A stretch of DNA of 50,003 bases from Thiovulum sp. ES (GTDB lineage Bacteria; Campylobacterota; Campylobacteria; Campylobacterales; Thiovulaceae). The first letter of the stretch is position 1. Each line of letters starts with the position of its first letter. Under the pieces are notes generated by a model. That model was not told where the DNA came from and did not search any database. It worked only from the letters and a program-made list of their open reading frames with translations. The stretch is from assembly GCA_000276965.1 (NCBI GenBank), contig AKKQ01000009.1:1-50003 (forward strand), read 5' to 3'. Made by a program: the position numbers and the translations under genes. Shown in pieces: positions 1-50,003 of the stretch.

Positions 1-2
1 TT

Positions 3-3000
3 TGTGATCAGTTTCATATTCACACAAAAGCACCTAATTCTGGAGGAAGTACTTTCCAGATTTTTGCAGAAGAGCAACCAAATACAGATACTTCTACTGA
101 TAAATATCTTGTTGGAAAACTAGAATCAAAATATAGTGATATGAACTATGCTTTTTCTTTCGATTTTGATGGAGATAACAAATTCTTTGAAATAGATTCA
201 TCAACTGGTGAGATATTTATGAAAACACCTCCTGATTTTGAAAACCCTGAAAATGAAAATAATTTATATATACTGACTGTAAGTGCAAATCGAACATCTG
301 ACCCATCTTTAGGTTCTACTAGTTCTATATATATTTATATAACTGATGTTGATGAAGAGACTGAAGTTTCTCCAATTTACACAAACACAAAAGGAATTGA
401 GGGTTTTAAACCCTTAGATAAATCAGATATATACGACTATGGTATTCCTGAAGTTTCTAGTGCTTTAAACGAAGAATTCTTATACACAGAAGAAAACAAC
501 TATTCTGAATTTAAGATTTTTATTTCAAGCAATCAAGATGTAGCCGAAACACTTCAATTTGATTTGCCAAATTGGCTTGAAGTTGGAAACTTAGAAACAA
601 CTTATGTAGCACAAAGTGTATATGCAGAGCCTGGAATATATTCAAGAATAAGTGCCATGGAAAATTTTACTGTTGATAGTAATGACAATATTTATATAAA
701 TGGAAAATATTTTGGATTTGCAAACATGAGAGAAGGAATTTTTAAGATTGATGAAAATGGAAAAATTTCACCTATTAAACCCGTCGATTCTGCCGAATAT
801 TCAAATCTTAAAACAAAAAGAAGTAATCAAGAAGTTATTGCTGGTTTATCAACAACTGGAAGATATGACGGAAATTTAATCTATAAAATTTCTCAAAATG
901 GAATTGATTATATTGCTGGAGGCTCTGAATATGCTGTTGATAATACCGATCCTACAAAAGCAGGTTTTGGTTCATTTAATGACATTATTATTGATGGAGA
1001 TAATATTTTTATTGCAGACGATGAACAAAGGATTAGAAAAATTTCATCAGATAATTCTGTATCAACTTTCGGATTATTTAGCAAAGAAATACAAAGCTTT
1101 GCAAAAACTGGAGATAAGTTTGTTGTTCATTATAATTCTGTATCAACTATAAACTTAGTAGGTGAAGAAGATTATGAAGAAAATATCGATATTGAAAACT
1201 TAAAATCTACAAGTTCAGTTAAAAATATTACAACTGATATTAATAATGATATTTACTTGCTAGTTAAAAACATGAATTTTCATGAATTTCCCACAGAATA
1301 TAACAGTAGAAAATACTATTATTATTCTGTTGAAAAATTAACATTTACGAATGATGATAAAACAGAAGCAACTATCGAAAATGTAGTTAATCTTTATGAC
1401 GACGAAATTTATTTAGATATGGAGATTTCAAACTCTGGTAAAATTTTCTTAATAACTGAATACTTGATATATAAACTTGAAGAAGCACAAGTTTTAACTC
1501 TGTCGGGAACACCAACAGCTGAAGATTATGGAGTTCATGAAATCTCTTATAGTTTTGAAAATGCTTCTGGTGTTGAAAAAGAGAGCAATGTATCAATTTT
1601 TGTAAATCTAAAATATCAAGAAACAGTTCTTGATTATATTCCAGATGTAGTTCAATTTGATGAAAATAATTTTTCTGCTGAACTTCTTCTTGATATAAAC
1701 GGAACTGCATTTAAAGACAATCCACTATCTTTTAAAATTTCTGGAAATGACTACGAAAGATTCCAGCTTGATGAAAAGACTGGAGAAATTTCAACAGTCG
1801 GTTTCCCTTTCAACTATGAACAAAAAGATGTTTATGAATTAAATATCTCAATTTCAGACGGGACAACAACATTTGTAAAAACAGTTTATATAGATATTAA
1901 TGATGTTCCTGAAACTCCGACTCTCCAACCAGAGGGAACTCCATCTGTCAAACAATTTGAACATTTAAATTACTCTCTCAAAATTGAAGATGATTTCAAT
2001 GACACTCATTCACTCTCGATTGACTCAACTATTCCAGACTGGTTAAATATTTCAATTGAAAATTATGAGGGTCAATTAGAGGAACAAAGTTTCCTAAATT
2101 ATGCAGAATATGGCTTTTATGGTTTGATCTTGGATAGAGCAGGGAATCTATACAGTGTAAAACATGAAGATGATTCCACTAGTAATTTATACAGAGTTTC
2201 TAGTTCTAAAGCCACTTCAATTAAAACATTGAAATATCAACCAACTCTTGAAGTGAAAAACTGGTTTGCTGAACATACAGTAAGAAATGGACAAGATATT
2301 TATATTTCTGGTTTTAGTTCTATTATGAAATACAATTTAGATAGTGGAGAATTTATTACTTTTGCAGGAGAAATGGATGCTTATGGAGATGAAGACGGAA
2401 ACTTATCAACTGTTCGTTTCTATAATCCAAGAGGTTTAGCATTTGATGAAGAAGGAAATCTTTTTGTTGCCGATTCAAACAACAGCAAAATCAAAAAAAT
2501 TACTCCAGATGGAGATGTAACAACTTTTGCTTCAGGTGTAAATGAACCTTATGGCTTGGCATTTGACAAAAATGGAAATCTCTTTGTCTCTGAAAAAAAT
2601 GGTAGTCGAATATCTAAATTTACATTTGATGGAAGCAAAACTACTTTTATTGAAAATGATACATTGATTTCTCCTACTGAAATTGCTTTTGATATTGATG
2701 GAAATCTTCTTGTTGTTAGTGATGATGGTTTCGTACTTAAGAAAGTAAATCTAGATGGAGATATGGAGACTCTTGTAAATAACAAAAATTCTCAAATTAA
2801 ATATGAAATAACATCAATTGCAGTTCGTGGAAAAGAAATTTATGTAGCTTCTAAACACGATGGAGGAACTAAGTCGTATATTTCAAAATTTGTTCCAAAA
2901 ACTCATGAAATATTGATTTCTGGAAGTCCAAATTATGGAAATGTTGATGTTGGAGAACACGAATTTACAATTACTGTTTCTGATGATACAGGTCGTTCAA

Positions 3001-6000
3001 TTGAATATGACGACAAAATTGAAGTTATCGATGTTAATTTTGAACCATATGCAAGTGGAGAAAGCAATGTTTTAACAAATGAATTAGATGAAAATATTGA
3101 AACAGTTACAGAGCTTTTCCTTTTGAGTATTAAAGATCAGGAGAATGAACAAATAACATACTCTTTAGTTGAAGATTACGGAATGTTTGATATTGACTCA
3201 AATGGACTTCTCAAAACAAAAGGAATACCTTTTAATTTTGAAGAGAAAAGTTATTATCTCTTAGATATAGTTGCAACAGATGGTAAATATAATTTTAATA
3301 CTTCATTCCCTGTAACTATTTTAAATGTGAATGAAGAAGCACCAAAAATGCTGAATGAAAATAATCTTTCAACAAATGAAGCTTCTCAATTCTCTTTAAG
3401 TTTAGATTTAAGTGATATTGATAATGATACAGTTTTTACTATCTCTGAACTGTCTGATTCATTGCCAGATTGGTTAGAGATTGAAGAAAGTGAAGATTGG
3501 TATGTTGAAACATACATCGAAGACCCTGATTTGTATTTTGATTATATGAGATGGTATGGTCGTTTATATGGATTAAGTTCTTTAAACAAAAAAGTAATCA
3601 AAGAGATTTCTATTGATAAAGAAGTTTCCGACAAATATGTAATTGATTCTTCAAGTTCAATGAATTTAGAAAATTTTACTATTCTCAATATTTTTGGTAC
3701 TTTTTATGCAACAACATCAAATCCGAGTCGTATAATTAAATTTAATTATGATGGAAGTTACGATGATATTGCAGGAACTTCTCCAGAAAATGCTGTTACA
3801 AATTCTGCAGAACCTCTTGAAATAGTTTTAAACTCTCCAAAAGGTATAACAGTTTTCAATCAAGCTCTCGATATAGACAGTATATATTTCTCTGATTATA
3901 GTTCTGCAGATCAAAAAAATGTTATTTACGAAATAGATACTGTGACGAATGAGATTTATATTGAGAGTGGTTTAGAAACGAGTTTAGATCCATTAAAAGA
4001 AGTTTCTGACATTATTTACAATGACGGTTTAATTTTTATAGATGGGAACAATTCAAATTTTCATCGTTTGTCAGAAGATAGAATGAGACTTACAGAAGGA
4101 CTCAATTCTCCAACAAGTTCTGCTCTTCTTGACAATGATATTCTTCTTATTACGGATACAAATAATCACAGAGTTGTTGAATACAATCTATTAACTACTG
4201 GAAAATCTGTTTTCTCTGGAAATTCTATGGGCTATAAAGATGGTTGGATTAGTGAAGCACAATTTACTTATCCAAAAGGAATTGCTGTTGATACTTCCAA
4301 TAATGTAATTTTTGTTTCTGATAAAAACGGAATCAGAAAGATTTCAAAAAGACAGAAATTTGCATTGAATGGAACACCAAAACAAGGTGATGTTGGATTA
4401 CATGAAATATCTCTTTCGGTTTCAGACGGAGACCTTTCAAGAACAATTGACATAAATGTTACTGTTGATGATGTTGCTTTTCCTCCAGATTTAGCATTTG
4501 GAAAAACAACAACTTTAGAAATGATAGAAGATTCAACTAATTTAATTCTTGATTTCAATGGAACAGATTTAGATGAAACAACAGACTTCACTTTTGAGAT
4601 TTCAGGAACTGATAGTCAATTCTTTAATATTGATTCAGCGACTGGAGAACTCACACCTATTTCAGCTCTAAGTTCTGATAGCAGACTAGATAAAGATGGA
4701 AATGGTTTCTATGAATTCAATATTACAATTTATGACAATAGTTCAGCTAATCTTTCTCAAACAACAGAATTTAAACTTTTTGTAAAACCACCAACTCGAT
4801 ACACAGTTTCAAATAAACTAATTGACCAAATCGAAATCACTGTTTTAGATAGCGATGGAAATCCTTATGTAAATTATGGTGGAGAAGTAACTGTTTCTTT
4901 ACAAGGAAAAGGTGCTTTAGTCGGGACAACAACAGTTGAAGTTGGAGCAAATGATGGAATAGCGATATTTAATGATTTGACATATGTCGCAATGAAAGAT
5001 TTAGCAGATTTTAACTTGACATTTAAAACTAGCACAGGCGATAGTGTTGATTTTGAAAAACTTTACTATATTTCTGATGTTGTCGCTACCGAAATTGCAT
5101 TCCCTCAAATATCACCATCTCAAATTTATAGTGGAATTTATACAGATTTTAAAGATGACATAGAATTGACACTTATTGATAGCGGTGGAGAAGACCCTGT
5201 TTTAGATACAAACTATTCAGGTGAAGTTACATTAAAAATTTCTGGAAATGACAGCAATGCTAATTTACATGGTATAAAAGAAACTAATTTCAAAGATGGA
5301 GTTGCAACTTTTTCAAATATGGGAGTTACTTATAACATTTATAATATGACAACGGACATGTTTAGTTTAAAAGCTTCTCTTTCTGATGAATCACTAGAAA
5401 GTTCTAGTTTTCCTATTACTGTTACACATGCTCCAAAACCAAGTTTTCAAACAAATTTAGAAGATATTTCTATAAGTGAAAACAACGGAACTTTAGTATT
5501 CAGAGTTAATATTAGCGAGGAAGCTAATAACGATTTAACAATGAGTGTTGAAAGTAATAACTCTAAACTTGCTTTTGCTGAAATAAATTGGACAAATCCT
5601 ATTACAAGTTCAGTTTGGTCTAATGAAGAATTTGATTTCAATGTTACAAATGCGATGTCAATTTCCACACCACAAGAGATTGCAGAAATTACTGTAACTT
5701 TAAAAAATGATTATTCAACAGTTACAGAAGAGTTTAATATTACAGTTTTAAATATAAACCATCTTCCTGACATTAAAGTTTCAAATTATGAAATAATGAA
5801 TGAAGATACAGAGATTACAATTCCTTTTACTTTTACTGATGAAGATGATGATACCGTTACAGCAACAGTTAAAACTGAACCGTCTGAAGGAAAAGTTACA
5901 GTTTCTGGACAAAATATTATTTTCAAACCAAGCTTAAATGCAAATGGAGAAGATGGATTTACTCTAACATTTAAAGATGGTGGCGGATATGAAGAAGATT

Positions 6001-9000
6001 TTGATTTTACAATTGATGTAGATCCTGTAAATGATGATCCAGTTATTAGTGTTGAAACATCTATTAATACTAATGAAGACACACTTATTACAAAAATAGC
6101 AACTCTTTTAGATATTGATGGAGATACGGTTTCTATAAGCGAAAAAACAGCACCAACGAACGGAACTGTTTCAATTACCAATAGTCAAATCACTTATACA
6201 CCAAATGGAAACTTTTTTGGAAAAGATAGTTTTGTTTTATCTTTTACTGACGGAACTGAAACAATTGATAAAACATTTGATGTAACTGTAAATGCCATAA
6301 ATGACAAACCAAGTATCACAATGCAAAGTAGTACTGGAGTTGATGAAGATAAAGATGTAACAATTGGCTTTACATATTTTGATGTTGAAAATGAGACTGT
6401 TACAGCAATTGAAAAAACTGCACCAACAAACGGAACTATTTCAATTGATGGTCAAAATATCACATATACTCCAAACGAAAACTTCTTTGGACAAGATTCT
6501 GTAACTTTAACATTTAGCGACGGGGAAAATACGGAAGATCAAACTCTTAATATTAATGTAAATTCTGTAAATGATGTTCCAACTTTTACAAACTTGCTAC
6601 CAGATTTAGAACTTGATGAAGATTTTAGAGATTTCAATTTGACAATGATTACAACAGATGTTGAAACTCCAACAGATCAATTGATTTTAAATGCTTTATC
6701 TTTAAATACAAATCTGATTAAAACTAAAATTGATGGAAATGAGTTAGAGATTAGAGTTGAGCCAAATCAATTTGGAACAGCAATAATTATTTATGAAGTT
6801 TCTGATGATGAAGATATTACAAGAGAGAGTTTTGAGATTGTTGTAAATTCTGTAAATGATATTCCTGTTTTTGAAACAAACTTAAGTTCAGAAAAAGCAA
6901 AATCTTTCCAAGAAGATATTGGTATATTGAATTTTGAAATCAATATTTCTGACATTGAAGGAAGCGATTTAAATATTTCAGTTGAAAGCAATAATTCTGA
7001 CCTCATCGCTATTTCAGAGAGTTGGACAAATTCAATTTCTCAAGGTGATTGGTCTGATGCTTCGTTTGAGTTTAATTTAACAACTCTACCAAACATGTAC
7101 GGAACTCTTGAGGTAAATGTATCTCTACATGACGGAGAAGATGAAAATATTCAAACTTTCTATATTGAAATAGAAGCTGTAAATGATGAACCTACAATTT
7201 CAGTTAAACAAGCTATTATTGTTACAGAAGATATTGAAAAAACAAATAGCTTCTCTTATACAGATATTGATAACGATGAGGTCGTCGCAACTCTAAAAGA
7301 TACACCTTCAAATGGTTCTGTCTCTATTTCTGGTTCAAGTTTCACTTACACACCAGATGAAAATTTCTTTGGCTCAGACTCTTTTGTTCTAACTTTCAGT
7401 GATCAAAATGGATACGAAGTTGATAAAAATTTCAATGTTGATATTGAAGCTGTAAATGATAAAGCAGATTTAAATGTAACAACAACTCTATCAACAAATG
7501 AAGATGAGAGTATTGATGTTGATTATTCATATTATGATTTAGAGAAAGTTCCTGTCCAAATTTCAGAAGAGACTCCTCCAACAAATGGAACTATCACTAT
7601 TTCTGGAAAAGATATAACTTATTCTCCAAATACAAACTTCTTTGGAAAAGATACTTTCCAACTTAGATTTACTGATACTGGAAACGATGGACTCACTCGA
7701 TTACTTTCAGAAGAAGACGGAACTAACAATTTTGAAATAGTTGATTTCTCTGTTACTGTAAATTCTGTGAATGATGATCCAATTATCACAATTGAAAATT
7801 CAATCACAACAAATGAAGATGAAAGTCAAACTTTCCAATTTAGTTTTACAGATATTGATAATGATACGGTTGTTGCAACCGAAAAAACATCTCCAGAAAA
7901 TGGAAAAATCTCAATTTCTGGGCAAGATATAACTTATCATCCAAATAGTAACTATTTTGGAAGCGACTCTTTTGTTGTCAATTTAACTGATGGTGAGTGG
8001 AGTGAAGATAAAACTGTTTCAGTAACTGTAAATTCTATTGATGATGCTCCAACTTTTACAACTCATTTACAAGATTTAAATCTTGATGAGGATTTTTCAG
8101 AATTTAGTTTGACAATGCTTTCTTCAGATGTTGAGAAAAATTCTGTTTCATATTTTGCGACCTCATCGGATAACTCAATTATAGAAGTTTCTGTTGTTGG
8201 AAATGAGTTGAAAGTTTCCGCAGTTGAAAATTCTTTTGGAACTGTTACAATTGACTATAATGTTACACAAGACACCAATACAAATCTTTTTGAAAAAAGC
8301 AGTTTTGATATTGTTGTAACCCCTGTAAATGATCAACCAACTTTTGAAACAAATATCTCAGCAATTACAATTGACGAAGACCACGGAGTTCTAAACTATG
8401 AAATCAATATTTCAGACATTGACGGGGACAAGCTTGACTTAAATATTGAGTTAAATAGCTCAGATATATTTGAAGTTTCAAAAAGTTGGAGTAGCAAACT
8501 GCTTCAAGGTGAATGGCTTAATGAAAGTTTTGAATTTAATTTGACAACTCTTCCAAATGCTCATGGAAAAGTGATTGCTACAATCATTGTTTCTGATGGA
8601 GAGCTTAGCAGTTTTGAAAATATTGAGCTAGATGTTAATTCTGTAAATGATACTCCTGAAATCACAGTTTCAAATTCAATTACAACAAATGAAGATACAA
8701 ACAAAGTATTCAAATTTGAATTTACAGATATTGATGGTGATAATGTTGTAGCGAGTGAAAAAACAGCTCCGCAAAATGGAGCAATTTCAATTTCTGGGCA
8801 AAATATAACTTACTCTCCATTTGCCCACTATTACGGAAATGATTCTTTTGCTTTAGCTTTTAGCGATGGAAAAACAACAATTGCGAAAACAGTTTCCGTT
8901 GTCATAAATCCTGTGAATGATATTCCTGAAATTAAAATCAGCTCAATTACGACAAATGAAGATGAGAGTAAAAATTTCTCTTTCACTTATTATGATATTG

Positions 9001-12000
9001 ATGGCAATACTGTTGTGGCAACTGAAAAAACAGCTCCGCAAAATGGAAAGATTTCAATTTCTGGTCAAGATATTACTTACTCACCTGCTGAACACTATTT
9101 TGGAAATGATTCTTTTGTTTTGAGTTTTAGTGATGGTGAAGCAATTGTTGAAAAAACGGTATCTGTTGTTGTAAATTCTGTAAATGATATTCCAGAAATT
9201 GTAGTTGCAAATGCAATCACGACAAATGAAGATGAGAGTGAAACTTTCCAATTCACATATTCTGATATTGATGGAGACACAGTTACGGCAACTGAAAAAA
9301 CTGAGCCGACGAATGGAATTGTTTCAATTTATGGAGATACAATTACTTATCTTCCAAATAAAGATTATTTTGGAAACGATTCTTTTGTTCTCAATTTTAG
9401 TGATGGGAATGAAATTGTTGAAAAAAGTGTTTCTGTAACTGTAAATCCAGTTGATGATACACCAATTTTAACAAGCAATTTAGAAGATTTGAGTTTAAAT
9501 GAAGATTTTGAAGAATTCAGAATTAAGCTGACCTCATCGGATATTGAAAATGATGAAGTCTCATATTTTGCAAAAGTTTCAGATAATTCGATTTTAAATG
9601 TTGAGATTGATGGAGATGAAATAAAAGTTTCTTCAGTGGAAAATGCTTTTGGAATTGTTACAGTTGATATCAATGTTACAGAAAATGCGAGTGATAAACT
9701 TTCTGACAAAACAAGTTTCCAAATTACTGTAAATTCTGTAAATGATACTCCGACTTTTGAAAGTAATATTTCAGAAATTACAATTTTTGAAGATTATGGA
9801 ATTTTAAATTATGAAATCAATATTTCTGATATTGATGGTGATGATCTGAATTTAACAATCGAGTTAAATAGTTCTGATATTTTCTCAGTTTCTGAAAGTT
9901 GGAAGACTAAGCTTTCTCAAGGCGAATGGACAGATACAAGTTTTGAATTTAATTTAACAACGATTGAAAATGCTCATGGTTCTGTTCTCGCAAAAATAAC
10001 TGTTTTTGATGGTGAATTAAATAGCTCTGAAACTATTCAATTAAATGTAACTTCAGTTAATGATACTCCAGAAATTGAAATTCCTGAAACTGTTACAACT
10101 TTTGAAGATGTGTCAAAAACTATCTCTTTCTCAATTATTGAACTTGATGGCGATGAGGTCAATGCAACAATTACTATGCAAGGGAATCGAGGATTATTAA
10201 GAAATAGTTCGTCGAATTTCATCTATTCTCCTTATCCAAATATTAATGGAACGGATTTAGTTGGTGTCAAGTTTGATGATGGAAATGGCGGAGTTGTTGA
10301 AAAAAATATCTCTATAATAATTAGAGCAATTGACGATAATCCAACTTTTTCACCTCTTTCAGATATTTCAATCCAAGAAGATTCTGGTGGAACTTCATTT
10401 AATCTAGCACTTTCAGATATTGATAGTTCAACAACAAGTCCATCAATTTCAATTGAATCTAGTAATTCTGGATTGGCAAACTTTACACCTTATGGAAAAA
10501 CTGTTTCAATAACTCCAAATAAAGATCAACACGGAACTTCTTCCGTAAAAGTTACAGCTGTTGTTGGAGGAAAAAGTGTTTCTCAATCTTTCACACTAAC
10601 TGTTACACCAGTTGATGATGAACCAACATTTAATGCAATTTCTGATCTTACAGTTGATGAAGACTCTGGTGCAAAAACAGTTACGGTAACTCTTGTGGAT
10701 ATTGACTCAGATGTTGCTTCGGCTACATATTCTGTCAGTGGTGGAGGTGATTTTGCTGATATTTCTTCAAGTGGAAACACCATTACTTTAACACCAAAAG
10801 AGAATAAATCTGGTGAATCTACAATTTCCGTTAGTGCAATTCTTGATGGTAAAACTGTTTCACAAACTTTTAATTACAAAGTAAATCCAGTTGATGATGA
10901 ACCAGTTTTAGAAACTTTCTCAAATATTTCTCTTTCAGATACAACAGATTCTAGCACTGTTGGAATATCTCTAGGAGATATTGACTCTGAATTAAGCACA
11001 GCTGAATATTCTGTTTCTTCTTCAAATCCTGATTTAGTTGATGTTGTTTTAAATGGAGAGAGTTTAACAATTATTCCAAAAGGTAGGGTTTCTGGAGAAA
11101 CAACAATTACGATTTCTGCAACTCTTGACGGAAAAACTGTTTCTCAAACTTTCAATTACACAATTAAAAATACAAATACAGCACCAGTTGTTGCGACAAT
11201 TCCAAATATTGATTTAGAAGTTTCAACAGAAGAGAGAGTTGAAACAGTTTCTATTTCAGCAAGTGATGATATTGAAGTTGTTTCAATTTCTGCAAAATCT
11301 AGTAATAGTGCAATCGCTTCAGTTTCTGCTTCTTTTGAAAATTCGCAACTAACAATCTCGATTCCAAAAAATGCAGTTGGTTTGGCAACAATTACAGTTT
11401 CAGCAAAAGATAATGATGGTGAAGAGGGAGAAACTTCTTTCAAAATAACAATTAATGCAAATGAATCTCAAGTTTGTCTTGGAGATTCTCTTTCTGACTT
11501 AACTTTTGACACTATTCGAGCTTCAAACAGTGAGCAAAGTTATATTAGAAGTGATTTAAATTTAATTACGGCAATTACTTCTTGTACGGAAAAAATTGAT
11601 GTTAGCTGGACCTCATCAAATGAAGAGATTGTTTCAACAAGTGGAAAAGTAACTATTGATGAAGAGAAAGATTACACTGTTAAACTAATTGCAACTTTAG
11701 AGAGTGGTGAATTTGAAACAAGAAAATCTTTCTTAATAACTATTCCAAAAGATGAATTAACTGATGAAATTGCTGTGCAACAAGCTTTTGATAATTTAAC
11801 TTTCGATTCTATTAAAAATGAAAACTTGAAAAAATCTGAAATCTATTCAAGTTTAAATCTCTACACAAGTGGTGTTTCTGAAACAGAAATTTCATGGAGC
11901 AGTTCTAGTGATGCAATCTTTACAGACGGAACAGTTTCAGGTAGCGAAAAAGATGAGGCGATTTCTCTTGTTGCAACAATTACGAAAGGTGAAGAAGTTT

Positions 12001-13052
12001 TAGAAAAAGTTTTCAGTTTGATTGTAAAAGCAACAGAGCTTTCTGACGATGAGGTTGTTAAAAATGATTTAGCTTGGCTGACATTTGCAAATATTTTAGG
12101 AGAAAATCCAAATCAAAATAGTGTAACAACAGCTTTAAATCTACCGACAATTGGTGCCAATGGTTCGGATATTTCTTGGACAAGTTCAAATGAAAAATAT
12201 ATCTCAACTTCTGGTTCTGTTGAAAGAGATACTATTCTTGACAAATATGTGAAACTTGTTGCAACTTTAGAGAGCGGAGATGTTTTAGAAACAAAAACTT
12301 TCCTTATGACTGTTTTAAAAGTTGTTGTTGAAAGCAATGAAGATAATTTAACTTTTAATAAAATTGAGACCCTTGAAACAAATGAGAGTAAAAATATAAC
12401 TCTATTTATGGATTCAATTGCAAGTGGAGATACAATTTCAACAACAGTTTTAATTGATTCTAAAATTTCTGAAAACAGCGAAAGCATTATTTCAGATGAG
12501 AGTATTAAAACAACAATTGAAGACAATAAAACTGTAACAACAATTATGTTAAATAGTGATGGAACAACAGAAAGTCGAATTGAAAATGAAAATGGTGTTA
12601 GTGAAATTGAATCAGAAATTACAGGTGCGACAACATCCGTTGATGAAAGCGGAACAATTAAAGTTGAAAGTGATACTAAAACAGCCTCTTTAAATAAAGA
12701 CGGTTCTGTTTATCACACTGTTGGAACAACTATCGCAAAATCAAATTTAACAGGTAGTTCTATTTCTGTAACAGAAGCTGGAATTGAAACAAATTATAAA
12801 CAAGTTTCCGCAACTGAAAATGGAGAAGAACTTGTTATCGAAGCTTCAGTTTCTACTTCAAATAACTCAACAACAAAAACATCTTTCTCTATGACAAATC
12901 TTTCAACTGGAGAAACTTTTGAGCTACAACCAACACTTTCAGATGAAAACAGTTTTTCAGAAGAGACAGAAGTTGAAATTGAAAATAGTGAAGACGGAGT
13001 AATTCAAATCAGAATTAAAACAAGTCTATCTGATAATTTGGAGATTAAATAA
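3..13052 (+). CDS. Giant multidomain surface/secreted repeat protein, 5' partial
   Basis: The frame is already open at base 3 with no stop upstream, so the gene starts outside the window; the first in-window ATG (141) is internal. At least 4,349 residues are visible. In order: a cadherin-like unit (to about 365); three beta-propeller-like blocks with NHL-type repeats (about 650-1490, 2090-2920, 3480-4350; motifs such as GLAFDEEGNLFVAD and ITPDGDVTTF), each followed by a cadherin-like unit with DIDGD or NDxP motifs; an invasin-like Ig segment (4800-5430); about 18 tandem cadherin/VCBS-type units (5750-11160), many opening with TNEDE and ending in VNSVND; three atrophied-Ig (aBig-like) units with SWTSSNE motifs (11460-12330); and a Ser/Thr/Glu-rich tail. 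Almost no Cys, no LPxTG, no RTX nonapeptides. A role in adhesion or a cell-surface filament is inferred. Its stop overlaps the next gene's start (TAATG). Confidence 0.85.
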   Translation, partial: CDQFHIHTKAPNSGGSTFQIFAEEQPNTDTSTDKYLVGKLESKYSDMNYAFSFDFDGDNKFFEIDSSTGEIFMKTPPDFENPENENNLYILTVSANRTSDPSLGSTSSIYIYITDVDEETEVSPIYTNTKGIEGFKPLDKSDIYDYGIPEVSSALNEEFLYTEENNYSEFKIFISSNQDVAETLQFDLPNWLEVGNLETTYVAQSVYAEPGIYSRISAMENFTVDSNDNIYINGKYFGFANMREGIFKIDENGKISPIKPVDSAEYSNLKTKRSNQEVIAGLSTTGRYDGNLIYKISQNGIDYIAGGSEYAVDNTDPTKAGFGSFNDIIIDGDNIFIADDEQRIRKISSDNSVSTFGLFSKEIQSFAKTGDKFVVHYNSVSTINLVGEEDYEENIDIENLKSTSSVKNITTDINNDIYLLVKNMNFHEFPTEYNSRKYYYYSVEKLTFTNDDKTEATIENVVNLYDDEIYLDMEISNSGKIFLITEYLIYKLEEAQVLTLSGTPTAEDYGVHEISYSFENASGVEKESNVSIFVNLKYQETVLDYIPDVVQFDENNFSAELLLDINGTAFKDNPLSFKISGNDYERFQLDEKTGEISTVGFPFNYEQKDVYELNISISDGTTTFVKTVYIDINDVPETPTLQPEGTPSVKQFEHLNYSLKIEDDFNDTHSLSIDSTIPDWLNISIENYEGQLEEQSFLNYAEYGFYGLILDRAGNLYSVKHEDDSTSNLYRVSSSKATSIKTLKYQPTLEVKNWFAEHTVRNGQDIYISGFSSIMKYNLDSGEFITFAGEMDAYGDEDGNLSTVRFYNPRGLAFDEEGNLFVADSNNSKIKKITPDGDVTTFASGVNEPYGLAFDKNGNLFVSEKNGSRISKFTFDGSKTTFIENDTLISPTEIAFDIDGNLLVVSDDGFVLKKVNLDGDMETLVNNKNSQIKYEITSIAVRGKEIYVASKHDGGTKSYISKFVPKTHEILISGSPNYGNVDVGEHEFTITVSDDTGRSIEYDDKIEVIDVNFEPYASGESNVLTNELDENIETVTELFLLSIKDQENEQITYSLVEDYGMFDIDSNGLLKTKGIPFNFEEKSYYLLDIVATDGKYNFNTSFPVTILNVNEEAPKMLNENNLSTNEASQFSLSLDLSDIDNDTVFTISELSDSLPDWLEIEESEDWYVETYIEDPDLYFDYMRWYGRLYGLSSLNKKVIKEISIDKEVSDKYVIDSSSSMNLENFTILNIFGTFYATTSNPSRIIKFNYDGSYDDIAGTSPENAVTNSAEPLEIVLNSPKGITVFNQALDIDSIYFSDYSSADQKNVIYEIDTVTNEIYIESGLETSLDPLKEVSDIIYNDGLIFIDGNNSNFHRLSEDRMRLTEGLNSPTSSALLDNDILLITDTNNHRVVEYNLLTTGKSVFSGNSMGYKDGWISEAQFTYPKGIAVDTSNNVIFVSDKNGIRKISKRQKFALNGTPKQGDVGLHEISLSVSDGDLSRTIDINVTVDDVAFPPDLAFGKTTTLEMIEDSTNLILDFNGTDLDETTDFTFEISGTDSQFFNIDSATGELTPISALSSDSRLDKDGNGFYEFNITIYDNSSANLSQTTEFKLFVKPPTRYTVSNKLIDQIEITVLDSDGNPYVNYGGEVTVSLQGKGALVGTTTVEVGANDGIAIFNDLTYVAMKDLADFNLTFKTSTGDSVDFEKLYYISDVVATEIAFPQISPSQIYSGIYTDFKDDIELTLIDSGGEDPVLDTNYSGEVTLKISGNDSNANLHGIKETNFKDGVATFSNMGVTYNIYNMTTDMFSLKASLSDESLESSSFPITVTHAPKPSFQTNLEDISISENNGTLVFRVNISEEANNDLTMSVESNNSKLAFAEINWTNPITSSVWSNEEFDFNVTNAMSISTPQEIAEITVTLKNDYSTVTEEFNITVLNINHLPDIKVSNYEIMNEDTEITIPFTFTDEDDDTVTATVKTEPSEGKVTVSGQNIIFKPSLNANGEDGFTLTFKDGGGYEEDFDFTIDVDPVNDDPVISVETSINTNEDTLITKIATLLDIDGDTVSISEKTAPTNGTVSITNSQITYTPNGNFFGKDSFVLSFTDGTETIDKTFDVTVNAINDKPSITMQSSTGVDEDKDVTIGFTYFDVENETVTAIEKTAPTNGTISIDGQNITYTPNENFFGQDSVTLTFSDGENTEDQTLNINVNSVNDVPTFTNLLPDLELDEDFRDFNLTMITTDVETPTDQLILNALSLNTNLIKTKIDGNELEIRVEPNQFGTAIIIYEVSDDEDITRESFEIVVNSVNDIPVFETNLSSEKAKSFQEDIGILNFEINISDIEGSDLNISVESNNSDLIAISESWTNSISQGDWSDASFEFNLTTLPNMYGTLEVNVSLHDGEDENIQTFYIEIEAVNDEPTISVKQAIIVTEDIEKTNSFSYTDIDNDEVVATLKDTPSNGSVSISGSSFTYTPDENFFGSDSFVLTFSDQNGYEVDKNFNVDIEAVNDKADLNVTTTLSTNEDESIDVDYSYYDLEKVPVQISEETPPTNGTITISGKDITYSPNTNFFGKDTFQLRFTDTGNDGLTRLLSEEDGTNNFEIVDFSVTVNSVNDDPIITIENSITTNEDESQTFQFSFTDIDNDTVVATEKTSPENGKISISGQDITYHPNSNYFGSDSFVVNLTDGEWSEDKTVSVTVNSIDDAPTFTTHLQDLNLDEDFSEFSLTMLSSDVEKNSVSYFATSSDNSIIEVSVVGNELKVSAVENSFGTVTIDYNVTQDTNTNLFEKSSFDIVVTPVNDQPTFETNISAITIDEDHGVLNYEINISDIDGDKLDLNIELNSSDIFEVSKSWSSKLLQGEWLNESFEFNLTTLPNAHGKVIATIIVSDGELSSFENIELDVNSVNDTPEITVSNSITTNEDTNKVFKFEFTDIDGDNVVASEKTAPQNGAISISGQNITYSPFAHYYGNDSFALAFSDGKTTIAKTVSVVINPVNDIPEIKISSITTNEDESKNFSFTYYDIDGNTVVATEKTAPQNGKISISGQDITYSPAEHYFGNDSFVLSFSDGEAIVEKTVSVVVNSVNDIPEIVVANAITTNEDESETFQFTYSDIDGDTVTATEKTEPTNGIVSIYGDTITYLPNKDYFGNDSFVLNFSDGNEIVEKSVSVTVNPVDDTPILTSNLEDLSLNEDFEEFRIKLTSSDIENDEVSYFAKVSDNSILNVEIDGDEIKVSSVENAFGIVTVDINVTENASDKLSDKTSFQITVNSVNDTPTFESNISEITIFEDYGILNYEINISDIDGDDLNLTIELNSSDIFSVSESWKTKLSQGEWTDTSFEFNLTTIENAHGSVLAKITVFDGELNSSETIQLNVTSVNDTPEIEIPETVTTFEDVSKTISFSIIELDGDEVNATITMQGNRGLLRNSSSNFIYSPYPNINGTDLVGVKFDDGNGGVVEKNISIIIRAIDDNPTFSPLSDISIQEDSGGTSFNLALSDIDSSTTSPSISIESSNSGLANFTPYGKTVSITPNKDQHGTSSVKVTAVVGGKSVSQSFTLTVTPVDDEPTFNAISDLTVDEDSGAKTVTVTLVDIDSDVASATYSVSGGGDFADISSSGNTITLTPKENKSGESTISVSAILDGKTVSQTFNYKVNPVDDEPVLETFSNISLSDTTDSSTVGISLGDIDSELSTAEYSVSSSNPDLVDVVLNGESLTIIPKGRVSGETTITISATLDGKTVSQTFNYTIKNTNTAPVVATIPNIDLEVSTEERVETVSISASDDIEVVSISAKSSNSAIASVSASFENSQLTISIPKNAVGLATITVSAKDNDGEEGETSFKITINANESQVCLGDSLSDLTFDTIRASNSEQSYIRSDLNLITAITSCTEKIDVSWTSSNEEIVSTSGKVTIDEEKDYTVKLIATLESGEFETRKSFLITIPKDELTDEIAVQQAFDNLTFDSIKNENLKKSEIYSSLNLYTSGVSETEISWSSSSDAIFTDGTVSGSEKDEAISLVATITKGEEVLEKVFSLIVKATELSDDEVVKNDLAWLTFANILGENPNQNSVTTALNLPTIGANGSDISWTSSNEKYISTSGSVERDTILDKYVKLVATLESGDVLETKTFLMTVLKVVVESNEDNLTFNKIETLETNESKNITLFMDSIASGDTISTTVLIDSKISENSESIISDESIKTTIEDNKTVTTIMLNSDGTTESRIENENGVSEIESEITGATTSVDESGTIKVESDTKTASLNKDGSVYHTVGTTIAKSNLTGSSISVTEAGIETNYKQVSATENGEELVIEASVSTSNNSTTKTSFSMTNLSTGETFELQPTLSDENSFSEETEVEIENSEDGVIQIRIKTSLSDNLEIK
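5750..11160 (+). repeat. Tandem cadherin/VCBS-like protein repeats within the giant gene
   Basis: About 18 units of roughly 85-110 codons recur here. A typical unit has NED near its start, DIDGDxV about 15 residues later, EKTAPxNG, a GxDSFVLxFSDG strand, and VNSVNDxP at the junction. The DNA is also repetitive, for example aatgaagatgagag at 7499, 8956 and 9226. This makes the stretch prone to recombination and to assembly collapse. Confidence 0.8.
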
Positions 13053-13462
13053 TGAAAAAAATTACTTTGGGGCTTTTTGTCCCTCTTTTAGCATCTTTTA
13101 TGATTTCTTGTAGTGAAGATGAAAAATCAAACACAGCAGTTGTTCAAACAGATGAACCAAACACAACGGTTGTTGACACAGATGAGCCAAACACAACAGT
13201 TGTTGAAACAGACGAACCAAACACAACAGTTGTTGAAACAGACGAACCAAACACAACAGTTGTTGAAACAGACGAGCCAAACACAACAATTAAAACTGAA
13301 AACTTAGAAGTTCCATTTTGCGGAAATGGTGTTTTAGTTTTACAATCTGGCGATGAGGTTGTTAAAATTTCAGAAAATCCAGAAGTTGAGATTGTTCATA
13401 ATCAATATGATGAAAAGACAATTTGTATTATTTCTGGAGAAGTTGAGATTATCCGAGAATAA
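13052..13462 (+). CDS. Repeat-bearing lipoprotein
   Basis: Product of 136 residues. Residues 1-20 form a lipoprotein signal peptide: MKK, a hydrophobic core, then a lipobox ending ISC with Cys20 as the lipidated residue. Residues 30-79 are five copies of a ten-residue acidic repeat (VVETDEPNTT), probably an extended spacer. Residues 85-136 form a small unknown domain with two cysteines (FCGNG and TICI) and alternating beta-type residues. The ATG overlaps the stop of the giant protein by one base (TAATG), so translation is probably coupled. A role in anchoring, export or processing of the giant protein is inferred only from adjacency. The small C-terminal domain is not recognised. Confidence 0.8.
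   Translation: MKKITLGLFVPLLASFMISCSEDEKSNTAVVQTDEPNTTVVDTDEPNTTVVETDEPNTTVVETDEPNTTVVETDEPNTTIKTENLEVPFCGNGVLVLQSGDEVVKISENPEVEIVHNQYDEKTICIISGEVEIIRE
13139..13288 (+). repeat. 30-bp tandem repeat, five copies, in frame
   Basis: Five head-to-tail 30-bp units begin at 13139, 13169, 13199, 13229 and 13259. Units 3 and 4 are identical and the others differ at a few positions. Because the unit is a multiple of three, gain or loss changes spacer length by ten residues without breaking the frame. Confidence 0.9.
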
Positions 13463-13476
13463 TTTTTGTAGATCAA

Positions 13477-13492
13477 GTCCCCCAAAAGGGAC
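13477..13492. terminator. Short hairpin between convergent genes (CCC-AAAA-GGG family)
   Basis: GTCCC and GGGAC flank a ccaaaa loop. It lies 14 bases after the lipoprotein stop and 5 bases after the purE stop, where a bidirectional terminator would sit. No good U-tract follows on either side, so the terminator role is inferred from position. Confidence 0.4.
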
Positions 13493-13497
13493 AGAAA

Positions 13498-13992
13498 TTA
13501 CAGAATTACTTCAATAGACTTAGAGTCTTCTTCAACTTTTTTGCTTTGTAAAATTCGATCTTCTCTCAATTTTTCAGAGAGTGCTTTGTCAGAAACTGCG
13601 AGAATTTGCATTGCTAAATAAGCACTGTTTTTTGCACCAGCTTTTCCAATTGCAACAGTTGCAACAGGCATTCCACCAGGCATTTGAACAGTTGAAAGAA
13701 GAGCATCATTACCTTGTAGTGAAGAGGCATCCATTGGAACTCCAATAACTGGTTTTGTAGTTATCGCAGCAACTGCACCTGCAAGATGTGCCGCCATTCC
13801 AGCCGCAGCAATAAATACTTTTGCCCCTTTCTCTTCAGCATCTCGAACATATTTCTTTGTTCTATCTGGACTTCGGTGAGCAGAAGAGATAACAATCTCA
13901 AACTTTACACCAAATTTTTGAAGAACATCAGAAGCATTTTTCATAACTTCGTAATCAGACTTACTACCCATTAGAATCGATACAAAATCCAT
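13498..13992 (-). CDS. purE: N5-carboxyaminoimidazole ribonucleotide mutase (PurE class I)
   Basis: Converts N5-CAIR to CAIR in de novo purine synthesis; cytosolic. The product of about 164 residues has the class I PurE landmarks: MGSKSD near the N-terminus (phosphate binding), SAHRSP at about residues 37-42 (catalytic His), and AAAGMAAHLAG followed by GVPMD and MPGGMPVATV. Length fits bacterial PurE. I place the start at ATG 13992 because a GGAG sits six bases upstream; an in-frame TTG at 14004 would add four residues and destroy that spacing. It follows mnmG by about 30 bases on the same strand and is probably cotranscribed with it. Confidence 0.95.
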   Translation of the reverse strand: MDFVSILMGSKSDYEVMKNASDVLQKFGVKFEIVISSAHRSPDRTKKYVRDAEEKGAKVFIAAAGMAAHLAGAVAAITTKPVIGVPMDASSLQGNDALLSTVQMPGGMPVATVAIGKAGAKNSAYLAMQILAVSDKALSEKLREDRILQSKKVEEDSKSIEVIL

Positions 13993-14021
13993 CTTAAGCT
14001 CCAATTTTTAAAGTATTTTAT

Positions 14022-15881
14022 CTACTTTCTTTTTAAATAGACTTGTAAAATATCAAGTCCTGCAGGTGTCATTCCCTGAATTTGAGAGGCAGATTGTAAA
14101 TTTGGAGGATTGAATTTCTCAAGTTTCTCAATAATTTCACTTGAGAGTCCAGAAATTGCTCGGAAATTAAAATCTTCAGGAATTTTAGTCTCAAGTAGAG
14201 TTTTCATTTTTTCAATTTGCTCTTTTTGCTTGTAAATATAGTTGTAATATTTGCACTCAATAAGAATTTGCTCTTTCAATTCCAAATCTAAATCTTTCCA
14301 TTCTGGTAGAAGAGCTTCTAAATTTTCGAGAGTGAAACCTTTTCGTCCAATTACTCGCTGGTAAGAAGTTCGGTCTTTAATTTTGTCTTGACCAATTGAT
14401 TCTAAAAATTGGAGACTTTCTCTGTTTGGAGTCATAAAAGTTTCATGAAGTTCCACCATTTTTTCAGCAATATCTCGGTCAAGTTTTTCAACTCGACTAT
14501 AAAAATCTTCAGAAATTAGACCCAAGTCAAAACCATATTTTGAGAGTCTCAAATGTGCATTATCTTCACGAAGCAAAAGACGATATTCCGCTCGGCTTGT
14601 GAACATTCGATAAGGTTCAATTGTTCCTTTTGTTACTAAATCATCAATCAAAACACCGATATAAGATTCGTCTCGTCGAAAAACAAGAGGTTCTTTTTCA
14701 TCAATTGAGAGTGAAGCATTTATTCCCGCCATTAAACCTTGTGCTGCAGCCTCTTCATATCCTGTTGTTCCGTTGATTTGTCCCGCAAAATAAAGGTTTT
14801 TAATTTTTTTTGTTTGCAAAGAGTGTTTTAATTCAGTCGGATCAATGTAATCATATTCAATCGCATATCCGTATCTTACAATTCTTGCATTTTCCAAACC
14901 TCGAACTGAATGAATCATGTCCCGCTGAACATCAGGCGGAAGTGAAGTCGACATTCCATTTATGTAATATTCAGTTGCCTCGATTGTTTGTGGTTCAACA
15001 AAAAGGTGATGTCGATCTCGCTCTCGAAAACGATTAATTTTATCTTCAATGCTTGGGCAATATCGAGGACCAACTCCAGCAATTTGTCCAGTGAAAAGCG
15101 GTGTACGATAAAAATTTCCCTCAATAATCTGGTGGGTTTCTTCATTTGTGTAAGTTACATAACAAGGCAGTTGCTCTTTTTTCTGAAACTCTTCTCTATC
15201 TGTTTGGAAACTAAATGGAATTGCGACCTCATCGCCACCTTGAACTTCCATAACAGAAAAGTCAATTGTTGAAGCATCAAGTCGTGCAGTTGTTCCTGTT
15301 TTGAGTCGCCCAACTCTAAAACCTAAATCTTTCAAATTTTCAGCAAGTCCAACAGAAGCAAATTCTCCATATCGTCCCGCATTATGTTTTATCTCTCCAA
15401 TGTGTGTTACACCATTTAAAAAAGTTCCAGTTGTCAAAATCACTTTTTTTGCAAAATACTCGATTTGCAACTCTGTTTTGACACCTAAAACCTCGCCATT
15501 TTCAACAATCAAACTTTCAACAGTATCTTGTGCAAGTTCCAAATTTTCAGTATCCAAAATCACAGTTCTCATGTGAATTGCATATCGATCCATGTCAATT
15601 TGTGCACGGCTACCACGAACTGCTGGACCTTTATTCTCATTTAAGATTCTAAACTGTATTCCACACTTATCAGTCGCTTTTCCCATTTCTCCGCCAAGTG
15701 CATCCACCTCTTTTACAAGATGTCCTTTTGCTAATCCACCAATCGCAGGATTACAGCTTGTCGCACCAACTCTTTCCGATAGCATAGAAATGAGAAGTGT
15801 CTTTTTTCCTAGTCTTGCTGATACAAGTGATGCCTCAATTCCAGCATGACCTCCACCAACAACTATTACATCATATTTCAA
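14022..15881 (-). CDS. mnmG: tRNA uridine-5-carboxymethylaminomethyl modification enzyme MnmG (GidA)
   Basis: With MnmE, MnmG installs the cmnm5 group at U34 of certain tRNAs using FAD and methylene-THF. The N-terminus has the Rossmann FAD motif ([13 protein letters not shown]), then [23 protein letters not shown], a C-terminal helical region and a QGMTPAGLD motif near the end. I favour the TTG at 15881 (620 residues, close to the usual family length), preceded by GGAAAA. The longer frame from ATG 15947 adds 22 residues ([14 protein letters not shown]...) that do not look like MnmG. One exact CGATGAGGTC word lies in the gene, encoding DEV at 15225-15234. Confidence 0.95.
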
Positions 15882-16045
15882 ATTTTTTCCACTATTTTTA
15901 CTTAAGTCCAATTTACATTTATCAATAGAATGTGTGGGAGAGACCAACCCGCTATTCCATCGTTCACTTTTTTAGATAAATCTTTGAGAGTGAATTTAAG
16001 AACTAATTCTTAATTATATTAAATATTATAAATAATTTTAAAAAT

Positions 16046-18466
16046 CTAGTTAATATCTGAATAGACACAATCTCGACCATTCTCTTTTGCACGATAAAGA
16101 TTTTTGTCTGCTCGGCTATACATTGCCTCAAAAGTGTCTCCATTTGTAACTTCTGTAACACCGCAACTAACTGTAATTTCACGATCTTTGATAAGTGTTA
16201 AATTATCTTTGACAAGATTTCTGATTCGATCAGCAATTGAGAATCCCTGTTTTATTCCAATTCCAGGAAGTAAAATCATAAATTCTTCTCCGCCAACTCT
16301 AAATATTTCATCATTTCCTCGAAGATTGTTCTCAACAATTCGACTAAATTTAGAGAGAACCTCATCACCCATTCTATGTCCGTAAGTGTCATTTATAGAT
16401 TTAAAAAAGTCGATGTCAAGAATGATAAGAGAGAAAATCTTTTTAGTTTGTCGATAATCTTTTAAAGATTCTGTAATTGCATCATTAAAAGCTTTTCTAT
16501 TTGGCAACTGTGTTAATTCATCAAGGTAAGCTCGTTTTATAATCTCCTGCTCTTTTTTACGAAGTTCTGTATAGTCAGCCATTGTTATAAGGAATTGTTC
16601 TCTACTCTTAATATATGCAATAGATGAGTTTATAATTTTCTCTTCACCATTTTTACTAATACAAATTTTCTCAAAATTCTCATATTTTCCATCTCTCATA
16701 ACAATTTCGCAAATAATCTTGCTCTTATGCAAAAAGTCCTGTTTTGTTAGTGAGAAACAGCTCTGTTGTTCAAGTTCCTCTGGTGTATATCCAAGAAGTT
16801 TTAAACATTTACCATTGAATTTAATATAGTTTGTATTTCTGTCAAGAAGTGCTATACACTCAAGAGCTGTATTAAAAATGATTTCAAGCTCTTCATTTTT
16901 ATGAAGAATTGTTCTTTCAAAACTCTTTTTCTGTGAAATATCTCGCATTGAAGCATAATAAAAAATCTTATTATCTAATCGGATACTTCTTGCTTTCACA
17001 TGCAAGTCGATTATTTTTCCATCTCGACGAGAAAATTTTGTCTCAAAAGATACAGGTGCATTATCGGAATCTTTCATAAATTCAATTTGTGCTTCAACTG
17101 GAATAAACATGTTCAAATCATGAATATTCAGAGATTTGATTTCTTCGTGTTTATATCCAAGAGTTTCCGCAAAAGATGGACTAGATTCAATAATATTTCC
17201 AATCATATCAACAATATGGATTCCATCAGTTGCCGACTCAAGAATTGTCTTGTATTTAATTTCTGATTTTGTTTTTTCAGAAACATCGATTGTTGTTCCA
17301 ACTGAATATATATATTTTCCTCTTTTGTTATAAAAGTGAATTGCTCTCTCTTCTATATGTTTTACTTGACCATTTCTGCTGAAAATTTTATGAGAGGAGA
17401 AGAACTCTTTCTTTTCATGAATTGAGCGAATAAAACTTCTATTAAAAGATATTTGGTCTTCATGACTCACATATCTTAAAATTGTGTCAAGTGTAATTTT
17501 CTCTTTTTGATTTTCAACTCCAAAAATAGCATAAACTCCCTCACTCCAAATAAACTCACCAGTATTATCGTGATACTCCCAAAAACCAATTTTAGATATT
17601 TTTGATGTAATATTCACAAGTTCGTTAAAATGTGCAAGTTCTTCTGTATCTTCATGGTGTCTTGCAAAAATGACTCTAAAAAGATAGATTCCAAACATAA
17701 AATATATTAGAATCAGAATCATAGGTATAATATATTTTAATTGGAAATGTTTCTTGAAATCATGAACATACTCTTCTTTTAAAATCGAAACAATATTTAC
17801 TCCACCGAAAATATTTAAATCAAGCTTCTTTGAAAAAACTCTTGTATTGTCTGAAAAATCTTCTTGACCCAACATCTGAGAATAGTAATCTGGTAAATCT
17901 TCAGCAATATGTCGTTTTTCTGTTTTTACATTTCCCCAAGATTTTTCTAGATTATAATGATAAATTGTGTAGCCATTGTTATCAAAAAGAATAGATTTGT
18001 AAAAATCACCTTTGTTAAGAGCTTTTTCCAGAATATTTCCAGCAAAATAATTTACAATTAAAATTCCATCAAAGCTATTTTCACTATTCTTAATTGGAAG
18101 AACTCCTCGAATTGTTGGCTTGTAAGGTCTCTCAATTTCTCCATGTTCTATATTTAAATCAAATCTAGTGAACCATATTTTCTCAAGCATTGCCTCTTTT
18201 TTTGACAAAATAAAGTAGTATCGATTTGATTTATTTTGCAATTTATCTTTTTGAGAAACAATGATTTCTCCATTCACAACATCTATTCTAGATTTTTCAA
18301 AACCATTTTTATCAATATATCTTATCTGCATAGTGTTAGGAGTTAAAGAGGCAATATTTACAATGAGATTTGTTAAATCTTTTGTGTTGTTTCGATCTTC
18401 TAAATAGTCTAAAAACTCTTTTGAATTTCTCAAAGTGTGTAGAATTTTTTCAGAGTTAAAAATCAT
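16046..18466 (-). CDS. Membrane-bound PAS-GGDEF sensor (diguanylate cyclase)
   Basis: Predicted to make c-di-GMP in response to a periplasmic or redox/ligand cue. From ATG 18466 (806 residues): an extracytoplasmic sensor region of about 240 residues, a transmembrane helix (YIIPMILILIYFMFGIYLF), at least three PAS units (for example ESATDGIHIVD... and SFAETLGYKHEEI), then a GGDEF domain with LDIDFFKSINDTYGH and the active-site variant GGEEF. No EAL domain follows. The first transmembrane helix lies upstream in the same frame (18467-18625) but has no standard start codon there, so this ATG is probably not the natural start; see the next feature. It follows the S4-domain gene on the same strand. 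Confidence 0.85.
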   Translation of the reverse strand: MIFNSEKILHTLRNSKEFLDYLEDRNNTKDLTNLIVNIASLTPNTMQIRYIDKNGFEKSRIDVVNGEIIVSQKDKLQNKSNRYYFILSKKEAMLEKIWFTRFDLNIEHGEIERPYKPTIRGVLPIKNSENSFDGILIVNYFAGNILEKALNKGDFYKSILFDNNGYTIYHYNLEKSWGNVKTEKRHIAEDLPDYYSQMLGQEDFSDNTRVFSKKLDLNIFGGVNIVSILKEEYVHDFKKHFQLKYIIPMILILIYFMFGIYLFRVIFARHHEDTEELAHFNELVNITSKISKIGFWEYHDNTGEFIWSEGVYAIFGVENQKEKITLDTILRYVSHEDQISFNRSFIRSIHEKKEFFSSHKIFSRNGQVKHIEERAIHFYNKRGKYIYSVGTTIDVSEKTKSEIKYKTILESATDGIHIVDMIGNIIESSPSFAETLGYKHEEIKSLNIHDLNMFIPVEAQIEFMKDSDNAPVSFETKFSRRDGKIIDLHVKARSIRLDNKIFYYASMRDISQKKSFERTILHKNEELEIIFNTALECIALLDRNTNYIKFNGKCLKLLGYTPEELEQQSCFSLTKQDFLHKSKIICEIVMRDGKYENFEKICISKNGEEKIINSSIAYIKSREQFLITMADYTELRKKEQEIIKRAYLDELTQLPNRKAFNDAITESLKDYRQTKKIFSLIILDIDFFKSINDTYGHRMGDEVLSKFSRIVENNLRGNDEIFRVGGEEFMILLPGIGIKQGFSIADRIRNLVKDNLTLIKDREITVSCGVTEVTNGDTFEAMYSRADKNLYRAKENGRDCVYSDIN

Positions 18467-18660
18467 TATGTTGATAGATGTTTCAAATTCAGCAATATGG
18501 TTTTTTGCACCTTGAATAACAATATCTTCACCTTTGGAAAAAACAATTTTTTCAATAATATAGTGGCTTCCAATAAGAGCAAGGATTGTACTAATTAAAA
18601 AAAAAGCAATAAATGTTTTTTTAGTTTATTATCTTTATCAGAATCAAAGCTTTGGAACAA
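18467..18660 (-). other. Out-of-frame N-terminus of the sensor gene (probable frameshift at an A7 run)
   Basis: Reading backwards from 18466 in frame gives a convincing transmembrane helix (TFIAFFLISTILALIGSHY), then a TAA at 18626-18628 with no ATG, GTG or TTG between. One frame over, a TTG at 18660, preceded by AAGGGA, encodes LFQSFDSDKDNKLK and runs into the same helix if the A7 run on the coding strand (T7 on plus, about 18616-18622) had one more A. The gene is therefore either disrupted, switched by homopolymer slippage, or miscalled by one base. Confidence 0.6.
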
Positions 18661-18672
18661 CTTTTCCCTTTT

Positions 18673-18921
18673 TTAACAAATACTAACATATTTGTCTTGC
18701 TCATTCTTAGGAGTTGTTTTTAGTTTTGGGATTTCTAAAATTTTCCATTTTTGAGAATCTCCATTTAGATATTTTATCTCTATAATATCGCCAATCTTTA
18801 CATCTTTTGACTGTTTTGCGACAGTTTTATTTAGAAAGACAACACCATTTTTAAGCATATCTTGAGCGACTGCTCTCCGTTTTGTAATATTTACACTATT
18901 TAAAAATTTATCTATTCTCAT
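18673..18921 (-). CDS. S4-domain RNA-binding protein (Hsp15/RqcP-like)
   Basis: An 82-residue protein that is almost entirely an S4 fold: MRIDKFLNSVNITKRRAVAQ with the conserved R-DKFL and KRR positions, then NGVVFLN and KIGDIIEI. Such proteins bind ribosomal RNA; relatives take part in rescue of stalled 50S-peptidyl-tRNA complexes. Which of those roles applies here is not shown by the sequence. The ATG overlaps the DUF58 gene's end by four bases (ATGA), so the two are translationally coupled, and the sensor gene begins just downstream. Confidence 0.85.
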   Translation of the reverse strand: MRIDKFLNSVNITKRRAVAQDMLKNGVVFLNKTVAKQSKDVKIGDIIEIKYLNGDSQKWKILEIPKLKTTPKNEQDKYVSIC

Positions 18922-19730
18922 ATTTTTCGTAAGCCTTCATTTAAATTTTTTCCATTTTGGAATTTAACAACACGAACACCCCACTTTTTAAAATCTTTGA
19001 AAGTTTCGTAATCATATTTTTTTAGATTTTCAATATAAGTTTCGCTATTTGCAAAATTTCCATTCAGGACTTCACCACTTTCACTATCAACAAGAGAAGC
19101 AAAACCAAACGGTGGAGGATTCTCTTCGACCTCATCGCGAACAACAACAGCAATCACTTCACACTTTTTCGCCAAATATCTCAAATCAAGTTTTGTATAA
19201 AAGTCAGAAATTATAAAAACTAGGCTCTTCTTTTTCACTTTTTGTAACAGAGTCTCAACGATGAGGTCGGGATTTAATTTTTTTTGTAACGGAGAAAAAT
19301 TCAGAATTTCATCAACACTCTTTTCAACAGCTCCACTTTTTTTAGACGGTTTCCCGTAAAAATACTCGCGATCCGCAAAAATGTGAGTTGAAAAATTATC
19401 CATATTTACAGTTGCCATTTGTCCAAGTGTCGCAACAATTTCCGCAATTGTCTCCTGTTTGAGAACTTTTCCACCAAAATATGTTGAAGCAGAAAGAAGT
19501 GGAACAGCAACAACATTTAATTCTCTCTCTTCATTGAAAATTTTAACATGTGGTTTCTGTAATTTTGCGGAAATATTCCAATCAATTTTCCGAATATCAT
19601 CACCAAATTGGTATTCTCGTAATTCCGTAAAATCGTATCCCTCACCCTTATATTTTGAGAGATGATTTCCCAATTTATCGCCAACAAAAAATTTTCGTGT
19701 TTTTAACATAATTCGTTTGCTACTTTTCAA
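18918..19730 (-). CDS. DUF58 family protein
   Basis: 270 residues. The hallmark DUF58 block is near the N-terminus (YDFTELREYQFGDDIRKIDW, then NISAKLQKPHVK and ER-ELNV), followed by a vWA-like fold with LVFIISDF near the middle. Members usually sit beside MoxR ATPases and vWA proteins; no MoxR gene is in this window. The TTG start at 19730 has a good AGAGGA seven bases upstream, whereas the internal ATG at 19709 has none, so TTG is preferred. It carries two words of the repeated 10-mer, at 19128 (read as DEV) and 19259 (read as DLI), only about 120 bases apart. Confidence 0.85.
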   Translation of the reverse strand: MKSSKRIMLKTRKFFVGDKLGNHLSKYKGEGYDFTELREYQFGDDIRKIDWNISAKLQKPHVKIFNEERELNVVAVPLLSASTYFGGKVLKQETIAEIVATLGQMATVNMDNFSTHIFADREYFYGKPSKKSGAVEKSVDEILNFSPLQKKLNPDLIVETLLQKVKKKSLVFIISDFYTKLDLRYLAKKCEVIAVVVRDEVEENPPPFGFASLVDSESGEVLNGNFANSETYIENLKKYDYETFKDFKKWGVRVVKFQNGKNLNEGLRKI

Positions 19731-20025
19731 CTAAAATTCCTCTCAATTGCTGAATAAAGTTTTCTGTTGCATTTTCAATTTTAATTCCCATCTCGCTATA
19801 TCCAAAAGATTCCTTTTCATATATTCTATAAAAATTATCTATTTTTGAATTCAAATCAGCAAAATCTACTGGAAATTCAGAAACTAAAATTGACTTTTCC
19901 CCCAAAAGGGGATCATCTGTAAGAATTGGTGCATTTCTACTACTTGTAAGATTTTCAGAAAACTCTTTTTCTAAAATCTTTGCTAAAAGTGGAGAATGAC
20001 AATCCACAATAACTTTTTTATCCAA
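19720..20025 (-). CDS. Hypothetical protein, about 101 residues
   Basis: Not recognised. The start is TTG 20025, nine bases after a GGAG; a TTG at 20040 would overlap the upstream gene by 23 bases instead of 8. The 3' end overlaps the DUF58 gene by 11 bases, so the gene is wedged between two same-strand genes with overlaps on both sides, which argues it is real. Sequence begins LDKKVIVDCHSPLLAKILEK and looks like an alternating alpha/beta cytosolic protein without membrane segments. A CCCC-AAAA-GGGG hairpin of the type otherwise seen between genes lies inside it and encodes DPLLGE. Confidence 0.6.
   Translation of the reverse strand: MDKKVIVDCHSPLLAKILEKEFSENLTSSRNAPILTDDPLLGEKSILVSEFPVDFADLNSKIDNFYRIYEKESFGYSEMGIKIENATENFIQQLRGILVEK
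19898..19912. repeat. CCCC-AAAA-GGGG hairpin inside a coding region
   Basis: TCCCC, loop caaaa, GGGGA. Same pattern as the hairpins at 13477, 25472 and 36905, but here it is within a gene rather than after a stop codon. Confidence 0.5.
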
Positions 20026-21364
20026 GCTCAATAACTCCAAAAAGATTTAGTACAAAAAAGAGAATTGCAATCGGTGTAATAACTCGAATTGAGAATAGCC
20101 AAATTGAGAAAAGTGTCCCACCTAACTCTTCTCGCAATTCACTTAAATGATCTCTCATTCCATAACCAACTGTTAAAGCAATAATAATTACAAAAGTTGG
20201 AATTAAAACCATATCGCTAGATTTTTCCAAAATATCAAAAATTGGAGTGCCAAAAATTGAGAAAACTTCTCCCCAACTTCCTGAATATGAGAGAATAGCA
20301 ATTATTCCGAGGAAATAGTAAATTCCGCCCATAATAAAAGTCGCTTTTATTCTTGAAACATTTAAACGATTTTCCATATATAAAACGGCTGGTTCAACAA
20401 GCGAAACCGATGAGGTCAAACCTGCCATAAGTAGAGAAAATAGAAAAATCAGTGAAATATAAACTCCAATTTCGCCCATTTGACTAAAAATAAATGGAAG
20501 TGAAATAAAAGCTAGTCCAACACCTTTAGCGGGTTCTTCACCAAATTGAAAAAGAAAAGTAAAAATTATAAGACCTGCAACAAGTGCAATAAATGTATCA
20601 AAAAATACAATCGTCATAGCTGATTTAACAATTTTCCCACTCTTTGGCATTGAAGCTGAATAAGTCATAATTGCCCCCATCCCTAACGAAACTGTGAAAA
20701 ACGAGTGTCCAATTGCACGAACAACTGCTTCTGAATTTAATTTATCAAAGTTGAATGAGAAAAGAAAATCGAATGATTGAGAAAAAGCTTCAAAACTCAT
20801 GGAGTAAAAAAGCAGAGAAACAAGAGTCAAAATAAGAAGCGGAATTAAAATATTATTTAAAAGTTCAATTCCTTTTTTAATCCCACCATTTACAAAATGT
20901 AAAACTGTTAGAGTTGCAAAAGTATGAAATCCAATTTGTAAAACCACCTCATCGCGGAGCATTGTATTAAAATATTTCTCTGCTTCGCCAATTGAATTCG
21001 GCAAACCATTAAAAGCCGACCAAATATAATATAAAATCCAACCAATAACAACAGAGTAAAATGACATAATAATTAGTCCATTAAAACTAAGAAACCCTGC
21101 ATATTTTAAAGACGGAATTTTATTCTCATTTCCAACTTTCTCAAAAACTGTTACAGAATCGCTATCTCCATGTTTTCCTAGGAAAATCTCGGCAATTAAC
21201 ATCGACATTCCAATTAAAAAAATTGTTACCAAATAAACAAGAACAAAAGCACCTCCACCATACTCTCCTGTCATGTATGGAAATTTCCATATATTTCCCA
21301 ATCCAACAGCACTACCAACTGTTGCTAGAATAAATCCAATTCTAGTAAATTTAACTTTATCCAT
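20018..21364 (-). CDS. Sodium:neurotransmitter symporter family (NSS/SNF) transporter
   Basis: Na+-coupled uptake of an amino acid or related solute in the inner membrane. About 448 residues with 11-12 hydrophobic helices. The first helix carries the family signature (GFILATVGSAVGLGNIWKFP) followed by GEYGGGAF. The substrate cannot be read from sequence. I place the start at ATG 21364 (MDKVKFTRIG), preceded by AAAAGGGTTTATTT. An upstream in-frame ATG at 21403 overlaps a TGATAGAAT promoter element and would add 13 residues not typical of the family. Exact 10-mer word at 20408 and a 9/10 copy at 20945. Confidence 0.92.
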   Translation of the reverse strand: MDKVKFTRIGFILATVGSAVGLGNIWKFPYMTGEYGGGAFVLVYLVTIFLIGMSMLIAEIFLGKHGDSDSVTVFEKVGNENKIPSLKYAGFLSFNGLIIMSFYSVVIGWILYYIWSAFNGLPNSIGEAEKYFNTMLRDEVVLQIGFHTFATLTVLHFVNGGIKKGIELLNNILIPLLILTLVSLLFYSMSFEAFSQSFDFLFSFNFDKLNSEAVVRAIGHSFFTVSLGMGAIMTYSASMPKSGKIVKSAMTIVFFDTFIALVAGLIIFTFLFQFGEEPAKGVGLAFISLPFIFSQMGEIGVYISLIFLFSLLMAGLTSSVSLVEPAVLYMENRLNVSRIKATFIMGGIYYFLGIIAILSYSGSWGEVFSIFGTPIFDILEKSSDMVLIPTFVIIIALTVGYGMRDHLSELREELGGTLFSIWLFSIRVITPIAILFFVLNLFGVIELG

Positions 21365-21393
21365 AAATAAACCCTTTTCTACTATTTTCCTTG

Positions 21394-21402
21394 ATTCTAT
21401 CA
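21394..21402 (-). promoter_or_regulatory. Extended -10 promoter for the NSS transporter
   Basis: On the minus strand TGATAGAAT (TG-n-TAGAAT) is 30 bases upstream of ATG 21364. The same shape occurs before topA, the MotE-like gene and, with small changes, secG, yebC and the Dam gene. No clear -35 is seen. Confidence 0.5.
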
Positions 21403-21470
21403 AAGGTAAAATTTTGTAAATTTAGAAACCTTAAAAAAATATATTTTTAAACTTCTTAAAAATAATTTTA

Positions 21471-21478
21471 TGTATAAT
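21471..21478 (+). promoter_or_regulatory. Candidate -10 (TGTATAAT) for the DUF485-actP pair
   Basis: TATAAT at 21473-21478 preceded by TG, in an A/T-tract-rich stretch, 38 bases before the TTG at 21516. No convincing -35. Confidence 0.4.
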
Positions 21479-21515
21479 AAAGATTATTTCATCTAATATA
21501 ATATAAAGGTATCTT

Positions 21516-21827
21516 TTGGATAACGAAACAGCAAAAAGGATTCAAAATAATCCTAAGTTTCAAGAGCTTGTTCAAAAACGAAGCTCGTTCGCTTGGCTAC
21601 TCGCAATTGTAATGCTAATCATTTACTACTCATTTATTATGACAATTGCATTTTCCCCTGAAACTCTTGGAAGTTCTCTTTCTGGCGGAGTTATGACAAT
21701 TGGTATTCCAATCGGAATCGCAATTATTTTTATCGCATTTGCCTTAACAGGTATTTATACAAGTCGTGCAAACAGTGAGTTTGACAGACTTACAAATGAC
21801 ATTAAAGAGGAAATTAGACATGGGTAA
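21516..21827 (+). CDS. DUF485 family small membrane protein (YjcH-like)
   Basis: 103 residues, two transmembrane helices (about residues 27-48 and 60-84), with the family's N-terminal [17 protein letters not shown] motif. In many bacteria a DUF485 gene directly precedes actP, as here, where the reading frames overlap by eight bases. It is thought to accompany the acetate/cation symporter; its biochemical role is not established. Start is TTG 21516, with AAAGGT about eight bases upstream; no ATG lies near. Confidence 0.9.
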
Positions 21828-23463
21828 GATTTTATTAGTTTCTCTCTTTTTTATATCTTCACTCTTTGCAGGTGGTGCAATTGAAGGTGAAGTAACAAAA
21901 TCTGATCTAAATATCTCTGCAATTGTTATGTTCCTAATTTTTGTTCTAGCAACTCTCGGTATTACATATTGGGCTTCTCAAAGAACAAAAAGTGCAAAAG
22001 ATTTCTATACAGCTGGTGGAGGAATCACAGGTTTTCAAAACGGCTTAGCAATTGCGGGAGACTATATGTCTGCGGCTTCTTTCCTAGGAATTTCTGGACT
22101 TGTCTATCTTAAAGGTTACGATGGTCTAATTTATTCAATCGGTTTTCTCGTCGGTTGGCCTATTATTCTTTTCCTAATTGCTGAACAACTACGAAATCTT
22201 GGAAAATACACTTTTGCAGATGTTGCATCTTATAGACTTCGACAAGCTCCAATAAGAACTCTTGCTGCATTTGGATCAATCGCAACTGTAACACTCTACC
22301 TCATCGCCCAAATGGTTGGTTCTGGAAAATTAATTCAGCTTCTTTTTGGTCTAAATTATGAAGTAGCAGTTGTTCTTGTTGGTGTTCTTATGATTCTCTA
22401 TGTAACAATTGGAGGAATGTTAGCAACAACTTGGGTTCAAATTATTAAAGCATTTCTACTTCTTTCAGGTGCTACTTTCATGGCAATTGCAGTTATGGCA
22501 CATTACGGTTTCTCATTTGAGTCGCTATTCTCCGCAGCGGTTGAAGCAAAAGGAACTGAAAGTATTATGTCTCCAGGTGGATTAGTTTCTGATCCAGTTT
22601 CTGCAATTTCACTCGGTATCGCTCTTATGTTTGGAACAGCAGGATTACCACATATTTTGATGAGGTTCTTCACAGTTTCTGATGCAAAAGAGGCTAGAAA
22701 ATCTGTTTTCTATGCAACTGGTTTTATTGGATATTTCTATATCTTGACTTTCATTATCGGTTTCGGTGCAATCGTTCTTGTTTCAACAAATCCTGCTTAT
22801 ATTGACGGCGAAACTTTAATCGGTGGAAATAATATGGCAGCAATTCACCTCTCTCATGCAGTTGGTGGAGATATTTTCCTTGGTTTCATTTCAGCGGTAG
22901 CATTTGCAACAATTCTTGCTGTTGTTTCTGGTCTAACTCTTGCTGGTGCTTCTGCGGTTTCTCACGACCTTTATGCTTCAGTTATTAAAGGCGGAAAAGC
23001 TGACGAGATGGCTGAAATGAGAGTTTCTAAAATTGCAACTATTATTTTAGGAATTGTGGCAATTCTTCTAGGAATTATTTTTGAAAAACAGAATATCGCA
23101 TTTATGGTTGGACTCGCTTTTGCAATTGCGGCTAGTGCAAACTTCCCTGTTCTTTTCCTCTCAATGTTCTGGAGCAAATTAACAACTCGAGGTGCGGTGA
23201 TTGGTGGAACTCTTGGTTTAGCTACGGCTATTGTTCTTGTTATTCTTGGACCAATTGTTTGGGTTCAAATTCTTGGAAATGCTGAAGCAATTTTCCCTTA
23301 CAAATATCCTGCTCTATTCTCTGTTACTGTATCTTTTGTTGGAATTTGGTTCTTCTCAATCACTGATAAAAGTAGAAATGGTGAAGAAGAGAAAGAGAAG
23401 TTTCATGCTCAATATGTTCGGTCTCAAACTGGAATCGGTGCAGAAGGTGCTGTTGATCACTAG
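21820..23463 (+). CDS. actP: Cation:acetate (solute:sodium) symporter, ActP-like
   Basis: 547 residues from ATG 21820, close to E. coli ActP (549). Begins with a cleavable-looking signal or first helix ([19 protein letters not shown]), then about 13 membrane helices. SSS-family features: [23 protein letters not shown] near the first core helix, GRxx-like [14 protein letters not shown], and [16 protein letters not shown]. Imports acetate or a related monocarboxylate with a cation. A longer frame to 21766 is just the overlap with the DUF485 gene. The gene ends in a convergent junction with a GTCGGA palindrome ten bases downstream. Confidence 0.88.
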
Positions 23464-23472
23464 GCTTTAGAA

Positions 23473-23496
23473 TTTGTCGGATTTTTTTCCGACAAA
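23473..23496. repeat. GTCGGA palindrome after actP
   Basis: TTTGTCGGA, loop of six T, TCCGACAAA. It lies between two convergent genes, ten bases past the actP stop. The stem ends in A on the 3' side in both directions, the reverse of a normal U-tract terminator. Same family as 40561, 42901 and 47003. Confidence 0.75.
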
Positions 23497-23532
23497 CCTA
23501 AAATATTCAAACGAATAGTTGGGGGGATTTTT

Positions 23533-24300
23533 TTAAAACTCTTCTACGATTCGTCCATTCAAATCTTGAACTGGTCGATAATTATCTGGGAAAATTGCTC
23601 TCAAAGAATCGATCTGCTTTTGCGAAAGTTCTAATTTCTCTTTCATAACAAACCACTCAACTTCTTCAGAACATGGCGGAGTCGTCAAAGAACCTTGAAA
23701 ATGGTAGTAACTTTTTAAGTTTTTAGGCAAAATATGAGAGAATTCAACATCTTTCAAAAGAACATGTGTGTCAAGTTTGTCTAAATGAGTTGAAGTCCAA
23801 AATTTATCAACTTCAGGATTCTCTTTTCCAATTTTATAGAAAACTGCAACAACTGCTAAATCTCCATCATAAGATTGATGAACAAAGTGAAGAACCATAT
23901 CTGACTGTTCGCCATTAATTGTTGATTCACTGTGAGTATGGAGGTGAAACTGAATAAGTGCATACTCAATACCATCAACAGTAATATAGGCATTGTTGTA
24001 ACTTTCGTGGAAATGAGGCACAGCTTTAATCGTATGTCCATTATTTAAGACATTAAAATCTGCCAATTTGTCATAATCAAAAAATTTGAGTCTATGATCT
24101 TTTGCTTTGACAACGTCTTTTGTAACGATATTAATGGGGCTTTGATGCTTTCCAGCCGTGCAGATTTTAGAGAGTTTTCCCCAATTTTCTGGTGCCATCT
24201 CACCATGATAACCCCAGTTTATGTGGCTACTATGATCTGCAGTTGAAGCAAAAAGGGAAGCTGTTGCAAATGAAGACAACAAAATGGACTTAAAATTCAA
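23533..24300 (-). CDS. cah: Alpha-class carbonic anhydrase, exported
   Basis: Interconverts CO2 and bicarbonate, probably in the periplasm. 255 residues; N-terminal signal peptide (FKSILLSSFATASLFAS). The mature domain has the alpha-CA landmarks: HWGYHGEMAPENW, KHQSPINI, the zinc pair in QFHLHTHSEST, third zinc His in VLHFVH, and the substrate-pocket YHFQGSLTTPPCSE motif. Length is normal for bacterial alpha-CAs. Start is TTG 24300, since no in-frame ATG lies near and AAGGAA stands upstream. Convergent with actP. Confidence 0.95.
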   Translation of the reverse strand: MNFKSILLSSFATASLFASTADHSSHINWGYHGEMAPENWGKLSKICTAGKHQSPINIVTKDVVKAKDHRLKFFDYDKLADFNVLNNGHTIKAVPHFHESYNNAYITVDGIEYALIQFHLHTHSESTINGEQSDMVLHFVHQSYDGDLAVVAVFYKIGKENPEVDKFWTSTHLDKLDTHVLLKDVEFSHILPKNLKSYYHFQGSLTTPPCSEEVEWFVMKEKLELSQKQIDSLRAIFPDNYRPVQDLNGRIVEEF

Positions 24301-24368
24301 ACTTTCATTCCTTATGTAAATATTTTAATAAATACTAGCGAAAAATATTTTAATTTATTTTTAATAAT

Positions 24369-25445
24369 TTACTGAAATTTTTGCTGGATTGCACTTTTAA
24401 TTTCAGAATCAAGTTGAAAGACCTCATCGATAGATTTTGGTTTTCTATTTTCAAAATTATCAAAACAGTCTAAAATTCCACTGCTCATTTCTCCAAAAGA
24501 GATTCTGTTTTCTAAAAACATTTTGACGAAAAAGTCGTTTGCAGAATTTAATATTGCACCTTTTTCAGGATTTTTTAAAAGTTCATCTTTCAAGTTCCAA
24601 AGTGGATATCGCTCTTTTGAAATTTCTGAAAAATGGAAAGTCCCCATTTTTAAAAGATTTACAGGTTTTAAAATCTCTTTTTCAATTTTTCCAAAAAGTG
24701 CATAGGCGATTGGAAGTTTCATGTCTGTTCCTGAAATATGTGCGGTTGTGCTACCGTCGGCAAACTCAATCATTCCGTGAAATATAGATTTTTTCTCAAT
24801 CATTGCATCAATATTTTTTGTGCCGAAAAGCCAGTGAGCCTCTAAAACTTCAAAAAGTTTATTCACCATTGAAGCAGAATCGACTGTTATTTTTTTTCCC
24901 ATTTTCCAATTTGGGTGATTTAATGCTTCCGATGAGGTCGCATTTTGAATTTTAGAAATTTCCCAATCTCGAAAAGCTCCGCCACTTGCTGTCAAAATCA
25001 TTTTAGAAATTTTTCTATTATTTAAAAGATACCAAAGTGCAAAATGTTCGCTGTCAATTGGTGCTATTTTTGATGTGTCGATAAATTTTCCCGCATTTAC
25101 AAGCGACTCTTTATTTGCAAGTGCTAATTTTTTTCCTAATTCCAAAGTTTTTAAAGTCGGTTTTAGTCCAGAAAATCCAACAAGTGCATTTACAACAACT
25201 TCGCTTTTTGCTTCTTCAATCGCTCTTAAAATTCCATTTTCACCAAAATAGACTCTTTCGTGATTTACTTTTTTTACAAATTCTTCTTTTCCTACAACTA
25301 CTATTTTTGGAGAAAATTCCGCAATCTGTTTATTTAATAACTCTACATTTTGAAAAGTTGTTAAAACTTCTACTTTTTGTTCGTAATCTTTTGCAATTAG
25401 TAAAGTGTTTTTACCAATCGAACCAGTTGAACCTAATATAATCAT
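24369..25445 (-). CDS. dxr: 1-deoxy-D-xylulose 5-phosphate reductoisomerase
   Basis: Second step of the MEP isoprenoid pathway: DXP to MEP with NADPH. 358 residues, near the short end of the family as in other Campylobacterota. Visible: NADPH-binding LGSTGSIGKNTL at the N-terminus, ANKESLVNAG, metal-binding PIDSEHFALW, ILTASGGAFRDW, and NHPNWKMGKKITVDSASMVNK. Starts at ATG 25445, 62 bases after the CvpA-like gene, with a hairpin in between. Two exact copies of the 10-mer word lie in the gene, at 24420 (DEV) and 24930 (TSS). Confidence 0.96.
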   Translation of the reverse strand: MIILGSTGSIGKNTLLIAKDYEQKVEVLTTFQNVELLNKQIAEFSPKIVVVGKEEFVKKVNHERVYFGENGILRAIEEAKSEVVVNALVGFSGLKPTLKTLELGKKLALANKESLVNAGKFIDTSKIAPIDSEHFALWYLLNNRKISKMILTASGGAFRDWEISKIQNATSSEALNHPNWKMGKKITVDSASMVNKLFEVLEAHWLFGTKNIDAMIEKKSIFHGMIEFADGSTTAHISGTDMKLPIAYALFGKIEKEILKPVNLLKMGTFHFSEISKERYPLWNLKDELLKNPEKGAILNSANDFFVKMFLENRISFGEMSSGILDCFDNFENRKPKSIDEVFQLDSEIKSAIQQKFQ

Positions 25446-25471
25446 AAGTTAAAAACTCCGTTTTATGGAAA

Positions 25472-25490
25472 TCTCCCGCAAAAGGGGAGA
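25472..25490. terminator. Hairpin after the cvpA-like gene (CCC/GGG family)
   Basis: TCTCCC, loop gcaaaag, GGGAGA, 17 bases after the CvpA-like stop, followed in the transcribed direction by TTTCCAT. It may partly end or attenuate transcription before dxr. Confidence 0.45.
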
Positions 25491-25507
25491 AAGAAAAGTT
25501 TGAGATT

Positions 25508-26200
25508 TTACTCTCCAGTTACAGAATTTTGTAACTCTTCAGTTTTTTCAGAAATCTGTTTTGAAACTTCGCTATCAACAGCTTTTTCAAAAGTATCTTT
25601 TGCTGAATCAAGACCTTTATCGATTCCTTCACCAACACTAGTGCCTAAATCTTGTAAATCTTTAGAAATGCCTTCAATTCCTGTTTTCTCTTCAACTTTA
25701 TTTGCAACAGCAGTAAAGTCAGCATTAACAATAAATGCTCCCATTTCCGAAAAAGTTGGAACAAAAACAGAATTTTCAGTAAATTCTTTTGTCGATTCTT
25801 GAAGTGCCTTGATACTAACAAGTGCATGAATCATAACTGCCAAAATCATCGCAATTTTTAAACCTGCAAAAGCAAATCCAAAAATTTTGTCGAAAATCCC
25901 TAATCCACTTGCACTCATAATTCGAGAAAGAACATTTCCCAAAATATTCATTCCAAGCCAAAAAAGAATTAGAGTTGCAAGAAAACCTGTTACGGTAATT
26001 ACCGATGGATTTTCAAGATGTAGCCAATTGTCATTTATATACATTCCCGCATCGTGACCAATTCTAGTTCCGAGAAAAACCCCTCCTAGAATTCCAATAA
26101 GTCCAAAAAGCTCTTTAAAAAGTCCGTTGAAAAGTCCCTTTAATCCAAGCAAAAGAACAATTCCAGCAAGAACTAAGTCGATTGTTGTTAAATTTTCCAA
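25508..26200 (-). CDS. CvpA family inner-membrane protein
   Basis: 230 residues with four predicted membrane helices in the first 125 residues: IDLVLAGIVLLLGLKGLFNGL, then GLIGILGGVFLGTRIG, a third, then IAMILAVMIHALVS. A cytoplasmic or periplasmic amphipathic tail follows, rich in Glu, Lys and Ser. CvpA proteins are required for colicin V production in E. coli and, more widely, for envelope homeostasis; the mechanism is not settled. Start is TTG 26200. It sits three bases downstream of the chemoreceptor gene's stop and is probably cotranscribed. Confidence 0.85.
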   Translation of the reverse strand: MENLTTIDLVLAGIVLLLGLKGLFNGLFKELFGLIGILGGVFLGTRIGHDAGMYINDNWLHLENPSVITVTGFLATLILFWLGMNILGNVLSRIMSASGLGIFDKIFGFAFAGLKIAMILAVMIHALVSIKALQESTKEFTENSVFVPTFSEMGAFIVNADFTAVANKVEEKTGIEGISKDLQDLGTSVGEGIDKGLDSAKDTFEKAVDSEVSKQISEKTEELQNSVTGE

Positions 26201-26203
26201 TTT

Positions 26204-27799
26204 CTACTCTTTTGCCTCAAATTGAACAGAATCTTCTTCTTGATTTGATTCTGTTTCTTCTGCTCTCTCTTCTCGTCTTTTATTTTTGATAAGTTCTACT
26301 TTATTTTTTGCGACCTCTTCTTTCTCTTCAGCTATTAGCTTCTCCTCTTCAGCTTGAGAATCTCGTAGCATTTTGTCAAGTAGGTTAAACATACTATCAC
26401 TAGCTTTTTCAACCTCTTTAAATACTGCAATAATATGTTTTCGTTGATCAACTGTGAGTTGAACACCTTTAACTTCTGACTGTTTAACAATATTAAGAGC
26501 TTCGTGAATATTATCGTGGAAAATTTTATGCGGATTGATGATAAGTTTGTAAGCATCGAGGTGTCCAAATCTGTTTTGTCCCTCTGTTGAATACCATTGA
26601 CCGAGTCGGCAACTGCTGTGATCCTCAAAGTGAGTGTGAGTATTTCGCTCAACAATATTATCGAATGCACTTCTTTTGAATAAGAGGTGATCAATTTTTG
26701 CAAGAAGAACAAATGTTTTGTTTTCCATTTTTATTGTTTCACTAAGAATACTATTTGTCTTTTTGTCAAAGAAGAGAAGTTCATTTTTGAATTTATCAAT
26801 TTCAACAGCAGAGAATTCAGCAATTTCAGTCATTCTTTCGGAAGCATTTTGCATTCGAGTTGTCTCTTGTTGCAGAGTTTGAATCGAAATAGAGATTTCT
26901 TGAGTCGCTTTTTGAGTTTTTTCAGCAAGTTTTCGTACCTCATCGGCAACAACTGCAAATCCTCGACCATGCTCACCAGCTCGTGCAGCTTCAACAGCAG
27001 CGTTTAGTGCAAGTAAGTTTGTTTGCTCTGCAACATCTTTGATTAGTTTGACAACAGAATCAATATCAACCGCTTTTTGAACAAGTGAAACAACAGTTTG
27101 ATCATTCTCTTGAATATAACCGATGAGGTCATTTAAATCGCCAGAAATATGCTCAATAACTTTTCTGTTTTCCGCACTCTGTTCTGCCATATTTTCAGAA
27201 TCTTTTCCAAGAAGTGAAATCTCGTGAGTTGTCTCAGCAAGTTGCCCCTGAATAGTTGTAAAGTTTTCAATAAATTTTGTTCCACCGCTTGAAACATCAC
27301 TTAAATCATTTACAAATTTATTCTCAAGTTCATCGGCATATTCTCGTTCCATTGATTCAACTGAACGGTTAATAAAAATACCTGACCGAGTAAGTGCAGT
27401 ATTTAAACCTGTTGTTTGAACTTTTCGAAAGAAAACCTGTTTTCCTGCATAATCCACAGAAGTATTGATCTCTCGAATAAAACTTTCAATTTGATCAAGA
27501 AAATTATTTACATTCCAAGCTAGATTTCCAATTGGTCCAGGAAGCTTCTCACCAGTATCTCTAACCTCAAAATTCCCTCGAACTGCTTCTTCAAGTGTTC
27601 TTGAAGTTTCGTTAATAATAGTTTGCTCTTTTTTAATGTAGTAGAAACCACCAAATGCAATTAGAATATTTAGTGAGTTAAATAGGAAAAACAGTGGTTC
27701 AAACCCCTGTGTCAAATATACTGTAATTGCTCCAATTATTACAACAATAATATGTGCATAATTTATTTTAGTTGTGTTGGATGCTGTAGACAAACTCAT
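26204..27799 (-). CDS. Methyl-accepting chemotaxis protein with C-terminal CZB domain (CetA-like)
   Basis: 531 residues. Two closely spaced N-terminal helices (about 14-52) with almost no periplasmic loop, a HAMP-like segment (66-115), a signalling hairpin with [22 protein letters not shown] and [14 protein letters not shown] (about 250-290), then a chemoreceptor zinc-binding (CZB) domain (about 370-475) with H-x3-C motif SSCRLGQWY and later [11 protein letters not shown] charged Glu/Lys tail follows, without a CheR pentapeptide. The start overlaps the PAS gene by 32 bases. With that neighbour it forms a split Aer, as Campylobacter CetA/CetB do. Zinc or hypochlorite/energy sensing is inferred from the CZB family. 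Confidence 0.9.
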
Positions 27800-28313
27800 C
27801 GTATTCTATTCCTTTCTCTTTTAAAATTTCTGCTAAAACTTGCTCACTCTGTCGAATTCCACCAACAATCTCGTTTTTTCGTAGAGTGTCATATAGTGGC
27901 TCGATAACTTTGAGTGCATTCGTAGAGGCTCTTCTTCGAGTTGAGTGAAAACCAATAATCTGGTTATTTACATCAAAAGATGGAGTAACATTTGCAAAAA
28001 CCCAGTAGAAACCACCGTCTTTTGCAATATTTTTTACAAAAGCATTAATCTCACGACCTGCTTTTAGCTCTTTCCAAAGAAGTTTAAAAATTAATTTAGG
28101 CATTTTTGGATGTCTAGTCATACTGTGAGGCATTCCCAAAAGTTCTGATTGACTATAACCTGAAATCTTAACAAATTTCTCATTTGCATAGGTTATAAAT
28201 CCTTTTGTATCTGTTTTGGAAACTAGAATCTCACCTTGACTAAAACTATATTCCTTATCGATAGCCTTTGGTTTTCTAAACTTCTCTTTCTTTTTTAGAC
28301 CAAGTAGTTCCAT
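27768..28313 (-). CDS. Aer-type PAS-domain protein (CetB-like)
   Basis: 181 residues, no membrane helices. Residues about 25-140 are a PAS domain very like that of Aer: [41 protein letters not shown], WxxLKxGRE, and [14 protein letters not shown]. In Aer this fold binds FAD and senses redox state. The gene lies directly upstream of, and overlaps, the chemoreceptor lacking its own sensor, so the pair probably acts in energy taxis. ATG start at 28313. A possible sigma-70 promoter is 30 bases upstream. Confidence 0.88.
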
Positions 28314-28337
28314 TTGGTAAGTAAGCCTTTTTTATAT

Positions 28338-28365
28338 TTTATAGACAAGCCCCTAAAATTAACAA
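28338..28365 (-). promoter_or_regulatory. Candidate sigma-70 promoter for the cetB-cetA-like operon
   Basis: On the minus strand TTGTTA (28365-28360), a 16-base spacer, and TATAAA (28343-28338), 25 bases before the ATG. No sigma-28 site was identified. Confidence 0.4.
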
Positions 28366-28510
28366 TATTTAGAAACTTTACCCTCTAAAATATTTGAGAG
28401 TCTATTTTGTTCTAGCGATTCTACTAAAACCTAGTCTAAATTATATAGCATTTTTTCTATTGTTTGCTTTAAAAGTAATTCTAATAGAATAATTTTTTTA
28501 AATTTTAAAA

Positions 28511-31468
28511 TCAATCTTTTCCTGAATTCTCTTCGTAATGCAACTCTAGACCGCTAGATGTCATCATAAATCCTTGCAAATCAATTTTTCCATCATGTAT
28601 TTCTAAATGATGTTTTTTACAAAGAGGAACAAGATTGTGTTTGTGATTTTTAGAAAAATGTCCAATAAAACCAGCTTTTGCTAATTTTTTTCCAGAAATA
28701 TGATGAACATCATCAACAGCTTCACCACAAATAATACATTTCGTTAAATATAGATTTTTATTATAACGACTTTTTCGCTTTTTTAAAAGAAGTTCAACAT
28801 CTGAAAACTCTTCTGAAATTTTTTTACGAATGCTATTTGCTGTTTTTAAAAAAGTTTCGTCCATGTGAAGCGAACGAGCAAACTCAAGACCATAAACAGA
28901 ACTACCGCTACCAACAGCCAATTTTCTGTTAAAAATTAGTTTGTCTCTCTCTTCATCATACTCAACAGCAAGATGTAAGTTTATAACACTTTTTAAATTT
29001 TGAACCTCATCGACATCATCAAGTTGATGCAGGTGAGTTGCAAAAATAAAGAGCGATTCTTTATCAACAAGTCGTAAAATTGCACTTGAAACAATTGAGA
29101 CTCCTGAAAGTGTTTCTGTTCCATGAGAAATTTCATCTCCGAGAACAATTGAGTTTTTACCCGTTCGATTGAAAATATTTTTAAGCTCCATCATCTCAAC
29201 AGCAAAACTTGAAAGCCCTTTTGCCAAATTATCTTTTGCGACAATTCGAGTGAAAAGCGAATTAAAAAGTGAAATTCTCATCTTTTTAGCGGGAACAAAA
29301 AAACCAGCTTGAGAGAGAATAATAGCGATTCCGACACTTTTCATAAGTGAAGATTTTCCTGAACTATTTATTCCGTAAAGAAGAACACCATCAATCTGCT
29401 TCTCTTCAGTCGCATCTAAAATATCTTTATTAAAATCTTCCCAATCGGCAAAAGTCTCTTTTGAACCTAAAAAAATATCATTTGGAACATAAATTCCGTT
29501 TTCTTCCCGTTCTTCAATTAGAGGATGCCTCAAATCTTGAATTTGCAAAAAACGATCACCAAGAATCAATTCAGGTTTGCAATAGTTTCTATTTTTTGAG
29601 AGTTTTCCAGTTGAAACTGCAACATCAATTTTTGAGAGAAACTCAACAATTTTTTCAAGAATTAGAGTGTGATTTTTCTCAATTTCAACTAATCTTGTTC
29701 GGAATTCCTCTTTTACAAGTGAAATCAATTTTGTTTTTGAACTTGATATTTTTTCAGAAATTTGATCGATGAGGTCAGAAGTGATTTTTACACTATTCGA
29801 GAGTTTTTTAACTTTAAAATCTCTAAAAAAATGCTCTTCATTTCCAAGAATAATTTTTTCATCAAGAAACTCATTTTCAATCAAATTAAATCGATTTCGA
29901 GTAAGTGAAATATAGTGTCCCTCTTTTTCAAGAACTCCGAGAGAAACCATATCTTTTTCACTTCGGTTTGCTTTTCCCTCTAAAAGTTTATAAATTTTTT
30001 CAACAATAAAATTGAGAGAAGAGAAGTAGCCTTCAATATCTTTTTCGACTCGATCAATTTCTCGACTAACTCCACTCAAAAAGATGTTTTCAGCAATTTG
30101 ATCAAAATTATATTTTGCACATTTTTCCAAATCAAAATTCTTTTCAATTTCATCAGTCAAGCTTTCAATTTCAGTTTCGGAAAAATTGAAATTTGCAATC
30201 AGGTTTTTTTTGACAATTTTGACAATTTCATCAGTTGAATTTAGAGAAGATTGAAGATAAGCGATTTCCATTGGATGAAGTTTTTGTAATTTTATCCGCC
30301 GACTAATCCGCTCTAAATCGTAGATTTTTTTTAGAAAAGAGTCAATTTCTGTCAAGTGTGGATTTACTCTATCTACTAAATTGAATCTTTCATCAAGAAT
30401 ATTTTTATCAAAAATTGGATTTAAAAGTCGTGTTTTTAATAGTCGTTTTCCCATCGCAGTTGAAGTGTTGTCGATGAGGTTCAAAACAGTTCTTTCGCCT
30501 AAGTTTGAATAAACTCCAAGTTGCTCAATCGCATTGTTTCCAAGATATAAATAATTTCGATTTTCAAGAAGTTTTGGACGATTTATCTTTTCAATTATTT
30601 TGTAATCGTGTTGGTAAATAAACTCGATGAGAATTGCAAGTGATTCTGAAGCAAGTGGAACTCGTTCTAAATTCAACTCTTCAATTGGAGAGAGAAAAGA
30701 GTCTGTTTGAAAAATCTTTTGAAAGAGTTGATTTTGAAATTCAACTTTTATCTTTTTTGAATGAACTGAAAAGTGATAATTTCGTTTCACTTCTAAGTAT
30801 TCTAAGATTTTATGTTGATTTACAAACTTGCTTGAAAAGTTGAGAACAATCTCGGAAGTTTTGTAAATATGTAAAAGGTTAAAAACCTCATCAAGTGCAA
30901 AATTTGGATCTTCTGCTGTTCCATAAATTTCAGAAACATATGAAATTCCTGTTGAAACATCAATTGCCGAATATCCAATTGAGTAGATATTTTGATGAAC
31001 ATCAACTGTTAAAGCGATAATGAAATTTTCCGAACTATCTGCGATATAGTCAAAGTTTGTCCCTGGGGAAATGACTTGATGTAAATATCGTGTAATTTTG
31101 GGGGGTTCGCCTTTCTGCCGAATCAGAACAATCGTATATTTCTTTTCCTGAATCAGTCGATTTAAATGTCTCTCAAAAGCAACTGTTGGAACTCCTGCCA
31201 TAAATGGATTTTTTATAGAACTTGGATTTGGATCGCTCTTGTTTTTTCTAGTCAGTTGAATATTCAACATCTCCGCAACTTCTTTTGCTTTTCCAAGTTT
31301 TATATGTTCGCTATCAACTCCATAAATCTCAAAAAAACTCCCAAGCTCTAAAAAAATTAAAACATTTTCACCATGTTTCTCTTCAAAAACCTCTTGCAAC
31401 TCAAAATATGTATCAGTTAAAAGTCTTTTCTTATCCGCCAATTTTCTATTTATCTGCTCTGTTGTCAT
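28511..31468 (-). CDS. mutS: DNA mismatch repair ATPase MutS with C-terminal HNH nuclease (MutS7-like)
   Basis: About 985 residues. The N-terminal mismatch-recognition region (FLELGSFFEIYG, a variant of the FYE motif), the core and clamp, the ABC ATPase with Walker A GINSSGKSS (about residues 698-706), Walker B IVLGDEISHGTE and the H-loop FIFATHLHQLDD are visible. The last about 80 residues form an HNH/zinc module: CIICG, VHHISG, HNLVPLCKKHHLEIHDG. This fusion is known from octocoral mitochondrial MutS (MutS7) and relatives in Campylobacterota and giant viruses, proposed to join recognition and nicking in one protein. I choose ATG 31468 (MTTEQINRKLADKK). The open frame reaches ATG 31552, but those 28 residues read through a GC-rich palindrome. 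Confidence 0.93.
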   Translation of the reverse strand: MTTEQINRKLADKKRLLTDTYFELQEVFEEKHGENVLIFLELGSFFEIYGVDSEHIKLGKAKEVAEMLNIQLTRKNKSDPNPSSIKNPFMAGVPTVAFERHLNRLIQEKKYTIVLIRQKGEPPKITRYLHQVISPGTNFDYIADSSENFIIALTVDVHQNIYSIGYSAIDVSTGISYVSEIYGTAEDPNFALDEVFNLLHIYKTSEIVLNFSSKFVNQHKILEYLEVKRNYHFSVHSKKIKVEFQNQLFQKIFQTDSFLSPIEELNLERVPLASESLAILIEFIYQHDYKIIEKINRPKLLENRNYLYLGNNAIEQLGVYSNLGERTVLNLIDNTSTAMGKRLLKTRLLNPIFDKNILDERFNLVDRVNPHLTEIDSFLKKIYDLERISRRIKLQKLHPMEIAYLQSSLNSTDEIVKIVKKNLIANFNFSETEIESLTDEIEKNFDLEKCAKYNFDQIAENIFLSGVSREIDRVEKDIEGYFSSLNFIVEKIYKLLEGKANRSEKDMVSLGVLEKEGHYISLTRNRFNLIENEFLDEKIILGNEEHFFRDFKVKKLSNSVKITSDLIDQISEKISSSKTKLISLVKEEFRTRLVEIEKNHTLILEKIVEFLSKIDVAVSTGKLSKNRNYCKPELILGDRFLQIQDLRHPLIEEREENGIYVPNDIFLGSKETFADWEDFNKDILDATEEKQIDGVLLYGINSSGKSSLMKSVGIAIILSQAGFFVPAKKMRISLFNSLFTRIVAKDNLAKGLSSFAVEMMELKNIFNRTGKNSIVLGDEISHGTETLSGVSIVSSAILRLVDKESLFIFATHLHQLDDVDEVQNLKSVINLHLAVEYDEERDKLIFNRKLAVGSGSSVYGLEFARSLHMDETFLKTANSIRKKISEEFSDVELLLKKRKSRYNKNLYLTKCIICGEAVDDVHHISGKKLAKAGFIGHFSKNHKHNLVPLCKKHHLEIHDGKIDLQGFMMTSSGLELHYEENSGKD

Positions 31469-31477
31469 CAATAATTT

Positions 31478-31517
31478 GCGACGGAGACCTCGCCATTTAT
31501 GGCGGGGAGGAAGTCGC
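31478..31517. repeat. GC-rich palindrome at the mutS 5' end, resembling an IS200/IS605 end hairpin
   Basis: An imperfect inverted repeat (GCGAC ... GTCGC) with a perfect core CGCCAT-TT-ATGGCG (31491-31504), conspicuously GC-rich for this genome. On the minus strand it reads CTTCCTCCCCGCCATAAATGG, the type of stem seen at right ends of IS200/IS605 elements (recall of family pattern, not a search). It lies between a possible RBS (AAAGGAG near 31520) and the mutS ATG. Confidence 0.55.
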
Positions 31518-31793
31518 CTCTCCTTTTTTTGACATTTAGATAATGTTTGCATTTAATAAAAATTGAAAACTATGATTTTAACCCAAAAAAATAGACTAAA
31601 GCTTAGCTCTAAAAAATTTGAAATTATTAAGCAATTATATTTCTATTCTGCAAGATTATACAATGTTGATCTTTACAGTGTTCGGCAATATTATTTTAAT
31701 AATAACAATATTTACCTGTAGAATTTGATCATAAAATTATTAATTTAAATCGTAGTATTATGCTTTAAAAAAATTTTAGGATCAGGATTTACA

Positions 31794-34700
31794 TTGGTGA
31801 TAACTGAAAAAATACAAAAAATTCTTAAACGAGGATATTTAAAAGAGAAGTTAATTGAAGAACAATTTAGAAATTTTGAAAGTTCATTAGAAATTTTAAA
31901 AAGTTCTCTAAAAAATGAAGAGACTGAAGAATTCAACAAAAATCTTGTTTCTGAATTTTTGAAAAGTTTTAAATATGAGACAAATACAAAAGGTAGAGTA
32001 GATTTAGCAATTTACAAAAATGAGATTCCAGAAGTTCTAGTTGAATTTAAATCTTTAAAAAATATTGTTGAAATGCCGACAAAAGAGAACTTTAACAAAA
32101 AAGCAATTCACGAATTAGTTCTTTATTATTTGAGAGAGAAAATCAAGTTTAAAAATCTCAATGTCAGAAACCTCATCGTTACAAATGGAGTTGAGTGGTT
32201 TGTAATTGATGCAGTTGAATTTGAAAAAATTGCAAAACCTTTTGAAAGACTTTACATAGATTTTGAAATAGATAAAAAATTAGGAATTACAAAGAATGAT
32301 GATTTTTACAAAATTATTTCTCAAAAAATAGATTTAGAAAATTTAAAAGTTGTTCATTTCTCTTTAAACGAAGAACATGATTCTAAAGATTTACAAAACA
32401 TTTATAAGTTACTTTCACCTGAACATCTTTTAAAAGAGTTTGGTCGGGAAGATGCAAACTCTTTAAATCGTGATTTTTATCTTGAGCTTCTCTATATTTT
32501 AGGACTTGAAGAGACTGGTGGAAAGAAAAAACTTATTACCCGAAAAAAGAGACAGAGTCGGGGTTCTATTTTAGAAATTACAATTTTGAAGTTAGAAACA
32601 GAATTTAAGATTTTTGACAAAGAGAGACTTTTTGAAATTGCATTAGAGTTAAATATAACTTGGTTGAATAGAATTCTCTTTTTAAAACTTCTTGAGGGAC
32701 GACTTGTAAGTATTAGGGATTTTCCAAAATTTTTGACTCCAGAAACTATTAATAATTTTGGAAAGTTGAACACTCTATTTTTCGAGGTTTTAGCATTTAA
32801 AGAGGAGGAGAGATTTTCATTTAAGGAAATTCCATATTTGAATAGTTCGCTTTTTGAGACAACAGAACTTGAAAGAAAATATTTAAGAATCTCAAATCTA
32901 AATGATGATTTGGAAATAAAATCATTTCGAGGAAAAGAGAAAATTGGAACTTTAAAATATCTATTGAATTTTCTCAATTCTTACAATTTTGGTGATGATA
33001 ATTCTGAATTTAAAAAGAGAGATTTAATAAATAGTGCCGTTTTAGGATTGATTTTTGAGAAGTTAAACGGATACAAAGATGGTAGCTTTTTCACTCCTGC
33101 ATTTGTAACAATGTATATGACTCGGGAGACAATTCAGAAAAGAGTTGTTGAAAGATTCAATTCACATTTTAATTGGAACTGCAAGAATTTAGAAGAAATT
33201 TACAATCAAAATTACAAAATTCCTGAAGCAAATGAGATTTTAAATTCAATTACAATTGTTGATCCAGCAGTTGGAAGTGGGCATTTTCTGGTTTCAGCAC
33301 TGAATGAGTTGATTTATATCAAATCCAAATTAGGGGTTTTGGCAGACGAAAATGGAAAACGGTTAAAAAATATTTCAGTTGATATTGAAAATGATGAACT
33401 ATATATTCTTGATGAAGATGGTGAAGAGTTTCGTTATTTTGTGAAAAATGGAAAGGTTGCCGATGAGGTCAAGAGAATTCAGAAAACAATTTTCCGTGAA
33501 AAATTACAGATAATTGAGAATCAGCTTTTTGGAGTTGATATAAATAGGAACTCTGTAAATATTGCTCGTTTGCGACTTTGGACTGAACTTTTAAAAGAGA
33601 GTTACTACGAAAATGAGAAACTTGTAACACTTCCAAATATCGATATAAATGTGAAAGTCGGAAACTCCCTTATCTCAAAATATGATTTAGATACAAAATT
33701 AGAAATTGGAAATTACAAAGAGATTGTCAATTCTTACAAAAGTGGAAAAGCTCAAAAAAAGGAAATTGAGAATTTGCAAAATGAGTTTCGTTCAGAGTTG
33801 AGAAATTTGCTGTCTGAAACTTTAGAGTTAAAAAAGCTTTTAAAAGAGTATGTTTCAAATTATGGAATTAAGGAATTGAACAAAGATTTAGTTTGGGAAG
33901 TTGTCCAATTTATGGAGAATTTGAGAGGAAACGAGCTTTTAAAGATGTTTTCAGAAGATGAAATTGAAGAGAAACGAAAGCAGGATTTAAAACCGATTTT
34001 AGAGTTACAAGAGAAGATTGAGTTTATTGAACATGGTGAAATGTATCGGAATGCTTTTGAGTGGAGATTTGAGTTTCCAGAGAGTTTAAATGAGAGTGGT
34101 GATTTTATCGGTTTTGATGTTGTGATTGGAAATCCACCTTATGGAATTAAGCCGACAAAAGATGAAAAAACTCTATTTTTGGAAAAATATATAAGTGCAA
34201 AAACGGACAAAAAATTCAAAGGTTCGGTAGATAGCTATTCGCTTTTTATTGAAAGAGGTTTGAAAATTTCAAAAGGGTATGTGAATTTTATTGTTCCTCT
34301 CGCTGTAACAAGTAGCGATTCCGTTTCTCAACTTCACAACTTGATTTATCAAAATTGTGAAAAAATGAAAGTCTCAAGTTATTCAAACCGTCCGACCAAA
34401 GTTTTTGACGAAGCAGACCAACGAGTTGCAATTTTAGAAGTTCAGAATAATAAAAAAAATACAAAAGAGATTTTGACAACAACTCTAAATATGCGAAAAG
34501 CTGAAACAGAGGGAAAAGTGATGATGAAAAATCTCAGTTTTGTTGAATCTTCTCAATTCCGAAAATATGGACGAATTCCAAAAGTTGGTGAAGAGATTGA
34601 GATAGATATTTTGACAAAACTTTTTGGATTACCAAAAACTCTAAAAGATTACTATTTAGAAAATGGAGAGCCTGTTTTCTATCGAACTTCTGGAGGTAGA

Positions 34701-35111
34701 TATTTCCATGTAATTACAAACTTTTCAACTGGTTCAAGTGCTGAAAATAGTATTAAAGTATCTTTAACATATAGAGATTTAGTAGGAGCAATTTTAAGTA
34801 GCTCTCTCTATTATTGGTTTTACTCTGTCTATTCTGATCATTTAAATCAAAAAACTTCCGACCTAGCAGATTTTCCTGTTGATTTAGAGACTTTTTCAGA
34901 AAATCAAATTTCAGAGATTTCAGAAATCTATAAAAAATATATGGTTGAACTTCAAGAAAATAGTTATGTTGAGGGTGGATTTCGAAGATATATCGCAAGA
35001 AAATCTAAACCTCTTCTTGACCAAATAGATTTGGCAATCTATAAAAACTTTGGTTTAAGTAGCGATGAGGTCAATTTTTTGATAAATTTCAGCAAAGAAT
35101 TCAGAGTTTAA
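31794..35111 (+). CDS. Type IIG-like restriction-modification enzyme (nuclease + N6-adenine methylase + specificity)
   Basis: 1105 residues. Residues about 65-85 carry a PD-(D/E)xK-like nuclease core (VDLAIY ... VEFKS). The methylase part has FFTPAFVTMYMTRE (motif X), VDPAVGSGHFL (motif I, about 489), LFGVDINRNSVNIARLRLW, and catalytic GNPPYGI (motif IV, about 779). The C-terminal 280 residues should hold target recognition. It would cut unmethylated DNA and modify adenine; the recognition site is unknown. Start is TTG 31794 or GTG 31797, with CAGGA upstream. The flanking 240 bases between this gene and mutS hold both promoters but nothing else recognisable. Carries exact 10-mer words at 33461 and 35063. 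Confidence 0.88.
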   Translation: MVITEKIQKILKRGYLKEKLIEEQFRNFESSLEILKSSLKNEETEEFNKNLVSEFLKSFKYETNTKGRVDLAIYKNEIPEVLVEFKSLKNIVEMPTKENFNKKAIHELVLYYLREKIKFKNLNVRNLIVTNGVEWFVIDAVEFEKIAKPFERLYIDFEIDKKLGITKNDDFYKIISQKIDLENLKVVHFSLNEEHDSKDLQNIYKLLSPEHLLKEFGREDANSLNRDFYLELLYILGLEETGGKKKLITRKKRQSRGSILEITILKLETEFKIFDKERLFEIALELNITWLNRILFLKLLEGRLVSIRDFPKFLTPETINNFGKLNTLFFEVLAFKEEERFSFKEIPYLNSSLFETTELERKYLRISNLNDDLEIKSFRGKEKIGTLKYLLNFLNSYNFGDDNSEFKKRDLINSAVLGLIFEKLNGYKDGSFFTPAFVTMYMTRETIQKRVVERFNSHFNWNCKNLEEIYNQNYKIPEANEILNSITIVDPAVGSGHFLVSALNELIYIKSKLGVLADENGKRLKNISVDIENDELYILDEDGEEFRYFVKNGKVADEVKRIQKTIFREKLQIIENQLFGVDINRNSVNIARLRLWTELLKESYYENEKLVTLPNIDINVKVGNSLISKYDLDTKLEIGNYKEIVNSYKSGKAQKKEIENLQNEFRSELRNLLSETLELKKLLKEYVSNYGIKELNKDLVWEVVQFMENLRGNELLKMFSEDEIEEKRKQDLKPILELQEKIEFIEHGEMYRNAFEWRFEFPESLNESGDFIGFDVVIGNPPYGIKPTKDEKTLFLEKYISAKTDKKFKGSVDSYSLFIERGLKISKGYVNFIVPLAVTSSDSVSQLHNLIYQNCEKMKVSSYSNRPTKVFDEADQRVAILEVQNNKKNTKEILTTTLNMRKAETEGKVMMKNLSFVESSQFRKYGRIPKVGEEIEIDILTKLFGLPKTLKDYYLENGEPVFYRTSGGRYFHVITNFSTGSSAENSIKVSLTYRDLVGAILSSSLYYWFYSVYSDHLNQKTSDLADFPVDLETFSENQISEISEIYKKYMVELQENSYVEGGFRRYIARKSKPLLDQIDLAIYKNFGLSSDEVNFLINFSKEFRV

Positions 35112-35246
35112 AGTGAAAATTTAAGAATTTGGAAAAAATTTGATTTCACCAAAAAATCAACTCGAATCTCAACCACACTATTTTGAAAGTAAATTTTCTG
35201 AACTTTTGAAACTTTTGGAAATCTGACACGGAAAAGTTTTAAACTT

Positions 35247-35255
35247 TGTTAAAAT
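35247..35255 (+). promoter_or_regulatory. Extended -10 promoter for the Dam-family methylase
   Basis: TGTTAAAAT (TG-n-TAAAAT), 22 bases before the TTG start at 35277. The methylase can thus be transcribed apart from the restriction gene. Confidence 0.45.
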
Positions 35256-35276
35256 TTAATAAAAGAGAATTCTGAT

Positions 35277-36269
35277 TTGAATCTAAATAATCCACAACTT
35301 TTATATCCCCGTCTTTCGCCTCTTTTAAAATGGGCGGGAGGTAAAGAGCGAGAGCTGAAATATATTTTGCCAGAAATTCCAGAATTCAAAAGATATTTTG
35401 AACCATTTGTTGGTGGCGGAGCTGTATATTTTGCAGTAAATTCTAGTCAATATTTTTTAAATGACAAATCGCATGAACTAATTGAGCTTTATAAAAGTGT
35501 TAAAACAAGTGATAAATTTTTTTTCGATGAGGTCTCAAAAATTTCTGAAAATTGGAAAAATATTGAAAATAGAATTTCTGAAAATAGAGATGATTTTTTA
35601 GCAAAATATAAAAGTGGCTTCTCATTTCCTGAAATTTCTAAAAAAATAGAACGAGTGAGAAAACTTGAATTAAAAAATGGGGAACTTGTTGAAAAAGATA
35701 TTTTAGATAACATCGAGTCTGCATTTAAAGCAAAGTATTACACAGAATTAAGAGGTCTCTATAATTCAAATCCAACTCCTGCAATCTTCTTTTTTATTCG
35801 CAATTTCGCATATAGCGGAATGTTTCGTTATAACAAAGATGGAGAATTCAATGTTCCATATGGTGGAATTGGATACAACAAAAAAGATTTAAGAAATAAA
35901 TTAGAGTATTTTAAAGATGAAAAACTTTTAGAACATTTGGCAAAAACAGAAATTGAAAATTTAGATTTTGAAGATTTTTTTCAAAAATGGAAACCAGAAA
36001 AAGATGATTTTATCTTTCTTGATCCTCCATACGATTCTGAATTTAGCACTTATGCAAAAAATGAATTTATCCAAAACGATCATGTTCGACTTCGAGATTT
36101 TTTAGCAAAAACTTCAGCAAAATGGCTCATGGTAATTTCAGAAACAGAATTTATTTCAGAGCTTTATAAAGATTTCCATATTTCTGATTTTAAAAAGGAG
36201 TATCAAGTTAGTTTTAAAAATCGGAACAATAAAAAAGCAAATCATCTAATTATTAAAAATTATGTTTGA
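35277..36269 (+). CDS. Dam-family (D12 class) N6-adenine DNA methyltransferase
   Basis: 330 residues. Family landmarks: LKWAGGKERELKYILP (motif X, about residues 16-31), FEPFVGGGAVYF (motif I), FLNDKSHELIELY, FFIRNFAYSGMFRYNKDG, and catalytic DPPYDSEF (about 249). Methylates adenine, probably in GATC or a related short site; the target is not proven. It follows the type IIG-like gene by 165 bases in the same direction and could protect DNA for the same or another specificity. Start is TTG 35277 with AAAGAGA upstream. Carries an exact 10-mer word at 35525. Compared with Dam (about 278 residues) it has an insertion of about 50 residues at 75-130. Confidence 0.9.
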   Translation: MNLNNPQLLYPRLSPLLKWAGGKERELKYILPEIPEFKRYFEPFVGGGAVYFAVNSSQYFLNDKSHELIELYKSVKTSDKFFFDEVSKISENWKNIENRISENRDDFLAKYKSGFSFPEISKKIERVRKLELKNGELVEKDILDNIESAFKAKYYTELRGLYNSNPTPAIFFFIRNFAYSGMFRYNKDGEFNVPYGGIGYNKKDLRNKLEYFKDEKLLEHLAKTEIENLDFEDFFQKWKPEKDDFIFLDPPYDSEFSTYAKNEFIQNDHVRLRDFLAKTSAKWLMVISETEFISELYKDFHISDFKKEYQVSFKNRNNKKANHLIIKNYV

Positions 36270-36414
36270 TTTCCCCGAAATCAATTTAATTTTTGCCCAA
36301 AACAAAACTTATTAAAAATTAAAAGCTAATTGTTTTAGGGTACTATTTTTTAAGAAATATTATCTTAGAAAATATATTTAATATTAATAATTAATACTTA
36401 TTTAAATCTTAATA

Positions 36415-36455
36415 TTTTTTATCATTAGTTTTTTATCATTAGTTTTTTATCATTT
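36415..36455. repeat. 14-bp tandem repeat (TTTTTTATCATTAG), about 2.9 copies
   Basis: Units at 36415 and 36429 are identical and a third, ending ATCATTT, starts at 36443. It lies just left of an inverted repeat. Confidence 0.85.
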
Positions 36456-36460
36456 CAGCA

Positions 36461-36494
36461 ACTGTATTTAATTATCAAAAAAATTAAATACAGT
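36461..36494. repeat. Perfect 13-bp inverted repeat
   Basis: ACTGTATTTAATT (36461-36473) and its exact complement (36482-36494) separated by eight bases. No U-tract follows, so it is more like a mobile-element end or protein-binding palindrome than a terminator. Confidence 0.75.
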
Positions 36495-36648
36495 ATATAT
36501 TTCAAAGGATTTAGTCAAAATGCTTTTTCGACTACCTAAACTACTTCTGTTACCCTTATATTTCAGATGAACTCCATGCTGGAATGTCACTTCATAGAGG
36601 AAGAACAAGTTACTATGCACTAGGACCTCAAATGCTAGTTGACATACT

Positions 36649-36669
36649 CCCCATAGCTAAAGCTAGGGG
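36649..36669. repeat. CCCC-TAGCT/AGCTA-GGGG hairpin, IS200/IS605-like end
   Basis: CCCC, a bulged A, TAGCT, AA loop, AGCTA, GGGG, followed by ATTC. The form CTCCCC ... GGGGATTC matches the subterminal right-end hairpins of IS200/IS605 elements as I recall them. No intact tnpA or tnpB is present. Confidence 0.5.
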
Positions 36670-36904
36670 ATTCTGTTTCATCGAGAAAAGCCTAAAAAAA
36701 TAGGTCTTACTTCCTCTCCACAAGAGGTAAAAAAACAACAAAGCAAAATGTTTCAATGGTTGGTTCAACAAGGGCAGGAGAATGTTTCAATTGCAAGAAA
36801 CCTACTTATTATATGAGAGTTCATAAATTTAATTCAAAAGAATGGATGCCTTGGGACTTATTAGATGTTGGTTCGATTAGTTCTATTTAGGATATAAATT
36901 TTAA

Positions 36905-36920
36905 TTCCCCGAAAGGGGAA
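36905..36920. terminator. Hairpin downstream of dnaK
   Basis: TTCCCC-gaaa-GGGGAA, 16 bases after the dnaK stop, followed on the minus strand by TTAAAATTTAT. Probable terminator of the heat-shock operon, with a weak U-tract. Confidence 0.5.
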
Positions 36921-36936
36921 AAGTGGAGAGTAAAAA

Positions 36937-39134
<2,198 letters not shown>

Positions 39135-39500
39135 TTATTTTCCTTTCTTTTTATTTGATTTTTTGTCAGTTTTTTTCTCGACTTTTTTAGCAGTTTTCTT
39201 TGGAGCTTTTTTAGAAGCAGATTTTTTTTCTACTTTTTTAACCACTTTTTTTGCATCAACTTTTTTAGCAGTTTTCTTTGGAGCTTTTTTAGAAGCAGAT
39301 TTTTTTTCTACTTTTTTAACCACTTTTTTTGCATCAACTTTTTTAGTAGTTTTCTTTGGAGCTTTCTTTTCTACTTTTTTAGTAGTCTTCTTTGCATCAA
39401 CTTTTTTAGCAGTTTTCTTTGGAGCTTTCTTTTCTACTTTTTTAGTAGTCTTCTTTGCATCAACTTTTTTAGTTGCTTTTTTGTTTGTATCTTTTGCCAT
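39135..39500 (-). CDS. Lysine-rich histone H1-like repeat protein
   Basis: 121 residues, made almost only of Lys, Ala, Val, Thr, Pro, Glu and Asp. Two copies of a 21-residue unit (KKVDAKKTTKKVEKKAPKKT then A or T) are followed by two of a 26-residue variant with VV and an added SASKK. There are no aromatic residues. It resembles the C-terminal tails of eukaryotic H1 and bacterial H1-like proteins (Chlamydia Hc1/Hc2, Bordetella BpH1), which bind DNA or RNA without specificity. ATG 39500 has AAGGAT eight bases upstream. It sits inside the heat-shock operon, three bases before dnaK. Nucleoid or RNA binding is inferred from composition only. Confidence 0.8.
   Translation of the reverse strand: MAKDTNKKATKKVDAKKTTKKVEKKAPKKTAKKVDAKKTTKKVEKKAPKKTTKKVDAKKVVKKVEKKSASKKAPKKTAKKVDAKKVVKKVEKKSASKKAPKKTAKKVEKKTDKKSNKKKGK
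39200..39480 (-). repeat. 63-bp and 78-bp tandem DNA repeats in the lysine-rich gene
   Basis: The protein repeats are nearly identical at DNA level, for example the segment around 39187-39262 recurs around 39265-39340, and the 63-bp form recurs on the right. Copy number is likely to vary between strains in multiples of three bases. Confidence 0.75.
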
Positions 39501-39535
39501 TTTTTAAATCCTTAAAATTTATGCTTCTGCTTTAA

Positions 39536-39853
39536 TTAGAGTTTTTTGTATTTTGTAACTTGCTGTCTAGTCCCAAACATATCTGTGCTTGAAAACTTTC
39601 CTTCAATTCTTTGAATTCCGAGTTCTTCCTGATGATTTAGTAAGAACTTTCCAAATTTACCATGTGTTCTTTGGAAAATCCCAAGATTGTCATTCCCTTC
39701 TCGTCGTTCCCAAAGTAACTGAACATAGTCTTTTTCAAAAAACTCTTTAGAGCCGTATTTTTTAATAAAGTCGTGAGTTGTGAATTCTCTCTTTTTTATC
39801 GCAGAAATAACAGTTTTGAATTTCTTGATATTTACTTCGTTTGGATTATTCAT
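39536..39853 (-). CDS. Hypothetical protein in the grpE-dnaK operon
   Basis: 105 residues, not recognised. Basic, soluble, probably mostly helical, with FTTHDFIKKYGSKEFFEKDYVQ in the first half and GIFQRTHGKFGKFLLNHQEELG then TRQQVTKYKKL at the end. The ATG overlaps the grpE stop by one base (TAATG), so it is translated with grpE. The position normally has no gene between grpE and dnaK in Campylobacterota. The alternation of charged and aromatic residues would fit a small nucleic-acid-binding fold, but that is a guess. Confidence 0.75.
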   Translation of the reverse strand: MNNPNEVNIKKFKTVISAIKKREFTTHDFIKKYGSKEFFEKDYVQLLWERREGNDNLGIFQRTHGKFGKFLLNHQEELGIQRIEGKFSSTDMFGTRQQVTKYKKL

Positions 39854-40377
39854 TAGTTTGCCACACTTACCATCGTAGCTCGAAGAACTCGATCTTTTAG
39901 TTTGTATCCCTCTTGTAAAGTTTGAACAATTTCACCACTTTCGACCTCATCGTTATCAACTCTCATTACTGCTTCATGAAGATTTGGATTATATCCCTCG
40001 TTTGTAGGAATTTTTTCCACCCCATTTTTTTGTAGCATTGAGAGAAAATTTTTCAGAGTAAGTTGGACACCCTCTTGTAATTTATCAACATCATGATTTT
40101 CATTCGCTGATTTAATAGCCATTTGAAGATTATCCAAAATCGGAAGAAGATCAGTAGCAAACTTTTCTGAAGAGTAAGCAATAGCTTGAGTTTTCTCTTT
40201 TTCAAGTCGTCGCTTGTAGTTTTCAAACTCAGAAAAAACCCGAACATATTTATCTTCAGCTTCTTTTAGTTTGTTTTCTAATTCTTCGATTTGAATATCT
40301 TTTTCGTCGCGATTCTCCTCTTTCGGAATCTCTTCGATTTCAGGAGAATTTTCGATTTCACTCTCTTTCTCTGCCAA
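39853..40377 (-). CDS. grpE: Nucleotide exchange factor GrpE
   Basis: 174 residues. An acidic N-terminal stretch is followed by a long coiled coil (IEELENKLKEAEDKYVRVFSEFENYKRRLEKE), then the four-helix and beta-wing part with FATDLLPILDNLQMAI, NPNLHEAVMRV and the C-terminal LKDRVLRATMVSVA. It releases ADP from DnaK. Start is TTG 40377 with AAAGGA seven bases upstream. First gene of the operon; no hrcA precedes it, unlike the usual hrcA-grpE-dnaK order in this phylum. Exact 10-mer word at 39943 (DEV). Confidence 0.95.
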   Translation of the reverse strand: MAEKESEIENSPEIEEIPKEENRDEKDIQIEELENKLKEAEDKYVRVFSEFENYKRRLEKEKTQAIAYSSEKFATDLLPILDNLQMAIKSANENHDVDKLQEGVQLTLKNFLSMLQKNGVEKIPTNEGYNPNLHEAVMRVDNDEVESGEIVQTLQEGYKLKDRVLRATMVSVAN

Positions 40378-40406
40378 TCAAATCCTTTTTGTGAATTTCA
40401 ATTGGA

Positions 40407-40436
40407 ATTATATAACATTGAGTCTAGTCATGTCAA
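40407..40436 (-). promoter_or_regulatory. Sigma-70 promoter of the grpE-dnaK operon
   Basis: On the minus strand TTGACA (40436-40431), an 18-base spacer, and TATAAT (40412-40407), about 30 bases before the TTG start. Both hexamers are perfect, the best promoter in the window. No CIRCE or other clear heat-shock operator overlaps it. Confidence 0.75.
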
Positions 40437-40560
40437 GTTTTTTTAGAGATAAAACTAAAAATAGTTAATACTAGAAACACAATAGAAAAGAGTTGATTTG
40501 TAAATTTTATGATAAGAATATACGAAGATTGCGATAATTTAAAGAGTAGAAGATGTTTTT

Positions 40561-40578
40561 TGTCGGATCTCTCCGACA
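40561..40578. repeat. GTCGGA palindrome after topA
   Basis: TGTCGGA-tctc-TCCGACA, ten bases past the topA stop. The minus-strand side runs into AAAAAC, not a U-tract. Confidence 0.7.
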
Positions 40579-40587
40579 CTTTTGATG

Positions 40588-42795
40588 CTAATTTATCTCT
40601 TCACGATTTTTGCATTTTAAACACTCTATAACCTTTTTACTGCGATACTCTCGTTCAGCGACTCGATAACCACATTTGTTACATTTCTTGTTTTCAGTTG
40701 GTTGAAATTTTGTAGAAAATTTACATTTAGGATAATCTTCGCAACGAAAAATAGGAGTTTTAAGATGGTTGTGAATAACAATTCGTTTGCCACACTCTGG
40801 ACAAGTTAGATTTTCAACAAACTCAAATTTGATTGGTCGGCTATATTTACATTTTGGATAACCACTACATGCGAGGAATTTTCCGTTTTTTCCATCTTTA
40901 ATTTCCATCTGTTTTCCGCAAAGAATACAGACCTCATCGCTAAAGACTTTTTCCCGTTTTTTGTTTGGAACACCATCAGCATTTTCAGAATAACGACACT
41001 TTGGAAAACCGCTACATGCGATAAACTCACCGAATCTCCCCTTTCGTCTCAAAAGTTCAGAATCACAATCAGGACAATTTCTACCGAGAGGAATCGCCTC
41101 TTTTTGGCTTTTTATATTCTCTTTTCCATTTTCAACATCTTTTAAAAATGGCAAGTAGAAATCTTTCAGAATTTTTTGCCAATCTCCATCTTTTTCAGCG
41201 ATGAGGTCAAGAGTGTTTTCCATATTTGCTGTGAAATTCTGATCCACAATATTTGGAAAATGCTCTTCCAAAAGTTCGGTAACAACTTCAGCAATTTCAG
41301 TCGGCATTAATCTCTTTTTATCAATCTGAATATATTTTCGAGCAACAAGGGTTGAAATAGTCGGTGCATAAGTTGAAGGTCTTCCGATTCCAAGTGCTTC
41401 TAAATTTTTCACAAGTCCTGCTTCAGAAAATCTACTTGGAGGTTCTGTAAATTTTTGCTCTTTTTCTACTTTTTGCAGAGTCATTTTTTCACCAACTTTA
41501 AAGTGTGGCAAAATCCGATCACCATCATCTAAATCTGTAAAAGCATAGAAACCTTTAAAAAGCATTTTTCGACCCGACAATTTAAACTCAGATTCTTTTC
41601 CTGTTATTGTTACAGTCTGATTTTGAAAAACTGCATTTGCTGTTTGAGAGGCGAAAAATCTATTGTAAATAAGTTTATAGAGTTTTATAAGATCATCTTC
41701 ATGCAAACCTTTTAAATCTTCAGGTTTTAAATCCAGAATTGTTGGACGAATAGCTTCGTGAGCCTCTTGCGCACCTTTTGATTTTGATTTATATTTTCGT
41801 GGTTTGTCCGCAAATTTATCACCTAATCTCTCTTTAATAATGCTAACTGCTTTATCTGTTGCCTCTTCTGCCAAATTTAAACTATCAGTTCTCATGTAAG
41901 TAATCAAGCCAGATTTTTTACCATCTGGAAGCTCGACACCCTCGTAAAGTTTTTGAGCTAACATCATTGTCTTTTTTGGTGAAAATCCTAATTTACTAGA
42001 TGCTGTTTGCTGTAAAGTAGAAGTCATAAATGGAGGTTGCGGTGAAATACTTCGCTCTTTTTCCTCGATTTTTGTAACAACAAAATTATCTTTTAAAATA
42101 GAGTTATAAATCTCTGTTGCTCTCTCCTCATTTTTAATAGAGAGCTTCTCAATTTTTTTATCACGGAACTTTATTAAAGTCGAATCTAAATCTTTTCTAA
42201 AAATTGTTGGAATTTGCCAATATTCAACAGGTTTAAATGCTTTTATTTCCCGTTCTCGTTCAACAATAATTTTAAGTGTTGAAGATTGAACACGACCAGC
42301 TGAGAGACCTCTTTGAATCTTTGAAGAGAGGAGTGGTGAAAGTTTATAACCAACCATTCGATCCAAGACTCTTCTAGTCTGTTGTGCATTGACAAGTTTC
42401 ATATCAATTTTTCGAGGATTTTTTAGAGCTTTTAAGATTGCATCTTTTGTAATTTCGTGAAAAACAATTCGCGGAATTTCCTCTGGATTCTCTTTAAGAG
42501 CAATAGCAGTGTGAAAACCTATCGCCTCACCTTCTCTATCTTCATCAGTTGCAAGAAATATATTTTCAGCTTTTTTTGCATACTCTTTTATATCTTTTAA
42601 TTTTTTTTGGTTGTCGCGAGAAATGGAATATTTTGGGATAATTTCTCCACTCTCTTCACTAATTTCAATCCCAAATCGCTTGTCTGGTAAATCACGAATA
42701 TGCCCTTTTGTTGCAAGAACCTTGTAATTTCTGGATAAAAAGTTTGAAATTGTTTTCGCTTTTGTAGGAGATTCAACAATAATTAAGTTTTTCAA
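40588..42795 (-). CDS. topA: DNA topoisomerase I
   Basis: Relaxes negative supercoils. About 735 residues: Toprim domain at the N-terminus (LIIVESPTKAKTI, then LATDEDREGEAIGFH), the core with RRVLDRMVGYKLSPLL and RGLSAGRVQS, the active-site tyrosine in GLITYMRTDS, and GRPSTYAPTI. Four C-terminal C4 zinc motifs follow (CPDC, CILC, CPEC and CNKC, each with a second cysteine pair). Start is TTG 42795, because an extended -10 element at 42828-42836 covers the region of the upstream in-frame ATG (42837), and GGAAAAGG stands before the TTG. Exact 10-mer words at 40930 (DEV) and 41199 (DLI). Confidence 0.95.
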   Translation of the reverse strand: MKNLIIVESPTKAKTISNFLSRNYKVLATKGHIRDLPDKRFGIEISEESGEIIPKYSISRDNQKKLKDIKEYAKKAENIFLATDEDREGEAIGFHTAIALKENPEEIPRIVFHEITKDAILKALKNPRKIDMKLVNAQQTRRVLDRMVGYKLSPLLSSKIQRGLSAGRVQSSTLKIIVEREREIKAFKPVEYWQIPTIFRKDLDSTLIKFRDKKIEKLSIKNEERATEIYNSILKDNFVVTKIEEKERSISPQPPFMTSTLQQTASSKLGFSPKKTMMLAQKLYEGVELPDGKKSGLITYMRTDSLNLAEEATDKAVSIIKERLGDKFADKPRKYKSKSKGAQEAHEAIRPTILDLKPEDLKGLHEDDLIKLYKLIYNRFFASQTANAVFQNQTVTITGKESEFKLSGRKMLFKGFYAFTDLDDGDRILPHFKVGEKMTLQKVEKEQKFTEPPSRFSEAGLVKNLEALGIGRPSTYAPTISTLVARKYIQIDKKRLMPTEIAEVVTELLEEHFPNIVDQNFTANMENTLDLIAEKDGDWQKILKDFYLPFLKDVENGKENIKSQKEAIPLGRNCPDCDSELLRRKGRFGEFIACSGFPKCRYSENADGVPNKKREKVFSDEVCILCGKQMEIKDGKNGKFLACSGYPKCKYSRPIKFEFVENLTCPECGKRIVIHNHLKTPIFRCEDYPKCKFSTKFQPTENKKCNKCGYRVAEREYRSKKVIECLKCKNREEIN

Positions 42796-42827
42796 GAAAA
42801 GACCTTTTCCTCTCATTTTGTTTGAGA

Positions 42828-42836
42828 ATTCTATCA
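42828..42836 (-). promoter_or_regulatory. Extended -10 promoter for topA
   Basis: TGATAGAAT on the minus strand, 33 bases before TTG 42795; identical to the element before the NSS transporter. Confidence 0.5.
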
Positions 42837-42900
42837 AGTTTGATACTTTTAAATATTTATTGTAATTTTAAACTATGAATTAAAATTATATTTATTGAAA

Positions 42901-42921
42901 TTGTCGGAGAGAATCCGACAA
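42901..42921. repeat. GTCGGA palindrome after aroE
   Basis: TTGTCGGA-gagaa-TCCGACAA, nine bases past the aroE stop and upstream of the topA promoter. In the minus direction it is followed by TTTCAATAAA, so it could serve as a weak terminator here. Confidence 0.7.
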
Positions 42922-42930
42922 AAAGAGGAT

Positions 42931-43716
42931 TTAAAATATTTTGATCATCTCTTTTTCTATAAGTTCTTTTGAGATTTTTCTCTCTAAAAATATTGAATTT
43001 GCTAAAACACCCTGATAAACAAGCATGTCAGAACCATCTTTAGTTTCCAAACCTTTCTCTTTTGCAAGTCTTAAAAAAGGAGTTTCGTGATAAATTGCAT
43101 CAACAACATATTTTCCTTTTTCAAAAAGAGCTTCTAAAATCTCTTTTGGCATTGGCAACAAATCATCTTTTAAACCAGCACTTGTAACATTGACGATGAG
43201 GTCAAAAGAGTCTATTTTTAAATTATCCCAAGTATTTACAGAGATACACAAGTTTTCAAAATCTTTCAATCTGTTTAAGCTTCGATTTACGATAGAGACA
43301 TTTTTAAATCCCTGATTTATAAAAGAGTGAACAATTGCTTTTGCTGTTCCACCTGCTCCAACAATAAGAATTTTTTCAAATTTCCAATCACGAATAGAGT
43401 GAATAAATCCATCGCCATCAGTGTTGTATCCGATAATTTTTCCACAATTATTCCGAACAAGACAATTGACAGCACCAATATCACGAGCAACACCTTGAAC
43501 CTCATCGCAAATTTGAAAAGCGACTTCTTTGTGTGGAACTGTTACACTTGCACCAGAAATATTTAGGTTTTTCATAACATCTGGAATTGTCTTACCATCT
43601 TCAATTGCAGTTCTAATATATCTGTGGTCTAGGGCATATTTCTTAAAAACAGAGTTGTGAATGAGTGGCGATTTTGAATGAGAAACTGGATTTCCAAAAA
43701 TTGTAAAAAGTTTCAA
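42931..43716 (-). CDS. aroE: Shikimate dehydrogenase
   Basis: Reduces 3-dehydroshikimate with NADPH in aromatic amino acid synthesis. 261 residues: FGNPVSHSKSPLIHN (substrate binding), GASVTVPHKE (catalytic Lys), GYNTDGDGF, then the nucleotide-binding IVGAGGTAKAI and NRSL, and near the end DMLVYQG. Starts at TTG 43716, directly abutting the MotE-like gene's TAG with no gap, so the two are one transcript. Exact word at 43194 (DLI) and a 9/10 copy at 43498. Confidence 0.95.
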   Translation of the reverse strand: MKLFTIFGNPVSHSKSPLIHNSVFKKYALDHRYIRTAIEDGKTIPDVMKNLNISGASVTVPHKEVAFQICDEVQGVARDIGAVNCLVRNNCGKIIGYNTDGDGFIHSIRDWKFEKILIVGAGGTAKAIVHSFINQGFKNVSIVNRSLNRLKDFENLCISVNTWDNLKIDSFDLIVNVTSAGLKDDLLPMPKEILEALFEKGKYVVDAIYHETPFLRLAKEKGLETKDGSDMLVYQGVLANSIFLERKISKELIEKEMIKIF

Positions 43717-44340
43717 CTAATTTTCCTCTTTTGCATTTTCACTCTGTGCGAGTAATCTTGTTAATTCAGAAGCTTTTTGTGGCTTCATTTTTGCAAAAAT
43801 GTTTGCAAGTGTTTTTGGTTTGATGTTGAGAATAATTTTTAGGGCATCTTTTGAAGGCATCTCCGCAATAATTTTTGCTGCCGATTTTGCTTTCATTTTT
43901 GAATAAGTTGTTGAAACCTTGTCCATTTTTAATTTCTCAATCTCTTCAAGAAGTTTTTTGTTCTCTTCTGTCAATTTCTCGATATGTGCTTCTCGCTCTT
44001 TGGTTTCGGATAATTTCTCTTCAACCTCTTTTTCCCATTTTTCAACTTTTAACCGCTTTTTCTGTAACAAAATATTTGTCTCTTCTTTTAAAGTGCTAAG
44101 ACTCTCCTCTTCACTCTTAATTCGGTCAAGCTCAAGAACTAATTCGCCTTTTCTCTGCTCAAAAATCTTATTACATTCAAAAAGTGTGCTTGTGTCTTCA
44201 ACTTCTAGCTCTTTTCGTATCTCTTTTTCAAGCTGAGACTTTTTTTGCTCAAAAATTTGATTACATTGTAAGAGATCTCCCCCAGAGTTTTCAGCAAGTA
44301 GCAGAGTTGCCGAAATTGATAAAATTGCCAAAATTCTCAA
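43717..44340 (-). CDS. Exported coiled-coil protein with MgtE-N-like domain (MotE-like)
   Basis: 207 residues. Residues 1-16 form a short signal peptide (RILAILSISATLLLA). An internal duplication follows (LLQCNQIFEQKKSQLEKEI and LFECNKIFEQRKGELVLEL), each copy with one cysteine, then a long coiled coil (about 60-140), then a compact helical domain with KMKAKSAAKIIAEMPSKDA and ILNIKPKTLANIFAKM, typical of the MgtE N-terminal fold. Such proteins act as the periplasmic flagellar chaperone MotE in other bacteria; that function is inferred here from architecture. Start is TTG 44340; divergent from yebC. Confidence 0.75.
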   Translation of the reverse strand: MRILAILSISATLLLAENSGGDLLQCNQIFEQKKSQLEKEIRKELEVEDTSTLFECNKIFEQRKGELVLELDRIKSEEESLSTLKEETNILLQKKRLKVEKWEKEVEEKLSETKEREAHIEKLTEENKKLLEEIEKLKMDKVSTTYSKMKAKSAAKIIAEMPSKDALKIILNIKPKTLANIFAKMKPQKASELTRLLAQSENAKEEN

Positions 44341-44370
44341 ATCACTCTCCCTTATTTTAGATTAAATTTG

Positions 44371-44379
44371 ATTCTAGCA
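44371..44379 (-). promoter_or_regulatory. Extended -10 promoter for the MotE-like gene and aroE
   Basis: TGCTAGAAT on the minus strand, 31 bases before TTG 44340. Confidence 0.5.
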
Positions 44380-44418
44380 TTTTCATTTTTTAAACAAAAG
44401 AGTTTTTCTAATTTCTTT

Positions 44419-44427
44419 TGCTAAGAT
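44419..44427 (+). promoter_or_regulatory. Extended -10 promoter for yebC
   Basis: TGCTAAGAT, 24 bases before ATG 44451, back to back with the MotE-like promoter in a 110-bp divergent spacer. Confidence 0.45.
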
Positions 44428-44450
44428 GTTTTTAAAAAATAGGTAGTTTT

Positions 44451-45167
44451 ATGGCAGGACACAGTAAGTGGGCAAATATTAAGCGAAGAAAAGGGGCAGT
44501 TGATGCAAAAAGAGGAGTCCTTTTCACTAAATTAGTAAAAGATATTGTTACGGCAGCAAAACAGGGTGGTGGCGATCCAGATATGAATCCGAGTTTAAGA
44601 CTTGCGGTACAAAAAGCAAAAGACAACTCTATGCCACATGACAATATTCAGAGAGCAATTGACAAAGCAACAGGAAATTTAAAAGGTGTTGTTTATGAAG
44701 ATATTATTTACGAGGGATATGGACCACATGGTGTCGCAATCCTTATGGAAGTTATGACGGACAATAGAAACCGAACAGTTGGAAATATTCGAGCGACTCT
44801 CTCTAAAAATGGTGGAAATCTTGGTGAAAGTGGTTCAGTTGGTTGGATGTTTGAAAAACGAGGAATTCTTGTTGTTGAAAAAAGTAAATTTGACGATGAG
44901 GTCGTTGAAATTGCTATGGAGAGTGGAGCTGAAGAAATTTTAGATGAAATGGATGATGTCATTGTTGTTGAAATTGAGCCGTCTCTTTTAAATGAATTGC
45001 TTTCAAATATTGAAAAAATTGATGTCAAAATTCTTGAATCTAAAATTGAAATGGTCGCATCAAATGAAATCGATTTGGATGATGAAAAGCAAGAAAGTTT
45101 AGAATTTTTAATTGAAAAGTTAGAAGACGATGACGATATTCAGAATATCTACACTAACCTAAAATAG
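44451..45167 (+). CDS. YebC/PmpR family protein
   Basis: 238 residues with the full family signature: MAGHSKWANIKRRKGAVDAK at the N-terminus, FTKLVKDIVTAAKQGG, NPSLRLAVQKAKDNSMPHDN, IYEGYGPHGVAILME, and GSVGWMFEKRG. Long described as a DNA-binding transcriptional regulator; more recent work on YebC proteins links them to translation of proline-rich stretches. Both roles are known for relatives, not shown here. ATG start; AGGTAG lies upstream. Exact 10-mer word at 44894 (DEV). Confidence 0.93.
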   Translation: MAGHSKWANIKRRKGAVDAKRGVLFTKLVKDIVTAAKQGGGDPDMNPSLRLAVQKAKDNSMPHDNIQRAIDKATGNLKGVVYEDIIYEGYGPHGVAILMEVMTDNRNRTVGNIRATLSKNGGNLGESGSVGWMFEKRGILVVEKSKFDDEVVEIAMESGAEEILDEMDDVIVVEIEPSLLNELLSNIEKIDVKILESKIEMVASNEIDLDDEKQESLEFLIEKLEDDDDIQNIYTNLK

Positions 45168-45176
45168 GGAGTAATT

Positions 45177-45950
45177 TTGAGAAAAATATTTATCGCGATT
45201 TTAACAGCAGTCTCGTTAAATGCGGGACTTGTTGATGCAAAAGTTGGAGCAGGTGTTTGGCTTGTTCAATCAACTGGTGAGATTGTTTATAAAGGTGATC
45301 CACTTGATTTTGAGGATCATTTAGGAATGGACGGAACTCTTGCCTCTTATGCTTATGTGGATTTTTATCACTTTATTCCAGTGCTACCAAACTTGAGAAT
45401 TGATGTTACTCAGTTTGGTGAAGATGCGGATAATAATATTCCTTATGGAGTTCAGAAAGAGTTTGCTGATAGAAATCTAACAGGACAAGTAAAATCAAAT
45501 TTAAATTTAAATCAATTTGACATAATCGCATATTACAACCTCATCGGAACAATTCTACATGCTGATGTTGGTGTCGGGGTTAAGTATTACCAAGGCTCAA
45601 TTGATGTTGATGCAAAAGACGGAAGCAACTATATAAAAAATGATTCGATAGATATTGATTTTGCACTGCCAATCCTTTACGGAAAAATTGGAGCGACACT
45701 TCCAGGGACAAATATAAGTGCCTATGTTGATGCAAAATATTTTAAATTTACTGATATTGAAGTTGTCGATATGAGTGCAAAAGTTCAAATGACTCCTCTC
45801 GATATTTTTGTTTTTGATGTAAATATTGAAGCTGGATATCGTGTTCATCGTCTTCAAGTTCTTGCTCAGGATAGTTCAATTTCTGGGTTTGATGCAGATA
45901 TAAAAACTGAGATTTCTGGTTTCTTTGGTGGAATTAATATCGAATTTTAA
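45177..45950 (+). CDS. Outer-membrane beta-barrel protein (TIGR04219-like)
   Basis: 257 residues. Signal peptide of about 20 residues (RKIFIAILTAVSLNAGLVDA), then alternating hydrophobic/polar strands typical of an 8-10 strand barrel, ending in an aromatic residue (GFFGGINIEF), the usual barrel-assembly signal. Visible strands: KVGAGVWLVQSTGEIVYKG, ADVGVGVKYYQGSIDV, ISAYVDAKYFKF, DVNIEAGYRVHRL. I match it to the family TIGR04219 from general pattern; function is unknown. TTG start 45177 with GGGAG eight bases upstream. A 9/10 word lies at 45537. Confidence 0.75.
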   Translation: MRKIFIAILTAVSLNAGLVDAKVGAGVWLVQSTGEIVYKGDPLDFEDHLGMDGTLASYAYVDFYHFIPVLPNLRIDVTQFGEDADNNIPYGVQKEFADRNLTGQVKSNLNLNQFDIIAYYNLIGTILHADVGVGVKYYQGSIDVDAKDGSNYIKNDSIDIDFALPILYGKIGATLPGTNISAYVDAKYFKFTDIEVVDMSAKVQMTPLDIFVFDVNIEAGYRVHRLQVLAQDSSISGFDADIKTEISGFFGGINIEF

Positions 45951-46539
45951 GAGATATTTTTGGAAAAAGAATTTACGAGATGAGAGGTTTTTATCTCTCA
46001 TTGAGAATTTTCCAGAAAATGAGTTTATAGTTTTTGACACAGAGACAACAGGACTTGATCGCCGAACAGATTCCGTAATCTCAATTGGTGCTGTCAAGAT
46101 TGTTAAAAATAGAATCGAGTTAAGCAAATCACTAAATATATACCTTATGGAAAAAGGCGAATCTTCAAAAGAGGCGATAAAAATTCATAAAATTCGGGAA
46201 GTCGATCGAATTTATGGATTTACTGAACGAGAGGCGATAGAGCAATTCGTGGATTTTATCGGTTCTCGACCTCTTGTTGGTTACTATTTAGAGTTTGATA
46301 TTGCAATGATGAACAAAATTTTCCGTCGATTTGCTGGAGTCTCTCTACCAAATAGACAAATTGAAGTTTCCGAAATATACTATAAAAAAATGATTCGTAA
46401 ATTTCCAAATGGAAATGTAAATCTCTCTTTTGATTCTATTTCTAAAGAGTTAAATATTCCAAATTTTGGAAAACATGATGCACTTAATGATGCACTTATG
46501 ACAGCTCTAATCTACTTAAAATTAAAGGCGAACAGTTGA
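45928..46539 (+). CDS. DnaQ-type 3'-5' exonuclease
   Basis: About 203 residues with the DEDDh exonuclease motifs: ExoI VFDTETTGLD, ExoII YYLEFDIAMMN, and ExoIII HDALNDALMTA. It could be a proofreading-type epsilon subunit or a repair exonuclease; the sequence alone does not decide. The frame overlaps the 3' end of the barrel gene by about 20 bases. I use GTG 45928, but TTG 45925 is equally possible and neither has a strong RBS, so the true start may lie elsewhere near ExoI. Its stop overlaps the next start (TTGA). Confidence 0.85.
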   Translation: MELISNFKRYFWKKNLRDERFLSLIENFPENEFIVFDTETTGLDRRTDSVISIGAVKIVKNRIELSKSLNIYLMEKGESSKEAIKIHKIREVDRIYGFTEREAIEQFVDFIGSRPLVGYYLEFDIAMMNKIFRRFAGVSLPNRQIEVSEIYYKKMIRKFPNGNVNLSFDSISKELNIPNFGKHDALNDALMTALIYLKLKANS

Positions 46540-47000
46540 AACTTTTTTACATTGCTCTAGCTGTTCTTTTAACAGCATTTGGATACTTTTTTTTTAACCC
46601 ATCTTACAAACTCTCAACAGAAGCACGATTTTTTTACTCAATTGCAGATTATGAAGAGGCACACCGCCTAGCATCTGAAGCTCTTGAAATTGACAATTAC
46701 AATAGTATGGCAATTCATATAAAAAGCAGGAGTGGAAAAACTTTAGAAATTTCAAAATTTAACAGAGAGAGTAAAGAAGCTTCTGAAAAGGTCATGGAAA
46801 TTATCAGGAACAAAGGTGTTCTTTTAAAAGCGGACAAAGTTCGTATAAAAATGATGTCTGATATTGTTATTGGAAATTATGAGAAATTACATTTAAAAGT
46901 TGTTGATGATGAGGTTTTAAAAACTGAAGCTAAGAAACATTATGAAAGATTTTTAAAGTTAAAAAAAGAGGCTGTGGAGTCTCTCAAAGAACACGAATAA
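46536..47000 (+). CDS. Small membrane-anchored hypothetical protein
   Basis: 154 residues, unnamed family. One N-terminal helix (MKLFYIALAVLLTAFGYFFF) anchors an exported or cytoplasmic helical domain. The segment EARFFYSIADYEEAHRLASEALEIDNYNSMAIHIK (residues about 29-63) has the pattern of a TPR unit. The rest is Lys/Glu-rich helices. TTG start overlaps the exonuclease stop by four bases, so the two are coupled. Ends at a convergent junction with secG. Confidence 0.75.
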   Translation: MKLFYIALAVLLTAFGYFFFNPSYKLSTEARFFYSIADYEEAHRLASEALEIDNYNSMAIHIKSRSGKTLEISKFNRESKEASEKVMEIIRNKGVLLKADKVRIKMMSDIVIGNYEKLHLKVVDDEVLKTEAKKHYERFLKLKKEAVESLKEHE

Positions 47001-47002
47001 GT

Positions 47003-47028
47003 TTTTGTCGGAAAATACTCCGACAAAA
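47003..47028. repeat. GTCGGA palindrome between convergent genes
   Basis: TTTTGTCGGA-aaatac-TCCGACAAAA, the longest stem (10 bp) of this family, three bases after the upstream stop and eight before the secG stop. T's precede and A's follow the stem on both strands. Confidence 0.75.
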
Positions 47029-47035
47029 TTCTAAT

Positions 47036-47533
47036 TTACTCTTTTGGTTCGCCAATAGAAATAATTTCTTCACCTATTTCGATTTCTTTTTCAATTTCAT
47101 CTTTTACAATTTTTCCATCAACAACTTTTTGATATGCATCTGTTGAAGCATCATAAATCTCATATTCAGTATCTTCCCGTTCTTCTTCCACAACTGGTGT
47201 AGCAGGAGCTTCAGGATTATTTAATTCAGCTTCATTTTTGTCTGAAATAGTTTTAAGAGTTGGAATAATTGAATTTTTATCAACAGTATCAAGAACTGTA
47301 TTTTTTACATCTTGATTGTAAAGATAACCTAATGTAATTGTATTTGCTACAAAAAGAAATCCAAAAATAAAAGTTAGTCGAGAAAGAAAGTTTGTTGGAC
47401 CTTTTGCACCAAAAACACTCTCATTTGATCCGCTGTAAGCTCCAAGACCAATAGATGAACTTTTTTGGAAAAGAACAACAATCGTTAAAAGAAATGCTAA
47501 AACGATTTGAACCGTTAAAAATATACTTGTCAT
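47036..47533 (-). CDS. secG: Preprotein translocase subunit SecG
   Basis: Part of SecYEG. 165 residues: two membrane helices (SIFLTVQIVLAFLLTIVVLF and FLSRLTFIFGFLFVANTITL) around the signature QKSSSIGLGAYSGSNESVFG, then a long acidic tail with EEEREDTEYEIYD, longer than the E. coli form (110). Extended acidic SecG tails occur in other Campylobacterota. ATG 47533 with an extended -10 about 31 bases upstream. Confidence 0.9.
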   Translation of the reverse strand: MTSIFLTVQIVLAFLLTIVVLFQKSSSIGLGAYSGSNESVFGAKGPTNFLSRLTFIFGFLFVANTITLGYLYNQDVKNTVLDTVDKNSIIPTLKTISDKNEAELNNPEAPATPVVEEEREDTEYEIYDASTDAYQKVVDGKIVKDEIEKEIEIGEEIISIGEPKE

Positions 47534-47563
47534 AAATCCTCTGTATCTTTAAAATTATGTGAA

Positions 47564-47572
47564 ATTGTAGCA
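47564..47572 (-). promoter_or_regulatory. Extended -10 promoter for secG
   Basis: TGCTACAAT on the minus strand, 31 bases before ATG 47533. Confidence 0.5.
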
Positions 47573-47599
47573 AGTTGATTTAAACAAAAAAGTTCTTTG

Positions 47600-47608
47600 T
47601 GTTATACT
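47600..47608 (+). promoter_or_regulatory. Extended -10 promoter for the glycosyltransferase gene
   Basis: TGTTATACT, 33 bases before ATG 47642. It overlaps the longer open frame beginning at 47597, which therefore cannot hold the true start. Confidence 0.55.
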
Positions 47609-47641
47609 TTAATACCAACAAAAATAGAATTGAGAATTTTC

Positions 47642-48697
47642 ATGAATTTAAAAAAAATTGCACATGTGAATTTGGCAAAAGGTTTTCGAGGCGGTGAAAG
47701 ACAGACTGCGATTTTGATTGAAGAACTTTCAAAACTCGGCTATCAACAAGCTGTTTTTTTACGAGAGCAGAAGAGAGATATTTCACTAAAAAACTATTTA
47801 AAAAAGAGGGAAATTCCAAATTTAGAGTTTTTTGAAATTGCAAATCCATATTTTCATGGAATGGCACTTTTTCGAGGTTTCGATCTTCTTCATGCACACG
47901 AGACAAAGGCAAATCAACTCGCTACTTTTGTAAAGATGTTTCTGGGAATTCCTTACATTATTACCCGCCGAGTTCAGTTTGTTCCAAAAAACAATTTTTT
48001 TAATAAATATATGTATCAAAACTCTTCTAAAAATATTGTTTTGTCAAAAGCTATTGGAAATGATCTTTCTCAACTTTTACCAAATTTAAAAATGGAAATT
48101 ATTCCAAGTGCCTATTCGGATGAAAATTTCGATGAGGTGGAAGATGTAAAATCTCAATATAAAAATAAAATTCTAATTGGGCATATTGGGGCTGTTGTTG
48201 ATTCTCATAAGGGACAATGTACAATTTTAGAGACCGCAAAAATGATGAGTGAAAATAGGGACATTCACTTTTTACTTGTTGGCGGAGGAAAAGATTTAGA
48301 GAGTTGCCGAGAAAAAAGCAAAGACTTGAAAAACATTGAATTTGTAGGTTTTCGAGAAAATATTTTTGATTACTTAAAAGCTTTTGATATTTTTGTTTTT
48401 CCATCAAATCATGAAGGTCTCGGCTCAACACTTCTCGATGCTATGAAATTTGAAAAACCAATTATCGCTTCAGATGTTGGGGGAATTCCTGATCTAATTA
48501 CAGATGGGCAAAATGGCTTTTTAATTGAGAAAGAGAACTCAAAAATGTTGAAAGAGAGAATAGAGACGATTTTAAGAAATCCTAATATTGGAAAAAAACT
48601 CTCTGAAAACTCAAAAGAGATAGTTGAAAATTTCTCACCAACAGAAATGACAAAAAAATATGACAAGATTTACAAGGAAATTTTAGGAAAAAAATGA
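47642..48697 (+). CDS. GT4-family glycosyltransferase
   Basis: 351 residues with GT-B fold pattern: N-terminal IAHVNLAKGFRGGERQTAILIEEL, middle IGAVVDSHKGQCTILETAKMM, and C-terminal donor site FPSNHEGLGSTLLDAMKFEKPIIASDVGGIPDLI (family motif E-x7-E region). It would transfer a nucleotide-sugar residue during LPS, capsule or glycan synthesis; substrate not deducible. ATG 47642 chosen because a promoter overlaps the longer frame. The stop overlaps the next gene's ATG (ATGA). 9/10 word at 48130. Confidence 0.88.
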   Translation: MNLKKIAHVNLAKGFRGGERQTAILIEELSKLGYQQAVFLREQKRDISLKNYLKKREIPNLEFFEIANPYFHGMALFRGFDLLHAHETKANQLATFVKMFLGIPYIITRRVQFVPKNNFFNKYMYQNSSKNIVLSKAIGNDLSQLLPNLKMEIIPSAYSDENFDEVEDVKSQYKNKILIGHIGAVVDSHKGQCTILETAKMMSENRDIHFLLVGGGKDLESCREKSKDLKNIEFVGFRENIFDYLKAFDIFVFPSNHEGLGSTLLDAMKFEKPIIASDVGGIPDLITDGQNGFLIEKENSKMLKERIETILRNPNIGKKLSENSKEIVENFSPTEMTKKYDKIYKEILGKK

Positions 48698-49983
48698 AAA
48701 ACATAATATTTGTATATGACAATTTAGAAAAAATTGAAGATTTGATAGAAATCTCATCAAACACGAGTGCAAACATAATTCTTACAAAAAGTTTGCAAAG
48801 TGGAATAAAGTTTAACAAGAGAGAAAAAGCAGACCTTTTTATCATAGATAGCAGTTTTCACTTTTCTGAAAATAAGATTGAACTTTTAAAAGAGCATTTA
48901 AATTGTATTAAGCCTCTTATTATTGAAAATAAAATTGATGAATTCAAAGATTTTTTTATATCGAAAAAGAAACTTATTGCGAATATTCGTAAATCTACAA
49001 AAATCTTAGATGAAAATCAGAAAAAATCTTTCCGAAAAACACCTGTTGTTTTTAGGAGCGAGGCAAAATTTAAAAATGAAATAAAAGCAGAGGTTCGTCG
49101 TGCAAAAAGATACAGATATCCGCTTTCTGTTGTTCTTTTTAAATATGAACTCGAAAAAGATATTGATGACTTGATTGAATATTTTAGTGGAAAAGTTCGA
49201 GAATTTGATTATCTTTGGGTGATTTCTGAAAATAAATTTGCGATGGTTCTTCCCCACACTGCTTGGAACGGAGCACAAATTCTCTCAAATAGACTTGTTA
49301 AACATGTTTCTGAAAAATACAATTTCAAGATATGTGCACTCAAAAATCAAATTCTCTCTTTTAAAAGAGTTGAAAATGATGAAACTTTTATTTTTCAAAT
49401 CGATCATGCTATTGATAATGAGTTCCGAGAGATCAATCGTGAAATAGATTTTTATGTTTGGAAAGATGAGCTTTTTAATGAATTTGCTGAAGCAAAAACA
49501 ATTCGTATTTTTAACAGATATAAGGGAATGCTTGTTTCTCATGATGCTGATATAATCTATATTAATGGAAGTTTGCATTTACACAATATTCGAGCAATCC
49601 AACAAAACATAATTGATAAAGAGAAAGTTACCTATTTTTACAGCTCTTCTATTGATAAAACAATTCGTGCTGGAATTGAATCTCTTCATAAAGAGAATCG
49701 TCATGCTGTTCTTTCAAGTTATGAAATTGTTGATCCTGTTTTTACCAAAACCAATATTGCAAAACTCTCTATTGAAGAAGATATTGATGTTTTTATCTAT
49801 TTAGATGATAGCGATGAGGTTATCAAAACAAAACTTTACGAATTATCTCTTGATGATTTAACTGTTTTTTCTGAAACACAAACTCATCTTCAAGAAAATC
49901 AAGCGATTTATATTGAGTTTAGGATTTCAATCCGAGACAAAATCTATAAAATTGAGAGTAATAGCCACATTTTACAAGTGTAA
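48694..49983 (+). CDS. Receiver-like / degenerate GGDEF / PilZ-like protein
   Basis: 429 residues, soluble. Residues 1-110 look like a response-regulator fold (IIFVYDNLEK, LFIIDSS, PLIIENK) lacking a clear phospho-Asp cluster. Residues about 125-230 follow the GGDEF pattern (EVRRAKRYRYPLSVVLFKY ... YLWVISENKFAMVLPHTAWNGAQILSNRL) with the GGDEF motif itself lost (ENKF). The last about 110 residues have a PilZ-like arrangement (LYELSLDDLTVFSETQTHLQENQ then YIEFRISI) but no clear RxxxR. It may be a catalytically dead c-di-GMP receptor or regulator of the glycosyltransferase it overlaps by four bases. Domain calls are inference. Confidence 0.6.
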   Translation: MKNIIFVYDNLEKIEDLIEISSNTSANIILTKSLQSGIKFNKREKADLFIIDSSFHFSENKIELLKEHLNCIKPLIIENKIDEFKDFFISKKKLIANIRKSTKILDENQKKSFRKTPVVFRSEAKFKNEIKAEVRRAKRYRYPLSVVLFKYELEKDIDDLIEYFSGKVREFDYLWVISENKFAMVLPHTAWNGAQILSNRLVKHVSEKYNFKICALKNQILSFKRVENDETFIFQIDHAIDNEFREINREIDFYVWKDELFNEFAEAKTIRIFNRYKGMLVSHDADIIYINGSLHLHNIRAIQQNIIDKEKVTYFYSSSIDKTIRAGIESLHKENRHAVLSSYEIVDPVFTKTNIAKLSIEEDIDVFIYLDDSDEVIKTKLYELSLDDLTVFSETQTHLQENQAIYIEFRISIRDKIYKIESNSHILQV

Positions 49984-50003
49984 ATTGGCGATAATATCTC
50001 ATA

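Follow-up and report, generated by a model that had tools for sequence, protein, structure and literature searches.

A MutS7-type protein with a C-terminal HNH domain in Thiovulum sp. ES and its candidate role in mismatch repair without MutL

The region considered here, referred to as the window, comprises 50,003 nucleotides of contig AKKQ01000009.1 of Thiovulum sp. ES, a member of the Campylobacterota whose genome as analyzed contains 2.08 Mb in 206 contigs and is 96.7% complete. It encodes a MutS protein with a C-terminal HNH nuclease domain, next to genes for a type IIG restriction enzyme-methyltransferase and a Dam-family adenine methyltransferase (Table 1). A preliminary description, made from the nucleotide sequence, had assigned the MutS protein to the MutS7 type and pointed to the segments CIICG, VHHISG and HNLVPLCKKHH; all three are present in the translated frame, and the assignment is borne out by Pfam domains, a 24-sequence alignment and a model of the HNH domain, an agreement far beyond chance. 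The family itself is known: a 2011 paper (PMC3166940) already described the MutS7 architecture in epsilonproteobacteria and proposed that the protein is self-contained. The window protein adds a new member to it.

The open frame is uninterrupted over 28511..31552 and would encode 1013 residues, beginning 28 codons upstream of the start at 31468. The latter is the likely start, because the 28 additional residues fall on a 59-bp palindromic repeat that is present elsewhere in the genome and the alignments to the four nearest relatives begin at residue 1 of the shorter protein. Copies of the repeat at 98-100% identity lie on two other contigs, five further contigs have matches that are shorter or weaker, and no transposase was seen by eye at the two other copies. 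A search of 40 genomes, including that of Thiovulum, found mutS7 in 27, as one near-full-length match in 25 and in pieces in two; the remainder of the 32 matches were weak matches to other MutS ATPases. Full-length copies share 69-77% identity with the window protein inside the family and 43-55% in the wider order.

Table 1. Features of the mutS7 locus in the window and related frames on other contigs (aa, amino acids).
Feature	Location	Strand	Remarks
mutS7 coding sequence	28511..31468	-	985 aa; coordinates include the stop codon
HNH nuclease core, C911 to H958	28595..28738	-	Alignment, Pfam, structure searches, model
Linker motif SRYN	28760..28771	-	Immediately precedes the HNH domain; all 24 aligned sequences have S and Y
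MutS domain V ATPase	28817..29383	-	Walker A GINSSGKS; LGDEISHGTET
MutS domain III and clamp region	29612..30535	-	Pfam, MutS1 alignment, model
Connector (domain II), diverged	30617..31027	-	Below Pfam cut-off; aligned to MutS1; model secondary structure fits
MutS domain I, mismatch recognition	31052..31375	-	Pfam; invariant F45-x-E47
59-bp palindromic repeat	31468..31526		Abuts the mutS7 start codon
Type IIG restriction enzyme-methyltransferase	31794..35111	+	Divergent neighbour of mutS7
Dam-family adenine methyltransferase	35277..36269	+	Homologue directly upstream of mutS7 in G001
MutS7 with HNH motif, IMG/VR 3300013795_000128	L169:11708-14275		855 aa; contig called as phage
MutS7, IMG/VR 3300028534_000511	L197:4928-7810		960 aa; 54.6-kb contig
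MutS-like ATPase frames, family f10	G013:C25:24018-26059		
MutS-like ATPase frame, family f10	G032:C64:25415-25864		

Three MutS domains of the window protein were detected well over the Pfam cut-offs, MutS_I (E 3.9e-11), MutS_III (E 1.5e-25) and MutS_V (E 7e-43); MutS_II remained below its cut-off (20.4 vs 25 bits), and neither domain II nor domain IV gave a match over the cut-off in this protein. Residues F45 and E47, which we take to be the equivalent of the Phe-x-Glu of MutS1, show no variation among the 24 aligned sequences (window included), and neither do the Walker A motif and D778-E779. MutS7 proteins are described in PMC3166940 as lacking domains II and IV, whereas a profile alignment of the window protein to seven MutS1 proteins extends from residue 30 to 884 (772 columns, 24% identity) and includes both the connector and the clamp regions. 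The published absence of these domains may reflect weak detection, because the MutS1 alignment spans both and the secondary structure of an AlphaFold2 model built from the 24 sequences (mean pLDDT 81, pTM 0.58) fits a connector and a clamp. MutS_II is over the cut-off in the MutS7 of the phage contig described below, as is MutS_IV in that of genome G315. The arrangement of the domains in the model is not to be trusted, and its comparison with E. coli MutS gave a TM-score of 0.46 by model length and an rmsd of 18.6. A conserved Q-N-E-L-F segment was considered as a beta-clamp motif and set aside; it lies in a predicted helix and varies in the deep branches. Shorter MutS7 proteins of ~920 residues, with several small deletions spread through the protein, were observed in families f13 and f16 (L022, L023 and L024).

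The HNH residues C911, C914, H922, H923, N945, C950, H953, H954 and H958 do not vary among the 24 aligned sequences, which were chosen by hand, include the window protein and were not picked by HNH pattern; in a 50-row alignment the invariance is partly by construction, the rows having been picked by that pattern. Pfam DUF968 matched the C-terminus barely above its cut-off (E 1.9e-6; 28.5 vs 27.8 bits), and this model detects the HNH domain of MutS7 weakly, with matches in 72 genomes, 11 of them over the cut-off, in a survey of 298 genomes of the window's order (sampled from the phylum at a completeness of 90% or more). By sequence, the solved structures nearest to the HNH part are IscB chains (best E 5.6e-6, next 0.0069). 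Modelled alone, this part reached a pLDDT of 85.5, and a fold search with the model gave no significant match (best E 0.097), the non-significant top matches being McrA, IscB and an HNH nicking enzyme. The best match extends to query residue 977 at least, that is, through the HNH domain, in 90 of the 92 surveyed genomes with MutS7, the exceptions being G054 and G308. The SRYN linker occurs also in the giant-virus proteins L170 and L175, with SVWN or SLWN in L171, L173 and L174. The motif is common to Campylobacterota and two giant-virus proteins, and the sequence evidence therefore favors a single ancestral fusion of HNH and MutS. Family f17 (L009, L033, L034, L037, L038 and others) carries a tail after the HNH domain that ends in LDDW or LDDWDF and resembles acidic SSB-type tips.

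To place the protein, a tree of 45 proteins was constructed with the HNH columns removed (quick IQ-TREE run, SH-aLRT without bootstrap, two MutS2 proteins as root). The window protein falls with its own family on the MutS7 side (SH-aLRT 94). Besides 25 proteins of Campylobacterota, this side holds three short paralogues, two proteins of phage- or plasmid-like contigs and six of giant-virus contigs; L170 and L171 are labelled giant-virus for the RPB2-like genes read by eye in them, and the remaining four for their closeness. The MutS7 side stands opposite seven MutS1 (SH-aLRT 99) and two MutS2 proteins; IQ-TREE flagged uneven letter make-up and the meeting of the long MutS1 and MutS2 branches. 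Matches to viral structures were led by giant-virus MutS proteins (E 3.3e-71 to 8.2e-61), the fourth of which is named MutS subfamily 7, while solved MutS1 structures reached 1.2e-48, a rough comparison since the libraries differ. The phylogeny that the preliminary description had proposed as a check thus groups the window protein, HNH left out, with Campylobacterota, phage-borne and giant-virus MutS7. The outcome that it had named against its own reading, a MutS1 that acquired an HNH domain independently, did not occur. NCBIfam MutS models do match the protein, but its mutS1 score of 297.7 bits is far below the cut-off of 641.7 (mutS2, 121.7 against 400 bits), the HNH-free tree separates the two groups, and the SRYN linker is common to two giant-virus proteins; we regard independent gain by a MutS1 as ruled out by the tree for all practical purposes. 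The window protein gave no Pfam match to an Smr or a GIY-YIG domain. Among the best 80 of 356 matches in a contig scan for relatives, 77 titles name Campylobacterota and three only 'bacterium', a result uninformative on rarer hosts.

Two MutS7 genes lie on IMG/VR contigs. That on 3300013795_000128 neighbors portal, tail tube, head-tail adaptor and SbcC/D genes, a gene set from which the contig is called a T4-like tailed phage; its protein is matched by a PHROG HNH model (E 6.4e-4) and by no Pfam HNH model. Contig 3300028534_000511 carries RecA-, DNA polymerase III alpha- and gyrase-like genes (read by eye) and a Rep3 initiator (Pfam), and is classed by these genes as phage- or plasmid-like. 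In the tree the two MutS7 proteins form a pair that splits off after three f5/f22 proteins and ahead of the remaining Campylobacterota (forks 83 and 96), and they would lie among bacterial proteins if the root is right. No MutS7 was recognized in the best 20 of 26 records from an annotated phage collection or in the best 20 of 45 from a plasmid collection, because their identities of 22-27% are at the level expected of MutS1 and other MutS proteins, and a viral scan queried with the phage MutS7 returned its own contig alone. Judged from the annotated phage matches listed, phage carriage of MutS7 is rare or poorly sampled. In genus g53 (L078, L079 and L080, from G152, G235 and G195, respectively) a second MutS7 frame of 652-678 residues lacks domain I; the tails of L078 and L079 lack VHHI, and the L080 frame ends before the HNH domain. 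This short paralogue adjoins a dapE-like gene (read by eye) and is possibly a heterodimer partner.

The preliminary description had seen no mutL in the window and had suggested a protein that needs neither MutL nor MutH. The first observation holds and extends to the Thiovulum genome, where a search found no mutL (no MutL_C match at 96.7% completeness; control matched in 11 of 14) and where the two MutS_V matches are the window MutS7 and a MutS2. Across the survey, MutL was over the cut-off in none of the 298 genomes of the order, with the control over the cut-off in 11 of 14. Weak matches to the MutL model TIGR00585 in 89 of the 298 genomes were rejected as MutL; all are below the cut-off and are read as other ATPases of that fold, and those listed cover profile positions 2-81, except in G238, G133, G013 and G262 (~310-464). 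Epsilonproteobacteria are stated in PMC2147049 to lack parts of MutSLH, and A. butzleri to have no MutL or MutH. The MutS7 architecture, the grouping in the tree and the lack of a MutL match in the genome support the preliminary reading of the protein. MutL is absent, however, with or without MutS7 (206 of the 298 genomes have no MutS7), and its absence is therefore not specific evidence for a self-contained protein.

In total, MutS7 was present in 92 of the 298 genomes after 25 of 117 matches had been dropped as weak cross-matches to other MutS ATPases, most of them as long as a MutS2. In 2007, A. butzleri, S. denitrificans and W. succinogenes were reported to have no hypervariable G:C tracts, which suggested working mismatch repair, and MutS2 was proposed as the nicking MutS of that repair (PMC2147049). 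We found G10 tracts in 16 of the 92 genomes with MutS7 and in 187 of the 206 without it, with median counts of overlapping matches of 0 vs 22. MutS2 was rejected as the explanation of tract absence: it is over the cut-off in 295 of the 298 genomes and therefore cannot explain the split. Families f11 (101 genomes), f14 (89) and f15 (2) have no MutS7 in any of the 192 genomes sampled, and the association is therefore largely a matter of lineage and may reflect few events. G10 tracts are missing from 19 of the 206 genomes that lack MutS7 (11 belong to f11), and G186 (f14) has a count of only 2.

A within-family comparison used f6, f9 and f21, families in which some genomes have MutS7 (43) and others lack it (13). 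The density of G8 tracts is higher without MutS7 (stratified permutation p 0.0008, second run 0.0012; genus level p 0.0014). A composition control, G/C-rich but not homopolymeric, also rises without MutS7 (p 0.049). The tract-to-control ratio reaches only marginal significance (p 0.051), f6 showing no effect, and the genomes that lack MutS7 are smaller (p 0.00005). G10 tracts occur in 8 of 43 genomes with MutS7 vs 6 of 13 without (Fisher p 0.067), and the within-family result is unchanged when the five broken copies in these families are left out. These comparisons are suggestive of MutS7 presence going with few long G tracts, lineage being a confounder; with the same confounding, they favor MutS7 over MutS2 for the idea advanced in 2007 for A. 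butzleri. Broken or internally deleted MutS7 genes were found in six of the 92 genomes (G054, G225, G253, G255, G281 and G308), at different places, and all six genomes are free of G10 tracts, which is not what one would simply expect, except where the breaks are recent or arose in assembly; the six are possibly mutators or assembly errors. Genomes of family f10 that gave no strong MutS7 match contain MutS-like ATPase frames of ~505-519 residues, two of them in tandem in G013. The G10 split, the carriage by the phage and Rep3 contigs and the short HNH-degraded paralogue are new in this analysis.

A single chain combines a Phe-x-Glu recognition domain, an intact ABC-type ATPase and an HNH domain with all core residues. 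We consider it probable, judging from sequence comparison, that the window protein is a mismatch-repair MutS7 that finds errors and cuts near them with its own HNH domain, without MutL or MutH. A dimer would detect mismatches and slipped loops, ATP would change its shape, and the HNH domain would cut the DNA near the error; general exonucleases, a helicase and a polymerase could then complete the repair without MutL or MutH, and Campylobacterota with the gene would rely mainly on MutS7 to repair replication errors. If MutS7 does cut at mismatches, one protein would perform the job of MutS, MutL and MutH in a large bacterial group that yielded no MutL. Only tentatively do we extend this to a wider proposal: that MutS7 is the sole replication-error repair of Campylobacterota and works without MutL, that its loss, and not that of MutS2, allowed hypervariable poly-G tracts to accumulate in Campylobacter- and Helicobacter-like families, and that phages and plasmid-like elements spread the gene. 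Such movement, if true, would represent a bacterial virus route for the spread of MutS7.

Several other functions can be considered. The two HNH domains of a dimer might produce a mismatch-triggered double-strand break followed by recombinational repair, a scheme in which no strand choice is needed and that problem disappears; we judge this unlikely, though deserving of attention. A dimer would bring the two nuclease domains, but HNH domains like that of IscB cut one strand, and no obvious recombination gene was seen by eye beside mutS7 in the surroundings of three family members. Precedents do exist, since there is some evidence from 2025 for breaks and templated repair by plant MSH1, a GIY-YIG protein (PMC12225983), and NucS makes double-strand breaks at mismatches in vitro (PMC11551767). 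Anti-recombination or heteroduplex rejection in place of replication repair appears improbable. MutS2 is thought to suppress recombination (PMC3200294), and one genus has the degraded short paralogue; however, MutS2 is already over the cut-off in 295 of the 298 genomes, MutS7 retains domain I with Phe-x-Glu, and the tract distribution, if it holds, indicates slippage repair.

The neighborhood of mutS7 raises the further reading that, in the Thiovulum genome, the nuclease might serve restriction-modification or defence, as restriction-modification genes adjoin mutS7 both in the window and in two more members of the family. We give this very little credence. Homologues of seven neighbor proteins were found at three of 134 mutS7 loci (the window, G001 and G002), a count over flanks no longer than 1.5 or 3.5 kb, which would miss more distant or unrelated restriction-modification genes; the two such genes of the window have no homologue in 19 kb around G004, and no PADLOC model matches the window protein. 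A functional link to restriction-modification was rejected as a general feature on the same short-flank count. A Dam gene was observed directly upstream of mutS7 in L201:8228-11920, and an MvaI/BcnI-like nuclease and a C5 methylase adjoin it in L203:2993-4718.

The mismatch-repair MutS7 proposed here can be compared with known systems. The MutS7 proteins of epsilonproteobacteria and nucleocytoviruses have, like the window protein, domains I, III and V and a C-terminal HNH (PMC3166940, PMC3175470). Octocoral mitochondrial mtMutS has the same architecture and HHNH residues by published description (PMC3166940) and differs in being mitochondrion-encoded; the octocoral link is taken from print (PMC3166940, PMC8438181, PMC12292046). 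Plant MSH1 follows the same logic of a MutS fused to a C-terminal nuclease, but its nuclease belongs to another family, GIY-YIG, and a published tree has MSH1 and MutS7 as separate groups (PMC12292046). The MutS1/MutL/MutH system has recognition and ATPase domains in common with the window protein, whose nuclease, in contrast, is on the same chain and in whose genome MutL was not found. MutS2-Smr likewise combines a MutS ATPase with a C-terminal nuclease domain. MutS2 has no domain I and carries Smr, and it is present separately in the Thiovulum genome, on contig C4.
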